This document shows positions 1 to 64,000 of a DNA stretch of 64,000 nt, piece by piece. The stretch's first letter is position 1, and every line of letters begins with the position of its first letter. Under the pieces are notes generated by a model. The model was not told the origin of the DNA. It did not search any database and saw nothing but the letters and a program-made list of their open reading frames with translations. Made by a program: the position numbers and the translations under genes. The stretch is from Streptomyces sp. NBC_00513 (GTDB lineage Bacteria; Actinomycetota; Actinomycetes; Streptomycetales; Streptomycetaceae): positions 434,001 through 498,000 of the forward strand of contig NZ_CP107845.1 in NCBI RefSeq assembly GCF_041431415.1, given 5' to 3'.

Positions 1-49
1 AGGGACTGTAAAAGAAACGGTGTAACTCCGATCATGGAGGATTGCACCT

Positions 50-403
50 GTGACCAGCGAGAACATAGCCACACCGCCCGAGGCCGCGTCAGCGGGCGTG
101 GATGACCGGTTCCTGAACGAGCTCGTGGCTCGGTCTCAAGCCGAGGGCTTGCAACTGACGGGCGAGGGCGGCCTGCTCCCGCAGCTGACGAAGCGGTTGC
201 CGGAGTCCGCTCTGGAGGGCGAGATGACGGATCATCTCGGCTATGACCGGCACGATCCGGCGGGCAAGAACGGCGGCAACTCCAGGAACGGCAAACGGTC
301 CAAGACGGTCGTCACGGACGTCGGCCCGGTTGAGATCGACGTGCCGCGGGACCGCGAGGGCGCCTTCGAGCCGCAGATCGTCAAGAAGCGCCAGCGCCGG
401 CTT
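50..403 (+). pseudogene. IS256-family transposase, N-terminal fragment
   Basis: The first ~118 codons read as an IS256 (Mutator-type) transposase N-terminus, including the stretch LTKRLPESALEGEMTDHLGY and the GPVEIDVPRDR motif just before the catalytic core. The GTG start has a GGAGG ribosome-binding site 11 nt upstream, and the first ~28 bases of the window resemble the outer terminal repeat of such an element. Similarity stops right after VKKRQRRL near 403, where an IS5-type sequence begins. The catalytic DDE core is missing, so this is a stump truncated by a later insertion. Confidence 0.85.
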
Positions 404-493
404 AGACGTCGTTACTTGGAGCTCGTAACAGGATCTTGGTGAGATGTCCTGGTCAGCCGTGACCGGTGCGGCGATTCGGCCGTTCGGGATGGT

Positions 494-1076
494 GTGAGTA
501 CTCGGCCGTGGATCGTGAACGACGACTTGTGGGCATTGATCGATCCGCTGCTGCCGCCATGGCCGGAAAGGTCACCAGGGCCGCGTCCGGTAGCTGACCG
601 GCTGTGTCTGCAAGGCATCTTGTACGTGCTCTGCAACGACATCGCCTGGCAACTCCTGCCGATGGAGCTGGGGTTCGGCTCAGGACAGACCTGCCGGCGG
701 TGGTTGGAGCGGTGGCAGCAGGCGGGCGTCTTCGACCAGCTGCACCGCATCCTGCTCGCCGAACTGAACGCAGCCGGCCGGCTCGACTGGTCCAGGGCCT
801 GCGTGGACGGCTCCCACATTCGGGCGAAAAAGGGGGAGCCGACACCGGCCCGTCGCCGGTCGACCGGCGGAAGACAGGCAGCAAACACCACCTGATCCGC
901 GACGGACGTGGCACCCCGCTGAAAGTCATCACGACCGCGGCCAACGTCACCGACGTCACCCAAACCCTCGCCCCGGCGACGGCATCCCACCCGTCGCCGG
1001 CCGCCCCGGACGACCCCGAAGGCGTCCGGAAGCCCTGCTCGGCGACAAGGGCTACGACTCCAACCCCAACCGGCGG
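494..1076 (+). pseudogene. IS5-family transposase, truncated, with frameshift site
   Basis: The N-terminal frame (494-895) carries the IS5-type LIDPLLPPWPERSPG region and the first catalytic aspartate context ACVDGSHIRAKKG. The reading then continues in the -1 frame (KTGSKHHLIRDG, VITTAANVTDV) after a run of five A and five G near 826-836. That is a slippery sequence of the kind used for programmed -1 frameshifting in many two-frame IS5 elements. A second shift places LLGDKGYDSNPNRR (about 1030-1075) in the third frame, and the C-terminal half is absent. The second shift and truncation mean it is inactive. It truncates the IS256 stump upstream. Confidence 0.8.
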
Positions 1077-1440
1077 ACACCGAGGTGGCCCGGTGGCAAA
1101 CGATCGCCTTGATCCGACGGACCTGGGCGCGACCGCTCCGGCCATTGCCGATCACCCCGTTGGGGATGTCCATGTCGGTGCCGGTACCTGCGATGACAGC
1201 CATGTGGCTGGACTTCTCTTGTTTCACGAGTTTCTTGTCCTTGGTGTGCACCCGTCCATGAACAGCCCGGGTTTCCCTTCTGTCGTCGAATCCTAGGAAT
1301 GCCGACACCGCACGTACTTGAACCTCCGCGACGTTCGTTCGGAACCTCAGCGCCATACGGGTGGCGAGTGGCTGTGTAGGTGAGTTTCGGGTTCTGGCTC
1401 ACCTTCCGTGGAGGGCTGACGGAGTGTGATGTCAGTGCTG
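1077..1440. other. Unassigned stretch
   Basis: There is no recognisable gene. A minus-strand frame is open through much of it (about 1356 to 1080), but it has no recognisable family and no ribosome-binding site. It sits between two decayed insertion sequences and is probably debris. Confidence 0.4.
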
Positions 1441-1492
1441 TGTGGTGGGATGGCCGGACTCTGCTGCCGTGGCCTGCTGGGAGTCCGCCTTG

Positions 1493-1768
1493 ATGCCTGT
1501 GTACTCGTCTCTGACTCACGCCCTGGCCGAGGGTTTGGTCGATGTCCTGTGGTTCATTGAGGGCACTGAAGACGAGCAGATGGATCCGGACGACGCCGTC
1601 AAGGTCATGGAAGGCGTCGCCCACCTGGTCAGCATGCTGTCGAGCGACCAGCGGAACGAGTTGATCGAACTGCTTGGAACCATGGTCGAAGCCGAGTCTG
1701 ACCCGGCACGGCGCGAGTTCCTGGAAGGGTTCCCGGAGGGCTTCGGGCTCCTTGCAGATGGGGTCTGA
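1493..1768 (+). CDS. Small acidic hypothetical protein
   Basis: This 91-residue acidic protein contains FIEGTEDEQMDPDDAVKVME and ends EGFPEGFGLLADGV. The ATG at 1493 is preferred over an upstream in-frame GTG at 1442 because the protein becomes uniformly acidic and helical from there. It has no signal peptide or membrane segment. I do not recognise a named family, although short proteins of this type, with a DDAVKVMEGVAHLVSMLS-like helix, occur in Streptomyces. Its neighbours are IS remnants on both sides, so nothing can be inferred about a pathway. Confidence 0.6.
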   Translation: MPVYSSLTHALAEGLVDVLWFIEGTEDEQMDPDDAVKVMEGVAHLVSMLSSDQRNELIELLGTMVEAESDPARREFLEGFPEGFGLLADGV

Positions 1769-1776
1769 CCTGTGCT

Positions 1777-2195
1777 TCACGAGTGGAGCAGGACACGCTC
1801 GCGGAGAAGGGCGAAGCCGACCCGGCCGAACATCTGACGTTTGAGCATCTTGATTCGGTTGACCTGGCCTTCGACGACGCCTGAGCTCCAGGGCAGGGTG
1901 AGGCCCGCGATGACCGCATCGCGGTCACGATCGATACCCGCAGCAAGCGTGTGGGGGCCAGGCAGATCGTCTTGCCGGACGGCACCGAGCCACTGCGGCA
2001 GCCGTTCGCCTGGCGCTCGGTGAGCATCTGGCCGAAGGAGCGGACGTGGCCGGTGAGGGCTTCGAGTTCAGGGCAGTGAACCAGAACGGCTTTGAGCCGA
2101 AGGCGCTCCGTCTCGTTGAGGGTCTCCGGTCGGCGGAGGATCCATCCGGCGACGACGCGGGGTGACGGTGGCCGAGCTGTGACGGGGCCCGGCGA
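1777..2195 (-). pseudogene. ISL3-family transposase, C-terminal remnant
   Basis: Read on the minus strand, the end reproduces the ISL3 C-terminus: AGLTLPWSSGVVEGQVNRIK followed by MLKRQMFGRVGFALLRERVL and a stop at 1777-1779. Upstream, in another frame, is PSPRVVAGWILRRPETLN and SFGQMLTERQ, the preceding ISL3 region. A frameshift near 2005 separates the two parts, and the DDE core is missing. It abuts a phosphoketolase remnant at about 2200. Confidence 0.8.
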
Positions 2196-2199
2196 GAGC

Positions 2200-2925
2200 G
2201 CTTTCAGGCGCGGCCCTGCGGTTGCGGAGAGGGCAGTGGCGAGGCCGCGGCTCGGGTGGCCGCCGTTGGTGGACAGTTCTTTGAGCCGGTACGCGGACAG
2301 CCACGCTTCCACGGCGTGCGTCTGGGCGGGGTCGGTGGCGGCCCGGGTGACTGGGGTCCTGTGCGCGCGAACGGTGCCGACGACCTGCTGCCCGTTCACG
2401 GTGGCGGGGCCGCTCCAGCCCTTGACGCACCGCATGAACAGCACCGTGCGCCGGCCGGCCAGGGTGTCGGCGACGGCCTGGGCGAACTCGGCGTGGAAGG
2501 CCTCGTGTCCGTCGTCCGGGATGGTGACGGTGCGGGCGTGCCGGCCGAGCCCGGCCGTGTACGCGGTCATGGCCCGCTCGTCGAGGCCGGCGAGGAGGCT
2601 GTGGGCGCCCATGCAGAAGCCGTTGAGGTGGACGGGCGGCAGCACCGGGGTGCCGGGCAGGGCGTGGGCGGCGAGTCAGGCCGCAGCCGTGATCGCGATC
2701 TCGCACTCGCCGTCCCCGAGGACCGCCACGATCACCCGGCCGGGGCCGGAGGCCAGGGCGGCGCCCTTGGCGAAGGGCAGGCAGCAGTCGAGCCGGCCGC
2801 CGAGGAAGTCCCCCTGCGGGCAGGGCCGGGCCGGCCTCGGATCCGCCACCTCGGGGAAGGACCGGCACAGGTCCAGCAGGCCTTGCTCCGCGATCCCAAC
2901 CGCTCCCGCCGACCGCTCCCGCCGA
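2200..2925 (-). pseudogene. Phosphoketolase (XFP-type) internal fragment with nonsense codon
   Basis: The minus-strand translation matches the N-terminal half of xylulose-5-phosphate/fructose-6-phosphate phosphoketolase. It contains VIVAVLGDGECEI (the thiamine-pyrophosphate GDGE motif), the PPVHLNGF region, the stretch VLFMRCVKGWSGPATVNGQQ, and HAVEAWLSAYRLKEL. A TGA at 2676-2678 interrupts the segment after the GDGE motif, at a position where the family normally has tryptophan (TAAAW). Both the start of the gene and the whole C-terminal half are absent, and ISL3 sequence follows. It cannot encode a functional enzyme. Confidence 0.7.
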
Positions 2926-2970
2926 TCGCTTTCGATCTTGCTGCGGGAAAAGGTCGTCTGTGAGAACTTC

Positions 2971-3000
2971 GAAGGACCCCGGTCGGCGGCCGGGTCCTTC
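2971..3000 (-). terminator. Terminator hairpin after SulP gene
   Basis: GAAGGACCC (2971-2979) pairs perfectly with GGGTCCTTC (2992-3000), 18 nt beyond the stop of the minus-strand SulP gene. Confidence 0.7.
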
Positions 3001-3017
3001 GGTTCGCAGCGGTGGTG

Positions 3018-4610
3018 TCAGTGGCTGGTGAGTTCGCCGGTGAGCTTGCCGTGAAGGTCGGCACTGGGGTCATTGAGTCCGGTGATCTGGACCGTCTTGC
3101 CGCGCTGGGCGTACTTGGTCTCGATGGCGTCAAGGGCGGCGACGGAGGAGGCGTCCCAGATGTGCGCCTTGGACAGGTCGATGACGATCTTGTCAGGGTC
3201 GGTGGCGTAGTTGAACTGGCCGACGAGGTCGTTGGAGGAGGCGAAGAACAGCTCGCCGGTCACGGAGTAGACGACGCTGGCGTTGTCGGGGTCGGGGGCG
3301 GCTGTGACCTCGGCGAGGTGGGCGACGCGCTTGGCGAAGATGACCATCGCGGTGATGGAGCCGGCGACGACGCCGATGGCGAGGTTGTGGGTGGCGACCA
3401 CGCAGGCGACGGTGACGACCATGACGGTGATCTCGCCGGCGGGCATCCGCTTGAGGGTCTTGGGCGCGATGGAGTGCCAGTCGAAGGTCGCGAAGCAGAC
3501 CATGACCATCACGGCGACGAGCGCGGCCATCGGGATGTCGGAGACGACCGGGCCGAAGACGATGCACAGCACCATCAGGAAGACGCCTGCGAGGAAGGTG
3601 GACAGGCGGGTGCGGGCGCCGGACACCTTCACGTTGATCATGGTCTGGCCGATCATGGCGCAGCCGCCCATGCCGCCGAAGAAGCCGGTGACGATGTTCG
3701 CGATGCCCTGGCCGATGGACTCGCGGGTCTTGGAGGAGTGGGTGTCGGTGATGTCGTCGACGAGCTTGGCCGTCATCAGGGACTCCATCAGGCCGACGAG
3801 CGCCATCGCGAAGGCGTACGGAGCGATGGTGGTCAGGGTGTCCAGGGTGTAGGGCACGTCCGGCAGGCCGGGTACCGGCAGGGAGGACGGCAGGGCGCCC
3901 TTGTCCCCGACCGTGGGGACCGCGATGCCGGCCGCCACGGTGATCACGGTCAGGATGACAATCGAGACGAGCGGCGCGGGGATCACGGTGGTGATCTTCG
4001 GGAAGTACACCATGAGCGCCAGGCCGCCGATGATCAGCGGGTAGACGGGCCAGGGCACGTCGTGCATTTCGGGGACCTGGGCCATGAAGATCAGGATGGC
4101 GAGGGCGTTGACGAAGCCGACCATCACCGAGCGAGGGATGAACCGCATCAGCTTCGCGATGCCCAGCGCGCCGAGCGCGATCTGGAAGACGCCGGCCAGG
4201 ATGACGGCGGCGACCAGGTAGCCGAAGCCGTGCTCACGGTTCAGCGGCGCGGTCACCAGCGCGACGGCACCGGTGGCGGCGGAGATCATCGCGCGGCGGC
4301 CGCCGACGATCGAGATGACCACGGCCATCGTGAACGAGGCGAACAGTCCGACCGCGGGGTCGACACCGGCGATGATCGAGAACGAGATCGCCTCGGGGAC
4401 CAGCGCGAGCGCAACGACCAAGCCCGCGAGGACCTCGGTACGCCACACCTTGGGGTCGGAGAGCCAGTCCGGGCGCAGGGCGCGCAGCCGTGCGGCGGGG
4501 GACGTCAGGGAAGCAGAAGACAAGGGATCGGGAACCTGTCGTGCTCGGGCACACCCCGCTCCGGTCAGGCGGAGGCTGTGCGGCAGGACGCGGGAAGGCC
4601 GGGCCGGCAT
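3018..4610 (-). CDS. SulP-family anion transporter with STAS domain
   Basis: This inner-membrane permease of the SulP family (sulfate, bicarbonate or related anions) is about 530 residues. It begins with the hallmark LVVALALVPEAISFSIIAGV, followed by around ten to twelve hydrophobic segments, the FGGMGGCAMIGQTMINVKVS motif, and a C-terminal STAS domain (VIDLSKAHIWDASSVAALDA, then ITGLNDPSADLHGKL). STAS domains regulate transport from the cytoplasmic side. The start is uncertain: ATG 4610 is used here, ATG 4691 is also in frame, and the conserved part begins only near RPDWLSDP. The gene stands alone, with a strong hairpin downstream. The substrate cannot be told from sequence; no carbonic anhydrase gene is adjacent. 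Confidence 0.9.
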   Translation of the reverse strand: MPARPSRVLPHSLRLTGAGCARARQVPDPLSSASLTSPAARLRALRPDWLSDPKVWRTEVLAGLVVALALVPEAISFSIIAGVDPAVGLFASFTMAVVISIVGGRRAMISAATGAVALVTAPLNREHGFGYLVAAVILAGVFQIALGALGIAKLMRFIPRSVMVGFVNALAILIFMAQVPEMHDVPWPVYPLIIGGLALMVYFPKITTVIPAPLVSIVILTVITVAAGIAVPTVGDKGALPSSLPVPGLPDVPYTLDTLTTIAPYAFAMALVGLMESLMTAKLVDDITDTHSSKTRESIGQGIANIVTGFFGGMGGCAMIGQTMINVKVSGARTRLSTFLAGVFLMVLCIVFGPVVSDIPMAALVAVMVMVCFATFDWHSIAPKTLKRMPAGEITVMVVTVACVVATHNLAIGVVAGSITAMVIFAKRVAHLAEVTAAPDPDNASVVYSVTGELFFASSNDLVGQFNYATDPDKIVIDLSKAHIWDASSVAALDAIETKYAQRGKTVQITGLNDPSADLHGKLTGELTSH

Positions 4611-4691
4611 CCACGCGGACGGCCCACGCGGGCGGACCGGAAGAAGAGGGAACGGAGCGGGGCCTGCCCGACGGGCGCGGCCGAGCTGCAC

Positions 4692-4873
4692 GTCAGGGGC
4701 GAAGCATCACGGCGGGCAGGCGACGGAGCTGAGCGACATGGGCTCGCGCACGCTCGCTCCTGCAAGAATCGGATCTTCGCCGGGGGCACCATCGGCCCCG
4801 ACACGGCAACAGCGGGGCAGCGGCAGGCCGCCCGCACCATCAGGCACTCTACCCTCAGCGGCCTGAGGAGTAT
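4692..4873. other. Intergenic region
   Basis: This 182-nt stretch lies between the SulP gene (minus) and the toxin remnant (plus). It must hold the SulP promoter, but I could not pick convincing -35/-10 boxes. Confidence 0.4.
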
Positions 4874-5535
4874 GTGTGGCTCTGGGTCTCTACACCCGAC
4901 TACGCCGCGTCCGACGCCGCGTCGGAGGCGGCCGCAGCCGACGGCGAGGCCACCGCCGCCGAGCGCGAGGAGGAGCAGCGGGTCGTCCGGGCGCGCGTGG
5001 AGGCCAACGACTCCGACGCCGGTGCCGACCTCACGGTCGACGAGGAGTGTGCTGCGTCGCGAGTGCGGCGAGGAGTGCGTCCGGGAATTCCGCACGGCGA
5101 AGGCTCTGGCGGTCGAGGCGTACTCGACTGCCCGGTCAAGCCCAAGCTCGGCGCGGCGGCACGGGCGGCAGCGTTCGCCGCGCCCGCGGGAGCCGGTACC
5201 TCATCGGCCACGACGGCGTACGCCACCACCGCGGGGGCCACGACGGCCCACTTCGCGTCGACCAGCCCGCAGTACCCGGGGGTCGGCACGATCGTGAACC
5301 AGGTTGGCATGGCCATCCAGATCTACTCCAACGACCACGCCCCGCCGCACGCGTACGTCAAGGGCAAGGGCAAGGGCAAGGCCGCGGAGGTCCGGATCGG
5401 CATGAACGGCAAACCGATCCTGGAAGACAAGCCGCCGCCGAAGCTCAACAGGCTGTCATCGACAGCAATATCCGTACCATCAGGGGGAACGTCCGAGCCG
5501 CCATGGAAAGGTTCAAGGCCAATGGCCAATGCTGA
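4874..5535 (+). pseudogene. C-terminal end of a polymorphic-toxin-like protein (DUF4160-like)
   Basis: The last ~85 residues contain AIQIYSNDHAPPHAYV, KGKGKGKAAEVRIGMNGKPI and then VIDSNIRTIRGNVRAAMERF ending KANGQC. This pattern (DHxPPH, then a short strand-rich domain) matches DUF4160-like domains seen at the C-terminus of Rhs/polymorphic toxins. The reading frame changes near 5055 (CGEECVREFRTAKALA lies in another frame) and again near 5450, where PPKLN passes to QQAVIDSN by a one-base slip. No secretion or Rhs core is present. It is a frameshifted tail of a larger gene. Confidence 0.55.
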
Positions 5536-6019
5536 GGTGACCCCGGAACTCCGGCACGCCCTGCGGCAGCTTGAGGAGCGGGTCGGAACGACCGTGTCCG
5601 ACGTGACCGACGGACACGCGCGCTGGGAGCTGTACAGGGCCGCCCTGGCGTCCGATACGGCGCGGCCGGGGCTGCTGGCCGCGGTCACTGCAGAGGCGGA
5701 CGGAGCGCTCGCGTCGGCCGTCGTCGGCGAAGCCCTGGAGCGGGTGCCCCGCGCCGACCGGGAGACCTGGGTCCAGGCCCTGGCCCCCTCGGTGCGCGCG
5801 TTCAGCGAACGCCGGGCACGCGAGCTGGGAATCCTCGAGGAGCTCCGGTCCAGAGCGGAAGCGCCGACGCTCGGCACCGAACTCGTCGACGGCTGGAGCG
5901 ACTGGCTTCAGCTGCGGATCGGCGCCGAGGTCTCCGAGCCGTCGGTGCTGAGAGTTCTGGCCGAGTCGGGCCGGACGAAGCGCATCCGGCGGACCGCCAC
6001 CGAGGCGCTCGCCGGCTGA
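5522..6019 (+). CDS. Hypothetical protein, candidate immunity protein
   Basis: This 165-residue soluble helical protein begins MANAEVTPELRHALRQLEER. Its ATG lies inside the last codons of the toxin-like tail (ATGGCCAATGCTGA), giving a 14-nt overlap that would couple translation. Polymorphic toxins are usually followed directly by their immunity gene, so position suggests neutralisation of the upstream toxin domain. The frame is intact while the toxin is broken, as expected if loss of toxin is tolerated but loss of immunity is not. I recognise no named family. A terminator hairpin follows at 6043. Confidence 0.6.
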   Translation: MANAEVTPELRHALRQLEERVGTTVSDVTDGHARWELYRAALASDTARPGLLAAVTAEADGALASAVVGEALERVPRADRETWVQALAPSVRAFSERRARELGILEELRSRAEAPTLGTELVDGWSDWLQLRIGAEVSEPSVLRVLAESGRTKRIRRTATEALAG

Positions 6020-6042
6020 CGTCGAGGCACGAAAGAGTCGAT

Positions 6043-6072
6043 GGCCTCCCCTCCCTCACGGGAGGGGCGGCC
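6043..6072 (+). terminator. Hairpin downstream of candidate immunity gene
   Basis: GGCC-t-CCCTCCC-tcac-GGGAGGG-GC-GGCC forms a long GC-rich stem-loop 24 nt after the stop at 6019. Confidence 0.65.
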
Positions 6073-6409
6073 GTCGTGATGTGCGGCTCCCGGGAACATA
6101 CGGGGTCGGTCGGACTCGAGAGGCGTCGAGGATTCCGGCGGGGCTCGGTGTTCACACGGAGCGGGGGTGAGCCTGGAACATGCCGCGGTGGGTGCCGGGG
6201 GGAGAGAGGTGGTTCCAGCCGTCGAAGCGTGTGGGACGGGATTGGCTCTCTGAACGTGGCCGCCTGGTGCGGAATGCATCCACGGCCTCGATGGGTGGAG
6301 ACAGGGATCAGATTCCAGATCTCTTCCCGCAGGCCGCCCAGGACGTAGCCCGGCGTGCTCGGGGAGGGGGCCGGTCCCGGCCGGGCTCGTGGTGCTGGTG
6401 AGTACTCGG
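6073..6409. other. Unassigned stretch
   Basis: I see no gene. There are no convincing starts, ribosome-binding sites or family motifs in any frame. Confidence 0.4.
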
Positions 6410-6805
6410 TCACCAGCCGCCGGTGAGGGTGGTGGGGCTTGCGAAGGTGGCGTCGTTGTGGCCTGCCCAGCTGCGCAGGTCGCCGGTGTTGTCGTCGCGG
6501 GCGATGAGGTCGGCCTTGCCGTCGCCGGTGAAGTCGGCTGCCGTGGTCTGGGAGTAAAGGCGCCAGCCGGCGGTCACGTCGGTGGAGGAGGCGAAGGTGC
6601 CCTTGCCCCGTCCGAGCCACATCTTGAGGGTGCCCGTCGAGTCCTGGCGCGCGACGAGGTCCTGGATCCCGTCGCCGTTGAAGTCAGCGGCCGTGGTCTG
6701 GGACATGGCGAGGCTGGGCGCGTCGGCTGCCCGGACCAGGGTGTCGGCGAGGACCTTGGTGCCGGCGTCGCCGAAGTGGAGGTGGTCGCCGCCCGGCTTC
6801 AGCAT
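6410..6805 (-). pseudogene. SGNH-type hydrolase/FG-GAP protein, C-terminal fragment
   Basis: The start of this fragment, GGDHLHFGDAGTKVLADTLV, is the C-terminal D-x-x-H block of an SGNH/GDSL hydrolase. It is followed by two FG-GAP (VCBS-type) repeats, QTTAADFNGDGIQDLVARQD and QTTAADFTGDGKADLIARDD, whose DxNGDGxxD loops bind calcium in beta-propellers. Such proteins are secreted. The catalytic N-terminus and signal peptide are missing upstream of 6805, so this is a 5'-truncated remnant that stops normally at 6410. Confidence 0.7.
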
Positions 6806-7241
6806 GCTCGGCAGGAGCTGGGACGACCACTACGCCGCGGCGCTCAACGCCGCCTCCCGGCCCACCGGCGTCGTCAATGCGGGCTTTGCTGGTCGGCCCG
6901 CCCCGGACCGGCCGAGCCCACGGTCGGCCGGCTCGCGGAAGATGCCGCCGGGTGGTTCCTTCAGGAGGTACCCCTTGGCGAGGCGACAGGCGTCTCGGTC
7001 TCAATCCGAGAACCACTCCGGCGGATCTTGCGATCACCCGCACGGATTCGCCGCCCTCCGCACCGTCCGGGCAACCTCGCGCCGAGAAGACGCCGGGGTT
7101 GTGCTGGAGAGCGGAGGTGGAAAGCGAGAAAGCCATCACTTCATGACGGACTGTCAATTTCGCTGGCGGTGAGTGCCGACGCCGAGAGCGGCGACGGACA
7201 CTCTTATCTTTCACTTAGAACGTTCCCCTAGCGTCTCGTTC
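6806..7241. other. Unassigned stretch before secreted TIM-barrel gene
   Basis: I see no supported gene. A short plus-strand segment near 6815-6890 (SWDDHYAAALNAASRPTGVV) looks coding but has no start and no recognised family. The 3' part must contain the promoter for the gene at 7242. Confidence 0.4.
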
Positions 7242-8267
7242 ATGATGACGCAACGCGGTGCAGTCGGATCTGTTGCCCTCACGGCCGTGGCCTTGACGGC
7301 CACCGTCGGGGTGGCCTTCGCGGTTTCCGCCCCGGACACGGCCGCCTCGATGTCCCACGGCAAGGTAACCGACAATCTGTACATGTCGCTCGGCGCATTC
7401 GAGGATGCGACGTCCGGCGGGGATCCGAAGGTCAAGGCCATGATTGATCGTACGGACATCGGCGGCGTACAGGTGGTGGTGCCCTGGAAGGCTCTTGAGG
7501 GGAAGAAGGGGGAGTACGAGTGGTCGCGGCTGGACGATGCCCTGAAGTATCTCCAGGCACGCCACAAGCAACTGTTCGTCCAGGTTCAGGATCGGTTCTT
7601 CGATGTAGCCATGACGGACGCCAAGGTTCCCCAATATGTGAAGGACGAGGGCGGGCTCGCGCCGACTATCGATGAGAACCCCGACAATCCCACCACCCAT
7701 GGGGCCATGGTCGCGCAATGGAACAAGGAGGTGCGAGCAGACTTCCAGGCCATGCTGAGGGCGATGGCGCAGAGGTTCGACGGCAAGCTCGCCGGGGTGA
7801 ACCTTCCGGAGACCGCGGTCGAGGTGGACACCAAGAAGGATCAGACCAAGTACACCTCGAAGTCCTACATCGATGCCGAGATCGACAACATGCGCTACGG
7901 CAAGAAGGTCTTCACCAAGACGCAGTTCATCCAGTACATCAACTTCCTGCCGGATGACGACGACCACAAGCGCATGACGGAGATGTTCGACCTCGCCAGG
8001 GACAAGAAGATCGGAATCGGAGGACCGGACACCCTGCCGGACCGGAAGTACCAGATGGAGAACTCCTACAAGTTCCTCCACGAGTACAAGGATTCCCTCC
8101 CCCTCGTCGCGATGGCCGTCCAGGAACCCGACATCAACGCCAAGGACCCCAAGACCGGTGAACCGTACACCCGCGAACGGTTCACGGACTTCGCCCACGA
8201 CTACCTCGGTGCGCGCCAAATGTTCTGGACCACCGAAGCAGACTGGCTGCAGAAGCCCCCGGCGTGA
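7242..8267 (+). CDS. Secreted TIM-barrel (glycoside-hydrolase-like) protein
   Basis: This 341-residue protein starts with a signal peptide (GAVGSVALTAVALTATVGVA, cleavage probably after AVSA). The mature part has the alternating strand/helix pattern of a (beta/alpha)8 barrel: GGVQVVVPWKALEGKKGEYE resembles beta-strand 2 of GH42/GH10-like enzymes. Glutamates in VNLPETAVEV (about residue 190) and AVQEPDIN sit where such enzymes place their acid/base and nucleophile. The substrate is unknown. ATG 7242 is chosen because it precedes the signal peptide directly; a second ATG follows at 7245. It has no close neighbour in the same direction. Confidence 0.75.
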   Translation: MMTQRGAVGSVALTAVALTATVGVAFAVSAPDTAASMSHGKVTDNLYMSLGAFEDATSGGDPKVKAMIDRTDIGGVQVVVPWKALEGKKGEYEWSRLDDALKYLQARHKQLFVQVQDRFFDVAMTDAKVPQYVKDEGGLAPTIDENPDNPTTHGAMVAQWNKEVRADFQAMLRAMAQRFDGKLAGVNLPETAVEVDTKKDQTKYTSKSYIDAEIDNMRYGKKVFTKTQFIQYINFLPDDDDHKRMTEMFDLARDKKIGIGGPDTLPDRKYQMENSYKFLHEYKDSLPLVAMAVQEPDINAKDPKTGEPYTRERFTDFAHDYLGARQMFWTTEADWLQKPPA

Positions 8268-8449
8268 CCCGTGCACGAGTGCGGCCAGTGAGACCCGTGT
8301 AGGTGGCCGGCCGCTCCCGGGGCTCCTCGCGATGTGGTCAGCGAATGGCCCACGGGAATGGCGCAGCAGAGTCTGTGACCTGACCAACTTCGCCGAGGCT
8401 GTGGCCAAGGCGCTACAGCACAGTGTGTGCGCGGCTGGCCGGTACAGGG

Positions 8450-8960
8450 TGTCCAGTGACCTGCGTCAGAGATTCGGTCGCGGTAGGCGGCGACTTTGTC
8501 GAGGATCTCGTCGGCGGTCTTCGTCCAGGCGAAGGGCCTGGGTCGGTCGTTCCAGTCGGCCGGCCAGGCCCGAATGTCGCGTTCGAGGGCCTGGACGGAG
8601 CCATGGACTCCACGCTTGAGCTTCTTCTGCGTGAACTCGGTGAACCACCGCTCCACCAGGTTCAGCCACGAGGCAGTCGTCGATGTGAAGTGCAGGTGGA
8701 AGCGTGGGGCGAAGAGGGTGATGGTGGTGCCGACGCGATGTGGTCGTGGCTGCGGCGTTCGGGAACGCCCGGCATCATCGGCAGGACCGGTTGGGACCGG
8801 TCCAGGGCCTCGATCTGCGACTTCTCGTCCACGCAGAGGACCAAAGCCTTCTCCGGCGGGTTCAGGTAGAGGCCGAGCACGTCGCGGACCCTGTCGATGC
8901 ACAGTGGATCCGTCGACAGGGTGAACGTCTGCGAACGGTGGGCCGCCGGCGCGGACCTCC
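8450..8960 (-). pseudogene. IS630-family transposase, C-terminal remnant with internal deletion
   Basis: The minus strand reads DRVRDVLGLYLNPPEKALVL and CVDEKSQIEALDRSQPVLPM, the first catalytic aspartate block of IS630. After a gap it continues FHLHFTSTTASWLNLVERWF and DIRAWPADWNDRPRPFAWTK, the final glutamate block. The middle, with the second aspartate, is deleted, and the join shifts the frame near 8740. The normal stop after DAGH is lost. Confidence 0.8.
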
Positions 8961-9275
8961 TACGGCTTTGTGATGGTGAGCGGGTTGCCTGTTGCTTGGT
9001 CAACGACCTTGCGGGTATCCAGCGGTTTCTGGAGCGTGAAACTCACCGGTTCCAGTCCTATGTTCGCTGCGCAGGCTTCCCCCTTCTTCTCGTGTGTCGT
9101 GAGCGTCAGGGTCAGTGAAACCGTGGTGTCGCTCTCGGTACCTGAGAGCCGGCCCTTTTGACACCCTCCGATGGGGATGTCCGTCGTGAGGGTCCTGCCG
9201 TCCGCACTGATGACGGTTGGTCTCGTGATGGGCTGAGAGGTCGAGGAGGGGCCCGATTCGGGGATTCCGGCTTGG
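8960..9275 (-). pseudogene. C-terminal fragment of a secreted Streptomyces protein
   Basis: The tail ADGRTLTTDIPIGGCQKG, then GEACAANIGLEPVSFTLQKP and TRKVVDQATGNPLT, is well preserved and ends at a stop at 8960. It resembles the C-terminus of small secreted proteins of unknown function common in Streptomyces, with two cysteines likely forming a disulfide. No start or signal peptide belongs to it. It appears joined by deletion to the N-terminal fragment at 9276-9634. Confidence 0.45.
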
Positions 9276-9634
9276 CCGGCCTGCCCACAGGCGCAGAGCA
9301 CGAAGGTTGCCGGGCCGCCTCGATGAGCTTCGCTGTGCGGGACCGATCGGTCACGTAGACATGCACCACGTTGTTGGGGGCATCAATGCGCACCCCCGCA
9401 TAGGTGTCGGGCTGCTTGGACTTGCCCGCCGCGGCGACGGGCCGCGGCGACGGCGTCGGCGAGTTGCCGGAGTGGCTCCAGTAACTCTCCTCGCTGCGTC
9501 GGGTCCATCGCGGCGATCTGGGCCTCGGTGCGCCGCGGCGATGCCGGTTCGGCCTGGGCGCCGGGCGCGGTGACAGTAAGCAACGCCAGGCCAACCGCGC
9601 CGAGGCCGATTGCGGATTTCGCAGTTCTCTTCAC
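9276..9634 (-). pseudogene. N-terminal fragment of a secreted protein, frameshifted
   Basis: A GTG start at 9634 with a GGGGGG ribosome-binding site precedes a clear signal peptide (VKRTAKSAIGLGAVGLALLT, cleavage after AQA). The frame shifts near 9430, where PDTYAGVRIDAPNNVVHVYV resumes in another frame. The yaGVxiDxxxNxVxvYVTD pattern recalls the prodomain of secreted trypsin-like proteases. It is interrupted after KLIEAAR and cannot make a protein. Confidence 0.5.
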
Positions 9635-9998
9635 TGACCCCCCAGTTGAGATGTGCGGCTCCCGACCACCGTCGGTCCCCTGATGAGGTACTGGCGCACG
9701 GTGTGGCGTCACGAGCCTTCTGATCACGGTGTGGAGCCTAGCCGGAGAATCGAACGCGAGTACGGGAGCTTAGGGCCGGCCTGCCGCGTCGCGGCGGCGA
9801 TCTGGCCGAGACCAGCCTGGTGAGGATCACAGCGGGAGCACCAGCCAACAACTCAATTGAAGAATCGGAGCAGTTGAGATCTCACTCTTGAGGTGAACAC
9901 CCCGGCATCGCCCGCACTGTGCGGTCGGGTGCGCCAGCCTTCCCTACCGCCGGCGAGCACACAGTGGTGCGGCAGGGGAAATGGTGTTCCGACAACCG

Positions 9999-10052
9999 GA
10001 CGGTTCACCCGGCTTCGTCATCCGCGACGGTTCACCCGGCTTCGTCATCCGC
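9999..10052. repeat. Two perfect tandem copies of a 27-bp unit
   Basis: A 27-bp unit beginning GACGGTTCACCCGGCTTCGT occurs at 9999-10025 and again at 10026-10052 with no mismatch. Because 27 is a multiple of 3, duplication would keep any reading frame. Confidence 0.9.
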
Positions 10053-10284
10053 GCCGGAATCCTCGCCTCGCTCACGGAGGCAGAGCGGATCCGCCACGCG
10101 CACGGCCGACCAGTGCCTCACCTTCGCCGTGTGGGAGGCCGTCTGCGGCGCCAGGGAACGAGCCCCCGTGGCGACCCGCGCGCCGGCCGAGGGCTGCGGC
10201 CCGCTCGGAGGCGGAGATCGCGTTCATGGGCATAGGCCCGGGGCCGGTCGCCGACTCAAAGAGGACGGACCCGCCGGCGCCACC

Positions 10285-10323
10285 CGCATCCGCATCCGCA
10301 TCCGCATCCGCATCCGCATCCGC
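10285..10323. repeat. CGCATC hexanucleotide microsatellite
   Basis: There are six and a half perfect copies of CGCATC. On the plus strand it could encode Arg-Ile or Ala-Ser dipeptides, on the minus strand Ala-Asp. No convincing gene surrounds it. Confidence 0.9.
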
Positions 10324-10538
10324 GCCAAGATGGCTCGTGCGGTCGATCCGGCCACTGTCCTGGGCGATCACAAACTCGGCCAGGCCTTCGTACTTGCGGC
10401 CACGGCCGGGCACGTCGCCGACGAGAACCTGCCTTCGATCCTGGGACACATCGCGGACAGCAGGCCGGACACGCACGCTGGCGATGGCCGGCTTTGTCGC
10501 TCAGGTGACAAAGAACGATCATCACCTGAGATGTACAA

Positions 10539-10925
10539 CTACATGCCGTCGGGCGGGATGGGTGTCGCCTGGTGGTAGTACATCTGCCATGTCCCGGCGG
10601 CGCCCTGCTTGCGCCAGAGCGAACTGCGCCGTGCCCGGTTTCCGTCAAACACTGTCTCGTAGGTGAGATGCACCAGTCCGGGGGCCAACAGCACTCCGCT
10701 GAAGTTCGAGGGCTCATAGTGGGGACCGCCTTCTGCTGCACCACCCAGTTCGGGCAACTCGGCCAGCATCTCCGTATACGTCCATCGGCGCCCAGAGGCA
10801 CCAACCTCGACGAAGTCCGGGTCCAGAAGCTGTAGGGCCAGCGAGCGGGATACACGCACGCCGGCGTCCATCAGACGCAGCTCGCCTGCGATCGCTTCGC
10901 CTACCTCATCCGTCTCTTGGCCCAT
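10539..10925 (-). CDS. NTF2-like / DUF4440-type protein
   Basis: This 128-residue protein has the SnoaL/NTF2-like layout: an N-terminal helix pair (GELRLMDAGVRVSRSLALQL), the strand LDPDFVEVGASGRRWTYTEM, and a final sheet ending GTWQMYYHQATPIPP. The LLDPDFVEVGASG pattern is typical of DUF4440 proteins, which form dimers with a central pocket. Biochemical roles vary from enzyme to ligand binding, so no reaction is assigned. The length is normal and the gene looks complete, starting at the ATG at 10925. It is isolated from neighbours. Confidence 0.8.
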   Translation of the reverse strand: MGQETDEVGEAIAGELRLMDAGVRVSRSLALQLLDPDFVEVGASGRRWTYTEMLAELPELGGAAEGGPHYEPSNFSGVLLAPGLVHLTYETVFDGNRARRSSLWRKQGAAGTWQMYYHQATPIPPDGM

Positions 10926-11159
10926 GCAGGCATCCTCGCTTGCGCGGCCAGGCTCTTCGCAACCGAGTTATCACCCGCCAGCGCACCCGGACTCCGACTG
11001 GATTGCTCGCTGCCTACCAAGACGACCGCTGAATAGCGCATCGCCAGAACACTGCCTCTTCACCAGTACCGCTTCGCACCCAGGGCTGCCACGACCCGCG
11101 CCACCGCGGCTACGAGTGCAGCCCGGACACCTACTTCACCACTGGCACCGCCACCCATC
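10926..11159. other. Unassigned stretch
   Basis: I see no gene here. It lies upstream of the NTF2-like gene (whose promoter it must contain) and beyond the broken phosphotransferase remnant. Confidence 0.35.
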
Positions 11160-11386
11160 ACGCATGAGCCACGTCGCCGGGGATGAAGGTCAGTTGCTCG
11201 CGGCCATCCGAAGTGAGACCGACAGGGGTCGGCGCACCGTCGAAGCCGTGCTCCTTCAGCGCGAGGAGATAGGCATGCAGGGCGCGTGCATGGCGCGGCG
11301 CCGGGCGCTCAACCACCGCACCACGGCGAAGGAACCGCCCCCGCGTTCGTCATCCCGCCGACCAGCGCCTCGTCTTCAGCCGTCAT
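11160..11386 (-). pseudogene. Aminoglycoside-phosphotransferase-like gene, N-terminal remnant
   Basis: The minus strand begins MTAEDEALVGGMTNAGAV. After a one-base frame change near 11320 it continues VVERPAPRHARALHAYLLAL then GFDGAPTPVGLTSDGREQLT and FIPGDVA. This is the N-lobe pattern of the APH (phosphotransferase) fold. The C-lobe with the catalytic HxD motif is absent. It is a truncated, frameshifted stump. Confidence 0.55.
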
Positions 11387-11525
11387 GACGATCACGCTAC
11401 CGCCGGATCGACCCTGTGCGGACCCGTCCGCGAACTCGGCGCGGACAAGCGCCCATTGTCTGCCTCCGCCGTCTCCCCAGGAAGATCGGTAGGGCGATGA
11501 CGAGGCGCCGGTAGGGTGGTCCGTT

Positions 11526-12224
11526 GTGGACACGAGGGCAGGCATCGAGATGGTTGGCGTCCCGCCGGGACGGGTGACGCTGTCGGACCGGCGGACGCGG
11601 CACAGTTGGGTGGTCGAGGTCGAGCCGTTCCAGATGGCGGCGTTCCCGGTCACCCAATTCCAGTATGAACGGGTCACTGGTCAGCGGCCGAGTGGCGCCC
11701 AAGGCGACCGGCTGCCCGTGGAGGGCGTTTCATGGTGGGACGCGATCCAGTTCTGCAACGCGCTGTCCCGGCACGACGGGCTGACACCCGCGTATCACCT
11801 ACATGCTGACGCCGAGACGGCCGATTGGGACACCTCAGCAGACGGGTACCGGCTGCCGACCGAGGCCGAATGGGAGCACGCCTGTCGTGCGGGTACCACC
11901 GGCCCGCGGTACGGACAGCTCGATGAAGTCGCCTGGTACCAGGGCAACTCGGATGGGCAGATCCACCCCGTGGGCGGCAAGCAGCCCAATGCCTGGGGCC
12001 TGTACGACATGCTCGGCAATGCCTGGGATTGGTGCTGGGACGTCTACGACGCCGAGGTCTATGGCACCTATCGGGTCCTCCGTGGTGGTGGATGGGCTGA
12101 CGAGCATTGGAGTTGCCGGGCGTCGGTGCGGCGGCGCAGCCATCCAACCTTCCGGATCGACGACGTGGGATTCCGCGTCGCACGCTCCACACCACCCACC
12201 TCCGCCGTCACAGCCTCGTTCTGA
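11526..12224 (+). CDS. Formylglycine-generating-enzyme-family (SUMF1-type) protein
   Basis: This 232-residue protein has the FGE-sulfatase fold signature throughout: VPPGRVTLSD at the start, FPVTQFQYERVTG, PVEGVSWWDAIQFCNALS, YRLPTEAEWEHACRAGT, GLYDMLGNAWDWCWD and VLRGGGWADE. True FGEs oxidise a cysteine in sulfatases using two active-site cysteines in the C-terminal block. Here that block (EHWSCRASVRRRSH) has only one, so a classic sulfatase-activating role is doubtful. Related family members modify other substrates or serve as C-type-lectin-like domains. The GTG start at 11526 gives a normal bacterial length. Confidence 0.85.
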   Translation: MDTRAGIEMVGVPPGRVTLSDRRTRHSWVVEVEPFQMAAFPVTQFQYERVTGQRPSGAQGDRLPVEGVSWWDAIQFCNALSRHDGLTPAYHLHADAETADWDTSADGYRLPTEAEWEHACRAGTTGPRYGQLDEVAWYQGNSDGQIHPVGGKQPNAWGLYDMLGNAWDWCWDVYDAEVYGTYRVLRGGGWADEHWSCRASVRRRSHPTFRIDDVGFRVARSTPPTSAVTASF

Positions 12225-12400
12225 AGCGATCAGTAAGCCGTTGGGCCAAGCGGTCCCGTTCGCTGCTGATCGCATCCCGCAGCCCATCGTGGTACGGGCC
12301 GAGCCTGAACCGCTCGTCACTCCGGCGGTCACGCGGATACAGCCACACCGGCTTGCCCACCAGCTCGGCCGGCTCCCATTCCAATCGCGTTCAGACATGG
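12208..12400 (-). pseudogene. Fragment of an unidentified protein
   Basis: The minus strand reads LEWEPAELVGKPVWLYPRDR then YHDGLRDAISSERDRLAQRL and a stop at 12208. This is coding-like but has no start. It overlaps the 3' end of the FGE-like gene tail to tail by 17 nt. The family is not recognised. Confidence 0.35.
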
Positions 12401-13084
12401 GCGTGCGGGAACGGTCTGTGTTGCCGAGGGTCTACGAGTTGACCCGCGGAAAGTCGGGGTCCAGCCGCCGGCAGGCCCGCTCAACCGCTTCTCCGAACTG
12501 GTCCATGTCAGACAGAGATGACAGCCACTTGGCCCGGGCAGGTCAGAGACCCGTTGAACACCCGGCTCGTCCGCGAGGAGAACCAAGTACCCGGGCAGCC
12601 TGCGTGGCGGCGCACCAGGGCAGTGCGCCTCCGGTCCGAACAGTCGGGCGGCAATGAGGGCGAGCCACTGAAGTGTGGATCTGACCACCAGGACGGCGAG
12701 GCGCACCCCTGCCAACCCCAGGCACCCACGGACGGCCTGGAGTTCGCCGCGTCCTGGGAGCGCGCGAGGTCCCGGACTCGGTCCTGGTCCCTCCGGACCT
12801 GCCGGACCTGATCGCCAAGGTCAGCGCGGACCGGAGCGGCCTGTTTCCCTTGCCGGCAGCCACCGGACGGGCCGTGGGCATCGCCGGGGTCGGGCCGGTG
12901 GCCGTAGGGGTGCCGGCCTCCGAAGCGGCCGGGCAGGCATTGGTGCTGTGGTCGCGCGGGAGCCTGCGCCCCCGAAGGCGCCTCGGCGTAGTCCGTCAAT
13001 GTGTCAGCGCTGCCCGCGTACGCGTCGCGGTTGCGGGCGCAGCGACCTCGCGGCCGGTCAGGCTGCAGGCTTGGAGTCCGATGG
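12401..13084. other. Degraded region
   Basis: There is no supported gene. A minus-strand segment around 12580-12715 (QWLALIAARLFGPEAHCPGA, RLPGYLVLLADEPG) looks coding-like but is not a complete gene. Confidence 0.35.
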
Positions 13085-13342
13085 TCAGAGGAGCATCGCC
13101 AGGCCGCCCAGGGCAAGGATGGTGCCGCTCAGGCCCGCCGCCGTACCGAGGTAGCGGAAGAGGGCGGCCGACGCGCTCCGGGTCGCGGGGCCGAGGTCCC
13201 CCTGGGCGTGCCGGCGCACCTCCGCATTGCTCTCGGCCCAGCGATCCAGAGCGGTGGCCGAGCCACGCACGTTGAATGCGACCCAGCCACCGGATATGGC
13301 GCTGAACAGTCCGAATGCCAACAGGAAGAGACCGATGTCCAT
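13085..13342 (-). CDS. Small two-helix membrane protein
   Basis: This 85-residue protein has a hydrophobic segment at each end (IGLFLLAFGLFSAISGGWVA and YLGTAAGLSGTILALGGLAM) and a charged middle (RWAESNAEVRRHAQGDLGPA). It should lie in the membrane with a hairpin-like topology. The ATG at 13342 follows a strong GGGGGG ribosome-binding site at a 6-nt spacing. No family name is recognised and no operon partner is present. Confidence 0.65.
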   Translation of the reverse strand: MDIGLFLLAFGLFSAISGGWVAFNVRGSATALDRWAESNAEVRRHAQGDLGPATRSASAALFRYLGTAAGLSGTILALGGLAMLL

Positions 13343-13999
13343 GTGTTGCCCCCCAGGTGATGTGGTGATCGGCGGAACCGTAGCAGCCGTCGGGGCCGTC
13401 CAAGGGCGCGGGTGGCACTCGCCGGCGAGTGCCCTGGAAACACTGGGTGTTGAGCTCCCGTGGCTCGCGGGTCTGCCGTTTGACCGCCTCTTCGATCTCA
13501 AAGCGCGCGTGCCCGTGACGTCCGGGCGCGAGACCCGCGCCGAGCACATCCGCACCGCCGCCGGCGAGACCGATTCCGACTCGGATCACGGGCTCACCGC
13601 CTGAACAAGGTTGCCGCGCAGAAACGCAGAAGCGCAGTAGCCCGGGTCGGGGCTGATGGATTGAGCCGAACCAAGCGGACATCTCCCGTGCACGCGGTAT
13701 GCGAAGGCCGGGTGCTTCCTGACTGCTCAGCCATCCGGTGGGCGCCCTGACCGTCGGCGACTTCCTCGTGGAACCGTGCACCCCCGAGATGGAGGTCGGG
13801 GCCGGCGAAATGGCCGACAGCCGACTCGCCGCACTACTGCGCGCGCTCGCCCCGGAAGAGGCCACGACCGTCCGGGCGCGGGCAACGGAGACGGCACTTC
13901 CCCGGGGCGAGGCGGCCGTCCAGGCCGGAATGCCGGCCGCAGGCGGCGAACAGGTACGCCGGATACTGAAGCGCCTCGGGAAGCTGCGAACACCACCGC
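13343..13999. other. Unassigned stretch
   Basis: I see no supported gene. A short plus-strand segment ending near 13604 (PFDRLFDLKARVPVTSGRET) is open but has no start signal or family. Confidence 0.35.
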
Positions 14000-14506
14000 G
14001 TTGGCCGGCGGGGCGAGGTGGAGGCCGACGACATCGCGGATCTTGTCAATCGGCAGCGGGTCAGGGAGATCTTGAAGGTCTCGGTCCGCCTGGGCCGCAG
14101 GCCGGAGGCGTGCCAGATTCTCAGCACGCTCGCCGGAGAGATCCCCACGACTGTGGCGAGCTCCCGCTTCGACCAGCGCGTCCCGCCCGCGTGTGTCTCT
14201 TCGAGGGTGCGGACCACCACCTCTTCCACCTGGGAGTCGGTGATGGTCCGCGGCACCCCGGGCCGCGGCTCGTCCGACAGGCCCTCCAGCCGGTCACGCA
14301 GGAATCGGGTCCGCCATCTGGCCACCGTCTTGCGTTCCGTGTTCAACCGCACGGCCACCACGGTGGTGTTCCACCCCCGCGCGCACGCGAGCACGATCTG
14401 CGCACCCTGGGCCAGGCCCTGCACAGTTGAACGCCCCTGGCCCAGCTCTCCACGTCAACCGCTCGGCATCCGACAAGACCACCGGCGGCAGCCTGGTATC
14501 ACCCAT
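14000..14506 (-). pseudogene. IS630-family transposase, N-terminal remnant
   Basis: The minus strand starts MGDTRLPPVVLSDAERLT and, after a frame slip near 14430, continues AQIVLACARGWNTTVVAVRL, RKTVARWRTRFLRDRLEGLS and VVRTLEETHAGGTRWSKREL. These are the paired helix-turn-helix domains of IS630 transposases. A second slip near 14070 leads to DPLPIDKIRDVVGLHLAPPA, the approach to the first catalytic aspartate, where similarity ends. It differs in sequence from the C-terminal IS630 remnant at 8450, so it comes from a second element. Confidence 0.8.
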
Positions 14507-14606
14507 CCGTCCAACACAGCCGCCGCAAACCGGTCACGTCAGGCGAACCCCAAGATCTGAAACAGAACACGACTCACAAAGCGAGCCCAGACCTCGAACC
14601 GGCTCA

Positions 14607-14921
14607 CTAGGCCGTTGCCCGCTGGACGTGGTAGTTCCAGCGTGTGAGAGACCGGACAACGGTTTCGGCGCCGATGGGGTTGGCGCTGTGAACGAAGACA
14701 GCTCCGATCTGAAAGGGCCGTCCGCTGAAGGCGGCTTCTTCCATGAGGGTCACCACCGGCATGATGGTGTCGTCGCCGCCGAGATCGTGGTCGAGCCACA
14801 ACTCGTCAATGAAGCTGTCGCGGTGCTCTTCCAGGAGCTGGATGCCTTCGCGGCTGGTGCGGGCAATCCGCGTGGCCCTGGGGAGCGGCCGGAGGTCGTC
14901 TATGCCGAGGACGACGGGCAT
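14607..14921 (-). CDS. Cyclic-phosphate-processing receiver (cREC) domain protein
   Basis: This short single-domain protein of about 104 residues begins VVLGIDDLRPLP. It carries DELWLDHDLGGDDTIMPVVT and IGAVFVHSANPIGAETVVRS, the acidic-pocket and VHSANP blocks of the cREC family (receiver-like domains linked to RNA cyclic-phosphate/Pnkp-type repair and nucleotide-signal systems). The start is uncertain: ATG 14921 fits the family, but GTG 14945 and ATG 14981 are also in frame. No kinase, ligase or other repair gene lies beside it. It ends just before the IS630 remnant and is the last intact gene before the insertion-sequence cluster. Confidence 0.7.
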   Translation of the reverse strand: MPVVLGIDDLRPLPRATRIARTSREGIQLLEEHRDSFIDELWLDHDLGGDDTIMPVVTLMEEAAFSGRPFQIGAVFVHSANPIGAETVVRSLTRWNYHVQRATA

Positions 14922-15065
14922 CGGCTCGGTGGGGACTTCTTTCACTGGATCAGTGTTACAGCAGGTAGGCGGGATAACCACGGGGTATCGAGAGCCCGAT
15001 GGGCGAACCGCCGATGCCCATCGTCAAGGTGAGCCGCAGACTCCCGTTGATGCGTGGGGAGCCGA

Positions 15066-15069
15066 CTAG
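15066..15069. repeat. CTAG target-site copy 1
   Basis: This is the left flank of the IS701-type element; the same tetranucleotide recurs at every later junction of the IS run. Confidence 0.85.
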
Positions 15070-16422
15070 TACTGCAATCACACTTGTGTGTGGTTGAGTT
15101 GGTGTGTGACTGAGCTCGGGGTGGGGTTGGTTGAGGAGTGGGACGGGATGCTGGCCGGGCTGCATGCCCGGTTCGCATCGCGTTTCGTGAGGTCGGAGCC
15201 GCGGGGTCGGGCGCTTGCGTATATGCGGGGTCTGATCGCGCCGTTGGAGCGGAAGAACGGCTGGACTCTGGCGGAACGGGCGGGTGACCGGCTACCGATC
15301 GGGATGCAGCGCCTGCTGGGCGAGGCGGACTGGGACGCGGAAGCGGTCCGTGACGACGTGCGGGACTACGTCGTCGAGACCATCGGCGACAAGGGTGCGG
15401 TCCTGATCGGCGACGACACCGGCTTCCTGAAGAAGGGCGTGCGCTCGGCAGGCGTCCAGCGGCAGTATTCCGGCACCGCCGGACGTACCGAAAACTGCCA
15501 GGTCGGCACGTTCCTGGCCTATGCCTCGCCCAAGGGGCGGGCCCTGATTGACCGGGAACTGTATCTGCCCGCCTCGTGGACGGACGACCGCGAGCGATGC
15601 CGTGACGCGGGAATCCCCGACGAGGTTTACTTCGCGACGAAGACCGAACACTTCAAGGCGATGCTCGTCCGTGCGGTGGAGGCCGGCGTCCCGTTCGCGT
15701 GGGTCACAGCGGACGAGGCCTACGGGCAGTCGAAATCGTTGCGGTGTTGGATGGAACAACGGTCCATCAGCCATGTGATGTGTGTGAAGACCAGCGACAC
15801 CGTCATCACCCGCGGCATGGGCGAACGTCGTGTCGACGACCTCGTCGCCGGCCTCGCGCCGCAGTCCTGGAAGCGCCTGTCCGCCGGTAAGGGATCCCAC
15901 GGCGAGCGCATGTACCAGTGGGCGCGAATCCCGATCCGGATCTGGTGGGAGAACGGCCACGGCCACTGGGTCCTGGCCCGTCGCAGCCTCAAAGACCCGA
16001 CCGACATCGCCTACTACGTCTGCTACGGACCTGCTGGCACCCGGATGAAAGACCTGGTCAGGGTTGCCGGCGCCCGCTGGGCTGTCGAAGAATGCTTCCA
16101 GACCGCCAAGGGCGAGTGCGGCCTGGACCACTACCAGGTCCGCCTCTACCACGCCTGGTACCGACACATCACCCTCGCTATGGCCGCCCTCGCTGCACTC
16201 GCCGCCGTCCGCGCCCACGAACTCTCAAAAGGGAAACAGCGGTGGCCTGATACCGCTGTCCGTAGCGGAGATACGCCGCCTCATCGGCCACCTCCTCCAT
16301 CCCCACCACCTCACCGTCCACCACCATCTGCACTGGTCACACTGGCGAAGACTCAGTCAGACACGCGCCCGCGACAGCCACTACAAACAACGCGGACATA
16401 CCCCTTAACTGTGATTGCAGTA
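15070..16422 (+). mobile_element. IS701-family insertion sequence (1,353 bp)
   Basis: The ends are perfect 13-bp inverted repeats, TACTGCAATCACA at 15070-15082 and its complement at 16410-16422. CTAG lies on both sides, consistent with the 4-bp YTAR duplications described for this family. The element carries one transposase gene in the plus orientation, filling nearly its whole length. Confidence 0.9.
15106..16408 (+). pseudogene. IS701-family transposase with late frameshift
   Basis: The DDE transposase is readable from the GTG at 15106. It has the first aspartate in AVLIGDDTGFLKKGVRSAGV, the second in WVTADEAYG, and the glutamate block in WAVEECFQTAKGECGLDHYQ. Near 16235, at an A/G run, the reading moves to the +1 frame, where the usual C-terminus continues (GLIPLSVAEIRRLIGHLL). 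In the original frame the protein instead runs on through a proline-rich nonsense tail to 16437. All catalytic residues precede the shift, so residual activity is conceivable, but the C-terminal ~55 residues are lost. Confidence 0.75.
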
Positions 16423-16426
16423 CTAG
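16423..16426. repeat. CTAG target-site copy 2
   Basis: The tetranucleotide is shared between the right end of the IS701-type element and the left end of the first IS5-type element. Confidence 0.85.
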
Positions 16427-16487
16427 GGGCTGTGTGATGTCGTGATCAGTTCTGGGGTTCTGTCCTCTTCGCGGGGTGGAACCCGGT

Positions 16488-17479
16488 ATGACTGTGGTCG
16501 TGACACGCAGGCAACTCACCAATGCCCAGTGGAAGTTCATCGAGCCGTACCTGCCGATCGGTAGGTACGGCCCCTACCCGGAGCGGTTGCGGGAGCAGTT
16601 CGAGGGTGTGGTCTGGCGGTTCCGGTCCAGTGCCCAGTGGCGGGAGATGCCTGCCGAGTTCGGCCCCTGGGCCACCGTCTACGGACGCTTCCGCGTCTGG
16701 CGGGACGCCGGTGTCTTCACCGCCCTGCTGGAAGGCCTGATCGCTGAGGGGGCCCGGGTGGGAAGAACGGACTTGTCGCTGGTCAGCGTGGACTCCACAA
16801 CGGTCCGCGCCCACCACGACGCCGCAGGGATGCGCGTCAGCAAGCACCTCATGGAGGCCCTGGAAGAAGCCGCGCAGGAGCAGGAGGCGGCCCGCCAAAA
16901 AGGGGCGGACCGGAGGAACAGAACGGACAGGCCGAGCGTCGGCGGATCCGACGCAGACGCAAACTCCGCCTGAAGGAAGCCCTGCTCGGCAGGTCCCGCG
17001 GCGGCTTGACCAGCAAGATTCACCTCGCTGCGGACCTCAGGTGTCGTCCGCTTGCGTTGGTCCTGACTCCCGGGCAGGCCGGGGACAGCCCGCAGTTAAT
17101 CCCGGTGCTCGCGCGGGTGAAGATCCGGCTGGCTGTCGGCCGTCCCCGCACCAGGCCCGACGCAGTCGCCGCGGACAAGGCCTACTCGTCCCGCGGCAAC
17201 CGCGCCTACCTGCGCAAACGCGGAATCAAGGCCGTCATCCCGGAAAAGCGGGACCAGGCCGCCAACCGCAAGAAGAAGGGCGCACGAGGCGGCCGGCCCA
17301 TCAGCCATGACGCCGACCTCTACAAGGAACGGAACACGGTCGAACGCCTGATCAACAAGCTGAAGGCCTGGCGAGGCATCGCCACCCGCTATGACAAGAC
17401 ACCTGAGAGCTACCTCGCCGGCCTCCACCTCCGCGCCGCAATGATCTGGATCGACGACCTGCTGAAGACCGACGAATGA
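16488..17479 (+). CDS. IS5-family transposase, two frames joined by -1 frameshift
   Basis: Frame one (to 16973) has RRQLTNAQWKFIEPYLPIG and the first aspartate in LSLVSVDSTTVRAHHDAAG. At 16895-16905 the sequence CCAAAAAGGGG allows a -1 slip. The -1 frame continues without interruption through SRGGLTSKIHLAADLRCRPL, VAADKAYSSRGNRAYLRKRG (second aspartate) and ERNTVERLINKLKAWRGIAT (glutamate), ending at 17479. Programmed -1 frameshifting on A-rich runs is established for several IS5 subgroups. The product catalyses cut-and-paste transposition of its own element. Confidence 0.85.
16895..16905 (+). promoter_or_regulatory. Slippery site for -1 frameshifting in IS5 element A
   Basis: The tract CCAAAAAGGGG lets the tRNAs on CAA-AAA re-pair one base back, and exactly that shift joins the two transposase frames. 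Confidence 0.65.
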
Positions 17480-17498
17480 TCACGACATCACACAGGCC

Positions 17499-17502
17499 CT
17501 AG
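17499..17502. repeat. CTAG target-site copy 3
   Basis: The tetranucleotide is shared between IS5 element A and IS5 element B. Confidence 0.85.
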
Positions 17503-18202
17503 GCCGTTTCCTTCGGATCATCTGGCTGACCAGATGAAGATGGCTGCGAGGTGGAGTCCGGCGAGGTAGATGGTGGCGGTCTTGTCGTAGCGGGTGGGTG
17601 CGCCACGAGGCGCCATGGAATCGAGTGAGGTGAGAGACCTTCACCACCGGGTTGTCGTAGCAATCCGGTTGAAGCTGGGGGCAGTTCGGTTCGGGGGATG
17701 CCGAGCCGAGCGGTAAGCAGCCCCGACAACGCCGGGACGGGTTGGTACTGCCAGACGATCCGGGTCCGGCTAGCGAGACAGGAAGGTGCACGCGAGAAAT
17801 CAGTGCCTGACGCCCCGTAATTACGACACCGGCTCGAACCTGGCGGATCTGGGCCGGACGCAGTGCACGACCACCAGCGCTCTTCGGTGGTCGACTCCGA
17901 AGCCGACTCCATTCATCGGTGGGGAGGCCACGCCGAAAGTCTGCGGCGTAAGCGTGGCGATGCTGCCGGGGTAGAGCTGGGCACCTCACCTGTCGATCGA
18001 TTTCGTGGTGAACGTGGGAACTGTCCGCGGTCGTCCCTGTATCGGACATCCAGTCCGGTCGGGGACAGGTCCATCGCCGGCTGATGGCCGTCGGGCAGGA
18101 CGGAGGCTCCGTAGTACTCCGAGGCCGGGAAAGCCGGTCACATGGGGAAGGGGGCCAGCAAGTCGGCAGTAAGGAGACTGGAATGCCAGGAGGCTGTCGC
18201 CG

Positions 18203-19633
18203 GTGAATACCGACGAGCTGGAATGGGCCTTGATGAAGGCCGAACGCCGGGTACTGGAGATCCAGACCAAGCTGCACCGTTGGGCTGTCGATGATTCTCA
18301 TCGCAGGTTCGACGACCTGTTCAACCTCGTGGCCGATCCCGCCTTCCTGTTGGTGGCGTGGGACCGTGTCCGGGGAAACAAGGGTGCCCGCACGGCCGGA
18401 GTGGATGGGAAGACCGCCCGCTCCATCGAGGTCGGGCAAGGGGTCGAGACGTTTCTCGACAAGCTGCGGACCCAGATCAGAGACCGCAGCTTCTATCCGG
18501 TCCCTGTCCGCGAGCGGATGATTCCCAAGGCGAATGGCAAGCTTCGTCGTCTCGGGATTCCGACCGTGGCGGACCGAGTGGTCCAGGCGTCCTTGAAGCT
18601 GGTGCTGGAGCCGGTATTCGAAGCGGATTTCCTCCCGTGTTCTTATGGGTTCCGCCCGAACCGCCGAGCCCACGATGCGATCGCCGAGAGTCGCTACCTC
18701 GCCAGCCACGGATACGAGTGGGTGGTGGAGGGCGACATCACGGCGTGCTTCGACGAGATCGCGCACCCGGCCCTCATGGAACGGGTGCGGAATCGAATCG
18801 GGGACAAGCGGGTGCTGTCCTTGGTGAAGGCGTTCTTGAAGTCCGGGATCTTGTCCCGTGACGGAGCTTTCACGGACACACGCACCGGGACCCCGCAGGG
18901 CGGGATCCTGTCGCCGCTGCTGGCCAACATCGCACTCTCGGTCCTGGACGAGCACATCGCCCAGGCCCCCGGAGGGCCAGATGGCACCTCCGAGGACCGG
19001 CGCAGGAGACGGCGCCGAGGATTGCCCAACTACCGGCTGGTCCGGTACGCGGACGACTTCCTCGTACTCGTCTTCGGGCGCCGCGAACATGCCGAGGAAC
19101 TACGCGACGAGGTCGCAGAGGCATTGAAGTCGATGGGCCTTCGCCTGTCGGTGGAGAAGACAAAGATCACGCACATTGACGAGGGCCTTGATTTTCTCGG
19201 ATGGCGCATCCAGCGCCACTGGAAACGGGGCACTGACCGGCAGTACATCTACACCTATCCCGCACGGAAGTCAGTACGTTCCGTAACGGGCAAGGTGAAG
19301 GAACTGACCGGACGACAGAACGTCGGCCTGTCGCTGGAGTCCTTGCTCCACCGACTGAACTCGGTGTTGCGAGGATGGTGCGCGTATTTCCGTCCCGGAG
19401 TGTCGAACGTCGCTTTCTGTTACCTCAGCCACTACACGTGGATGAGGGTGACTAGATGGATCCGGCGCAAACATCCCGGAATCACTTGGAAGCAGCTCCG
19501 CCGACGTTATTACAGCGGCGGCTGGTGGCCTGTCACAGAGGAAGCGGAACTGCTCAACCCGGCAAAGGTAAGCACGACCAGATACCGATACCGGGGAAAA
19601 CTCATTCCGTCTCCGTGGCCCACTACGGCATGA
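18203..19633 (+). CDS. ltrA: Group II intron reverse transcriptase/maturase
   Basis: This 476-residue protein has the usual RT blocks: VRGNKGARTAGVDGKTARSI (RT1), IPKANGKLRRLGIPTVADRV (RT2), CSYGFRPNRRAHDAI (RT2a/3), GDITACFDEIAHPALMERVR (catalytic Asp), GTPQGGILSPLLANIALSVL and the YADD centre in LVRYADDFLVLVFGRREHAE. Domain X (maturase) follows, with RGWCAYFRPGVSNVAFCYLS. There is no HNH endonuclease domain at the C-terminus, so mobility would rely on priming other than second-strand cleavage. The GTG start has AGGAGG 9 nt upstream. It acts with the intron RNA in splicing and retrohoming. Confidence 0.93.
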   Translation: MNTDELEWALMKAERRVLEIQTKLHRWAVDDSHRRFDDLFNLVADPAFLLVAWDRVRGNKGARTAGVDGKTARSIEVGQGVETFLDKLRTQIRDRSFYPVPVRERMIPKANGKLRRLGIPTVADRVVQASLKLVLEPVFEADFLPCSYGFRPNRRAHDAIAESRYLASHGYEWVVEGDITACFDEIAHPALMERVRNRIGDKRVLSLVKAFLKSGILSRDGAFTDTRTGTPQGGILSPLLANIALSVLDEHIAQAPGGPDGTSEDRRRRRRRGLPNYRLVRYADDFLVLVFGRREHAEELRDEVAEALKSMGLRLSVEKTKITHIDEGLDFLGWRIQRHWKRGTDRQYIYTYPARKSVRSVTGKVKELTGRQNVGLSLESLLHRLNSVLRGWCAYFRPGVSNVAFCYLSHYTWMRVTRWIRRKHPGITWKQLRRRYYSGGWWPVTEEAELLNPAKVSTTRYRYRGKLIPSPWPTTA

Positions 19634-19665
19634 GGAACTGAACACCCCGGAACGAGATTTGTGGA

Positions 19666-19699
19666 GAGCCCGGTGCCCGGAGACGGGCACGCCGGGTTC
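19666..19699 (+). ncRNA. Group II intron domain V
   Basis: This 34-nt hairpin has an 8-bp lower stem starting GAGCCCGG, a two-base CG bulge on the 3' side, a 6-bp upper stem and a GAGA tetraloop. The AGC at positions 2-4 corresponds to the catalytic triad. A domain VI-like stem follows between 19700 and 19762. Confidence 0.9.
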
Positions 19700-20564
19700 G
19701 GGAGGCGGCTCGGGGAAACCCACTGGTGGAAACATCAGCAGGGCGCCCCGAGTCGACCTCACCCAGGCCGCGCCATTGTTTGAGCTTGTTGATGCAGCGT
19801 TCGACGGTGTTCCGTTGCTTGTAGGCCTCGCGGTCGAAGGCCGGTGGCCTGCCACCGCGGCTGCCGAGGCGCTTGCGGTTGGCGGCCTGGTCGGCGGGCT
19901 GGGGGATCACCGCCCGGATCCCGCGCCGACGCAGGTGGGAGCGGATCGCGCGGGACGAGTAGGCCTTGTCGGCCAGGACCACGTCCGGGGCCACCCTCGG
20001 TCTGCCGACCGGCCTCGGGATCCGTAAGCGGGCCATGACCTTCGGGAACGCGGGTGCGTCACCGGCCTGGCCGGATGTGATGAGGAAGGCCAGGGGCCGG
20101 CAGCGATTGTCGGCGGCCAGGTGGATCTTCGTGGTCAGTCCGCCGCGGGACCGTCCGAGGGCATGGTCGGCGGGCTCGCCGTCCGGGGCCCCTTCTGACG
20201 GGCCCCGGCGGCGTGCTGGTGGGCACGGACGATCGTGGAGTCGACCGCGACGACCCACTCCAGGTCGCCCTCGGCGTCGGCCTGGGCGAGGAGAGCGGTG
20301 AAGACCTTCTCCCAGGTGCTGTCGGCCGCCCACTTCCGCAGCCGGTTGTGGGCACCCTTCCACGAGCCGAAGTGCTCGGGCAGGTCCATCCACGGCGTGC
20401 CCGTGCGGTACTTGAACGCGATCGCGTCGATCACCTGGCGGTGGTCACGCCACCGCCCGCCCCGTTTCGGTGCCCGGTCTGGCAACAAGGGCTCAATTCA
20501 TGCCCACTGGGCATCAGTCAACGACACACATCAACCAATGATCAGATGATCCGAAGGAAACGGC

Positions 20565-20568
20565 CTAG
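20565..20568. repeat. CTAG target-site copy 4
   Basis: This is the right flank of the IS run. Its CTA is also the (complemented) TAG stop codon of the lipoprotein gene that follows. Confidence 0.85.
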
Positions 20569-20984
20569 GTGGATGGCGTCTTGATGGCACCCTTGATCGG
20601 GGTCTGGCCCAGACCGATGACCCAGTCGCCTTCCTTCTTGCCCATCTGAATGTAGATGCTGAACTGCTTGCCGCTGCCATCGGTGCCGGTCACATGCACG
20701 CCGGCGTAGGTCGGCTCGAACTCTTTGAGCACGTCGATCATTCTGGTCTTGAGGTCGCGTCCACCGTTCTCGGCAATGATCTTTTCGGCGCTCTCCTTCA
20801 CGCCCGTGCGCCCCGGTACATCGGGCTCGGTCAGGGCGATGAGCCCTTGGGGGTCGCGGGCGTTCAGCGCGGCGATGTACTGCTCGGCGGTCTGCCGCTC
20901 GCTCCTACCGTCCTTCTCGGAAGCGCAGGCGGCGAGCACCGCGCACAGGATGGGAACCGTCAGCGGTGCCAGGGCTTTCCTCAC
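20565..20984 (-). CDS. Secreted lipoprotein of unknown function
   Basis: This 139-residue protein has a type II signal peptide (MRKALAPLTVPILCAVLAAC) whose lipobox LAAC directs lipid attachment to the cysteine and anchoring on the outer face of the membrane. The mature part has the NTF2-like/DUF4878 layout: AEQYIAALNARDPQGLIALT, then strands VHVTGTDGSGKQFSIYIQMG and EGDWVIGLGQTPIKG. Its TAG stop is formed by the CTAG where the IS cluster inserted, so the insertions landed exactly at the end of the gene and left the protein whole. They may have separated it from a native terminator. Confidence 0.8.
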   Translation of the reverse strand: MRKALAPLTVPILCAVLAACASEKDGRSERQTAEQYIAALNARDPQGLIALTEPDVPGRTGVKESAEKIIAENGGRDLKTRMIDVLKEFEPTYAGVHVTGTDGSGKQFSIYIQMGKKEGDWVIGLGQTPIKGAIKTPST

Positions 20985-21117
20985 GGCGGGTTTCCCTTCG
21001 TGTCAGGTGCGATGGGCGTGGCACGCACCGCCGCGGCGGTGTCGGAGGGCACGGCGGGTACGCCGGGGGCTCCCTGCTGTCTACCCGGGAGGAATGGCTG
21101 CCTGCTGCGGTGTTACA

Positions 21118-21978
21118 GCGGCCGGCTCTCATTGCCTGGGAGATGAGGCTGGTGCAGTCGTTGCCGTAGGGGCGGCAGCCGCCGTTGTCGTTCTTCCAGT
21201 ACCGATTCACTCAATCAACCATCTTGTCGTGGCTGTACGAGGCGGAGACCGTCGGCTTCGCAGTCCGCGACGACATGCCCGTCGCAGGCAGATCCGTGCT
21301 GCTGGGCGGCTCCTTGGGGCCCTCGTCCTGCGAGTGGGGTGCCGGCTCGCCGCCCGGGCCGGGCTCGTTGATGCGACCGGGATCTCCCAGCGGCTTGGTG
21401 ATCTGCGTGATCGACCGCAGCGACGAAGGCTCCATCCGCGCCTGGTCGCCGGCGAGCTTCCACCCCTCCGCGGATCGCGTGAACGTCAGCGTGTGCGGTA
21501 AGGAGTACTCCTCGTAGGCGGGCACCCCCCTCCTGGGGGTTCGGGTAGTACAGGCGGGCGTCCTCGGTGGCAACGACCGTTGCGGTGTCCCCCATGACGC
21601 TGCTCTCACCTGGCGTCACGGTCACATCCGCGCGGCTATACCACCGCTGACCTTCTCCAGAGCCCGCCCGGTGTGCTGCAACGCGGTCAGGTCACCTGCC
21701 AGATTCTCCGCCGCAGCCGCGGTCATGGGAACGGGTGCCGAGGCGAAACGGATGCGCGATCCACCCGTGGTGACGGCATCGGCGCGACGCTGGAGATAGG
21801 CGTCAGCCATCTGGACCAGGAGTGTCAGTTCCGAAGCCGACAGTGCGGCATGTGATTCCGTGATCGCGGTGGGAGCGGGAGCGGTGACGCCCGACGAAGC
21901 CAGGGCCAGGATCGCAGCGCCGGCAGTGCGTAGTGACGGTGTGATTCCACGCAAAGGGTCCCCCAGGATCGGGTTCAC
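21118..21978 (-). pseudogene. Secreted amidase-domain (Amidase_6-type) protein, frameshifted
   Basis: The GTG at 21978 opens a signal-peptide-like start (LRTAGAAILALASSG). The reading shifts near 21640 (EKVSGGI to WYSRADVTVTPGESS), again near 21520 at a G/C run (LYYPNPQ to VPAYEEYSLPHTLTFTRSAE), and once more near 21210, to reach VNRYWKNDNGGCRPYGNDCT followed by SLISQAMRAG. The YGNDCTxxxSQ block with its catalytic cysteine is the core of putative amidase domains. The C-terminal histidine part is missing after 21118. Confidence 0.65.
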
Positions 21979-22644
21979 TGGTCCCAGCGTATATACGGCA
22001 CACCCGGCTCTGGCGAGGATTACCTGAATCACTTGTCGCGGAACCATGCCGAATATGGCCGGATGGCAGGAGGCACAGGGCAGGTGCCGAGCCCACTCGT
22101 GGCCCAGCTCCGAGCAGGTGAAGACGCCAGAGGGTGCCTGGAGGATCTCCACTTGGGTGTGGCGGAATCGAGAGCGGGGTCAGACCCGCAGCATCCGGCC
22201 CGCAAGTCGAGCACCACCGCGTCCTGCTCTGCCCGGCCGAGGAGGTCGCTGCCCGCCCGCGACGAACGGCGGGCCGCCTGCGAAGGTCCCGTGCCAGGCG
22301 CGGCGCAGCCACTCCGCGGGCGCCCGGCGTCACCAGTTCCGCGTTGGTTCGCGCCTCGGCTCCGCGCAGGTGGACGCCTTCTGAGGGTGACCACCGTATC
22401 GAACTGCCGTCGTCCTAGCGGAAGTTCCTCGTCGAACTCGCGGGAGCGGTTCCGGCCCCTTCCACGGTCTGCTTCCGCTGGAGGAGTGCAGGCTGTTCAC
22501 CATGGACCGACAGCCCCGGACGGCACCCCGAGTCCACCGACCTCGTCGCGGCCGCCGTCGCGCTGCTCCCCCATGGGTGGTCACCCAGGCACCCGGCCCG
22601 GAGCCGTTGGGCAGCGATAGCTGGTCCCGCTGGCTCACCACCCC
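21979..22644. other. Unassigned degraded stretch
   Basis: I found no intact gene. The minus strand has coding-like pieces in different frames (EELPLGRRQFDTVVTLR near 22400; VHLRGAEARTNAELVTPGAR near 22350), suggesting a frameshifted gene I do not recognise. Confidence 0.35.
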
Positions 22645-23640
22645 TCAGGAGAGCACCCATTGGGGTGGGTGGCCGGGCTCGGCCGGGCAGGTGAAGACAT
22701 GCAGGTCCCGGTCCCGGCCGAAGCGGAGCCGGGTCGGTTGGACAACGGACCAGCCGCCCTGGATCGAGGCCTTACCCCGCAGGGACGGGTCGCGGTCCTG
22801 CAGCGGCACCCAGCTGTGTGAGCCGGCGTCCATCTCGTCACCGCCGGCGGTCAGCAGCAGCCGCATCGGGGTCGCGCAGGATTCGCAGCCGATGGGCATC
22901 GGACCCGTCGACGCCCAGCTCGGAAAGCCGCCCACCCGCCAGCCGGGCGGGATCGACAGGTCGGACTGGTAGCTGGAAGCGTCAGGCCCGTGTTCCGCGG
23001 CCTGGGCGTCGTCCCACGCGTCGATGCCGGCGATCAGAGAGGCGGGCAGCGTGTCGTCCTCCGCCCAGGGATAGGTGTCCACCTCTTCGGGATGCAGAAC
23101 ACACGGCTCGGGGAGTTCGTGCTCCCAACGCAGCATGGGTACTTCGGGCGGTGCGGCGAGGAAGCGTTCCGCACGCTCCGTCTCTGCGGCCCGCCGCCAC
23201 AGCAGGTGGTATCGGCGCTCCAGGTACGGACCGTGGTTGCACGGGCAGCGGAAGATCTGCACCAGATCCGCACCGTCGGGCCCGGCAGCCAGAGACGGGA
23301 TGTCCCGGCGGAAGAACTGGGCGAGGCCCACGAACGGCACCGAACCGTCCTCACCGGGCGCTCCGGAGCCCGGCCACGGCCGGCTCCGCGGCCAGACGCC
23401 CGCGGCCCGGGCACTGCGGACGTCGTCCGGCACGTACCCCTCGGTCTCGGGCTGGTGGGGCTCCTGGCAGACCGGCCACGGCTCGCCGGCGGGCCACAGC
23501 ATCGGTCCGCCGACATGGCTCTCATGCATGCCAGGTCGCCCCGGCCGGGGGTGCAGGCGGGTCGTCCGGCCCCGATAGGCGGCGAGCTCCGGGAACACAG
23601 CCTCCACGTGCGCGGGTCTGGTCGGCGTGGTCCTCGTCAT
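22645..23640 (-). CDS. DUF1963 family protein
   Basis: This 331-residue protein has the DUF1963 (YwqG-like) layout. The first part includes SHVGGPMLWPAGEPWPVCQE (the typical GGxPxLP-W region), PFVGLAQFFRRDIPSLA and DLVQIFRCPCNHG. The C-terminal part contains WASTGPMPIGCESCATPMRL, with a CxxC-type pair, and LHVFTCPAEPGHPPQWVLS. The family is cytoplasmic and functionally uncharacterised; several cysteine pairs suggest metal binding. The ATG at 23640 begins MTRTTPTRPAHVEAVFPEL. The length is normal for the longer Streptomyces versions. Confidence 0.8.
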   Translation of the reverse strand: MTRTTPTRPAHVEAVFPELAAYRGRTTRLHPRPGRPGMHESHVGGPMLWPAGEPWPVCQEPHQPETEGYVPDDVRSARAAGVWPRSRPWPGSGAPGEDGSVPFVGLAQFFRRDIPSLAAGPDGADLVQIFRCPCNHGPYLERRYHLLWRRAAETERAERFLAAPPEVPMLRWEHELPEPCVLHPEEVDTYPWAEDDTLPASLIAGIDAWDDAQAAEHGPDASSYQSDLSIPPGWRVGGFPSWASTGPMPIGCESCATPMRLLLTAGGDEMDAGSHSWVPLQDRDPSLRGKASIQGGWSVVQPTRLRFGRDRDLHVFTCPAEPGHPPQWVLS

Positions 23641-24220
23641 GCGCAGACCGTACGCGGACGGGGAAGCGCCACGCGAGTGCATTGCCGCGAGCCGGGCGTG
23701 GGTTGCATGCCCCGAAGCCGACGCAGGGTGCCTACCGTTCTCGTGTACATCGGCTTCGGACCTGAGCGCATTTCGCGTATCTCGAACCGGTGCGCATCTG
23801 CTGTCGCTGCCCATGCTCGACGCCGGCCGGTGTCACGGCACTGCGCACGCTGCGGCTGCCGACGCTTCACCAGTGCCGCCACGACGGCCGCAGCCCCAGG
23901 CCATCCGTGGCCGGTGCTCGGTTCTCGGGGCGTGGGGGCCCCGCGACGTCCGGGATGTCGTTCCGGTGCGCCCGGACCCGGTGGCGGAGATCAGCGCCGA
24001 CACCGCTGTCGATCACGGCAGCGTCCATCGGCACCCTCCACGGGTCCGCCGCCTCCGCCTGGACGCAAAAATCGAGAAGAGTCTCCCCCGGCCTTCGTGT
24101 GCGTGGAGCGCCAAGGCACGCGGTCGGCCAACCGCCGTGCCCGGCGACACCGTCCGCCCACAGCGCACCGCGATGGTCCGCTCCCACCCGAAACCGCGCA
24201 ATGGAGCTTAGGCTCAGGCC
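23641..24220. other. Unassigned stretch
   Basis: There is no supported gene. A minus-strand frame (about 24190 to 23867; LLDFCVQAEAADPWRVPMDA, RHRVRAHRNDIPDVAGPPRP) is open and coding-like but lacks a start and a recognised family. Confidence 0.35.
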
Positions 24221-24775
24221 ATGTTGAGAGCCCGATCCTCGTCCGAAGCGCACCTGTACATGGACCTGTACGCATGCGAGTGCGGCAGCTCCGACTTCGC
24301 CCGGCAACACCGGTTGGAGTTGCGGGGCGACGACCTCGTGGCGGTGTACGAGGGGGTTTGTCGGCAGTGCGGCCGCAGCCGTCGCTTCGAGTTCCGGATG
24401 GCTGAAGAGACTCCTCCGCCCGCGCCGGCCTTCGGTGGCGCTGAACCGTCCCGGATCATCGACCCCGGCGAGTTCGCCGACGTCGGCTACCGGGTTTCCC
24501 GCTCCGCCGCACTTGAGCTGCTCAACCGACCCACGTCCGAGCACCACAGGTACCGTGCGGCGATGGCCTACGCGCTCGCCGCCTTCGAAGAGGTACTCAA
24601 ATTCGTTCCGCCGGGCCAGGACGCCATCCCGGCGGACGCCTTCACCTCCGAAGCGGGCAGGGCTCGCTATCGGAAAGGGCCTGGGACGTTCGACCGAGAC
24701 CTCATAGAGATGGACATCGACAGCACGCGTCGGGTTCTCGCCAATATCGACAAGTCGATTCCTCCGCGCGATTGA
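24221..24775 (+). CDS. Zinc-ribbon-like hypothetical protein
   Basis: This 184-residue protein has two cysteine pairs near the N-terminus, CECGSSDF (CxC) and GVCRQCGRSRRFEF (CxxC), about 35 residues apart and probably binding one zinc ion. The C-terminal two thirds is helical, including AAMAYALAAFEEVLKFVPPG and ends VLANIDKSIPPRD. No catalytic motif is recognised. The start could be ATG 24221 or ATG 24260, just before YACECGSS. The gene stands alone. Confidence 0.7.
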   Translation: MLRARSSSEAHLYMDLYACECGSSDFARQHRLELRGDDLVAVYEGVCRQCGRSRRFEFRMAEETPPPAPAFGGAEPSRIIDPGEFADVGYRVSRSAALELLNRPTSEHHRYRAAMAYALAAFEEVLKFVPPGQDAIPADAFTSEAGRARYRKGPGTFDRDLIEMDIDSTRRVLANIDKSIPPRD

Positions 24776-25252
24776 AGCGGCTGGAAGGCAGCACCGAGGA
24801 GCCAGGTGCGTCCGGGCCCCGGTCCATCCGGGCCCGGTTGTCCGTCCCCGCGCCGTCCCCGAGCCGTCACGGCGCCAGGACGGTGCCGGCGCGGGCGCCC
24901 GGGCCGCGCTTGCTCAGGGGAAGCGGGGAAGCCTTTACCTCTCGGGTATTCGGGCCCCCACCACGGATCGTCTCCACCAGGGCCGGCTGAGTGCCGGAGG
25001 ACGACACGATCGCCCGACCGGGGACATCGCGCCCCGGTCGGAGACCTTCAGGACGCGGTCGCGGCGAACGGACTCGTCATGGTGCGGTTACCGGGTCCAA
25101 CCGCCGTTCTCCGTCTCACGGGCCGTGCTGTAAGCGCGCAGTTAGTACTCGCCGGCCAGCACGGGCATGTCGCCGCGGACCAACTCGTAGGGGCCAGATC
25201 CGGACGGGACTGTCCCACTCGCGGGCACACCATGCGCCGTGGGCACACATGC
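24776..25252. other. Gene-free stretch
   Basis: I see no coding region with a start or family signature on either strand over about 475 bases. Confidence 0.4.
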
Positions 25253-25280
25253 GCGGGACGGTCCACGAAGACCGTCCCGC
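25253..25280. terminator. Perfect 10-bp hairpin
   Basis: GCGGGACGGT (25253-25262) pairs perfectly with ACCGTCCCGC (25271-25280) across an 8-nt loop. It lies 75 nt beyond the stop of the minus-strand gene at 25355 and could terminate it. Confidence 0.7.
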
Positions 25281-25354
25281 GTCCGTGACCAGCCCGCTGC
25301 ACTCCCCACACTCAAGCATTGACCAGCGGTATGGGAGAAGCCCAGGCTGGAGCA

Positions 25355-25705
25355 CTAGCCGTGGGCGGGCGGCGCCGTGTGGGTGTGCTGTTCGTAGAGG
25401 CGGTCGGCCAGCAGTGCGTGTGCGAGTGTGCCGCCTGCGCGGACGGAGGCGGTCACGAAGGCTGCCTCGGCCAGTTCCTCGGGGGTTACGCCGTGGCGGC
25501 GGGCGGCGGCCGTGTGTACGTCCAGGCAGTAGGAGCACTGGGTGACGAGCGCGACCGCCACGGAGATCAGCTCGCGGTATCGGCGCGGCACCGCCCCGTC
25601 CTCCCGGTCCACGGCCTGCTGGAAGGCGACCCACGCGGCGAACTCCGCGGGGGCCTTGCCGCCGACGGAGCGGGCGCGGTGGAGGTCGTCGGGGCGTGCG
25701 TACAT
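25355..25705 (-). CDS. Carboxymuconolactone decarboxylase family (AhpD-like) protein
   Basis: This 116-residue protein is of the AhpD/CMD fold. The core ISVAVALVTQCSYCLDVHTA contains the CxxCxxxH redox motif characteristic of AhpD-type alkylhydroperoxidases. It is followed by EELAEAAFVTASVRAGGTLA, the second helix of the repeat. ATG 25705 has AGGAG 7 nt upstream. It is transcribed away from the LysR gene at 25847 with 141 bp between them, a classic arrangement in which the LysR protein controls the divergent gene. The likely role is peroxide or electrophile defence. Confidence 0.9.
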   Translation of the reverse strand: MYARPDDLHRARSVGGKAPAEFAAWVAFQQAVDREDGAVPRRYRELISVAVALVTQCSYCLDVHTAAARRHGVTPEELAEAAFVTASVRAGGTLAHALLADRLYEQHTHTAPPAHG

Positions 25706-25846
25706 GTGCGGGCTCCTGAAGCGGTGGGCGGGGTGGGTGCGGCGGGCCCGTGGCCCGGCGCCTGGCACCACCTCACCGCGGGTGCTGCGGTGCTGTCCAA
25801 GACCGGTTTCGGGAGAGTGGGTTCGTTCTGGGTATCGTGGCTGGTC
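25706..25846. promoter_or_regulatory. Divergent promoter region of CMD and LysR genes
   Basis: The 141-bp intergenic space between two outward-facing genes, one a LysR regulator, is expected to hold both promoters and the LysR operator. I could not define the T-N11-A box confidently. Confidence 0.5.
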
Positions 25847-26707
25847 ATGGACTTGCGGGCATTGCACTGTTTCGTCGCCGTGGCCGAAGAGGGCCACTTC
25901 GGCCGCGCCGCCGTACGTCTACGTCTGGCCCAGCCGCCGCTGAGCCGCCGTATCCGGGAGCTGGAGGCCGACCTCGGGTGCCGGCTGTTCGAGCGGATCC
26001 CCACCGGGGCGCGGCTCACCCCCGCGGGCGAGGTGCTGCTGGTGGAGGCGCGGGATCTTCTGGAACGTGCCGAACGCGCCCGCGAGCGGGTCCGCGGCAC
26101 TGTGGCCGACCGGGTACTCGTACTGGGTACGGTCGCGGGCGCGGGCCTGGAGATCGGCCCGGCAGCGCTGGCCGCCTTGCGGCGCATGCGCCCGGGGGTG
26201 CGGGTGCGGCTGCGTGAGGCGGCGGTCACCGATCCGACGGCCGGTCTGCGCGAGGGCCGGGTGGACCTCGCGCTGACCCGTCTGCCCTTCGACACCGCCG
26301 GGCTGACGGTTCGGCTGCTCGGTGAGGAGCCGCTGGTCGCGGTCGTCCCCGCGGCGGATCCGCTGGCGGGCCGCCCGCGCCTGCACGTCACTGAGCTGGC
26401 CGACCGCCCGCGTTTCCGCCTGCCCCCGGGAACCGATGCTCGATGGCGGGCCTACTGGTTCGCCGCCGAGGAGGGCGCGCCGGGCCCGGTCGTGGCGTCG
26501 GTCGAGGAGTGTTTGCACGCGGTCCTGTGGGAGGGCGCGGTCGGCCTCCTGCCGGCCGGGGCCGCGCGGCGGCACGCGCGGACCGGCATCGCTTTCGTAC
26601 CCGTCGACGGTCACCCGCCGAGCCGTGTCGTCACCGCCCGGCCGACAGGTGTCACCGACCCACTCGTCGACGCGCTCGCGGACGCCCTCGACACCGCGAG
26701 ACAGTAG
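25847..26707 (+). CDS. LysR-family transcriptional regulator
   Basis: This 286-residue protein has the LysR N-terminal winged helix: LRALHCFVAVAEEGHFGRAA, LAQPPLSRRIRELEADLGCR and LFERIPTGARLTPAGEVLL. The effector domain includes REGRVDLALTRLPFDTAGLT and EEPLVAVVPAADPLA. ATG 25847 begins MDLRALHCF, the standard start of the family. It probably senses a small molecule and controls the divergent AhpD-like gene and itself. Confidence 0.93.
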   Translation: MDLRALHCFVAVAEEGHFGRAAVRLRLAQPPLSRRIRELEADLGCRLFERIPTGARLTPAGEVLLVEARDLLERAERARERVRGTVADRVLVLGTVAGAGLEIGPAALAALRRMRPGVRVRLREAAVTDPTAGLREGRVDLALTRLPFDTAGLTVRLLGEEPLVAVVPAADPLAGRPRLHVTELADRPRFRLPPGTDARWRAYWFAAEEGAPGPVVASVEECLHAVLWEGAVGLLPAGAARRHARTGIAFVPVDGHPPSRVVTARPTGVTDPLVDALADALDTARQ

Positions 26708-27111
26708 AGGGCGCGACGGGGACGGCGCGACGCGCCCGCGCCCATTCCCGATGAGGAGCTGTCGGGCCGATCATGCCGCTCGTAAGGGATCTGATGTGTC
26801 TGAGACCGGCGTGAGCAACGAGACCGCGAGCACGCGCTGTCAGGGGGCGGAGCCCTGGTGGACTGATCACTGGATGCCGGCCTGACTGACGGCCTCATCC
26901 GGAATCGTCTCCAGCGTCGTTGGCTCGACTCTCCACGGGGAGGCGGCGCCGGCCACCCGCGGGACGGGATTGGCGGCGGGGCTCGCAACGTGGATCGGAG
27001 ATGCCGGGAGAGCTCCCCTGGAGGCCGCCCGGGGGGGGCGGTACGGACTTCGTTCGAGTCGAGGATCCGGCTCTGGGGCTACCGCGGTGGTTGAGGAGTG
27101 GAGGCGACCTG
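26708..27111. other. Gene-free stretch
   Basis: There is no supported gene in 400 bases between the LysR and HATPase genes. Part of it (26745-26880) has the look of an IS end, but I could not identify repeats. Confidence 0.35.
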
Positions 27112-27462
27112 TCAGGTCGCGAGGTATGCGGTGATGGTCTTGCCGTGGGGGCCGGATCGGATGTCCGTGTGTTTGGTGAGGCGGTTGACCAGAAGCCAGC
27201 CGAAGCCGCCCGGTACGTGTACGGGACTGCCTGGAGAGTGCGGCTTCCGTGGGGATGCGTCGGCGACCTCGACGACCACCGCGTCCGCTTCGACTCGGAT
27301 GTCGAAGCCGGTCACGCCGCCCGCATGACGAACCGCGTTGGAGACCAGCTCCGAGACGACCATCAGCACGTCGTCCACCACGGCTTCAGCCTGGTGCGCC
27401 AGCGCGTGGCGGGCGATCTGGCGGGCTTCCTCGGCTCTCAGAGTCGCCATGGGCACTGACAT
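27112..27462 (-). CDS. ATP-binding (HATPase, anti-sigma-factor-like) protein
   Basis: This short protein of about 116 residues has the HATPase_c fold of RsbW/SpoIIAB-like kinases. The N-box is VVSELVSNAVRHAGGVTGFD, followed by a G1-like strand VVVEVADASPRKP and the C-terminal GGFGWLLVNRLTKH. Proteins of this type bind sigma factors or regulators, and many Streptomyces genomes carry dozens. The start is ATG 27462 or ATG 27450. Downstream (3') there is no partner; upstream, in the same direction, is an uncharacterised gene ending at 27570. Confidence 0.85.
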   Translation of the reverse strand: MSVPMATLRAEEARQIARHALAHQAEAVVDDVLMVVSELVSNAVRHAGGVTGFDIRVEADAVVVEVADASPRKPHSPGSPVHVPGGFGWLLVNRLTKHTDIRSGPHGKTITAYLAT

Positions 27463-27552
27463 CCTCTGTCGCTGCCTTCCCTCGGCATGCCGCCCGCCCC
27501 CTTGTTCCGCTGCTGGGTAACCACCCGCCTGGGGGCAGGATATGGCAGAGGG

Positions 27553-27592
27553 CGGGCGGGGGCGGCGTGTCAGTGGTTGCCGCCCCCGCCCG
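27553..27592 (-). terminator. 14-bp hairpin containing a stop codon
   Basis: CGGGCGGGGGCGGC (27553-27566) pairs perfectly with its complement at 27579-27592 around a 12-nt loop. The TGA stop of the minus-strand gene ending at 27570 lies in the loop, so the gene's last codons form one arm. Confidence 0.75.
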
Positions 27593-28181
27593 GAGCTCTG
27601 CGGGTGCGGCGTGTCAGGCGCGGTGCGGTCCGTCGCGAGTAGCCCAGGTCCGCAATCCTCATCGCCCAAGCGCAGAAGGCGGCAACCTCACTGGGCCTGA
27701 TCTGCTGGTCCTCAGGAATCCAGTCTGCGGTCGCAGCGTCCAGAAGGTCGGCCAGGCCGAGGTGGTGCCAGTCCTCGTGGACAGTGTTGTAGGCACGCAT
27801 CAGTCGGGCGACCTTGTGCCGGATGCCGGCCACTTCGTCTGGTCCCAGACCGACCTGGTCCAGGCGGGCCTGAGCGGCAGCTTGGTGCTCGGTGGTGAAC
27901 TCGGTGTCGAGGAAGGGCTCGAGAAGGTCACCCCACACGTCGGACCTGGACCGTCGGGGAATCCGGTTGTCGATGCAGAAGCGTTCCAGTTCGGTACGCC
28001 GTTCAGCGGAGACGAAGACGGTCTCTCCCGAGACGGTGCGGATCTCCGGTGGGGAAGCATCCGGGTCGGCGTCCCGCATGACCGCCGCGGGGATGATGCC
28101 TTGGGGGGCGGAGTCTGCAGGAACGAGGGCAGACTCCGGAAGGCGGACATGGTCACCGGCGAGAACGGCGTGGAGTTTCAC
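27570..28181 (-). CDS. Hypothetical protein
   Basis: This protein of about 203 residues begins VKLHAVLAGDHVRLPESALV and ends in a basic tail. The middle has VFVSAERRTELERFCIDNRI and WGDLLEPFLDTEFTTEHQAA, a helical pattern, and EDWHHLGLADLLDAATADWI. There is no signal peptide or membrane segment. GTG 28181 is preceded by AGGA at a suitable distance. I do not recognise the family. Its 5' end directly follows an IS5 remnant, so the native promoter may have been lost or replaced. Confidence 0.65.
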   Translation of the reverse strand: MKLHAVLAGDHVRLPESALVPADSAPQGIIPAAVMRDADPDASPPEIRTVSGETVFVSAERRTELERFCIDNRIPRRSRSDVWGDLLEPFLDTEFTTEHQAAAQARLDQVGLGPDEVAGIRHKVARLMRAYNTVHEDWHHLGLADLLDAATADWIPEDQQIRPSEVAAFCAWAMRIADLGYSRRTAPRLTRRTRRAPGGGGNH

Positions 28182-28239
28182 CCGGTCATCCTGGCCGACC
28201 GCAAGCGGGTAAGGAACGGGTGATCCGCTCGCGCTCGGC

Positions 28240-28560
28240 AGTGTCAGAACCACTCGTTGATGGCTGCGACCGGCTCGGTGGCTTGGTGGCCTGGTCTGGT
28301 GGCGGACGGCGAGCTTGTCCCATCGCGTGGCGACGGCCCGGTGGCGCTTGAGCCTGTTGAGGCGCACTCGACCACATGGTGTGTCTTGTAGTCGTCTTGT
28401 CGGACAGGGGAGGGCGGCCGCCGCGGGAGCCGAGCTTCTCGCGCTTGCGGACCCGGTCGGACTTCTCGGGGATGGTGCGGCGGACGCCCGGGTCGCGCAA
28501 GTAGACGCGGTTCTCGCGGAATCCGTATGCCCGCTCGGCGGGTCACGGGTCAGTCGGGGC
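28240..28560 (-). pseudogene. IS5-family transposase, C-terminal remnant
   Basis: The minus strand contains, in changing frames, RTIPEKSDRVRKREKLGSRG then RPPLSDKTT, followed by LNRLKRHRAVATRWDKLAVR and finally EPVAAINEWF with a stop. These are the last ~90 residues of an IS5 (IS427-like) transposase. At least two frameshifts and the missing N-terminal part make it inactive. Confidence 0.75.
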
Positions 28561-28608
28561 ACTCATCACCACGGGCTCTGCGTCGAATCCTGTACCTCGT
28601 CGCAGAGT

Positions 28609-29853
28609 TCAGGATCCTGCGAAGGCCGTTCCGTTTCTGGGCGTCGGCGTGTCCAAGATGGGACTGGCGATCAGCACCGTGGGGCGGTCTGTGGTGCCGG
28701 TGATGAACACCGTTGCCGCGCCGGGGTCCTTTGGGGCGAGTTCGCGCCGGAACTCGTCCAGGGCGATCCCCAGACCCGGCGCCGCTACTGCCACCCGGCC
28801 GACCGTACGCTCGCGCAGTGTTGCCCTCAACGCCGCGCTCTTGAACGGCAGTACGTCTGTTATCTCGTACGCGGTCGCGAAAGGGGTGCGGTGCAGCTCG
28901 TCGGCGGTGATGAGCGGACCGCCTTCATCGACGAGGCCGCCGGAGACGTCCTGGGCGACCTCGGCAACCAGACGTGCATGGACGACGGCGGGGTCAGGTT
29001 CATAGAGGTAGCGGCCGACCGGTCTCACGGCCGGCTCCGGCAGACCGCGTCCGGCGAGCGAAACACCGCAGGGTAGGAGGGTGGCCTTGCGCAGCGGGGT
29101 GGGCAAGGCTGTCCGCCGTCCGAGCAAGCCGAACCAAAGGACCACTTCCTGTATCTCCCCGTCATAGGAGATCCACTCGGCCTCGTCGGCCCGCCCGAGA
29201 TCGGGCACAGCCTCGTCCGGGAGACCCGGTGCGAGCCTGATCCAGCCTGCCCCGGTCGTGCGCACCCGGTCCAACGCCCAGGACAGTGGTGGGTCGTACG
29301 CCTCGGGGTCGCGCCCCTCGCCCGGTCCGACCCGACGCATCAGGTCGATGAAGACGGCCTCTCCTTGACTGTCGAACCCCGTGATGTCCGCGCAGTTCAA
29401 CTGGAGCATCGGCTCATCCATCGCCTGCCGGTTCGCCGCGGTGATCTCGATGGTCAGCGGATCCTTGTCGACAGCCTCGGTCATGTGCGACCAGCTCAGC
29501 ACGAGGGCGTCGACACCGCTGCCAAGACTCATCGCGTCGATCAGCACGACACCGAGCTCGTCCAGGACACGGCTCAGTTTGTACTGGGACACGGCCAGGT
29601 GGGACGACAGCTCCACACTGTCCGGGGTGAAGTACAGACGAGACGCGAACTCCCCGAACTTCGCCGCGGCCCGTCGCCGCAACCTCACCTGCTCGACGGC
29701 CGCGGACACCAATGCGGCAGGACGCTCACGCCGCAGATCAGCCAACGTCACATCCTCCAGGCCCGGTTCGACGTCCTGCAGCACGGTCAGTAGGGCCTGG
29801 CCCTCGGTCGTCAGCAGGGCCCGGAACGTCTCAAGATCCACCCGCACATTCAA
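28609..29853 (-). CDS. THUMP-like-domain methyltransferase homologue with degenerate SAM site
   Basis: This 414-residue protein matches the Streptomyces class I SAM-dependent methyltransferases with a C-terminal THUMP-like domain. It has an N-terminal ETFRALLTTEGQALL, AAAKFGEFASRLYFTPDSVE, and a C-terminal GRYLYEPDPAVVHARLVAEV plus SAALRATLRERTVGRV. In active relatives the SAM loop reads roughly DLGCGIGGDAL; here it is VVLIDAMSLGSGVDALVLSW. The FVDPARR motif has become VFIDLMRRVG. The changes suggest loss or weakening of cofactor binding even though the frame is intact. The enzyme family acts on nucleic acids. It stands alone. Confidence 0.8.
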   Translation of the reverse strand: MNVRVDLETFRALLTTEGQALLTVLQDVEPGLEDVTLADLRRERPAALVSAAVEQVRLRRRAAAKFGEFASRLYFTPDSVELSSHLAVSQYKLSRVLDELGVVLIDAMSLGSGVDALVLSWSHMTEAVDKDPLTIEITAANRQAMDEPMLQLNCADITGFDSQGEAVFIDLMRRVGPGEGRDPEAYDPPLSWALDRVRTTGAGWIRLAPGLPDEAVPDLGRADEAEWISYDGEIQEVVLWFGLLGRRTALPTPLRKATLLPCGVSLAGRGLPEPAVRPVGRYLYEPDPAVVHARLVAEVAQDVSGGLVDEGGPLITADELHRTPFATAYEITDVLPFKSAALRATLRERTVGRVAVAAPGLGIALDEFRRELAPKDPGAATVFITGTTDRPTVLIASPILDTPTPRNGTAFAGS

Positions 29854-30070
29854 CCAGGCGCCACCTCCACCGTTACCCGGATGCCGGGCCTTGCACCGAA
29901 ACCGTTGGCACGACGACCGGTCGGCCGGTCGGTCGGTCGGCTGGCCGGTTCCTCGTGGCCGTGATCTACGTGTGACGTTGCGGTTGTCCCGTCCCGCTGG
30001 ACGTTCTCCCCGTCACGCTTGATCTTGGGTGGTTTGGTTTCCCTGGCACTGCACTACCGGGGGCAGCCGG
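29854..30070. other. Divergent intergenic region
   Basis: This 217-nt space lies between the THUMP-like gene (minus) and the CoaD-like gene (plus). It has a GGTCGGCCGGTCGGTCGGTC simple repeat near 29920 and otherwise nothing recognisable. Confidence 0.4.
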
Positions 30071-30514
30071 TTGTTACTCTTTCCGATCACGCGAGCCCTC
30101 TTCCCGGGATCCTTCGACCCGATCACTCAAGGGCACCAGGACGTACTTCGGCGCGCTGCCCTCCTGTTCGACGAGGTCGTCGTGTGCGTGATGTTCAATC
30201 CGAACAAGACCGGCCGCTTGCCCATCGCGGAACGGCTGGACCGACTCCGCGCGGCAGCAGCCGACTTGAACAACGTCACGGTCGACTCCCACACGGGCGG
30301 CCTGCTGGTCGACTACTGCCGCCGAGTCGGAATCGACGTCGTCATCCGCGGAGTCCGCGGCGTTCCCGACCTGAACTACGAAATGCCGATGGCCCGCATG
30401 AACCACGAACTGGCCGGGGTCGAAACGTTCTTCATCGCCGCAGACCCCGCCCTGGCCCACATGTCCTCCACCCTCGTCACCGCGATGAGTCAACAACGCC
30501 CGTTCGCCGAATGA
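30071..30514 (+). CDS. coaD: Pantetheine-phosphate adenylyltransferase (CoaD-like)
   Basis: This enzyme of about 147 residues belongs to the nucleotidyltransferase superfamily and joins ATP and 4'-phosphopantetheine in coenzyme A synthesis. The N-terminal ALFPGSFDPITQGHQDVLRR contains the T/HxGH ATP motif. IRGVRGVPDLNYEMPMARMN is the pantetheine-binding block, and AHMSSTLVTAMS corresponds to the C-terminal ISSTxVR motif, slightly altered. The TTG at 30071 follows GGGGG at 7 nt and leaves the usual few residues before PGSFDP. Streptomyces normally has coaD near rpmF/recG, not among IS debris, so this is probably a second, accessory copy. It ends close to an IS5 remnant. Confidence 0.85.
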   Translation: MLLFPITRALFPGSFDPITQGHQDVLRRAALLFDEVVVCVMFNPNKTGRLPIAERLDRLRAAAADLNNVTVDSHTGGLLVDYCRRVGIDVVIRGVRGVPDLNYEMPMARMNHELAGVETFFIAADPALAHMSSTLVTAMSQQRPFAE

Positions 30515-30735
30515 TGACTTGGGCGAGCTGCTCCGGCAGGTGGAGCGGCAACCCGAGACGAGTCCGTCGGGGGGTGTTGGCCGCAGTGACGCCAACGAGG
30601 GGCGACAGCACGTTCGCGTCCGACAAGACGTGCATTTCCGAACCGGGTTTGCCCGGGTCCACGGGGCTCGGGCCTGTGAGTTCGGCCCCCCTTCAGCGCG
30701 CAGAGTCGACCACCGTCGGGCCGATGTCGGTCATG
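30515..30735 (-). pseudogene. IS5-family transposase internal fragment
   Basis: On the minus strand the pieces DIGPTVVDSARAEGG, GKPGSEMHVLSDANVLSPLV and GVTAANTP match the first catalytic aspartate region of another IS5 group. They lie in two frames. Both ends of the element are absent. Confidence 0.7.
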
Positions 30736-30913
30736 CAGGCGCATGTGGAAGACCCATAACACGTGGCGAGAGGGACGCCGTGTGTCGAGCTCGGCTGTCG
30801 CGCACTCGCCTCGTGATCCAGGACGGCGGACCTGGACCCATGCCCTGAATGCTCTCGCCGCCGGAGCGGCTGACCCTCGGAATCGTCCGGCGGAGAATCC
30901 GTCCTCGACCCTG
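30736..30913. other. Unassigned stretch
   Basis: Nothing recognisable lies between the IS5 remnant and the repeats in front of the response regulator. Confidence 0.35.
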
Positions 30914-30953
30914 CTGAAAGGAGGCTGAAGCTCCCTGAAGCGCTTTTCAGGGA
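30914..30953 (+). promoter_or_regulatory. Direct repeats and inverted repeat upstream of two-component genes
   Basis: CTGAA(A)G occurs at 30914, 30925 and 30935, about one helical turn apart, a spacing typical of OmpR-class binding sites. The last copy is part of an 8-bp inverted repeat, TCCCTGAA...TTCAGGGA (30932-30939 and 30946-30953). It ends 30 nt before the regulator's ATG, so it probably serves autoregulation. Confidence 0.5.
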
Positions 30954-30983
30954 GGTCGTTGCGACGCGTGGATACTGACGATC

Positions 30984-31661
30984 ATGCGAGTGCTGGTGGT
31001 TGAAGACGAGGAGCGGCTGGCCGCGTCCCTCAAGCGCGGCCTGGAGGCCGCCGGATACGCGGTCGATGTCGCCCAAGACGGCAGGATCGGGTTGTGGATG
31101 GCGAGCGAGCGCGCGTACAGCGCAGTCATCCTCGACATCATGCTTCCCGGCCTCAACGGCTACCGGGTCTGCGCCCGCCTGCGCACCGACGGCGTCGACA
31201 CCCCGATCCTCATGCTCACTGCCAAGAACGGTGAGTACGACGAGGCCGAGGCGCTGGATACCGGCGCGGACGACTACCTGGCCAAGCCCTTCTCCTACGT
31301 CGTCCTGGAAGCGCGGCTCCGCGCCCTGTTGCGCCGCGGCGGACAGCGGATGCGTACCCGGATACGCCTGGGCGACCTGTGGCTCGATCCCGCCTCGCGG
31401 ACCTGCGGACGCGCCGACCATCGGATCACCCTCACCGCCAAGGAGTTCGCGGTGCTGGAATGCCTGGCCCGTCGGGCGGGCGAGGTCGTCCCCAAGCTCG
31501 ACATCGTGGATGAGGTGTGGGATGCGTCGTACGACGGGGACATCAACATCGTCGAGGTCTACGTCAGTACCCTACGGCGCAAGATCGACGCGCCCTTCCA
31601 ACGCAGAGCGATCGAGACGGTGCGCGGCGGTGACTACCGGCTGGCGGCCGACGGTGGGTGA
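30984..31661 (+). CDS. OmpR/PhoB-family response regulator
   Basis: This 225-residue protein has a receiver domain from MRVLVVEDEERLAASLKRGL with the acidic pair EDE, phosphoacceptor Asp in AVILDIMLPGLNGYRV, and the switch lysine in DDYLAKPFSYVVLEARLRAL. The C-terminal winged helix includes ITLTAKEFAVLECLARRAGE and INIVEVYVSTLRRKIDAPFQ. It binds DNA as a dimer when phosphorylated by the kinase encoded immediately downstream. The kinase start overlaps its stop by 8 nt, indicating one operon and coupled translation. Confidence 0.95.
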   Translation: MRVLVVEDEERLAASLKRGLEAAGYAVDVAQDGRIGLWMASERAYSAVILDIMLPGLNGYRVCARLRTDGVDTPILMLTAKNGEYDEAEALDTGADDYLAKPFSYVVLEARLRALLRRGGQRMRTRIRLGDLWLDPASRTCGRADHRITLTAKEFAVLECLARRAGEVVPKLDIVDEVWDASYDGDINIVEVYVSTLRRKIDAPFQRRAIETVRGGDYRLAADGG

Positions 31662-33123
31662 CATCCGTGCGGGCCGGGCCCGCCTCGGCGTCGTGGCGGG
31701 CCTGGGCACCGTCGCCGTACTGGGCGCGGGCCTGGTGGCCCTCCTGATGATCGGCTCCATGCTGACGCCGCGGACCGGTGCCGACTTCGGTCTCCTCGGC
31801 CGTGTTCTGGCGCTCATCGAAGAGGGGGCGGCGCCCGGAGCTCTGCTGGCCGGCGCCCTCGTCGCCGCTGCCACCTGGCGGCTGGGCGGGAGCGCGCGAA
31901 CCCAGGGCGCGGTCACGGCCGCCGGCGCGACCGCTGTGCTGGTGACCTTCGCCAATGCGCGCTGGCTTCCCGCCGTGGTCCTGACCAACACCGGCCCGAC
32001 GCCTTCCTATCTGCCGTGGCTGCTCCTGGGCATCGCTGTCCCGGTGTCCGTGCTGCTCGTCGCCGGCACCACTTGGGCGACCGCGCCGCGGAGGGCGCCG
32101 GCCGGGGACGAACACGGGCTTCCCAGCCTCCTGGTCATCGGCTCCGCGGTAGCGGTGCTGGTGGCTGAGGGCTTGTTCTTCGCCGCGACCGTGGAGTCCC
32201 ACCGATGGGGGTGGAACTCCACCGGCGCGTTCACCAGTTGGTTCCTCACCATCGGTGGTGGACTCGCCGTCGGTGCCACTGTCTGGGTCGCGATCCGAAC
32301 GGTCCTCCGCCCCATCGAGATCCTCAACCGCGAACTACAGGAGGTCACCGCCAGTCGCGCACTCGCCCAGCGGATCACGGTCCCCGACACCGGCACGCTG
32401 GTCCCCTGGCTGGCTCGCACCATCAACGTCACGCTCGACCGCGTCTTCGCCGGCGTCGCCCGACAGAAGGTCTTCATCGCCGACGCCTCTCACGAACTGC
32501 GCAGCCCCATCGCCAACCTCCGCGCCTCCCTCGAATCGTCCCTCGCCCACCCAGAGAAGGTGGACTGGCCTGAGACCGTACGGGAAGCTCTCGACGACAT
32601 CGAACGGCTCCAGCACCTCACCGACGACCTGCTCCTGCTCGCCCGGCTCGACGACAGCGCCCCACCGGCGGGCACCCCCGTCGACCTCGCCGCGCTCGCC
32701 CACGACCTGGTCGAGGAGTTCCGCCACCTCCGCATCCACCAGACGCTGCGCTTCACCTCCTACACCGACGACCCGGTGGTCGTTCACGGCAGCGCCGTGC
32801 AATTGGAGCGGCTGCTGCGCAACCTCCTCGACAACGCCGCACGGCACGCCCGCACGGTCACGGACATCGCCGTCACCAACGGCGCCGACGGCCTGGCCCG
32901 AGTGGAGATACGCGACGACGGCCCTGGAATCCCGCCCGCCGACCGCGAGCGGGTCTTCGAACGCTTCACCCGCCTGGACGGCGCCCGCGCCCGCAACACG
33001 GGCGGATCCGGGCTGGGCCTGGCCATCGCTCGCGAGATCGCGGCCCGGCACGGTGGCACCCTGCGCGTGGCCCCCAACCCGTCAGGAGCCCTCCTCGTCG
33101 TCGGTCTCCCCCACGGGCAGTGA
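31654..33123 (+). CDS. Sensor histidine kinase
   Basis: This 489-residue membrane kinase starts at GTG 31654, overlapping the regulator gene. It has about six hydrophobic segments in the first 215 residues (for example VAGLGTVAVLGAGLVALLMI and YLPWLLLGIAVPVSVLLVAG) and a HAMP-like linker after TVLRPIEILNRELQEVTASR. The H-box is ADASHELRSPIANLRASLES, the N-box LLRNLLDNAARHARTV, G1 IRDDGPGIPPADRERVFERF and G2 GGSGLGLAIAREIAARHGGT. All catalytic motifs are intact. There is no large extracellular sensor domain, so it likely senses membrane state or a small signal. It phosphorylates the upstream regulator. Confidence 0.95.
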   Translation: MGDIRAGRARLGVVAGLGTVAVLGAGLVALLMIGSMLTPRTGADFGLLGRVLALIEEGAAPGALLAGALVAAATWRLGGSARTQGAVTAAGATAVLVTFANARWLPAVVLTNTGPTPSYLPWLLLGIAVPVSVLLVAGTTWATAPRRAPAGDEHGLPSLLVIGSAVAVLVAEGLFFAATVESHRWGWNSTGAFTSWFLTIGGGLAVGATVWVAIRTVLRPIEILNRELQEVTASRALAQRITVPDTGTLVPWLARTINVTLDRVFAGVARQKVFIADASHELRSPIANLRASLESSLAHPEKVDWPETVREALDDIERLQHLTDDLLLLARLDDSAPPAGTPVDLAALAHDLVEEFRHLRIHQTLRFTSYTDDPVVVHGSAVQLERLLRNLLDNAARHARTVTDIAVTNGADGLARVEIRDDGPGIPPADRERVFERFTRLDGARARNTGGSGLGLAIAREIAARHGGTLRVAPNPSGALLVVGLPHGQ

Positions 33124-33401
33124 CTCAAGGCTCACCGGGCGGTCGTCCTACCGCATGGCAAGCACCGGGTGGCGCTCCCGGGTCTGGGCGCGTGTCGGCC
33201 GAGGTCGACTTCGAGACCGCCACCAGCCTCCACAGGTCGGCTTCACCGCCCGCCCCCTGGCCCGGCCCCGGGCTCATCCGCCCCCCGACACGCGCCCGTA
33301 GGAGAGTCCTGTGGCAGCCGAATGATTCGGTTTGTGTCCGCGGGTGGTATGGGCCTGTCAGGATGGTGGGAGCTGCCGAAACCTGCTGCAAGGAGGACAA
33401 G
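33124..33401. other. Intergenic region
   Basis: Nothing recognisable is seen apart from the promoter and AAGGAGG site for the gene at 33402. Confidence 0.4.
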
Positions 33402-33944
33402 TTGGCCAGTCCTGAGGGTAAGGGGCCCAAGGTGCCGCCGGCCTACCCGCCCAAGACGCCACCGCCGCAGAAGAAACCGGTTGAACCCCCGCGGCCTCAG
33501 CCGGCGACGAGCCCGAAGACGGAGGTCGCGGTACGGCGTCCGCGGATGGTCGTGCGGAATCGGCGTACCGCCGCGCTCATGTTCCGGGCCGACACATGGG
33601 CGGCGAAGAAGGCCGCCGGTCAGGCCGTGGAGACCGTCCGCGGCTGGGGCTACCCGGCATTGGACGAGAGTGACCTGGCAATGGTCGTGCAGCAGCTCGT
33701 CACGGCCGCCGTCGCCGACGGCGGCAAGCGGGTCAGCGTGCACCTCGGCGATCAGGAGCAGAAGGTCCTCGTCGCCGTTCTGAGCCACGTGCCCGGGGCG
33801 CCGGACGACTCTGTGCTCGGCCAGGTGGCGGCGTTGGCCACGGTCGACTCGGTCGGTACGGACAGCGCGCCCGACGGCAGGAGGATGTGGGCCATCCTGG
33901 ACGCAGCGCCACGGCGTCCGAGGACCGCGACGACGGCAGCGTGA
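33402..33944 (+). CDS. Proline-rich protein with degenerate HATPase-like domain
   Basis: This 180-residue protein starts at TTG 33402, chosen for its perfect AAGGAGG site 5 nt upstream. The N-terminus is proline-rich (PPAYPPKTPPPQKKPVEPPR), likely disordered. The remainder, from MFRADTWAAKKAAGQAVETV, resembles the alpha-beta core of anti-sigma-like HATPases (DLAMVVQQLVTAAVADGGKR in the N-box position) but lacks a clear asparagine/glycine ATP site. It may be a non-catalytic binding domain. It is not obviously linked to the two-component genes 280 nt upstream. Confidence 0.65.
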   Translation: MASPEGKGPKVPPAYPPKTPPPQKKPVEPPRPQPATSPKTEVAVRRPRMVVRNRRTAALMFRADTWAAKKAAGQAVETVRGWGYPALDESDLAMVVQQLVTAAVADGGKRVSVHLGDQEQKVLVAVLSHVPGAPDDSVLGQVAALATVDSVGTDSAPDGRRMWAILDAAPRRPRTATTAA

Positions 33945-34470
33945 TGGTCGGGAGCACAGGTGTGTTCCTGGCCGCGGAACGGCTCCAGTCCTTCAGCGGC
34001 TTGGCCAAGGCCTGGTAGAGCGGCGCTCCCTCCCAGGGGACGGTACGTCCCACCGACTGGTACCGAGCCGTTCGTGCCAGGCGGAGGCCGGTGCTTCCGG
34101 GCGGACGGCGAGCGTGGTGCGTTCCGCGGTGAGCCCGTCCAGCAGTTCGGCATGCGGATTTCCGTCTGACGCGCAAGCCCCGCTGGTCCGTGAGGACGGT
34201 GAGTTTCTCGGTGACGAACGTGCGCCGGCCGTCCTCGCGCCGCAGCCGGCACTCCACGCTCGTCCGAGCTCACCAGCAGGCTGCCGGGGCTGCGAAGCCC
34301 GAACCTCCTTAGCACAGGACCACGGTGGACGACCAGCGGCGCGCGAGCGGACAAGAAGCTCCCCCTGTTTGCCGCAAGCGCACCGGTGAGCGCCCTTGAA
34401 GCCGTGCATGGAGGCGAGCAGCCTTGTACGCCCAGTCGCCGGCTGGGGAGAGTGGACAAGGGGGATTGGC
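33945..34470. other. Unassigned stretch
   Basis: There is no complete gene. A minus-strand segment near 34160-34260 (CRLRREDGRRTFVTEKLTVL) resembles a PAS-type strand pattern, but no start, end or partner domains are visible. Confidence 0.35.
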
Positions 34471-35277
34471 GTGAGCTTCGTCAAAAATTGGGTCGCCAGG
34501 GTGGCGGTGCTGGTGATCACCGCGAGCACCCTCTTCGCGCTGGGAGGGCCCATCGGCACGGCATCCGCGTCCAGTCTCGGCTGCAATGACGGGGACCGCG
34601 GTCTTGCCGCGTCCATAGCCTCCAGCGGGGCATTCAAGGAACCCGGCACCGCCACCACCTCGGACGGGGTACGCATCACCCTCCGCTACGCCCCGAAGTA
34701 CAACTGCGCCTGGGGGCTGCTGAACGCCGAACCCCGCTACATCGGCCTCGGGAACGTCTGGATCGACCGTTCGTCGAACAGCGGGTCCGGTTGGGCCGGA
34801 CCGCTGGGGACTGTCCGTACGGCATGGAACCAGACCAGTACCTACACGGGTACGTGGAACGTCAACGGCTACGACTCCGTGCGGGCCTGTGGCAATTCGA
34901 TCGTTTCGGGTCGCGTGTCCAACACGGTCTGCACGCCCTGGTACTTCCCCGGCCGACTCGGCGCCGGCCGCATGTTGGGGGTCGGCGAGTACCTGACCTC
35001 GCCGAGCGGCAGGAACACCCTGATCATGCAGACGGACGGAAACCTGGTCGCCTACGTGCCGGGGCGCCCGGTCTGGGCCTCCGGCACCAACATCGCAGGC
35101 ACCGTGTTGTGGATGCAGAACGACGGCAACCTCGTGCTGGTAGCGCCGGGCAACCGACCGATCTGGGCCACGGGCACGTCGGGTTCGGGGGCGTATCTGC
35201 AGATGCAGAACGACGCGAACGTGGTGGTCTACCGCAACGGGGTACCGCGGTGGGCGAGCAACACCGCGGGCCGCTGA
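34471..35277 (+). CDS. Secreted protein with DUF2690-like and bulb-lectin domains
   Basis: This 268-residue protein begins at GTG 34471 with an AAGGGGGA ribosome-binding site. A Sec signal peptide (FVKNWVARVAVLVITASTLF, cleavage after ASA) is followed by a cysteine-bearing domain (NDGDRGLAASIASSGAFKEP, APKYNCAWGLLNA) resembling DUF2690. The C-terminal ~110 residues form a B-lectin (mannose-binding, beta-prism) domain with three sugar-binding repeats: MQTDGNLVAY, MQNDGNLVLV and MQNDANVVVY, following the QxDxNxVxY rule with the last two degenerate. It should be extracellular and bind glycans. A terminator follows. Confidence 0.8.
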   Translation: MSFVKNWVARVAVLVITASTLFALGGPIGTASASSLGCNDGDRGLAASIASSGAFKEPGTATTSDGVRITLRYAPKYNCAWGLLNAEPRYIGLGNVWIDRSSNSGSGWAGPLGTVRTAWNQTSTYTGTWNVNGYDSVRACGNSIVSGRVSNTVCTPWYFPGRLGAGRMLGVGEYLTSPSGRNTLIMQTDGNLVAYVPGRPVWASGTNIAGTVLWMQNDGNLVLVAPGNRPIWATGTSGSGAYLQMQNDANVVVYRNGVPRWASNTAGR

Positions 35278-35296
35278 CGTTCATGCCCGAACACGA

Positions 35297-35326
35297 GATC
35301 CCGCCCCCCGGGAGGGGAGCGGGATC
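35297..35326 (+). terminator. Hairpin after lectin-type gene
   Basis: GATCCCGC (35297-35304) pairs with GCGGGATC (35319-35326), 20 nt after the stop at 35277. Confidence 0.65.
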
Positions 35327-35576
35327 CGTCGCGTGAACAAGGGGAACAACCGCACGGGACTCCCGAGCGGGCAATCTCCTACGGCTTGCCAAGCCCGCGC
35401 GCGAGCCCGGCAGTGCCCGAAGAGTCTTATGGTCGGCGTCAGTTGCCGGTGGCGACGCCCTCCGCACCGTCCGCGATCCCCTCCCTCAAGGGGCACGGAA
35501 ATCCGTGGACGGACCCGCGGAAGATCACGTACCGTGTGGCTCCACGCCCTGAGACGGACGGAAGGAGGCGAGTGCC

Positions 35577-35639
35577 GTGCAGTTCACACCATTCCAGCGC
35601 TCCCTCTTCCGCTGTCCCGGCGTGGTTCGTGAGTTCTGA
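35577..35639 (+). CDS. Possible 20-residue leader peptide
   Basis: A GTG at 35577 has an excellent GGAAGGAGG site 9 nt upstream and opens a 20-codon frame (VQFTPFQRSLFRCPGVVREF) ending at 35639, 39 nt before the GNAT gene. Small frames with strong ribosome-binding sites just ahead of a gene are typical of leader peptides. One cysteine and three arginines are present but no codon run. No attenuator hairpin was found between it and the gene. Confidence 0.4.
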   Translation: MQFTPFQRSLFRCPGVVREF

Positions 35640-35678
35640 CCGGGGGCGCTCCAAGCAGCCTGTATTCCGGAGGAATCC

Positions 35679-36578
35679 ATGACCGATCCGGTCATCCGCG
35701 CGCTCTCCACGAGCGACGCTCATCTCTTCGACACACTTCCCGACCCCCTGGGCGCCCGTGAAGGCCATCGGCGTACCCGGTTCCGCCCCGAATGGAAGCG
35801 CGTCGCCCTGCGCGACGGCGAGGTCGTCGCACGCGGCGCGTGGTGGGGCGGCCCCGACGACTTGGAGCCCGTCAACATCAACTGGTTCGACGTGGCCGAG
35901 GGCGAGGAGGAGGCCGCGGCGGAACTCCTGCGCTCCGCTCCCTGGCAGGTCGAACTCGAGGTCAACCTGCCCGGCGGCTGGCGGGAAAAGCCCGACCTGC
36001 GCGCCGCCGCCGAGGCGCGCTTCGCCGCCGCACGAGCCGCAGGGTATGAACTCCTGGTGGAACGCTTCCTGTACCGCTGGACCCCGGAGCGAGGTCTGCC
36101 CGAGCGGCCCGGACGCCTGCGCTTCAGCGCCGAACCCGACGACACCGTGTTCTTCGACGCGTTGCGCCGCATCCACTCCGTCACCTTGGACGCCCACGCG
36201 CTGAAGGCCGTCGAGGTGGGCGGCCTCGACCAGGCCGCCCAGGAGGAACTCGACTTCTTCCGCTGGTGCCCCTCCCCACGGGAGTGGTGGCAGATCGCGC
36301 ACACGCCGGAGGGCGACCTGGCCGGCATCCACATCCCGGCCCACAACCCCTCCGGCCCGACCATCGGCTTCATCGGAGTCGTCCCGGAACAGCGCGGTCA
36401 TGGCTACGCCTACGACCTGCTCGCGGAGTGCACCCACTTCCTCGTCGAGCAGGGCGCGGATTTCGTCAGCGGAGCGACGGACCAGGGCAACTTCCCCATG
36501 GCCGCGATCTTTTCCAGGGCCGGCTTCCCCGTCGTCAATGAGCGCATCAACTTTCACCCGGCGGGCCGGGCAGCCTAG
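35679..36578 (+). CDS. GNAT-family N-acetyltransferase
   Basis: This 299-residue protein has two GNAT-like halves. The N-terminal half (FRPEWKRVALRDGEVVARGA) is degenerate. The C-terminal half has a complete acetyl-CoA site, with GPTIGFIGVVPEQRGHGYAY matching the V-P-x-x-R-G-x-G-x-A loop and then the GATDQGNFPMAAIFSRAGF block with the conserved asparagine. The acceptor substrate is unknown. ATG 35679 follows GGAGG at 6 nt. It may be controlled by the short frame just upstream. Confidence 0.88.
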   Translation: MTDPVIRALSTSDAHLFDTLPDPLGAREGHRRTRFRPEWKRVALRDGEVVARGAWWGGPDDLEPVNINWFDVAEGEEEAAAELLRSAPWQVELEVNLPGGWREKPDLRAAAEARFAAARAAGYELLVERFLYRWTPERGLPERPGRLRFSAEPDDTVFFDALRRIHSVTLDAHALKAVEVGGLDQAAQEELDFFRWCPSPREWWQIAHTPEGDLAGIHIPAHNPSGPTIGFIGVVPEQRGHGYAYDLLAECTHFLVEQGADFVSGATDQGNFPMAAIFSRAGFPVVNERINFHPAGRAA

Positions 36579-36839
36579 CGAGGAGTAGCACCTCGACACA
36601 TTTGACGGGCGCGGGGTGCACGCGTACAACTCTGACCGGAACGTGCGACTTCCGCGCACGCGTCCGCGGGATGCCTTGACGCACCAACCTCGCGACCGCG
36701 GCCTTCGCGCTGATCCACTCTGCGACGGAGCACAAGATCAGGCGAAGGCCGCCGCCACGTCCGCTGAACGGCGAAAGCGCCGACCAAGTTCGATCCGCGT
36801 CCGGCACCGAACCACGAATGACGAGGTGTGCGGCGCGAC
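36579..36839. other. Unassigned stretch
   Basis: No supported gene is seen on either strand. Confidence 0.35.
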
Positions 36840-36987
36840 GGCGCGGCGCGCCGCCGCCGAGAGTCGACGGCCCGCGTGAGAACACCTCGGGGCAGGGCTT
36901 CTCGTCCCTCGGACTTGGCGTCGCCGAGGGCGTTGGCAAGTCCGCAGCCGTGTCGTCGTCGAAGGGGCCGGTGTCCCCGGTAGCCAT
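36840..36987 (-). pseudogene. DUF4259 protein, N-terminal remnant
   Basis: From ATG 36987 (GGAG site upstream) the sequence reads MATGDTGPFDDDTAADL, the hallmark M-x-T-W-x-x-x-PFxxDxAADF start of DUF4259. It then changes frame to ANALGDAKSEGREALPRGVL, TRAVD, as in relatives. The remaining two thirds are missing. Confidence 0.7.
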
Positions 36988-37155
36988 GCTGATCTCCTTG
37001 CATGGCTTTTGCCGGGATCCTCGCATCCGCCGGTGACAACCCGGTCAGAGCCTGTCCGATGGGCCGTGTGAGGTGGTCAGGACACCGTGGCTTAGTGTCT
37101 GCCGCTGAACGAAGGTGGTCGCTTGTCACGCGGTACAGCCGAAGCAGAGGCGGGG

Positions 37156-37518
37156 ATGAAGGGGATCACGTTTCCTGCCTGGCACGGAAAGCACTACGTC
37201 ACCCTGGCTGAGCTGGTGGTCCGCCTCGGCAGCTTCGGCCTGGACCTGAAGTGGCACGTCGAATTCGACGAGATCGTCGATCCCCGCTGTGCCGAGATGG
37301 AGAGACGGTCTGCCGACGGGGGCATGGACACGTTGACGCTGTTGTCGCTGACGACCCCCTTCCTCCAACTGATCGACGCCGAGGCACGCGGGTCCGTCGA
37401 GGACAGGGTGATGGCCGTCCTGACCGAAGTTGACAGTTCGTGGTGGGACGTCAGGGCCGTCGACGAGGGCATACTCAGCGAACTTCGTCGCCACTATCCG
37501 GGTGCGACGGACCTCTGA
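37156..37518 (+). CDS. Hypothetical protein
   Basis: This 120-residue acidic protein begins MKGITFPAWHGKHYVTLAEL and contains LKWHVEFDEIVDPRCAEMER and VDSSWWDVRAVDEGILSELR. Proteins starting with a similar PAWHGKxYVTLAEL block are found repeatedly in Streptomyces, but I know of no function. ATG 37156 is chosen for the GAGGCGGGG just upstream; an in-frame TTG at 37123 is an alternative. There is no signal peptide. Confidence 0.7.
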   Translation: MKGITFPAWHGKHYVTLAELVVRLGSFGLDLKWHVEFDEIVDPRCAEMERRSADGGMDTLTLLSLTTPFLQLIDAEARGSVEDRVMAVLTEVDSSWWDVRAVDEGILSELRRHYPGATDL

Positions 37519-37529
37519 GCGGGGCCGGT

Positions 37530-37755
37530 CGCGGCGTGACGAGTACGCCTCGTCTCCCCCGACGTGGTCGGGCCGGGTGCGCGGTCGTCCACCACCTGCC
37601 GGGACACGCGGATAGCCTCCAACACGGGAATCATCCACGGTGCGTCCTCCCACTGGCCGGCCGTGATGACCGACGTGAGCGGGCGGTGCCCGCCCTCCCC
37701 GGCGCGGTGGATCTTGCAGGGGAACCCTCCTCGCGAGCGTCCCAGGGCCCCGTGG
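37530..37755 (-). pseudogene. IS5-family transposase internal fragment
   Basis: The minus strand carries ALGRSRGGFPCKIHRAGEGG, SVITAGQWEDAPWMIPVLEA and, after a frame slip, GRPRTRPDHVGGDEAYSSRR. This is the second-aspartate region of an IS5 transposase. Both ends are missing. It abuts the gene ending at 37756. Confidence 0.75.
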
Positions 37756-38361
37756 TCAGGTGTATGGGCTCCAGCGGCCGAGGCGTGCCATGGTCTTGCG
37801 TGCGGTGTTCTCGTCGAGTCCGAGCGCGGCGGCGGCTTGTGCGGCGTTCAGGTCGTGGCGAGTGCTACGGGCGGCCCAGTAGCCGACCCGTTCGGCGGTG
37901 ATCTCCATCCTGCGGGTCGCGCGGACTGCCGCGATCGGGGAGTCTTGGGTCAGCTTGTCGATCTCTTCCTCCAACCGTCGCAACAGGTCGGTGATGGTCG
38001 CGGGCAGGGGAACGGTCGTGGCCTCGACCCGGGCGGTGTGTCCGTCCCAGTCCCGCAGGCACGCGTCGGCCTGTTCGTCGCCGGCCTCCTCCAGTTCCGT
38101 CTCGCCGATCGCTTCCCAGTCCAAGGGGTGTTCGGGGCCGGTCCAGCCGCAGGAGCACACCGCGCGCAGCGTGCCCGCGCGCGGTCCATGCGGGTGTCGG
38201 CCGTCGTAGACGCTCCACTGCGAAACGCTCTGCCCGCTGGTTCCGGACGCGCTGTCGAAGTACACCGGGGGCGGCACGCTCCCGTCGGTGAGGAGCACTC
38301 CGACCGCGCCCTCGTGGCTGGTGCCGAATTCCTCCGTCGTCCAGGTCTCCCGCTCGCCCAC
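37756..38361 (-). CDS. Hypothetical protein with C-terminal helix-turn-helix
   Basis: This protein of about 201 residues starts at GTG 38361 with GGGAAG upstream. The N-terminal half includes AVCSCGWTGPEHPLDWEAIG, with a CSC pair, a composition shared by Streptomyces proteins of unknown role. It is followed by a coiled-coil-like helix (ITDLLRRLEEEIDKLTQDSP). The last 35 residues (LNAAQAAAALGLDENTARKT) look like a DNA-binding helix-turn-helix. Its 3' end immediately adjoins the IS5 remnant. Confidence 0.65.
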   Translation of the reverse strand: MGERETWTTEEFGTSHEGAVGVLLTDGSVPPPVYFDSASGTSGQSVSQWSVYDGRHPHGPRAGTLRAVCSCGWTGPEHPLDWEAIGETELEEAGDEQADACLRDWDGHTARVEATTVPLPATITDLLRRLEEEIDKLTQDSPIAAVRATRRMEITAERVGYWAARSTRHDLNAAQAAAALGLDENTARKTMARLGRWSPYT

Positions 38362-38489
38362 GACACCACTTCCCAGATTCCGCCGGTCGGCGGGCCCGGC
38401 CGGGCGCCGCCGTAGACGACCATGCCGCAGTGAAGAGCGGCGCAGGCCCGGATTCACCAATGAGATGACAGGAGCGGTGAAGTATCGGG

Positions 38490-38585
38490 GTGTCGAGGAC
38501 ATCTGCGCATGTCCTGCGCTTCCTCGCCTTCGCCGGCATCGCCGCGGCACTCATCTGCTTGCGGCGCCTCAAACCTCAGGTGTGA
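38490..38585 (+). CDS. Possible small membrane protein
   Basis: This 31-codon frame from GTG 38490 encodes one hydrophobic helix (VLRFLAFAGIAAALICL) followed by a basic end, RRLKPQV. AGGAG lies 13 nt upstream, farther than ideal. It overlaps the 3' end of the histidine phosphatase gene on the other strand by 10 nt. Confidence 0.3.
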   Translation: MSRTSAHVLRFLAFAGIAAALICLRRLKPQV

Positions 38586-39190
38586 CGTACCGCCCCTTTG
38601 CCCTGAGGGACGTTCCAAACGGAGATGACGGGGTGCCCGTCCTCGGTGGCCAGGAAGCTGAGACTACCCGGGTGCGGGTGGCCGAGCAGTCGGCTCGCGG
38701 ACGCGTCGAGTCCGAGCCAGCGCACGGTGAGCACGCGCGCCAGATGGCCGTGCGCAACCACGGCGACATCGCCCTCGCTCAGAAGCGGACGGATGCGGTC
38801 CAGCACCGCGTCCGTGCGTGCGGCCACCTGCGCGAGCTCCTCGCCGGGGTGGTCGGCGTCACCGGGAACGACGCCGTCGCGCCACAGGTCCCAGCCTGGC
38901 CTCGCCTCGCGGATCTGCTCGGCGGTCAGGCCTTCGTAGCCGCCGTAGTCCCACTCCAGCAGGTCGGGATCGGGCTTGGCTCCGGTCAGGCCGGCGAGCT
39001 CGGCCGTCCGCATGGCGCGGCTCAGCGGGCTGCTGAACACGGCAGCCAGACGGCGGTGGGTCAGCCTGGGAGCAAGAGCACTGGCCGCAGCCTCGCCCTC
39101 TTCGGTCAGAGCGACGTCGGTCCGTCCAGCGTGCCGGCCCGACAGGCTCCACTCGGTCTGGCCGTGCCTGATCACTATCAGCTCACCCAT
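38576..39190 (-). CDS. Histidine phosphatase family protein
   Basis: This 204-residue protein is of the phosphoglycerate-mutase-like branch. The N-terminal MGELIVIRHGQTEWSLSGRH contains the catalytic RHG and the R/N pair. ALTEEGEAAASALAPRL, FSSPLSRAMRTAELAG, LLEWDYGGYEGLTAEQI and VAVVAHGHLARVL (second histidine) complete the site. The family removes phosphate from sugars, alpha-ribazole-phosphate or other small molecules through a phosphohistidine intermediate. ATG 39190 is the family start. It stands alone. Confidence 0.93.
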   Translation of the reverse strand: MGELIVIRHGQTEWSLSGRHAGRTDVALTEEGEAAASALAPRLTHRRLAAVFSSPLSRAMRTAELAGLTGAKPDPDLLEWDYGGYEGLTAEQIREARPGWDLWRDGVVPGDADHPGEELAQVAARTDAVLDRIRPLLSEGDVAVVAHGHLARVLTVRWLGLDASASRLLGHPHPGSLSFLATEDGHPVISVWNVPQGKGAVRHT

Positions 39191-39284
39191 AGCCACGCAC
39201 GCTATCTGATCTTGTGAAACGCCGAGAGGTTTCATCCGTGCCGGCCCCAGTGCGGCGCCGCCGAAGCGGTCCGCACGCCGGTCC

Positions 39285-39498
39285 TGGAAGTCCGCGGGGT
39301 CGGCTCGGACGGCGCTGCTGCCCTGCTCGTCTCGGACGGCGGCAACCCTGGGCGACTCGCCGGCGAGGCTTCCTTCGCGGCCCTCTGCGGCGCCGGCCCG
39401 GTCGAGGCGTTCTACTGCTTGACTTCCATAGGGGCCTCAAGCTCGCCGTCCGCCACGAGGCGACCGTCATCACCGCCGTCCTCAACGAATGGCTTTGA
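39285..39498 (+). pseudogene. Joined IS110 and IS5 transposase fragments
   Basis: Positions 39285-39415 read VGSDGAAALLVSDGGNPGRL then AGEASFAALCGAGPVEA, part of the C-terminal transposase_20 region of IS110. From about 39420 the text changes to RGLKLAVRHEATVITAVLNE then WL and a stop, the C-terminus of an IS5 transposase. Two different elements have been fused by deletion. Confidence 0.7.
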
Positions 39499-39523
39499 TC
39501 GGAGGTGGCTTTCCCGTCATCGT

Positions 39524-39865
39524 TCACCAGTCGCGCCCGGCGGTCAGCACTTCCGCATCCGCTTCCGAGAACCCGTATGCCGACGCGACGAAACAGAACT
39601 CGTCACAGATCCACTCACGCGCAGCCGTCTCGATCCCGCTCCCGGCCATCACGAACTCCCTTTCCAGCAGGTTGAACTCCTCCGTCGCAGCCTGGGTGAG
39701 CGCATACAAGGTCCCCAGATCCGACGGTCGCTCGGCCTCGATTCGCGCGCACAGCCGCAGCAGGATCGTCTTCCCCCGGTCGACTTCACGATCGGGGAAG
39801 CACGAGTCGTCGTACATCTGCCGCAGGAACGCATGTCCCCCCACCTGCTGGTTTGTGATCGGCAT
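39524..39865 (-). CDS. DUF5713 family protein
   Basis: This 113-residue protein contains TNQQVGGHAFLRQMYDDSCF, DREVDRGKTILLRLCARIEA, LYALTQAATEEFNLLEREFV and ends FCFVASAYGFSEADAEVLTA. These blocks follow the DUF5713 family closely over its full length. It is cytoplasmic, all-helical and of unknown function. ATG 39865 has GGAGGTGGG 8-11 nt upstream. Confidence 0.85.
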   Translation of the reverse strand: MPITNQQVGGHAFLRQMYDDSCFPDREVDRGKTILLRLCARIEAERPSDLGTLYALTQAATEEFNLLEREFVMAGSGIETAAREWICDEFCFVASAYGFSEADAEVLTAGRDW

Positions 39866-40312
39866 GGCGCTTTCCCACCTCCGTGAAGTCCTGACCCGCC
39901 GATCATGCACAACATCACTGACAACGAAGCCCCCACGTCTGCGCCAAATCCCACGCGCCCAGGGCTTTCACTACAGGCCCTAGCCTTGTCATTCGGGTCC
40001 GGTGCCGAACGGGGCTCGAACCTGGTGGTGCCGCTGCCAAGGGTGGCGGAGTTCAAGCAGACCCTTGGATAGATTCGGCCTGGGCTTCGCGAATTCGCCA
40101 TGGTCGCCGCTGGACCTGGCTCGTTCTGGCCGCACACGCTCGGCTCCGTCTCGCCCGGCCGCTCACGCGGGATGTCCGCCGGCCCTGGGAACGACCGGCG
40201 GACCCGGACGTTCATGGCTGATGCGCCGGCGGCCAGCAGGACTCCCAAGAGAGCGAACAGTGGCGCAATCCTCCGATACGTCGGCCGCCACCCGGCCGCC
40301 GCAGCCGGTGCG
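39866..40312. other. Unassigned stretch
   Basis: There is no complete gene. A minus-strand piece (APLFALLGVLLAAGASAMNV, near 40200-40260) looks like a membrane helix from a lost gene. Confidence 0.35.
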
Positions 40313-40434
40313 CGCAAGAAGGTGTCGGCCGCGCCGTCGGCAACCAGCGCATGACCGCCGAAGGCCACGCCGACCAGGCCAAGGGCAACGCCCGCCAGGC
40401 CAAGGAAGACGTCAAGGACACCTTCCGCCACTGA
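40313..40434 (+). pseudogene. CsbD-family stress protein, C-terminal remnant
   Basis: The reading VGRAVGNQRMTAEGHADQAK then GNARQAKEDVKDTFRH and a stop matches the end of CsbD-like general-stress proteins (E/Q-A-K-G repeats). The first ~20 residues and any start codon are missing at 40313. The native terminator follows intact. Confidence 0.75.
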
Positions 40435-40466
40435 CCCACGCACGGCCTCGGCCGCTGCACCCCGCT

Positions 40467-40498
40467 GGGCCCCGACCTACTCCCCCGGGTCGGGGCCC
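40467..40498 (+). terminator. Perfect 11-bp hairpin after csbD remnant
   Basis: GGGCCCCGACC (40467-40477) pairs fully with GGTCGGGGCCC (40488-40498). Confidence 0.75.
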
Positions 40499-40733
40499 AC
40501 ACACGTTCGCCACCGACCACGAACGCGCCCTCGAACCCGACCTCCCTCACGCCCTCCACAGGCGTTCCTGGCTCGCCCGTACCGCACCAGGCGACGTCGG
40601 CCAGAGCAGCACCGACTGCCCTTCGCCGCGGAGAAGGCCCTTCGTCAGGCGGAGAACGAGAGTTCAGTCTGCGCCGGCCGGCGGTGGAGCCGCTAAGGGT
40701 CGCCGTGGCGCATCAGGATCAGCCTGCGGAGTG

Positions 40734-41276
40734 TCAGGCTCCCGGTCGGATCGGGCCGACGGCGGTGCCGGCGGTCACCTCGAAGGGGCCTTCGGCCACG
40801 GAGGTACCGGGGATCTCGCCGCCGGGGGCCCTGAGCGTGAACGAGGCTTCGTCAGCCGGGGTGCCGCGGCCGACGGCGGGGACGCGGATGTCGAAGTGGA
40901 CGGGGTGTCCCGGCCCGAAGGTCACCGAGGTGGTCTGGTCGCCGTATCGCCCGGCGGTGATACCGAGGGGGGTGCCGTGCTGCGCGAAGGCCACGTCGGT
41001 CGGGGAACCGGCGAGGCGGCACGTCGCGTACCCCTTCGGCGCGGTGAGCGTGACACGGAAGTGCACGTGCCCGGAGTCGGGCCGGTCCCGCGTGATCTTC
41101 GCGAGGTGGTTGGCCGGTCGACAGGCCGACGGGGCGGTGACGTCACCCGATGGCACGGCCTGCGCGGTGCCCGCGCTCGCGAGGGCAGCCCCCATGACGG
41201 CGATGACGGTGGTGGTGGCGGTGGCGGTAATGACCGTGGCGGTGATGGCGGTGGTGATGTTACGGCTGGTGGGCAT
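40734..41276 (-). CDS. Secreted DUF4232 family protein
   Basis: This 180-residue protein has an unusual threonine- and isoleucine-rich signal sequence (NITTAITATVITATATTTVI, cleavage after AQA). The mature part has the DUF4232 immunoglobulin-like layout: VHFRVTLTAPKGYATCRLAG, VAFAQHGTPLGITAGRYGDQ and FDIRVPAVGRG, with a conserved cysteine pair. The family is extracellular and of unknown function. ATG 41276 precedes the signal sequence. Confidence 0.8.
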   Translation of the reverse strand: MPTSRNITTAITATVITATATTTVIAVMGAALASAGTAQAVPSGDVTAPSACRPANHLAKITRDRPDSGHVHFRVTLTAPKGYATCRLAGSPTDVAFAQHGTPLGITAGRYGDQTTSVTFGPGHPVHFDIRVPAVGRGTPADEASFTLRAPGGEIPGTSVAEGPFEVTAGTAVGPIRPGA

Positions 41277-41540
41277 GTGGGATCTCCCTGCGGTTCGGTT
41301 CACGGATGGTCCCCACCGAACCACGGGGCGCCGGGGTCCCCTGACCGACACTCCCCGTGACAATGACCCGAAACATCTATAAACCGGCCGTTACGGGCAG
41401 GGCGGTCGGCACCGAGTGGTCTGAGGGGTCACAGCCTCCGCGAGCGCCCCGGACGGCGAGGCCCGTAAATTCGCTTGTCCGACCCCCGGGCTGCCGGTGA
41501 TCATCCTCGGGACCCGATGCCCGACGAACACCGGAGACAC

Positions 41541-42875
41541 ATGACCACCGAACTCGCCAAGGCCTGGAAGCTCTTCGAATCCGGCGACCCGCAGGGGTCG
41601 ATGCGGACCCTGCGGTTTGCCGCCGAGGAACTCGCGTCCGCCGAAATCGCCCCGCTGGTGGCCAAGTTGGCCGACGGCGCCGGATTCGCGGACCTGGCCG
41701 AGGCTTCGACCGGGCTGGCCGCCCGGCCCCTGGAGGTCGAGCGCCTCTACGTGTTCGGTTACGCCTGTGTCGAACGCGGCCTCTCCGCGCTGGCCGTCCC
41801 CGCCCTGCGGAAGGCACTGGGGCTGCTCCTGGCGCCGCCCGAGCCGAAGCGCACCGGTCTGTTCCGCCGCAAGCCCCCTCAGTGGACCGACCCGAAGCTC
41901 ACGCCCGGCCGGATACTGCTGGAGTTGGTGGCGGCCCTGGAGGACGTCGACCGTTACGCCGAGGCGACGGACCTCCTGCGCGCCCACGACGCCCTGTTGG
42001 AAGACTGGCCCGGTCGCTACCTGACGGTCTACAACGCCCTGATGAGCGGTCGGGTCGACATGGCCCGGACCGTGTACGCCTCGCTTTCGGCCCCCGCCGG
42101 AATCTGGGTGGAGCCCGGCCAACGGGTCGGCCGGATGCTCGGCCGCGCCGCCGCCCTGCCGCCCTCGGGCGACACGGACCTGCGCGGCTGGCACTACGTG
42201 CTGACCGGCGGACTGCTCACCACCCTGTCACCCCACGGCTTCAACCAGGGCATGACCGGACGCTGGGCGTACCTGCAGGACGAGTTCGAGTCCTGCAGGT
42301 ACGGCCTGGAGCGGCTGCGGAGCGTCCTGGGGGCGGCAGGCCGCAAGCCGGCCTCCATCGGACTGCTCGCGGACCGGGGCAGCCGGGCGCTCGGCCTCGC
42401 GGCGGCCCGGCTGCTCGACGTCCCGGCCGCCCCCTACCGGCCCGGAACCCCGGACGTGTTGGTGGTGGCGTACGACCTGAACGCGTCCGAACCCGCCTCG
42501 GTCGCCGCGCTGCGCGATCGGGCGGAGGGCGAGCTGCTCTTCGAACACGCCACTTGTTGGACCGACACGCCCGTCGCCACCGCCGATGTCTCCACCCTGC
42601 TGGTGCAGAGAGTGGTGGCTCCCTGGGAGTCGGGCCTACGGGTCGCCGAGGACGGCGGGGTGGAACGGTCGGAGGCCGACGAACGCTCGGCCGAGGAACT
42701 GGCCGAGGCGATCCTGGCGGCCGACCCGACCCCGCAGGAGGGCGACGGACAGTCCCCGCCCGACCCCGACGAGGCCTTCACCGCGTTCGCCGCCCGGGCG
42801 ACCGCCCGGTGGGCGACGGGCCCGCGCCATCGGATCAACTCCCCCGGGCCGGTGCGCAGCGCGCGCTTCGCCTGA
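41541..42875 (+). CDS. Large TPR-like hypothetical protein
   Basis: This 444-residue protein begins MTTELAKAWKLFESGDPQGS with GGAG upstream. The first half has repeated helix pairs (GFADLAEASTGLAARPLEVE, LYVFGYACVERGLSALAVPA, ILLELVAALEDVDRYAEATD) in the style of tetratricopeptide repeats. The C-terminal half contains PDVLVVAYDLNASEPASVAA, a Rossmann-like strand, and an acidic end. I recognise no named family. It is followed after 131 nt by a PEP-mutase-type gene in the same direction, but with its own likely promoter. Confidence 0.75.
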   Translation: MTTELAKAWKLFESGDPQGSMRTLRFAAEELASAEIAPLVAKLADGAGFADLAEASTGLAARPLEVERLYVFGYACVERGLSALAVPALRKALGLLLAPPEPKRTGLFRRKPPQWTDPKLTPGRILLELVAALEDVDRYAEATDLLRAHDALLEDWPGRYLTVYNALMSGRVDMARTVYASLSAPAGIWVEPGQRVGRMLGRAAALPPSGDTDLRGWHYVLTGGLLTTLSPHGFNQGMTGRWAYLQDEFESCRYGLERLRSVLGAAGRKPASIGLLADRGSRALGLAAARLLDVPAAPYRPGTPDVLVVAYDLNASEPASVAALRDRAEGELLFEHATCWTDTPVATADVSTLLVQRVVAPWESGLRVAEDGGVERSEADERSAEELAEAILAADPTPQEGDGQSPPDPDEAFTAFAARATARWATGPRHRINSPGPVRSARFA

Positions 42876-43006
42876 GTCCGTCGCCTCAACGGGCCGTTCG
42901 GCCGTACGGCCGGGGACTTCAAGCGGAATCGAGCCGCGCCTTTCCGTCACCGGACAGCGCCCCGCAGGCACGTTGTTTGTGGCGATCCGGGGGTAGCGTC
43001 CTCGGC

Positions 43007-43768
43007 ATGGACTTTCGTACCACCGTTGAGCGCGCTCAACGCCTCAAGCAACTGCACGCCGAGTACCAGCCGCTCGTGCTGCCTACCGTCTGGGACGTCT
43101 GGTCCGCGCGGGCGGCGGCCGGCGCCGGGTTTCCCGCGTTGACGGTCGGCAGTCATCCGCTCGCCGAGTCCCGGGGGGCCGAAGACCACGAGGGGCAGAC
43201 CTTCGAGGAGGTGCTCGCCGCCGTCAGGCCGATCATCGCGGCGGTCGACGTCCCCGTGTCCGTGGACCTGGAAGCCGGGTACGGACAGGAGCCCGCGGAT
43301 CTCATCACCGGACTCACCGAGGTCGGCGGCGTCGGCCTCAACATCGAGGACACCGTCCACTCGGACGGCGGACGCGTCCGCGGCACGAAGGAACACGCGA
43401 ACTACATCGCCGGCCTGCGCGCGGCGGCCGACGACGCGGGCATCCCGGTCTGGGTCAACGGGCGCACCGACCTCTTCCTGCACGCGGAGGAGGCCTCCGG
43501 CGTCCTCGACGAGGCGATCGAGCGACTGCGGGCCATGGAGCGGGCCGGCGCCGACAGCGTCTACCCGGTGGCCATCCAGGACAACGACGACCTGCTCGCG
43601 GCGGTGATCGGCGCCGTCGCCATTCCCGTGAACTCCACAGCCCATCCCGTCAAACACGATCTCGAGCGCTTCCGCCGCCTCGGCGTCGGCCGGATCACCT
43701 ACGGCCCGCTGCTGCAGCTCGCGATGACGGACGCGATGAAGGACATGCTCGGTCCGTGGGCGCCCTGA
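43007..43768 (+). CDS. Isocitrate lyase/phosphoenolpyruvate mutase family enzyme
   Basis: This 253-residue TIM-barrel protein is of the ICL/PEP-mutase superfamily. It has PLVLPTVWDVWSARAAAGAG, VPVSVDLEAGYGQEPADL (metal-binding D-x-E-x-G-Y-G), VGLNIEDTVHSDGG (catalytic E-D) and VWVNGRTDLFLHAE (N-x-R-x-D). The lyase KKCGH cysteine motif is absent, as in the non-isocitrate branch that cleaves or rearranges C-C or P-C bonds in 2-keto-type substrates. Its exact substrate is unknown. ATG 43007 starts MDFRTTVERA. A strong terminator follows. Confidence 0.92.
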   Translation: MDFRTTVERAQRLKQLHAEYQPLVLPTVWDVWSARAAAGAGFPALTVGSHPLAESRGAEDHEGQTFEEVLAAVRPIIAAVDVPVSVDLEAGYGQEPADLITGLTEVGGVGLNIEDTVHSDGGRVRGTKEHANYIAGLRAAADDAGIPVWVNGRTDLFLHAEEASGVLDEAIERLRAMERAGADSVYPVAIQDNDDLLAAVIGAVAIPVNSTAHPVKHDLERFRRLGVGRITYGPLLQLAMTDAMKDMLGPWAP

Positions 43769-43787
43769 AGGGTTGAGCGAGCGACGG

Positions 43788-43811
43788 GGGCGCCCTTGGA
43801 GAAGGGCGCCC
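43788..43811 (+). terminator. Perfect 10-bp hairpin after PEP-mutase-type gene
   Basis: GGGCGCCCTT (43788-43797), loop GGAG, AAGGGCGCCC (43802-43811), 20 nt beyond the stop. Confidence 0.85.
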
Positions 43812-44101
43812 GAAGCTCCGCTGGCGGCCACTCGGTGGCTTGGCCTGGGCGGGCGGTGAGGCTCCCCGTTCACGGACCCGCTCGGCATCGCGGTCGGCAA
43901 AGGACGTTGGCCAGGAGGTCACTCCTGGGCCTCTCGGGCTTCCGCGTGGGAGGGCCTCCCGGCTCACTGCCCTCTCGGGTGACGGTGTCGTCGCACGCCA
44001 GCTTCGGCAGCGCCTTCGCGATGACGCCCCGCCAGTAGTCGGCCTGCCCGGCGAGCCAACCCCCGCCACCGAGAGGCACGTCGGCCGTCGTCCCGGTCGC
44101 C
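43812..44101. other. Degraded stretch
   Basis: The minus strand has a coding-like piece (TTADVPLGGGGWLAGQADYW, GVIAKALPKLACDDTVTRE) without start or family. No complete gene is seen. Confidence 0.35.
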
Positions 44102-44443
44102 TCAGGAGGCGGGAATCTCCACATCAGCGCCAATGCGCAGATCGTTGTAGACAACTCGCCATCCAGGACCGAGTTCGACCGCCGGCTGCCGTGCGAGGGT
44201 CTCGCCGTCTTGGGCGAATTCGTGCTCAGCCTCTTCGGTGGGGAACCCGGACAACCTGGGGTCGTCCATGTCCAGGGTTGCGTCGAAGCGCCCGGCCCAG
44301 GCATCCAGCCTCTCGGCCAGAAGCGGCGTCAGCCCCATATCGGTGCTGTCCGGCGCGACATTGTCCGCCCTGTCCCCGGTCAGCCAGAGCGGGTAACACT
44401 CATAGTCTGCCAGGAGACGAATGGTCGTGATCTCGCTGTTCAA
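44102..44443 (-). CDS. Hypothetical protein
   Basis: This 113-residue acidic protein contains TIRLLADYECYPLWLTGD, GLTPLLAERLDAWAGRFDAT and PGWRVVYNDLRIGADVEIPA. The TTG at 44443 is chosen because GAGGAGCG lies just upstream at a good distance. Small single-domain proteins of this composition in Streptomyces are often immunity or antitoxin-like, but nothing here proves that. There is no partner gene beside it. Confidence 0.65.
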   Translation of the reverse strand: MNSEITTIRLLADYECYPLWLTGDRADNVAPDSTDMGLTPLLAERLDAWAGRFDATLDMDDPRLSGFPTEEAEHEFAQDGETLARQPAVELGPGWRVVYNDLRIGADVEIPAS

Positions 44444-44639
44444 GGTGCGCTCCTCATGTTTGCCGCACAACAAGACCATGACCTCCCGTGGTCACTGCGA
44501 TCAGGTGCGTTCTGCCCTTGAGGGGGCATCTCCTGGATCTGCGCGGGGCTGAGCGGCGTGGTCATGCGCGTGCGCACGAATGGCCGGACGCCCCGGCCGG
44601 GAACACCTCACCGGCGGCCCCGACTCGACCGCCCGCTGC

Positions 44640-44800
44640 CTCGCCGCGGTGGACGTTTTCATGGCGGACCGTACGGAGGACAACCGTGCAGCCACCCGGG
44701 CCGCCTACCTGGCCGTCCCCGAGACCGTGCGCCGCGACGCGCTCGGCGACATGGACCGCAAGGACCACCCCCTGCGGGTGCTGGTGCAGCCAGGTGCGCG
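44640..44800 (+). pseudogene. Short fragment resembling a domain near ADP-ribose enzymes
   Basis: The reading VFMADRTEDNRAATRAAYLA then VPETVRRDALGDMDRKDHPL and RVLV resembles a short C-terminal domain I associate with NADAR/ADP-ribosylglycohydrolase-type proteins. No start, catalytic part or proper end is visible. Confidence 0.35.
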
Positions 44801-44970
44801 GTTCACCGAACGTCCACGAGGCCAGGTGGTGCGCGGACGCCGTCCGCCGTGCGATGCGTGGTCCGTCGGCCGATCATGCCGTGATGACGCCGGACGGACC
44901 GGCCGGGAAGCACCTCGATTGTGCGTCGGGGGTGTCGTGTGATGATGTGCGTCCACTCTCCGGGGAGGCG

Positions 44971-45825
44971 ATGGTGCCGAGAAAGGGCGCGCGATGGGCC
45001 GCGGGCGTGATGTCCGCGGTCTGCTTGATGCTGCTGCTCGGCCCCAGCGCACCGGGCGGTGGCGCCCCCCTCGCCAGACCGTTGCCGTTCGACACCGCCG
45101 AGGACGTCGTACCGGACCGGATCGGCACGTGGAACATCTGCAATCCGTGCGGGGGCGGGCACGACTTCGGCCGGGCGACGGAGATCGCCACGTACGCGCC
45201 GCAGGTCATCGGCCTGCAGGAGGCGTGCGTACGTGACGTCGAGCAGATCCGCAGGTACCTGGAGGAGGTCTACGGGCTGGTCTACCGGGTCGAGTACGGC
45301 TCGGTCCTGCGGAACTGGAACCGCTGCGGGGGGCTGCCGTGGCGGCCGGGCGGCTTTGGCCAGGCGATCCTCTCGGCAGCGCCGATGACGGACCGGGTGA
45401 GCGTCGAATACCCCGATGGCGGCTCCGAGGACCGTGGTTACCTGGCCGTCACCACGCTGGTGGGCGGCCGGCCGGTCCGCGTCTTCAACACCCACCTCGC
45501 CGAGCGCCGGCAGGCACCGGTGCGGGCGGGCCAGGTGAAGGTGCTCGCCGCGGAAGTCGCCCGTCACGACCGCGCGATCGTCCTCGGCGACTTCAACGCC
45601 GTGCCGCACGCGCCCGAACTCGGCCCGATGTGGGCCCTGGCCACGGACATGGACCCCGGCTGCCGCCCCTCGACCGCCACCGGCGGCACCTGCGCGGCGA
45701 CCACCGATTGGAACAGTAAGTTCGACTACGTGTTCCTGCGCGGCATCAGCGCGCGCACGCACCGCGTCCGCCCCAGCCCGTACTCCGACCACCACGCGCT
45801 GTACACCGACCTGGACCAGGGCTAG
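44971..45825 (+). CDS. Secreted endonuclease/exonuclease/phosphatase family protein
   Basis: This 284-residue protein has a signal peptide (GARWAAGVMSAVCLMLLLGP). The EEP fold motifs are all present: RIGTWNICNPCGGG (N), VIGLQEACVRDVEQI (E), VFNTHLAERRQAPVR (H), AIVLGDFNAVPHAPEL (GDFN) and the final SPYSDHHALYTDL (SDH). Members hydrolyse phosphodiesters in nucleic acids, lipids or inositol phosphates; secretion suggests an extracellular nuclease or phosphodiesterase. ATG 44971 is directly after GGGGAGG (very short spacing); ATG 45010 is possible. Four cysteines may form disulfides. Confidence 0.9.
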   Translation: MVPRKGARWAAGVMSAVCLMLLLGPSAPGGGAPLARPLPFDTAEDVVPDRIGTWNICNPCGGGHDFGRATEIATYAPQVIGLQEACVRDVEQIRRYLEEVYGLVYRVEYGSVLRNWNRCGGLPWRPGGFGQAILSAAPMTDRVSVEYPDGGSEDRGYLAVTTLVGGRPVRVFNTHLAERRQAPVRAGQVKVLAAEVARHDRAIVLGDFNAVPHAPELGPMWALATDMDPGCRPSTATGGTCAATTDWNSKFDYVFLRGISARTHRVRPSPYSDHHALYTDLDQG

Positions 45826-45954
45826 ACCATCCCTTTCCGATCGTCGGATCGCCGGTGTGGCCGTGCCGTTGATCGAGAAGACCGTGCGGCTACGGGCCCG
45901 GCCGGGACCGGCGCCGGGACACGGGCCTCGGCGGTCCGCTCGGGTCGGCCCCCG

Positions 45955-46265
45955 GGTCGGGGCAATGCCCTTCATGCTGTGCGCGGTCAGAAAATCGCCG
46001 TGGATGACGTAGTGGCGGGCGTCGGACCGGGGGTGCTCGGCCGCGGCTTCGGCGAAAGCGTCCGCTACGGCGTCGCTGGCTCGGTCGCCGGTGACGGGGA
46101 CGGGGACGGCCAGTTGGTGTCCGGCGGCGTGGGCGTACCGGATCATGGCGGTGATCTCGGCGGTCCGCTCGCCGTCGCCGTCGCCGCCGACGCACAGGGA
46201 GCCGCAGCCACCGCCCACGTACGGTTCGTGCATCCCTGCCGTCTTGTTGGGGACGATGCTCGCTG
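45955..46265 (-). pseudogene. Amidohydrolase (YtcJ-like) fragment
   Basis: The minus strand reads AGMHEPYVGGGCGSLCVGGD, EITAMIRYAHAAGHQLAV, VTGDRASDAVADAFAEAAAE and YVIHGDFLTAHSMKGIA. These are the middle blocks of Amidohydrolase_3 enzymes, including the H-x-TGD-A-x-D and IHG motifs. The start, the HxH metal site and the C-terminus are missing. Confidence 0.75.
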
Positions 46266-46398
46266 ACGGCGGCCCGGTGTTGGATCGTGGCGGCCAAGTC
46301 CCCTTGCGCCCGCGGTGTCTGGCGCCGTGCCTCGCCTCGCCGTCGCTCGCGACGAGTACGTCTGGTACGCGGTGAGCGGGCCGTCTTGCGGTCGCCGG

Positions 46399-46992
46399 CT
46401 AGCGCGGGGCGGTGTCGTCGGCCGGGAAGGCCGGTCCGTGGCCCGGAACGATGGTGTCGGCGGCGGCCAGGACCCGCAGTCGTGACGCCAGCAGCACGTC
46501 GTGGTCCGGGGCCACCGGGTCGTCCACCGGACCGTTCGGGCGCCACCACAGGTCGCCCACGAACGCGGTGACACCGGCCTCCGTGCCGACCAGCAGGGTG
46601 ATGTCCTCGGCGCTGTGCCCCGGGGTGCGGATCAGCTTGAGGGAGGGTGTGAGTTCGTGGCCTTCCGCGTCGCGGTCGGTCCACTGGTCGTCACGGTAGA
46701 CGGCCTTGTGGTCGTGGACGCGGGCCTGACCGAACAGACCGACGTTCATGGTGTTGTCCGGGTGGTGGTGACTGAGGATCACATCGGTGATGTCGTCGGG
46801 GCCGAGGCCCAGTTCGGCCAGGGGGCCAAGGATCCGATCGCGGCCGGCCACCATGCCGGGGTCGACGATCACGTGGTGCTCGCCGTCGGTGACGTAGGAG
46901 ACCGTGGCGGCGACTCCCGGGCCGGTGGAGAGGGTGTAACCGGTGGTCAGGATCGTGTACTTGGCGCTGCGGCCGAGCGGTGCGTCTGTCAT
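46399..46992 (-). CDS. MBL-fold metallo-hydrolase
   Basis: This 197-residue metallo-beta-lactamase-fold protein has the motif ITDVILSHHHPDNTMNVGLF. The usual HxHxDH reads HHHPDN here, with the last histidine replaced by asparagine. Other ligands are in IRTPGHSAEDITLLVGTE, AFVGDLWW and VPGHGPAFPADD. It probably hydrolyses a small ester or lactone. ATG 46992 is the start. It is transcribed away from the GlxA-type regulator at 47086 with 93 nt between them that contain repeats, suggesting control by that regulator. Confidence 0.9.
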   Translation of the reverse strand: MTDAPLGRSAKYTILTTGYTLSTGPGVAATVSYVTDGEHHVIVDPGMVAGRDRILGPLAELGLGPDDITDVILSHHHPDNTMNVGLFGQARVHDHKAVYRDDQWTDRDAEGHELTPSLKLIRTPGHSAEDITLLVGTEAGVTAFVGDLWWRPNGPVDDPVAPDHDVLLASRLRVLAAADTIVPGHGPAFPADDTAPR

Positions 46993-47028
46993 GGCCTCAA
47001 TGCTTCCGGACGGGAAGGCCGCTCACGA

Positions 47029-47075
47029 GTGGCACATCTGCCACTGATCGCAGGATTGGTGCCAGATTGGTGCCA
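47029..47075. promoter_or_regulatory. Operator-like repeats between MBL and GlxA-type genes
   Basis: GTGGCA-catc-TGCCAC forms an inverted repeat at 47029-47044. It is followed by two tandem copies of GATTGGTGCCA (47054-47064, 47065-47075) sharing the TGCCA half-site. They sit between two divergent starts, so they are the probable binding site for the AraC-type regulator. Confidence 0.55.
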
Positions 47076-47085
47076 GACTGGGCGC

Positions 47086-48042
47086 ATGCCTCCCTTCGCA
47101 AGTGTCGCCGCGTACGCCCCGCCCGGAGTGGGCATGCTCGCAGTCGGCATCGTCACCGAGGTCTTCGGTTGGCACGGCGGCGCACTGCCCGGCTTCGACT
47201 TCGCCCTGTGCACCGACCGCCCCGGGCCGGTTCCCACCGACCTCGGCGTGCCACTCACCCTCACGCACGGCCTGGACCGGCTCGCCTCGGCCGATCTGGT
47301 GATCGCCCTGCCGTGGGCCGACTTCCGCACCCCGCCCGCTCCCGCGGTACTCGATGCGCTGTCGGCCGCGCACGCGCGCGGCTCACTGGTCGCGGCCCAC
47401 TGTGTCGGCGCCTTCGCGCTCGCCGCCGCCGGACTGCTCGACGGCCGACGGGCCACCACCCACTGGCGGTTCGCGCGACTGCTCGCCGAGCGCCACCCCG
47501 AAGTCACCGTCGAACCCGACGCCCTCTACATCGACGAAGGCCGTGTCATCACGGGCGCGGGAGCGGCCGCCGGCTTCGACCTCTGCCTGCACCTGCTCAG
47601 GCGGGAACACGGGGCCGCGACGGCCAACGCCGTCGCCCGCGACATCGTGTTGCCCTCCCACCGCGACGGCGGGCAGGCCCAGTACCTGGCCGCCCCCGCC
47701 CCCGAAAGCTCCGGCGACGAACGACTCGCCGACGTACTCGCGTGGGCCCGCGAGAACCTCCACCAGCCGCTTCCCGTCACCGAACTGGCCGGGCGCGCCC
47801 TGATGAGCAAACGCTCCTTCGCCCGCCGCTTCGCCGCCACGACCGGCACCACCCCCCACGCCTGGCTGCGGAACCTGCGCCTGAGCACAGCCGAGGAACT
47901 CCTGGAGACCACGAACCTGCCGGTCGAGGAAATCGCCCATCGCGTCGGATACGGAAGCGCGGCCGTCCTGCGCGAACAGTTCGTGCGCCGCCGGGGCGTA
48001 CCACCCCGCGCCTACCGCCGCACCTTCACCAATACACCGTGA
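47086..48042 (+). CDS. GlxA-type AraC-family transcriptional regulator
   Basis: This 318-residue protein has an N-terminal DJ-1/PfpI-like domain (VASVAAYAPPG-type start, SLVAAHCVGAFALAAAGLLD with the nucleophile-elbow cysteine) and a C-terminal AraC double helix-turn-helix. The latter includes LPVTELAGRALMSKRSFARR, LRLSTAEELLETTNLPVEEI and AHRVGYGSAAVLREQFVRRR. Proteins of this layout are activators that sense small metabolites. It faces away from the MBL-fold gene, sharing the repeat-containing intergenic region. ATG 47086 is used. Confidence 0.93.
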   Translation: MPPFASVAAYAPPGVGMLAVGIVTEVFGWHGGALPGFDFALCTDRPGPVPTDLGVPLTLTHGLDRLASADLVIALPWADFRTPPAPAVLDALSAAHARGSLVAAHCVGAFALAAAGLLDGRRATTHWRFARLLAERHPEVTVEPDALYIDEGRVITGAGAAAGFDLCLHLLRREHGAATANAVARDIVLPSHRDGGQAQYLAAPAPESSGDERLADVLAWARENLHQPLPVTELAGRALMSKRSFARRFAATTGTTPHAWLRNLRLSTAEELLETTNLPVEEIAHRVGYGSAAVLREQFVRRRGVPPRAYRRTFTNTP

Positions 48043-48219
48043 CGCCGTGAGCCGTGACGCCCTGATGAGTCGGCCTCGGCAAGGGCGGGCCCGCCGGAGC
48101 CTGCGAGCATCGGGGGCTTCCCGTCACGCCGCGTACCCGCCGCGGGTCGACGGTGCCCAGTGCTGTGGCCGGAATGGTCTGCGGGCGCCGTGACGCGGTG
48201 AACCCTTCCGGCCACGGCA

Positions 48220-49152
48220 CTAGAGCCAGCGGCGCACCGTGCGGGTCAGAACCGGGGGAAGGAGGTCCCTGGCCAGGCGGCGGACCAGCGGACTCCGCCG
48301 GGGCGGGGTGCGCCGCGACGGTACTGCCACGGGGGCGGGAACCAGTTCCTCGGCCGGGCCGGGGGCGGCCGTCTCGTGGCGGGAGCGGGGGTGCGGCGGG
48401 GGAACCGCCTTCCGGCCGGTGATCCGGATCAGGGGTGCGCCGGCCACCTCCTCCACCCCATGCCACAGATCCTCGCGGCCGGTCAGGAACACGGCCAGCT
48501 CCGTGCGCAGCGGTTCGGGATGGTCCCACGTCGCGTACATCTTGTGCTGGGTGATGCACAGGACGTGCAACCGCCGCGCGTCCACGGCTCCCCAGACGGC
48601 CGCCGCGACACCCGGGCAGTGCTCCGCCCTGAAGTCGTCGAAGACGACGATCGCTCCGGGGGCGGCCAGCAGCCGCGAGGTCTCCACGTCCGCGCGCACG
48701 TGCGCGTACAGGTGCGAGGCGTCCACGTGAACGAAGCGACAGGAGGCAGGCCGGACGCGGTCGGGAAGGACGGCCGTCACCGCCTGCACCACCGTGGGCA
48801 ACTCATCGTGGAATGCACGGTAGTTGGCCTCGAACGCCCGGCGCGTCAGGGTGGCGTACGAGCGTCGCATCTCGTCGTCGTTGTTGTCGTCCTCGGCCGG
48901 GGAATCGAAGAGGTCGCAGACCGTGAACTCCTCTCCCTCCTTGAGGTATCCGCCGAGGAAGATGGCGCTCTTGCCCAGGTAGGCGCCGAGTTCCAGGAGG
49001 TCCCCGCCACCCGACGGGTCGGCGTTCTGGCGGCTCAGGAACCAGTCGAAGAGAATCTGGTCGGCCGGCCAGAACCATCCCTTCACCTCATCCAAACGCG
49101 CGGGCACAGGCAGGTTCGAGGCTTCTTCGGGCTGCGCAAGCGGTGCGGTCAT
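48220..49152 (-). CDS. Class I SAM-dependent methyltransferase (Methyltransf_24-like)
   Basis: This 310-residue protein contains VKGWFWPADQILFDWFLSRQ, the SAM loop in GDLLELGAYLGKSAIFLGGY, the acidic strand end FTVCDLFDSPAEDDNN, CRFVHVDASHLYAHVRADV and GAIVVFDDFRAEHCPGVAAA. This matches the methyltransferases with an HVDASH-type motif found in tailoring and cell-surface pathways. The C-terminal ~60 residues are basic and proline-rich (RRTPPRRSPLVRRLARDLLP). ATG 49152 is used. It stands alone. Confidence 0.85.
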   Translation of the reverse strand: MTAPLAQPEEASNLPVPARLDEVKGWFWPADQILFDWFLSRQNADPSGGGDLLELGAYLGKSAIFLGGYLKEGEEFTVCDLFDSPAEDDNNDDEMRRSYATLTRRAFEANYRAFHDELPTVVQAVTAVLPDRVRPASCRFVHVDASHLYAHVRADVETSRLLAAPGAIVVFDDFRAEHCPGVAAAVWGAVDARRLHVLCITQHKMYATWDHPEPLRTELAVFLTGREDLWHGVEEVAGAPLIRITGRKAVPPPHPRSRHETAAPGPAEELVPAPVAVPSRRTPPRRSPLVRRLARDLLPPVLTRTVRRWL

Positions 49153-49551
49153 GGAATGGACATCCCCGGGGAGCGAAGTGGAACGGTCTGTCGATCGGTC
49201 TGTCCGGCGACGATGCGCGGTCCAGGTGACGGCACGGGGAACGGCCGCCGGCCGTGCGGCGGCACAAGGACGCACGCTGATCGTCGAGGCAGAAGACGGA
49301 CGCCACCGAGCGAGACTCGCGAGGTCTCGGCCTGGCGACCGCGAGTCCTTCCAGCGCGGCCGGACGGCTCATCGCTGGGGCCCAGGGTGCGCAGGGTGCG
49401 CATGCGACCGTACGCGTACACGCATCCGGCGAGCGCGAGGGCGGACAGAAGCGACGCCCGCCGGGCGACCCGCGAAGGTGGGCGGCTGTTAACCCGGCCC
49501 ATCCGGGGAAAAAGTCCGACCATCGCCCCGGAAACCAAGGGAGTCCTCGCA

Positions 49552-50259
49552 GTGGACGTCTTCATCATCGGCATCACGGGCAAGATCGGCCGCCTGCTCG
49601 CGCGGGAGCTTCTCGCCAAGGGCGACACCGTCCACGGCCTCGTGCGCCGCGACGAACAGCGGACGGACCTCGCCACACAGGGCATCCACGCCGTGGTCGG
49701 GGACCTCACCGACCTGTCGGTGACGGAACTGGCGGACGCCTTCGGGAACGCCGACGCCGTCGTCTTCACCGCCGGATCCAACGGGGGCAGCGCACAGACC
49801 ACGAAGGCGATCGACGGCGACGGCGTCACCCGAGCGATCGAGGCGACCCGCCACGCGGGCATCCAGCGCCTCGCCCTGGTCTCCGTCCTCCCCGAGTCCT
49901 GGCGCGAGCGCGACCTCGACGACGAGGTCGAGTACTACTTCACCGTGAAGAAGCAAGCCGACGTCGCCCTCAGCCGCAGCGACCTGGACTGGCTGATCCT
50001 CCGCCCGTCCCTGCTCACCGAAGACCCCGGTGTGGGCACCGTTTCCCTCGGCCCGGCCGAGTTCCACGGCCAGATCCCCCGCGCCGACGTCGCGGCAACC
50101 CTCGCCGAGCTCCTGCACGAGCCCCACGTCAACCGACGGATCCTCGAACTCAACACCGGCACCACGCCGATCCAGGACGCCGTCAAAGCCAACGCCCGCG
50201 CTTCGGACGGTCGCGCCCACGTCGAGCAAGGCGATGCTCGATCACCGGGAAAGCAGTGA
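49552..50259 (+). CDS. NAD(P)-binding, atypical short-chain dehydrogenase-like protein
   Basis: This 235-residue protein is of the atypical SDR (YwnB/BVR-B-like) group. The N-terminal nucleotide motif is FIIGITGKIGRLLARELLAK (GxxGxxG), then VHGLVRRDEQRTDL, HAVVGDLTD, ADAVVFTAGSNGG and DLDWLILRPSLLTEDPGVG. The GTG at 49552 follows AAGGGAG at 10 nt. It is probably an NADP-dependent reductase or isomerase-like protein of unknown substrate. The gene ends at 50259, where the next stretch is degraded. Confidence 0.88.
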   Translation: MDVFIIGITGKIGRLLARELLAKGDTVHGLVRRDEQRTDLATQGIHAVVGDLTDLSVTELADAFGNADAVVFTAGSNGGSAQTTKAIDGDGVTRAIEATRHAGIQRLALVSVLPESWRERDLDDEVEYYFTVKKQADVALSRSDLDWLILRPSLLTEDPGVGTVSLGPAEFHGQIPRADVAATLAELLHEPHVNRRILELNTGTTPIQDAVKANARASDGRAHVEQGDARSPGKQ

Positions 50260-50715
50260 CACGCCGCACGCCCACGTGGCGCTCTCCAGGCCGGAGGGCT
50301 GGTCTTCCGCCATCGACTTCACCGATGCATCGGCAGCCACCGTGCGGATCCCACGGGAGCTCGACGGCTGGGCGCCGCACCCGGCGAGGCACTCGGCGCG
50401 CGTGGCGACCTGGACACCCACCCCGGCTACCTGGGAACACTGCGCGGCCCGGACAACGTCTACCGGATTCCGCTGCAAAACCCGGCGTGCGGCAAGGACC
50501 GTTGGACCTACGCGTCCAGGCCACCGGCCGGAAGTCCCAGTCCCAGCCCCAGCATTGCATGGCCACGGCGGCAGGCATCCCCGGCACCAGAGCGGCCACC
50601 GCGTCCCACTTGGCCCTGCCCGTGTGGTCGAGCCCGCCCGGCCGTTCGATGTTCACGTCACCGATGACAGTCTGCGATCCCCGAAGGACTTCGAACCACC
50701 ACTGAGCGGTGACGC
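50260..50715. other. Degraded stretch
   Basis: The plus strand near 50370-50520 reads LGARGDLDTHPGYLGTLRGP then DNVYRIPLQNPACGKDRWTY, which is coding-like. It has no start, and both ends break into other frames. I do not recognise the family. Confidence 0.4.
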
Positions 50716-51042
50716 CTACTGGCTGTCGTAGTGCTTCTGAGCGGCGACGAGCTCGTCTCCGTGTTCGCCGAACCATCGGATGAGATCGGTCAGCGGTCCC
50801 GCCAGACTGACACCGAGTTCCGTCAGACTGTAGGTGACCTGGGGCGGGGTGGTGGGCGCGACATGGCGGGCGACGAGCCCGGCCCGAGCCAGTGCTTTGA
50901 GGTTCTGCGACAGCATCTTCTGGCTGATGCCACCGACTCGTGCATGCAGTTGGGCGAACCGGTGCGGGCCTGCGATGCCCGACCGGCCGCAACGGCCGTT
51001 TCGTCGGTGGGGCTCCGAAGTCATCCGGATGAGGAGGCGCAT
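50716..51042 (-). CDS. HxlR-family winged-helix regulator, possibly truncated
   Basis: The core GPHRFAQLHARVGGISQKML, SQNLKALARAGLVARHVAPT and PQVTYSLTELGVSLAGPLTD is a clear HxlR winged helix (108 residues in all). The usual N-terminal helix (a W-x-x-x-I-L-x-x-L-like stretch) is replaced by MRLLIRMTSEPHRRNGRCGR, so the 5' end may be frameshifted or lost. HxlR proteins bind DNA as dimers and often respond to electrophiles. It faces away from the MerR gene at 51152, with 109 nt between. Confidence 0.75.
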   Translation of the reverse strand: MRLLIRMTSEPHRRNGRCGRSGIAGPHRFAQLHARVGGISQKMLSQNLKALARAGLVARHVAPTTPPQVTYSLTELGVSLAGPLTDLIRWFGEHGDELVAAQKHYDSQ

Positions 51043-51151
51043 GCTGTCGGCGCCGGCGAGGGTGAGAAACCCGGCAGAGCGCTGGAGAACTCAGGGGAAG
51101 TCGCGCTGAGGGCTTGAGTCTCCAGCCGCCGGAGGGTCCAGGATCTTGCTC

Positions 51152-52060
51152 ATGGAAGACGAACGCCCCGACATGCTCACCATTGGCCGGCTCGCGCACC
51201 GCACCGGGCTTCCGGTGCGTACCCTGCGCTTCTGGTCGGACGAGGGGGCGGTGCCACCTGTGGGCCGCTCCGCGGGCGGCTACAGGTTGTACGACGCCGC
51301 GTCCGTGGCCCGTGTCGAGCTGGTCCGCACCCTGCGGGAGCTGGGGCTCGGGCTGGACGACGTGTGCCGCGTCCTGAGCGGCGGCATCACGGTCGCCGAG
51401 GTCGCCGACGCGCATGTGGCCGCGCTCGACGCGCAGATCCGCTCCCTCAAGGTGAGCCGGGCCGTCCTGTCCACCGTGGCGAAACGTGGTTCGACCGCTG
51501 AGGAGACAGCACTGATGAACCGGTTGGCGCGGCTTTCCGCCGCCGAGCGCAAGCAGATCATCGACGAGTTCAAGGAGGAGGTGTTCGGCGGCCTCGACGA
51601 CCCGGGTCTGCGGGATCGTATCGGCACCTACAGCATCGAACTGCCCGACGATCCCACACCTGAGCAGGTCGACGCGTGGATCGAACTCGCCGAATTGGTG
51701 CGGGACCCCGGTTTCCGCGACCGGTTGCGCACATGGATGGAGTTCAACACGCCCGTACCGGGGCAGGGCCGTCCCCCGGGGGCGTCCATCTGGTGGGCCA
51801 GGCAGATCGTGCGGACCGTCGCGGAGGTCAGGAAGGGCGGGGTCGCTCCCGAGGAGCCGGCAGCGGCCGAGTTGCTGTCCGAGCTGTTCGGTGACGCCGA
51901 TCGGGCCGCCGTGCTGCGCAGCCTGGAGGCCGGGATCGAGGCTGGAGCGGAGCGCTACCGCAGGCTCGTCGCCCGTGTACGCGGGCAGGATTCGTCGCCC
52001 GACGCGACCGAGGAGCTGGAGTGGCTGGCGCGGGCCCTGCGCGCCGCGGATCAGGCCTGA
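51152..52060 (+). CDS. MerR-family transcriptional regulator
   Basis: This 302-residue protein has a MerR DNA-binding domain, MLTIGRLAHRTGLPVRTLRF then WSDEGAVPPVGRSAGGYRLY and VELVRTLRELGLGLDDVCRV. The long helical C-terminal part (AELVRDPGFRDRLRTWMEFN, GIEAGAERYRRLVARVRGQD) is a ligand-sensing domain of the TipA-like size class. MerR proteins act as dimers that untwist promoters on signal binding. ATG 51152 is used. The next gene downstream is a methyltransferase, 118 nt away, and might be a target. Confidence 0.9.
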   Translation: MEDERPDMLTIGRLAHRTGLPVRTLRFWSDEGAVPPVGRSAGGYRLYDAASVARVELVRTLRELGLGLDDVCRVLSGGITVAEVADAHVAALDAQIRSLKVSRAVLSTVAKRGSTAEETALMNRLARLSAAERKQIIDEFKEEVFGGLDDPGLRDRIGTYSIELPDDPTPEQVDAWIELAELVRDPGFRDRLRTWMEFNTPVPGQGRPPGASIWWARQIVRTVAEVRKGGVAPEEPAAAELLSELFGDADRAAVLRSLEAGIEAGAERYRRLVARVRGQDSSPDATEELEWLARALRAADQA

Positions 52061-52177
52061 GGTGGTGCCCGGCCTCGGCACGGGGCAGGCCGCCGTCCTG
52101 CTGCGGCCGCGGGGGTTGGAGCCGTACGACGGGCGCCACGGCGCGGCGGGGCGGGGGTCTCTCGGGACGGCGTTACC

Positions 52178-53020
52178 GTGGCGAACGTGACGGGAAGCGA
52201 TGCCGACCGACGGTGGTCCGAGTCCATGCCGGCGGCCTATGAGCAGTACCTGGTGCCGGTGCTCTTCCAGCCCTTCGCCACGGACCTGGCCGCCCGAGTA
52301 GCGGCACTCCACCCTCGGAGGATCCTCGAACTGGCCGCGGGCACCGGTGCTTTGACGTCACATCTCCTCGCGACAGCGCCGTCGGGCGAGGTGACGGCCA
52401 CCGACCTGAACGAGGCCATGATCGCCCTCGGTTCGGCCCGGGCCCCGGGCGCGGTGTGGCAACAGGCCGACGCGCAGCGGCTGCCGTTCCCGGACGGAGG
52501 CTTCGACCTGGTGGTCTGCCAATTCGGCGTGATGTTCTTCCCCGACAGGGTCGCGGCCTTCACCGAGGCTCGTCGGGTGCTGGCCCCGGGCGGCCGGTTC
52601 CTGTTCAACACCTGGGGCCCGCTCAGCACACACGCCTTCGGCTCCGCGGTGCAGGCCGGGCTGGAGCGGGCCTTTCCGGCCGACCCACCGCGGTTCCTCC
52701 CAACGGTCCCGCACGGCTACTGCGACCCCGCCGTCGTGGCCGCTGACCTCGCGGCCGCCGGGTTCGCCGTCGAGGAGGAGCAGGAACTGACGTTGGAGGG
52801 CCGGGCCGCGTCGGCCGCGGACCTTGCCACCGGGTTCCTCACCGGGACGCCGGTGCGCGCGGCCGTCGAGGAGCGCGGAGACGGGCCGGCCGTCCTGGCC
52901 ACCGTCGTCGGAGAGATGACGGCCCGTCTGGGCACAGGGCCGGTTTCCGCCCCGATGACGGCGTACGTCTTCCGCGCCGTGGCCTCGGCACTCGATGCGC
53001 CCGTGTCGAGGAGGACATGA
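52178..53020 (+). CDS. Class I SAM-dependent methyltransferase
   Basis: This 280-residue UbiE/COQ5-like methyltransferase has the SAM loop RILELAAGTGALTSHLLATA, acidic strand EVTATDLNEAMIAL, AQRLPFPDGGFDLVVCQFGV and the post-motif RRVLAPGGRFLFNTWGPLST. The C-terminal cap (RAASAADLATGFLTGTPVRA) would bind a small substrate. The GTG start at 52178 is uncertain, since no good ribosome-binding site is seen; GTG 52187 is an alternative. The substrate is unknown. Confidence 0.9.
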   Translation: MANVTGSDADRRWSESMPAAYEQYLVPVLFQPFATDLAARVAALHPRRILELAAGTGALTSHLLATAPSGEVTATDLNEAMIALGSARAPGAVWQQADAQRLPFPDGGFDLVVCQFGVMFFPDRVAAFTEARRVLAPGGRFLFNTWGPLSTHAFGSAVQAGLERAFPADPPRFLPTVPHGYCDPAVVAADLAAAGFAVEEEQELTLEGRAASAADLATGFLTGTPVRAAVEERGDGPAVLATVVGEMTARLGTGPVSAPMTAYVFRAVASALDAPVSRRT

Positions 53021-53171
53021 GCCGACCTTGGCGGGGCACGTCGCACGGGCGCGCTCCGTGCTCACCGGGTGCCGTTCGAGCGGCGTTGCCGCTTCGCCGC
53101 GTATCCGGAGCATGACCTCGCCGGCCGTCGACGACTTCTAAGGCCCTCCACCACGGGGCCTGGACTTCCGC

Positions 53172-53194
53172 GCGGGGCGCCCTGGGCGCCCCGC
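53172..53194 (+). terminator. 10-bp hairpin
   Basis: GCGGGGCGCC (53172-53181), loop CTG, GGCGCCCCGC (53185-53194); likely the end of the methyltransferase transcript. Confidence 0.6.
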
Positions 53195-53296
53195 GACCCC
53201 GGGCCCTCGGGTGCGGGCGGCGGGGGGCTGGTCTAGCGTCGAAGGGGGAAGAATGGACCGGCCCCGCCGGGCCGGTACCCGAGCCCCGGAGAGCAG

Positions 53297-53581
53297 GTGC
53301 GTCGCATGCGCGCGTCGACCCGTACCGCAGGCGTCCTCGCCGGTCTGACCCTCACACTCGGCGGCGCGGCCATGGCCGCCCACGCCGCACCCGCGGACAT
53401 CCCGGCTTGTACGAAGACTGCCGAGAGAACGGGCGTCCAAGTCACCGACGCCGTCACGGCCGCCTGCACCCGTGGCGTGTCGGGAGACCTACAAGGGTGC
53501 GTGAACGGGCTCGCCTCCGCCGGTGTCCCCGGCGGCGCCGCAAACGGCGCATGCCGCGAGGCGGCCCACGAGCCGCGCTAG
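53297..53581 (+). CDS. Small secreted cysteine-containing protein
   Basis: This 94-residue protein has a signal peptide (RTAGVLAGLTLTLGGAAMAA, cleavage near AHA-AP). The mature ~65 residues hold four cysteines (PACTKTAE, AACTRGVSG, GCVNGLAS, GACREAAH), enough for two disulfides. No family is recognised; small secreted proteins like this are common in Streptomyces. The start is GTG 53297 or ATG 53306, with GGAGAG upstream. Confidence 0.65.
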   Translation: MRRMRASTRTAGVLAGLTLTLGGAAMAAHAAPADIPACTKTAERTGVQVTDAVTAACTRGVSGDLQGCVNGLASAGVPGGAANGACREAAHEPR

Positions 53582-53922
53582 ACCGCACTCTCGGATCACC
53601 TCGCGGACCAGCTGAAGGCGACTGCGCGGTGGAATGGCAAGGTGGAGTCCGGAAAGGTGCAGTCCGGCAAGGTCGATGCCGCACCGGAGGCCTGGCCCGG
53701 GGAGTCGAGGAACGCGTCGAGCCGCTTCCGGGCGCATCTCGTCGCGGAGCGCCCGGAAGCGGCTCGGCGGCGCCATGAAACCGGCTCTCGCCGGCGCCGC
53801 ATCGGGTTCGTGATCACGACCCCGGGGACCGGACGCACCTGAGCGGGCACGGTTGCCGCAGAGCCCGTGGCGCGTCGTCCTCCCGTGGGTCCGCGGTGGC
53901 GACGGCCCGTCGGGCGGTGCGC
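53582..53922. other. Intergenic stretch with long hairpin
   Basis: No gene is supported. The minus strand (near 53640-53690) has DLAGLHLSGLHLAIP, possibly a scrap of pentapeptide repeats. Confidence 0.4.
53720..53764. terminator. Perfect 16-bp stem-loop
   Basis: AGCCGCTTCCGGGCGC (53720-53735) pairs perfectly with its complement (53749-53764) across a 13-nt loop. It lies between converging genes (53581 and 53923) and could terminate both. Confidence 0.75.
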
Positions 53923-54822
53923 TCACGTCACCAGGTGCAGTGACGTTCCCGCGATGCCCAGTCGTATGCTCTGGCCCCAGGTCAGCTCCAGGGCGTCGCT
54001 CTCCATCCCGTCGCCGAAGACCACCATCCGGTCCGATTCCACGGTCAGCCGCAGCTTCTGCCCCCGCCCCAGTTCACCGGCGACTTTCGTCGTTCCGGTC
54101 GTGGGAGAGGGCCAGGCCTCGCGTACGAACCACAGGAGCCGCGGGTCGCACGGTGCGGGCAGCCCCGCGCGGCTGCCGCGCTCCAGCCACACGGAGCGCA
54201 GCCAGCCGGTGGCGCCCGTGCCGGTGCCCACCAGCACCCCGGAGGATGCCTGGGCCTCGCCCGGGCCCATCTCGCCGTCGGAGCCCAGGCGGTAGCGGGC
54301 CGTCTGGTGACCTGGCGAGCCCAGGTAGATCTCGTTCAGCGCGAGAAGGCGCTGGGTGTCGTCGGCGACGGCCTCGACCATGGTCAGCTCCTCTGCCCCG
54401 CCCCCGGCGGCGGTCGCCGCACGCAGCAGGGCTGCCGCGTCGGCGCAGCGGTGACGGACCAGGACCCCCGGGTTGCGCCCCGGGTCGGTGTCGATGCCCA
54501 CCACCGGCTGTCCGCGCAGATACTTCGCGGTGTTGGCGACCAGGCCGTCCTGGCCGACCACGACCACCACGTCCTCCGGGGCGAACAGGAAGCGGTCCAG
54601 GTCGGCCCGCTCCACCCGGGAGTTGCGCCAGGTGAGCGGTACTGCGGCCGCCACCTCCCGCAGCGCCTGCCGCGTGCGGTCGTGGCGGCGGACCACCTCG
54701 TCGATGGACCGGCCCCGGCTGGAAAGGAAGAACGCGGCCTGCCCGTGCGTCCCGTGCCGGGCGAGCAACTCCTCGTACTCGGTCCTGCGGTGCACGAGCA
54801 CCGCCCGCGGGGCCAGACTCAC
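53923..54822 (-). CDS. NAD(+)/NADH kinase-like protein
   Basis: This 299-residue protein of the ATP-NAD kinase fold has the diagnostic glycine-rich loop in DVVVVVGQDGLVANTAKYLR (usually GGDG, here GQDG). VVGIDTDPGRNPGVLVRHR, LNEIYLGSPGHQTARYRL and SSGVLVGTGTGATGWLRSVW follow the NADK core. The GGDG change may alter activity or substrate. Its ATG overlaps the stop of the upstream SPFH gene by 4 nt, so the two are co-translated. Together they form a small operon whose joint function is not established. Confidence 0.85.
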   Translation of the reverse strand: MSLAPRAVLVHRRTEYEELLARHGTHGQAAFFLSSRGRSIDEVVRRHDRTRQALREVAAAVPLTWRNSRVERADLDRFLFAPEDVVVVVGQDGLVANTAKYLRGQPVVGIDTDPGRNPGVLVRHRCADAAALLRAATAAGGGAEELTMVEAVADDTQRLLALNEIYLGSPGHQTARYRLGSDGEMGPGEAQASSGVLVGTGTGATGWLRSVWLERGSRAGLPAPCDPRLLWFVREAWPSPTTGTTKVAGELGRGQKLRLTVESDRMVVFGDGMESDALELTWGQSIRLGIAGTSLHLVT

Positions 54823-55832
54823 GCGCCCGTGCCGCCTTCCGGACGTCCGAGCCTGGTGAGGAGCCCGGTGAGAACGTCGGGAGAGAGCGTGATGCTCTCT
54901 ATTCGCGGCAGGTTCTCCGCAAGCCGGGTCGCCGCCAGGGCGTGCAGCGTGCCCGTGTCGGCTTCGTCGTGCACGCGCAGCCAGGCTGCCTGGACCTCGG
55001 CGCGCGCGGCTCCCGTCTCGCGGGCCGCCTCGGCGTCCGCGCGGGCCAGGGTGACCTTGCGGGCCGCCTCGGTCTCGGTTTGGATGCCGTCCGCGGCCGC
55101 CTTCTCCTCGGCCTCGCGGCGGGTGTTGGTGCCGCGTTGGTCGATCAGTTGCTCCTCGCGTCGTGCCAGTTCGATCTGGCTCGCCAGCTCGTTCTCGGCG
55201 ATGGCGCGTTCACGCTCGACGGCGACGGCACGCCGTTCATAGGTGGCCCGGTCCGCCTCCTGCTGGATCTGCTCGCGGGCCGGGGTGCGCAGGGCGCGCT
55301 CCACGTCGGCCTCGGGGCGGATCGCCACGACCCGCACGGCCACCACGTCGATGCCGGTGGCCGGGAGCCTGGGCTCGTCGGCGAGACCGGTGGCGACCCG
55401 TTCCCGCACGGAGGCGACGCCGTCCACCAAGGCGACGGCCAGCGGGGTGCGGGCCAGTACGTCCAGCGCGTGCTGCTGCGCGGTCTCGGTGAGGAGAGTG
55501 GCGATCTGCTCCAAGGGCGCGCCGCGCCAGCTCCCGGTGTCCGGGTCGACGGAGAAGTCGAGTCGGTCCGCGGCCTCGGCCGGGTCGCTGATCCGGTAGG
55601 TGACGGTGGCCTGCACCGCGACGTCCTGGAAGTCGGAGGTACGGGCGTGGAACGCCATGGCCAGTTCCCGGTCGTCGACCGGGACTTCGGAAAGCGCCGC
55701 CGACAGCGACCGGTACCAGAAACTGAGCCCCCGCCCGTCGTGGACGAGTCGGCCGCGCTTGTGGTGGCGGATGTGGGTGGTGGGCGCGGAGCGCAGATGA
55801 CGCCAGCCGAAGCGCCGGGTGATGTCGGCCAT
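54819..55832 (-). CDS. SPFH/band 7 (prohibitin-like) domain protein
   Basis: This 337-residue protein has an SPFH domain from about residue 20 to 190 (HARTSDFQDVAVQATVTYRI, ATGIDVVAVRVVAIRPEADV). A long charged coiled coil follows (RREEQLIDQRGTNTRREAEE, AARKVTLARADAEAARETGA). It lacks an N-terminal membrane anchor, unlike classic stomatins. SPFH proteins form ring-like assemblies at membranes or in the cytoplasm. ATG 55832 begins MADITRRFGWRHLRSAP. It is followed without gap by the NAD-kinase-like gene. An inverted repeat upstream may be its operator. Confidence 0.9.
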   Translation of the reverse strand: MADITRRFGWRHLRSAPTTHIRHHKRGRLVHDGRGLSFWYRSLSAALSEVPVDDRELAMAFHARTSDFQDVAVQATVTYRISDPAEAADRLDFSVDPDTGSWRGAPLEQIATLLTETAQQHALDVLARTPLAVALVDGVASVRERVATGLADEPRLPATGIDVVAVRVVAIRPEADVERALRTPAREQIQQEADRATYERRAVAVERERAIAENELASQIELARREEQLIDQRGTNTRREAEEKAAADGIQTETEAARKVTLARADAEAARETGAARAEVQAAWLRVHDEADTGTLHALAATRLAENLPRIESITLSPDVLTGLLTRLGRPEGGTGA

Positions 55833-55859
55833 GGCTAACCCCCTTCATTTCGTCAGTGC

Positions 55860-55887
55860 GACGATAACGAGGTGGGCGCATATCGTC
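55860..55887. promoter_or_regulatory. Inverted repeat upstream of SPFH operon
   Basis: GACGATA (55860-55866) and TATCGTC (55881-55887) form a perfect 7-bp inverted repeat with a 14-nt spacer, 28 nt upstream of the SPFH start. It is a candidate repressor site. Confidence 0.45.
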
Positions 55888-56002
55888 AAGGGGACGAGAA
55901 GAGGGCATCCGAGGCGCCGACCCAACGGCAACGTGGGTCCCGGGCGGGGCCGGCCACAGTCGGCAAGCGGAGCCCGGCCCGGCGAGCCGAGTTCGAGTGT
56001 CG

Positions 56003-56123
56003 GTCGCCGGGTCGCCGGGTCGCCGGGTCGCCGAATGGCCCGATAACCCGGCTCACCGAGTCACCGGGTCACCGAGTCACCGGGTCACCGGGTCACCGGG
56101 TCACCGGGTCACCGGGTCACCGC
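56003..56123. repeat. 8-bp tandem repeat array (GTCRCCGG)
   Basis: There are four copies of GTCGCCG(G/A) at 56003-56034 and nine of (G/C)TCACCG(G/A/C) at 56052-56123, separated by 17 nt. The repeat contains the palindrome GGTNACC. The array runs into the 3' end of the ABC transporter gene and supplies its last codons and stop. Confidence 0.92.
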
Positions 56124-57815
56124 CAGGGAGTACGTCGCGTCGGTGGCCAGCAGGTCGCGGTGGGTGCCTTCGGCCGTGACGACTCCGTCGTCCAGGACGA
56201 GCACCCTGTCGGCGACGTCCAGCAGGGCCGGGCTGCTGGTGATGACGACGGTGGTACGGCCCCGGCGCAGCTCCGCGATGTTGCGTGCGACGAGCTGCTC
56301 GGTCACCGCGTCCACTGCCGTCGTCGGGTCCCGCAGGACGAGCACGTCGGAGTCGGCGGCCAGGGCACGGGCCAGCGACAGCCGCTGGCGCTGCCCTCCC
56401 GAGAGGTTCGAACCGCGGTCACGGACCTCGTGGTCGAGCCCCTGCCGGTGCTGGGCGACGACGTCGGTCAGCATGGACGCCTCCACGGCTTCGGACACCG
56501 TCCGGCTGGTGCCGGAGGGGTCGATGTTCGTGCGGAGGGTTCCCGCGAAGATCTCCCCGTCGTACGGGTTCACCAGGATGTGCTCTCGGACCGCCTCGAC
56601 CGACAGATCCGCGAGGTCCTGTCCGCCGAGCCGCACCGCTCCCTCGTACTCGGAGGGCGCCACGTTCACGGCCAGGATCGAAGCGAGTTCGGCCGCCGTC
56701 CGTGGCTGGTAGGCCGTGATGGCCGTGAACTCGCCCGCCGGAATGCGGAACTTCAGCCCCTGGAGGGACTCGTACCGGACGCAGTCGACCTCCAGGTCCC
56801 CGCCGGGGGCCGGACGCGCCGTCCCGGAGTCCGCGACCTGCGGGGCGGACAGGACGAGGGCCATCCGCTCCGCCGAAGCGCGCGCCATCATCACGTACTT
56901 CGGCATGTCCGAGAACAGCCGCAGCGGCTCCATGATGAACTGTGCCAGGCCCACGGCCATGACCAGCGCGCCGATGCCGATCTGCCCGTCGAAGGCCAGC
57001 CAACCGGCCGTCAGGGTCACCGCGGTCGCGAGGGTCGCGTTCAGGCCCAGGGCGGTGCCCGCGTAGACGCCGTTCACCCGGGCGACGGTGATCGCCTGCT
57101 GCTTCGCCTCCGTGCTGACCTTCCGGTAGGAGCGGTAGGCCGCGTGGTTGCCACCGAAACCGTGCAGCGGGCGCAGGCCCGTGATCAGGTCGGCGACCTT
57201 CGCGCCCGCCCGCGCCACCCGGGCCTGTTGTTCCTTGGTGCTGCTGCCGATCCGCTTGGACAGCACGCTGAGGGTCGACAGGATGGCGACCGCTCCGATC
57301 ATGACCAGCAGGCCGAGGCGCAGGTCTGCCAGCCCCAGCGCGACCGCCGCGATCAGCACCGAGACCATGGAGCTGATCAGCATCGGCACGACCTCGACGA
57401 TGTCGGCGGTCTGGTCGGCGTCCTCGGTGGCGATGGTGAGTACCTCACCGGACTTGAGGTCGATGTCCCGGGCCACCGGCTGGAGGCCGCAGGCCGCGAC
57501 CCGCACCCTCCAGCGGTGGGCCTCGGTCGTGTTGGCCTTCTGCAGGACGCGCATTCCGAACCGCCACGACAGCGAGACGGTCGTGATGATCACGGCGAGG
57601 GCCGCGATCGACACGGCGAGCGCACCGAGGCTCCGGTCCTCCTCCATGGCGTGCTCGGTGATCAGGCCGAGCGCGATCGGGAAGGCGGTCTCGCCGGCCT
57701 GGTACAGGCTCATGAGGACGGTGCCCCGGACCATGGCACCGGCGTTGCGGCGGATGGCGGTGCGGAGGATGTCGTATCCCGCGCGGCGGGAACTCTGGAC
57801 GTCAGCAGTTGTCAT
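56109..57815 (-). CDS. ABC exporter half-subunit with degenerate Walker motifs
   Basis: This 568-residue half-transporter has a six-helix exporter domain (SLYQAGETAFPIALGLI, LGALAVSIAALAVIITTVSL) and a C-terminal ATPase domain. The Walker A position reads FTAITAYQPRTAAELASILA, with no GK[ST]. Walker B is VLVLRDPTTAVDA, lacking the catalytic glutamate. The signature RGSNLSGGQRQRLSLARALA is intact. It therefore cannot hydrolyse ATP alone but can complete a site with the partner encoded upstream, whose end it overlaps by 14 nt. The stop codon lies in the tandem repeat. The substrate is probably a siderophore or peptide, judged from the neighbouring binding-protein stump. Confidence 0.92.
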   Translation of the reverse strand: MTTADVQSSRRAGYDILRTAIRRNAGAMVRGTVLMSLYQAGETAFPIALGLITEHAMEEDRSLGALAVSIAALAVIITTVSLSWRFGMRVLQKANTTEAHRWRVRVAACGLQPVARDIDLKSGEVLTIATEDADQTADIVEVVPMLISSMVSVLIAAVALGLADLRLGLLVMIGAVAILSTLSVLSKRIGSSTKEQQARVARAGAKVADLITGLRPLHGFGGNHAAYRSYRKVSTEAKQQAITVARVNGVYAGTALGLNATLATAVTLTAGWLAFDGQIGIGALVMAVGLAQFIMEPLRLFSDMPKYVMMARASAERMALVLSAPQVADSGTARPAPGGDLEVDCVRYESLQGLKFRIPAGEFTAITAYQPRTAAELASILAVNVAPSEYEGAVRLGGQDLADLSVEAVREHILVNPYDGEIFAGTLRTNIDPSGTSRTVSEAVEASMLTDVVAQHRQGLDHEVRDRGSNLSGGQRQRLSLARALAADSDVLVLRDPTTAVDAVTEQLVARNIAELRRGRTTVVITSSPALLDVADRVLVLDDGVVTAEGTHRDLLATDATYSLAVTR

Positions 57816-59703
57816 CAGGGTGGCGGGCAATCGCTTCGATGGTTCGCGGGGCGAGTGGATCATGGATGGTCATCGCGGGGCCGAAGGTCGGCCGGCGCAG
57901 GTTCGGGTGTACCTGACCGCCGTCTCGCCAGGCCTGCCAGAGGCGCGCGTAGCGGCCGCCCAGGGCCACCAACTCCTCATGCGTTCCCTGCTCCACGATG
58001 CGTCCGGCGTCCAGCACGGCGATCCGGTCGGCCGCCACCGCCTGGGTCAGCCGGTGCGCGACGAACAGCGTGGTCCGTCCGGAGCAGGCGGCCAGTACGG
58101 CCCGTTCCAGCTCGGCGGCGCCCTCGCTGCCCGCCTCCGCGGTCGACTCGTCGAGCACCACCACGGGCGTCCGGCTCAACACCAGCCGCGCCAGGGCGAT
58201 CTGGGCGACCTTGGTGCCGTCCAGCCGCGCACCGCCCTCGCCGACGTCGGTGTACAGCCCCTCGGGCAGCGCCTCGACCCACTCGTCGGCGCCCACGGTA
58301 CGCAGTGCGGCCAGCAGTTCGGGATCGGTGGCCTTAGGTGCGGCCAGCCGCAGGTCGTGGGCGAGCGGCCCGGAGAACACGTGCGTCTCCTGGGTCAGGA
58401 TGCTCACCAGCGCCCTCGCCCCGGCCTCGTCCAGATCGGCGAGATCGGTCGAACCGACGTGCACCGACCCGGCTTGCGGGGTGCCGATACCGGCGATGAG
58501 CGCGGCCAGGGTGGTCTTGCCCGCTCCCGTCGCACCGACCAGGGCCAGCGAGCCGCCCGCCGGGATCGTCAGGCTGACGTCCCGCAGGACCGGTTCCTCG
58601 GCGTCGGGGTACCCGAAGGTCAGCCCCCGCACCGTGACCGGGTACGACGCGTCGTCCGCGCGCACGGCGGTGGAGTCGCCCACCAGCCGCCGTTCCTCCG
58701 AGGACTCCGCCAGCACGCCGACGAGCCGGGTCAGGCTCGCGCCGGACTTCTGGGCCTCGTCGAAGGTGAACATGATCGCGCCCAGCGGGGTGAACAGGCG
58801 GTGGAACACCAGCGGAGCGGCCGACACCTCGCCGAGCGTGGCGGATCCGGTCTCCAGCAGGACGTAGCCCACCACGAGGATCAGGGTCAGGCCGACGAAC
58901 TCCGCCCGGTTCTCGCGGCCGACGAACCGGCCGAAGAGGTGGAACACCTCGATTCCGAGGTCCCGTACCCGCCGCGAGTCGTCGGAGACCTTCTCGCGGA
59001 AGGCCCCTTCCAGGCGGTGCGCGCGTACCGTCTCGATGCCGTTCAGGCCGCTGATCAGGGCTTGCGCCCGGTCGGCCTGGGCGATCCGTTGCTTGCGGTA
59101 GAGCGGGGCGGAGCGGGGGAGGTACCAGCGCAGGGCCAGGGCGTAGGCCGGCAGCGCACAGGCACCCGCCAGGCCGAGCCGCCAGTCGAGCCCGAACATG
59201 CCGACCGTGGCGATGGCCACCAGCACTCCCGCGGAGAACACGGTGGGGATGGCCGAACGGATGCCCTTGGACAGGACGGCGACGTCGTCGCCGACCCGGG
59301 AGAGCACGTCACCGCGGCCCACCTGCTCGACCCGGGCGCTGGGCATGCCCAGTACGGCCCGGACGGCGCCTTCGCGCAGGTGCGCGAGCAGGTCGGCGCC
59401 GAGCCGCCCGATCAGGTAGGCCGACACCGCGGTGGCCGCCGCACCGAGCAGCGCGGCGGCCACCATCCACACCCCGATCGTGACCAGGACCGAACGTGGT
59501 TCGCCCCCGACCACTCCGTCGACCACCCGGCCGAGCAGCAGCACGGGAAGCATCTGGAGAGCCGCCCCGGCCACCGTGCTGAGTACGGCGGCGGACGTCA
59601 GCCAGGGCATCGTGCGGCAGTTGGCCGCCAGCCATCGGGCCGCTTCACGTCCGGTCGTCGTACGCAGGGTGGCCGGGGCGACCCGAGTCCGCGTGGTGCT
59701 CAC
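57802..59703 (-). CDS. ABC exporter half-subunit with intact Walker A and degenerate signature
   Basis: This 633-residue half-transporter starts at GTG 59703 and spans the membrane with the usual six helices (PWLTSAAVLSTVAGAALQML, VGLTLILVVGYVLLETGSAT). Its ATPase domain has Walker A LALVGATGAGKTTLAALIAG and Walker B PVVVLDESTAEAG with the glutamate. The signature is GGARLDGTKVAQIALARLVL, not LSGGQ. This is complementary to the partner, so the heterodimer should have one functional ATP site and one dead site, as in TM287/288- or IrtAB-like exporters. It follows the siderophore-binding-protein stump. Confidence 0.93.
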   Translation of the reverse strand: MSTTRTRVAPATLRTTTGREAARWLAANCRTMPWLTSAAVLSTVAGAALQMLPVLLLGRVVDGVVGGEPRSVLVTIGVWMVAAALLGAAATAVSAYLIGRLGADLLAHLREGAVRAVLGMPSARVEQVGRGDVLSRVGDDVAVLSKGIRSAIPTVFSAGVLVAIATVGMFGLDWRLGLAGACALPAYALALRWYLPRSAPLYRKQRIAQADRAQALISGLNGIETVRAHRLEGAFREKVSDDSRRVRDLGIEVFHLFGRFVGRENRAEFVGLTLILVVGYVLLETGSATLGEVSAAPLVFHRLFTPLGAIMFTFDEAQKSGASLTRLVGVLAESSEERRLVGDSTAVRADDASYPVTVRGLTFGYPDAEEPVLRDVSLTIPAGGSLALVGATGAGKTTLAALIAGIGTPQAGSVHVGSTDLADLDEAGARALVSILTQETHVFSGPLAHDLRLAAPKATDPELLAALRTVGADEWVEALPEGLYTDVGEGGARLDGTKVAQIALARLVLSRTPVVVLDESTAEAGSEGAAELERAVLAACSGRTTLFVAHRLTQAVAADRIAVLDAGRIVEQGTHEELVALGGRYARLWQAWRDGGQVHPNLRRPTFGPAMTIHDPLAPRTIEAIARHPDDNC

Positions 59704-59705
59704 AC

Positions 59706-59985
59706 CTAGCCGACCGACTTGACAAGCTCGTCGATCGCGAAGGGCAGGGAGGGGAGGGTGGCCTGCGACATGGCCGCACCGGCCGCCGGGCCCTCGCTGT
59801 CGAGGAGGTAGGACACCTTGTTGGCCTTGGTGACCTTCAGGTTGGCGAAGAGGTCGAACTTCTTCAGCGCGTCCGTGTCGGCCTTGTCGTTGATGACGAA
59901 GACGCGGTCGACGTCGACGAGGTCCATGCGCTCCGGGGAGAGCGCGGTGGAGAAGCCGGTGCCCGCGATCTTGTCGATCGAGGCG
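59706..59985 (-). pseudogene. Iron-siderophore binding protein, C-terminal stump
   Basis: The last ~92 residues read MDLVDVDRVFVINDKADTDA, KVTKANKVSYLLDSEGPAA and TLPSLPFAIDELVKSVG, the C-lobe of FecB/FhuD-type lipoproteins. Upstream of about 59985 the sequence switches abruptly to a plus-strand P450 gene, so signal peptide and N-lobe are gone. Its stop is only 2 nt from the exporter start, showing it was the first gene of that operon. Confidence 0.8.
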
Positions 59986-60285
59986 ATCCTTGCCTCCTAC
60001 GCCGCCGCCAACCGTCATCCCGGATGGCACGACGACGCCGACACGTTCGACATCCGCCGCCCCACCCAGGGCCACCTCGCCTTCGGCCACGGCATCCACT
60101 TCTGCCTCGGCGCGCCGCTCGCCCGTCTGGAGGTCGCGACCGGCCTGCGGATGCTGTTCGACCGCTTCCCCCAGCTCGAACTCGCCGTCCCGGCCGCCCG
60201 GCTGAAGCCGCTCGGCTCCCTGATCAGCAACGGCCACCAGCAGCTCCCCGTCCGGCTTCGCCCCACCGCAGTGACCACCAACTGA
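59986..60285 (+). pseudogene. Cytochrome P450, C-terminal stump
   Basis: Read on the plus strand, LASYAAANRHPGWHDDADTF then RRPTQGHLAFGHGIHFCLGA and PLARLEVATGLRMLFDRFPQ gives the heme-binding FGxGxHxCxG loop and the last helix of a bacterial P450 (CYP105/107-like). It ends properly at 60285. The first ~300 residues are missing, cut at the same point as the siderophore-binding stump. Confidence 0.85.
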
Positions 60286-60299
60286 CCAGGACCAGCCCG

Positions 60300-60758
60300 A
60301 TGACCACCACAGCCCCCGTCAAACCCCTCACCCCCGCCCAGAAACGGATCGCCGAGCACTTGGTCCAGGGCCTGTCCAACAACGAGATCGCCACCAAGGA
60401 ACACCTGTCTCTCGACACGGTGAGCTCTCACATCCGCGGCATGCGCCAGAGCCTTCATTGCCCGCCCCGCGCCTCCCGCCCGGTCCTCGTGCACACCCTT
60501 CTCCTGCACAGGCAGGTGACCACGCCGCAGTTCCCACCGCAGCGCCCGACCTTCCAGCCGAGCGAGGTCGAGCAGCTGTTGCTGAAGGCCATCGCCGAGC
60601 ACTCCGCACCGGCCGACATCGCCCGCGCCGCCAAGATCGCCCCCAGCGACGTCAAGGCCCGTACGCAGGACCTCGTGCGCGCGGCAGGGGTCATCGACTC
60701 CACGCGGCTCATGAGCCTGGGCCATGCCCTGGGCTTCCTCGGCGTCTTCGACTGCTGA
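60300..60758 (+). CDS. LuxR-type helix-turn-helix protein
   Basis: This 152-residue protein starts 15 nt after the P450 stop. Its N-terminal part is a LuxR-type DNA-binding domain, PVKPLTPAQKRIAEHLVQGL then SNNEIATKEHLSLDTVSSHI. The C-terminal part has a second helical block, EVEQLLLKAIAEHSAPADIA then RAAKIAPSDVKARTQDLVRA. It lacks a receiver domain. Close spacing indicates it formed an operon with the P450, perhaps within a lost biosynthetic cluster; its promoter was probably upstream of the missing P450 part. Confidence 0.8.
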   Translation: MTTTAPVKPLTPAQKRIAEHLVQGLSNNEIATKEHLSLDTVSSHIRGMRQSLHCPPRASRPVLVHTLLLHRQVTTPQFPPQRPTFQPSEVEQLLLKAIAEHSAPADIARAAKIAPSDVKARTQDLVRAAGVIDSTRLMSLGHALGFLGVFDC

Positions 60759-61111
60759 CGGGCCTGACGGATTCTGTCCGGGAGGATCGGCGGGCATGTC
60801 GGCACGGCTTCGGGTGCCATGCCGGGCCCATGGGGCGAAGGCTTCGGTGAGACGCGTGGTGTGGCCGTCGTCCTGTCCATCAGTCCGACGGTGACGCCGA
60901 ACGGATGGCTCGTGGCCCCGGCTCCGTGTGTCCGGCACCCGTCGCTCGGAGGTGGGTTCACCGCGGCCTGGGTGGGCGGCACCGACTCGCCGTCGGGCCG
61001 CGCGGGGCACCTGGATCCGTCGATCGCAGTGGGGTGGTCCAGTTCGACGGCGGTGAAGAACTCCATACGTGTTCGGGGCCTCGGATGCCGCGGGGGGGTG
61101 GTCGGTTCCGG
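60759..61111. other. Unassigned stretch
   Basis: No supported gene and no clear hairpin were seen. Confidence 0.4.
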
Positions 61112-61771
61112 TTACTCGTACCGATACTTCAGCGAGTCCGCCTCCGCCTGCTCGATGTCGGCGATCGTCAACTCCGGCATCCGCAGTTGGGCCAGTGTCA
61201 CCTCGGCAGAGGCCGGTTGGGCGTCCGCCGGCAGCCACTCCTGCGGCTTCCAGGCCGCGCTGCGCAGCAGCGACTTGGGGCAGTGCGGGTAGACCTCCTC
61301 GATCCCCACCACCAGCGCGCTGGCCGGTGGCTTGCCCACGGCGGTCAGCTGCGACAGCAGCTCTGGGCGGGTGGAGACGCAGGCCCGGCCGTTCACCCTG
61401 AGCGTCGTGGTGCGCCCGGGGATGACGAACAGCAGCCCGGCCCGTCCGGTGGCGATGACGTTGTGCAGGGTGTCCAGACGCTTGTTGCCTGTCGCGTCGG
61501 GTATCGCCACCGTCCGTGCGTCCAGGACCGCGACGAACCCTGCGGGGCCGCCGCGCGGGGAGACATCGCAGTTGCCCTCGGCGTCCGCGCTGGCGATCAG
61601 AACCAGCGATGAGCAGCCGATCAACCGCCTTGTCTGCTCGGTGAGTTCCGTCATCTGCTTGCGCACGGCCGCGCCGCTGGGGGGATCGTAGACCCGGCGC
61701 AACGCCTCCCGGTCGGTCACTGCGTCGAGTCGGAGCGCGTCAAAGGCACTGCTGGTATGAGGCGTTGTCAT
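61112..61771 (-). CDS. Pyridoxamine-phosphate-oxidase-like flavoprotein (MSMEG_1061 type)
   Basis: This 219-residue protein has the split-barrel FMN-binding layout: SSLVLIASADAEGNCDVSPR, GGPAGFVAVLDARTVAIPDA, GNKRLDTLHNVIATGRAGLL, FVIPGRTTTLRVNGRACVST, and the C-terminal VYPHCPKSLLRSAAWKP. The SPRG and HCxKS blocks mark the MSMEG_1061-like subgroup, which binds FMN or F420 but is not the vitamin B6 enzyme. ATG 61771 begins MTTPHTSSAFDALRLDAV. It stands alone. Confidence 0.9.
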   Translation of the reverse strand: MTTPHTSSAFDALRLDAVTDREALRRVYDPPSGAAVRKQMTELTEQTRRLIGCSSLVLIASADAEGNCDVSPRGGPAGFVAVLDARTVAIPDATGNKRLDTLHNVIATGRAGLLFVIPGRTTTLRVNGRACVSTRPELLSQLTAVGKPPASALVVGIEEVYPHCPKSLLRSAAWKPQEWLPADAQPASAEVTLAQLRMPELTIADIEQAEADSLKYRYE

Positions 61772-62044
61772 ACTTCCGACCCTAACGGGCCGACCTGCGG
61801 CCGAGGACGTCGAGGGCTGCGGCCCGGACTCCGCCGACCTGTTCGAAGGCCGCCGATGCCGCGCAGGTCGGGCAGCGGGTTGTGGACGGTGGCACACTGC
61901 CCCGGCTGTCAAGGGGGCGCCGCCCGGCCCGACCGGCGTCCCCTGGCGGCAGGATCGTGGAGGGCCACCGGCCCACCAGATGCAAGAACGGGACGGTTCA
62001 GCTCCCTGCCTGCGCCGTGGATCGCCCGTCGCGGGGCCCGATCG
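61772..62044. other. Intergenic stretch
   Basis: Nothing recognisable is seen beyond the expected promoter of the flavoprotein gene. Confidence 0.4.
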
Positions 62045-62584
62045 CTACGAAGGTTGTTCGTGGCCGAGCCGGTTGTGCGCAAGAGCCCGGGCCTCGGCTG
62101 TGACCTCGGCGTCGAGCTCGGCCAACGTCCTGTCCCCGTATTCGATGATGTCGTACTCGTCATCAAGCTCCACGAGACGCTCGGCCGTCGAAAGTTGGTG
62201 ACCGAACAGCTGGTGGACACGCGAGGCAAGTTCTCGTGGTGTCAGCTCGCCCGCCGACAGTTGGTGCGCGAGTGCCCGCACGGCGGCCTCTCGCCCGGCC
62301 TCGCTGCCGCGCGGGTAGTACACGAGGTCCAACTCATCGAGTACGGCGGGAAGCAGGTGCGGCACCTCGTTCTCCGCCTCGGCGCGGGTGTATCCGGCCA
62401 GAATGCGAAGGGTCGGGCTGTCGAGTCCGGCAACGAGTGCCGCGCAGGCAACCTCGACGACATCGTGCGCGCGAGCCTCGCCCATGCTCCAGAGAGCGGC
62501 GAGATCCTGCAGGTCATCGGCTGCCGCTTCTGTTGGCGACACCCCCACATGATCCCCTGCACGCGATGGTCCCGTCGAACTCAT
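62045..62584 (-). CDS. Hypothetical helical protein
   Basis: This 179-residue acidic, soluble, helical protein begins MSSTGPSRAGDHVGVSPTEA and contains RAHDVVEVACAALVAGLDSP, ELTPRELASRVHQLFGHQLS and TLAELDAEVTAEARALAHNR. No catalytic motif or family is recognised. The frame is intact and codon use is typical of the window. Confidence 0.7.
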   Translation of the reverse strand: MSSTGPSRAGDHVGVSPTEAAADDLQDLAALWSMGEARAHDVVEVACAALVAGLDSPTLRILAGYTRAEAENEVPHLLPAVLDELDLVYYPRGSEAGREAAVRALAHQLSAGELTPRELASRVHQLFGHQLSTAERLVELDDEYDIIEYGDRTLAELDAEVTAEARALAHNRLGHEQPS

Positions 62585-62758
62585 TTCGACCCGGCGTCGA
62601 TCTGACAGACGGTCCCTTCCACAGACCGCCGCCCACGCCCCTCACTCGGACCGGTTGCCCCGTGCCGGGAGGGCCGCCCCGACGCCGAGCCCGCTCCAAA
62701 GGCATACGCGAACGCCTCCGAACTGCCGGAGGCACTGTCGACGGACGGCACGACGATC

Positions 62759-63337
62759 ATGGTGGGGGACCCGAACGCCAAGATGGTCGTCCGGCTCTAC
62801 GAGGACCCGCGCTGCCCGGTTGTCGCGGACTTCGAGTCGAGTGGCGCCAAGGCGATCCGCACTCACACCATCCAGAGGCAGACGCGGACGGAGTACGTAT
62901 TCGCTTCGTTCAAGGACGACCGCCTCGGTGGTGACGGCTCCCAGCGCGCGGTCAACGCCCTGCGGGCGGCTCTCGACGCGCAGAAGTTCACCGAGTACCA
63001 CGCCGTGCTGATGGCAGACCAGGAAGAGGCGGAGGCGTCCGACGGCTACACCACGCAGCGCCTGCTGAGCCTTGCGGACGAGGTGCCGGGTCTGCGGAGC
63101 GAGGCGTTCGACACCGCGGTGTCGACGATGAAGTACAGCGATTTCGTGACCGCTTCGCTGACGGCGTACCGGCAGACCGGGGAGGATCCGATCGGACCGG
63201 GCACACCCTCCGTCGCCATCAACACCACGATGCTCACCGGTGAACTCTACGATGACCTCTTCGACGAGGAAGTCCTGACGGGTGTGCTGACCGCGGTCGA
63301 AAGGGCCCCCGAGGCCTTGCGGAATCGCAGGGTCTAG
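62759..63337 (+). CDS. DsbA/thioredoxin-fold protein with altered active site
   Basis: This protein of about 192 residues begins MVGDPNAKMVVRLYEDPRCP. It has the DsbA (thioredoxin_4) pattern of a strand, then the active-site region, a long helical insertion (VNALRAALDAQKFTEYHAVL) and a C-terminal TPSVAINTTMLTGE with the cis-proline. The active site is CPVV instead of CPxC, so disulfide exchange by the usual mechanism is unlikely. Upstream in-frame sequence (from about 62690, KAYANASELPEALSTDG) belongs to the same protein but has no start or signal peptide, so the 5' end appears lost. Two terminator hairpins follow. Confidence 0.75.
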   Translation: MVGDPNAKMVVRLYEDPRCPVVADFESSGAKAIRTHTIQRQTRTEYVFASFKDDRLGGDGSQRAVNALRAALDAQKFTEYHAVLMADQEEAEASDGYTTQRLLSLADEVPGLRSEAFDTAVSTMKYSDFVTASLTAYRQTGEDPIGPGTPSVAINTTMLTGELYDDLFDEEVLTGVLTAVERAPEALRNRRV

Positions 63338-63348
63338 GGGACGCGGCT

Positions 63349-63370
63349 CCGCCGACCGTCAGGTCGGCGG
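63349..63370 (+). terminator. Hairpin after DsbA-like gene
   Basis: CCGCCGACC (63349-63357), loop GTCA, GGTCGGCGG (63362-63370). Confidence 0.7.
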
Positions 63371-63400
63371 GGAGGGTCCGGGTGAGTCCCACCCTGACGC

Positions 63401-63427
63401 GAAGGCCTCCAACGGGCCTTCTTTTCT
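63401..63427 (+). terminator. Intrinsic terminator with T tract
   Basis: GAAGGCC (63401-63407) pairs with GGCCTTC (63415-63421), followed directly by a T-rich run. This is a rare classical rho-independent signal for this GC content. Confidence 0.8.
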
Positions 63428-63722
63428 CCGCGTTCGCGGCCTGGGTGACCCGGTGTCGCGGGTCTACGGAGGTGCCCGGAGCCGGGCGGGGCAGAGCGGG
63501 GCCCGCGTGTGCTGCTTGCCCTGGCTGGACGTCCTGTCGCGGCCGGTGCTGCCGGCCCGCGCCGGCCCGCGCCGGCCACGTCCCCGTCCGCTCGGTGCGA
63601 AGGCTGACGGCCCCCGGGCAACGGGCCCGGGGTCGCCGTCCGACAGTGAATCTCCGGCTCGGGCCGCGCTGCGGTATTCGCTCCGGATGCGGGCCCGCCG
63701 GGAGTGGTGCGCTGTATGCGGA
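63428..63722. other. Intergenic stretch
   Basis: No gene is supported; it is a GC-rich region between converging genes. Confidence 0.4.
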
Positions 63723-64000
63723 TCAGCGGGCGATCGAGATCGCGAAGGGCGCGAAGCCGCTGGTTCGGATCACGTGCGGTACGAACAGTATCGCGGCCTC
63801 CGTGGCGCGGGCGGTCTGGATGCCGCCGAGGTCGGTGATCCACTCCTCGCGCCAGCCGAGGTCGCCGAGCAGTCCACGGACCACCTCTTTGGCCTGCGGG
63901 TCCTCACCGGAGAGGAAGACGTCGGGCGCCCGCGTGAGCATGGCCGGCGCGGTCATCACCGGGAAGAGCATGGTGTTCAGCGTCTTGACCACACGCGTTT
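63723..64000 (-). CDS. F420/NADP-dependent reductase-like protein (cut by window edge)
   Basis: The last ~92 residues are visible, extending beyond the window: VVKTLNTMLFPVMTAPAMLT, APDVFLSGEDPQAKEVVRGL and ITDLGGIQTARATEAAILFV. This matches the C-terminal part of NADPH:F420 oxidoreductase-type (NAD(P)-binding) proteins, in which the KTLNT and the conserved DLGG follow the Rossmann domain. It presumably oxidises or reduces a cofactor. The N-terminus with the GxGxxG loop lies outside. Confidence 0.85.
   Translation of the reverse strand, partial: TRVVKTLNTMLFPVMTAPAMLTRAPDVFLSGEDPQAKEVVRGLLGDLGWREEWITDLGGIQTARATEAAILFVPHVIRTSGFAPFAISIAR

Follow-up and report, generated by a model that had tools for sequence, protein, structure and literature searches.

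In this work we describe a complete group II intron inserted in antisense into the transposase gene of an IS5-family element. We consider it very probable that it represents a mobile lineage of the IIB type, lacking a detected endonuclease, which finds its antisense target by base pairing. Comparison of sequences established the anatomy of the element, covarying pairings in its RNA, a target common to the lineage copies examined, movement of the intron between divergent IS5 elements and purifying selection on its reverse transcriptase (RT). It is an element of a known kind with an unusual inherited specificity. The window, i.e. the whole stretch of DNA analysed (64,000 nucleotides), covers 434–498 kb of the main contig of an 8.62-Mb genome. 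All positions below are those of the window, and the intron contains:

17598–19762, plus strand: complete group II intron, GTGCG...AC (Rfam match, ends shared by copies, folding, empty site)
18203–19633, plus strand: intron-encoded protein (IEP), RT/maturase of 476 aa, no HNH found (TIGR04416, RVT_1, GIIM)
19666–19699, plus strand: domain V, 34-nt hairpin (Rfam match, folding)
19702–19760, plus strand: domain VI with bulged (branch) A at 19756 (folding)

The preliminary description of this DNA had reported an intron with ends exact to the base, carrying a 34-nt domain V and a maturase gene devoid of an HNH domain, and all these points hold. Rfam Intron_gpII matches 19664–19762 with 51.6 bits (gathering threshold 40), the end of the match being the last intron base. 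Exactly 2165 nt are common to three genomic copies, the window's included, and the sequences diverge outside; the alignment with an empty site, given below, agrees. The bulged A of domain VI stands six bases before the last intron base, and the 108 nt around domains V–VI have a folding energy z-score of −6.65. In a consensus of 30 sequences at least one double change was found in 23 of the 37 pairs of these domains, and in the 5′ part of the intron (23 sequences) in 96 of 160 predicted pairs. The folding check suggested earlier is answered by the covariance match, both 3′ domains and a 5′ fold with covarying pairs; domain I–III structure with covariation is present when the 5′ part is taken as a whole, its domains not being individually delimited. 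Domains V and VI, GUGYG and AY ends which close to an empty junction, and an IEP with RT and maturase parts characterize a mobile group II intron. That it can splice and retrohome may be indicated, if only indirectly, by the copies and the selection described below. A sigma-70-like promoter was sought in 17300–18300 and none was seen, in a weak test (shuffles gave 0.2).

The product of 18203–19633 is a group II RT/maturase, matching TIGR04416 with 373 bits as well as RVT_1 and GIIM. Domain scans of the 476-aa protein reported no HNH family, so that the C-terminal HNH of the endonuclease-containing IEP classes (B, CL, ML) was not detected in it. Between the window's copy and seven lineage copies the dN/dS of the RT was 0.10–0.17 (an eighth copy, L022, was omitted, having no ORF with the start motif used), and as judged by this ratio the RT of the lineage evolves under purifying selection. 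Among the matches listed, the closest named relative is that of Streptomyces sp. WM4235 (IEP identity 99%), from which the host is taken to be a Streptomyces; an IEP from a plasmid of Rhodococcus jostii RHA1 is 55.6% identical. Ca.ac.I1 and Rh.js.I1 are actinobacterial introns. The RHA1 relative suggests that the window's IEP may fall into group g1 of the endonuclease-less IEPs, which includes both Ca.ac.I1 and Rh.js.I1 (Toro and Martinez-Abarca 2013, PMC3552965).

The intron resides in an element with the following parts:

17503–20564, minus strand: host IS5-family element including the intron (22-nt terminal inverted repeats, CTAG on both sides)
17503–17524 and 20543–20564: the 22-nt terminal inverted repeats of the host IS5 (read from the sequence)
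20135–20488, minus strand: first transposase frame (DUF4096), with an in-frame stop upstream (ORF list, domain scans, flank joining)
19763–20393, minus strand: second transposase frame, upstream part (DDE_Tnp_1; ORF list, domain scan, flank joining)
17518–17597, minus strand: second transposase frame, C-terminal part, TRYDKTATIYLAGLHLAAIFIWSAR (flank joining)

Upstream of the intron and in its direction lie an IS701-family transposase gene (15088–16437) and another IS5 in two frames (16476–16973, 17006–17479).

When the intron is removed and the flanks are joined, the transposase C-terminus reads ...RGL-A-TRYDKTATIYLAGLHLAAIFIWSAR* and the second frame is restored through ...RGLATRYDKTATIYLAGLHL.... 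The earlier statement that excision restores the IS5 coding sequence is thus correct for the second of the two overlapping frames, with the reservation that the first carries an in-frame stop near its start, for which reason this copy probably lacks an intact transposase even without the intron. The orientation given earlier was also confirmed: the intron is antisense to the transposase gene and hence unspliceable from its mRNA. Empty IS5 copies with the predicted junction do occur elsewhere. The 200-nt joined junction, searched in 246 genomes, gave some match in 227, the best being in a genome of the same genus (G064) with two copies, where 199 of the 200 nt align at 94% with equal lengths on both sides (one copy read). 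Among 72,556 plasmid records a match was found in 405, and in 105 of these one place covered at least 80% of the query.

What the intron recognizes was deduced from its exon-binding (EBS) and intron-binding (IBS) sites:

17584–17589, plus strand: IBS2 in the 5′ exon, antisense of the transposase Tyr-Asp codons (pairing)
17592–17597, plus strand: IBS1 in the 5′ exon, antisense of Ala, Thr and the first Arg base of the transposase (pairing)
17822–17827, plus strand: EBS2, intron nt 225–230, TACGAC, 6/6 with IBS2 (exon permutation; unpaired loop of the consensus fold)
17909–17914, plus strand: EBS1, intron nt 312–317, CCATTC, 6/6 with IBS1 including two G-U pairs (exon permutation; hairpin loop)
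17974, plus strand: EBS3, intron nt 377, G opposite C at +1 of the 3′ exon (best column for +1)
17382–17398, minus strand: unoccupied near-target in the neighbouring IS5 (16476–17479, plus strand), with one IBS2 mismatch; this variant is occupied at locus L021

An alignment was made of 62 related introns over their first 560 nt, and the 48 with distinct 5′ exons were used; every 6-nt intron segment was scored for its pairing with the intron's own exon and with permuted exons of the other introns. This procedure needed no structural model beforehand to locate EBS1, EBS2 and EBS3. Each exon segment had a single outstanding position, nt 312–317 for exon −6 to −1 and nt 225–230 for exon −14 to −9. 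Pairing of EBS1 with the intron's own exon amounted to 4.71 of 6 positions versus 2.62 (sd 0.17) after permutation, and that of EBS2 to 5.00 versus 2.93 (sd 0.17); neither value was reached in 10,000 permutations (n=48). With the window's lineage excluded (n=39) the figures were 4.54 versus 2.49 and 4.79 versus 2.88, both above all permutations. Within that lineage (n=9 exons) EBS1 fits its own exon no better than its neighbours' (5.44 versus 5.23, a value reached in 1270 of 10,000 permutations) and EBS2 is invariant, so the proof of pairing rests on the comparison between lineages. For the +1 base, nt 377 was the best column (0.85 versus 0.42; n=33 rows with distinct 3′ exons, seven 3′ ends being placed at AC and L098 dropped).

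Introns of the IIB type bind the 5′ exon through EBS1 and EBS2 and read +1 by a separate EBS3, not by the base beside EBS1, while IIC introns use a short IBS1 only and insert behind a stem-loop. The window's intron recognizes its exons in the IIB manner, with EBS1, EBS2 and a separate EBS3, and as nt 377 stands away from EBS1, the +1 base is read in a IIB-like way. It does not fit IIC, for EBS2 pairing exists and no terminator-like site was found in 17300–18300 (shuffles gave 0.4).

On the opposite strand the paired exon corresponds to the IS5 transposase codons A|T-R-Y-D-K, close to the C-terminus of the protein; bases two and three of the Arg codon make up the spacer that separates IBS1 from IBS2. 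This motif in antisense, or a one-residue variant of it, was present at all 22 examined 5′ junctions found by intron similarity: TRYDK in 19, TRYEK in L166, TRFDK in L184 and TRYDR in L169. The set comprises L017–L025, L027, L029, L059, L089–L092, L108, L166, L168, L177 (in Embleya), L184 and L169; L184 and L169 are short intron pieces, and beyond TRYDR the L169 target is unlike IS5. As a number of copies 22 is a lower bound, two candidates having been scored per genome and a single one (H56) examined of 90 plasmid records. The junctions are not all independent, L059 and L090 being the same site and L019 and L020 possibly sharing an ancestor. Outside the count stand L185, L026, L028 and L031, which have no 5′ junction, and L149, L156 and L162/L167, left out because they were found only by the target pattern. 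That pattern, scanned through the genus, gave 18 places in 14 of 392 genomes; L151, L152, L159, L160 and L161, once read, proved unrelated to the intron, and remnants were represented by L156 (about 12 nt of intron), L149 (the first 18 nt) and L154 (a 51-nt piece).

The 3′ flank continues as an IS5 transposase in 15 of the 20 loci with a 3′ junction. It is not IS5 in L019, L020, L022 and L108, and in L029 it is so for about 11 codons only. An NCBIfam scan of translations from the 3′ side assigned 9 of 10 to the IS5 family, L029 being the miss; these are pieces, some of them below the curated cut-off. At L019 (6096–6545) and L020 the 5′ exon is IS5, the 3′ exon is not, and the same flank begins in both. 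Some match to the L019 flank occurred in 16 of 41 genomes searched, the full 450 nt only in its own genome, and no empty site was among them; the foreign flank may stem from a deletion, from introns recombining with each other or from entry of the intron into a remnant. Two further copies are altered internally. L108 (1501–2411), at an antisense TRYDK site, is devoid of intron nt 590–1839 (most of the ORF) and retains domains V–VI, and in L024 (956–5559) intron nt 553 and 554 are separated by about 2.4 kb of other sequence.

Taken together, these pairings indicate that the orientation of the intron in IS5 is set by EBS1, EBS2 and EBS3 binding to the antisense strand. The preliminary description had seen in the antisense position a sign of retrohoming on replication-fork strands, and this part of it we do not retain. 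An orientation dictated by the fork-strand preference of an endonuclease-less intron would be in line with the failure of the domain scans to report an HNH family and with the literature, which describes endonuclease-minus introns using nascent strands at the fork (PMC4424553) and a preference of RmInt1 for the lagging-strand template (PMC5894124). Moreover, 8 of 11 copies occupy one template strand. However, EBS–IBS pairing fixes an orientation that is constant in the lineage copies examined (22 of 22 junctions), so no fork argument is needed, and 8 leading-strand against 3 lagging-strand templates is no clear bias (two-sided binomial about 0.23). We therefore regard the fork explanation of orientation as highly improbable. 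The eleven copies, which include the remnants L156 and L184 and the ORF-deleted L108, come from six genomes in which dnaA was located: the intron-bearing strand is the leading-strand template in three copies of G000, one of G013 (at 68.8 kb), two of G218 and one each of G025 and G057. For the copies at 327 kb and 8.80 Mb of G013 and for that of G193 it is the lagging-strand template. Priming of cDNA synthesis at forks stays plausible only by analogy with RmInt1, no HNH having been found.

The host genome contains three copies of the intron, of which one has no difference from the window's copy and another has one. The IS5 elements that house the two identical introns at the same position are 86% alike over 806 nt, and in G013 three identical introns reside in three different IS5 elements. 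Since identical introns share a site in hosts so divergent, the intron moved by itself. Passive spread, in which the intron is carried inside IS5 by transposition or homologous recombination, is conceivable insofar as the terminal repeats and the CTAG on either side are still in place and the IS could be moved in trans, and L059 and L090 do lie at the same site. Carriage of this kind fails to explain why introns without a difference sit in IS5 elements only 86% alike, or in three IS5 types of one genome, and we consider it very improbable. Recombination confined to the intron is a remote alternative source of identical copies.

Could the lineage be a decaying remnant devoid of present mobility? 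Truncated or fragmentary members (L149, L169, L184), the ORF-deleted L108 and the split L024 would agree with it. Against it speak the identical multiple copies within genomes, purifying selection, the covarying ribozyme and the 476-aa ORF, which is intact in the window; together they make such a state very improbable.

A branch with 100/99 support sets the antisense group (16 different rows) apart from all others in the tree of 76 IEPs, and a single state change is sufficient. The nearest sister of this group is L030 + L096, joined with weak support (93/55), and L030 is in sense. Among the relatives outside the lineage, 35 loci with an open frame reaching the junction were scanned for targets in sense. 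A family was matched at E ≤0.001 in 22 of these 35 loci, most often a transposase, several matches falling below the curated cut-off, where only gene pieces were given; 13 loci gave no family match. The families were ISAzo13, IS256, IS3/IS481, IS30, IS630, ISL3, IS4 and other transposases, with a GH19 chitinase (L030), methyltransferases (L033, L098, L110) and an RT (L034, weak) as targets of other kinds. Antisense translations of ten loci and of L052 (twin of L094) gave no match; among other unassigned loci antisense targets are possible. L030 lies in sense inside the GH19 chitinase gene, and L098 and L110 are in sense in Methyltransf_19 genes, just before the GGKD motif.

The base-pairing reading may be put as follows. 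The mobile unit would be an RNA–protein particle of IIB-type intron RNA and an IEP without a detected endonuclease, the mode of intron transcription being presumed. Through EBS2, EBS1 and EBS3 the RNA would pair with the antisense DNA strand of the A|T-R-Y-D-K codons, a motif conserved toward the C-terminus in transposases of the IS5 family, presumably reverse-splice into this strand and be copied by its own RT, probably with the nascent strand at the fork as cDNA primer. Because divergent IS5 elements hardly vary in this target, a single specificity suffices for many sites; because the target is the antisense strand, the copy cannot be spliced from transposase mRNA and the transposase is broken for good. 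Each insertion thus appears to break the host transposase gene.

The closest known systems differ in several respects. RmInt1 and RmInt2 of Sinorhizobium meliloti (class D) likewise have IEPs without an endonuclease and live in IS elements, whose spread they have been argued to limit (PMC4238363, PMC5894124). In ISRm2011-2 RmInt1 is also within the transposase-coding region, yet its splicing from mRNA is called essential for IS mobility (PMC4238363), whereas the window's intron is antisense and unspliceable there. RmInt2 uses IS inverted repeats (PMC4238363, PMC5894124) and not a coding motif. Group IIC-attC introns include a lineage opposite in orientation to the gene cassettes; these introns enter after or into the attC stem-loop (PMC7923331), whereas here EBS1 and EBS2 read antisense transposase codons. 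The Thermosynechococcus TeI introns are also among the closest systems; the word antisense is absent from their description (PMC2882425). A literature search on antisense group II introns, covering mostly titles and beginnings of abstracts and few subscription journals, found no clade-wide antisense transposase target defined by pairing.

Group II introns are usually thought to be tolerated in genes because they are spliced out. The whole lineage described here, whose RT is under selection, occupies genes from which it cannot be spliced, reading a codon motif on the wrong strand. Tentatively, and with considerable doubt, one may suppose that a single lineage switched from sense to antisense targeting, giving up the harmlessness conferred by splicing and gaining a target present in DNA only, and so became a natural predator of the whole IS5 family; every insertion would then disable an IS5. 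In such a case even abundant transposase mRNA could not trap the intron particle, since the EBS elements and the mRNA are of like sense and unable to pair, and antisense targeting might hypothetically be advantageous through this escape. Targeting of mRNA has a reported precedent in Ll.LtrB (PMC6003770). Whether antisense targeting frees the intron from host mRNA, and whether it controls IS5 load, become testable questions.

Introns in turn may serve as targets. L103, L104, L106 (1501–3643, in intron orientation) and L149 form one small lineage whose members lie in another group II intron, 18 nt in from its 5′ end. EBS1 and EBS2 of these introns pair with the conserved nucleotides at the start of the resident. 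The target gene of L103 is that of its resident intron. In L149 the intron, identical to L103 in 96 of the first 100 nt, sits inside an 18-nt piece of an intron at the antisense TRYDK site.
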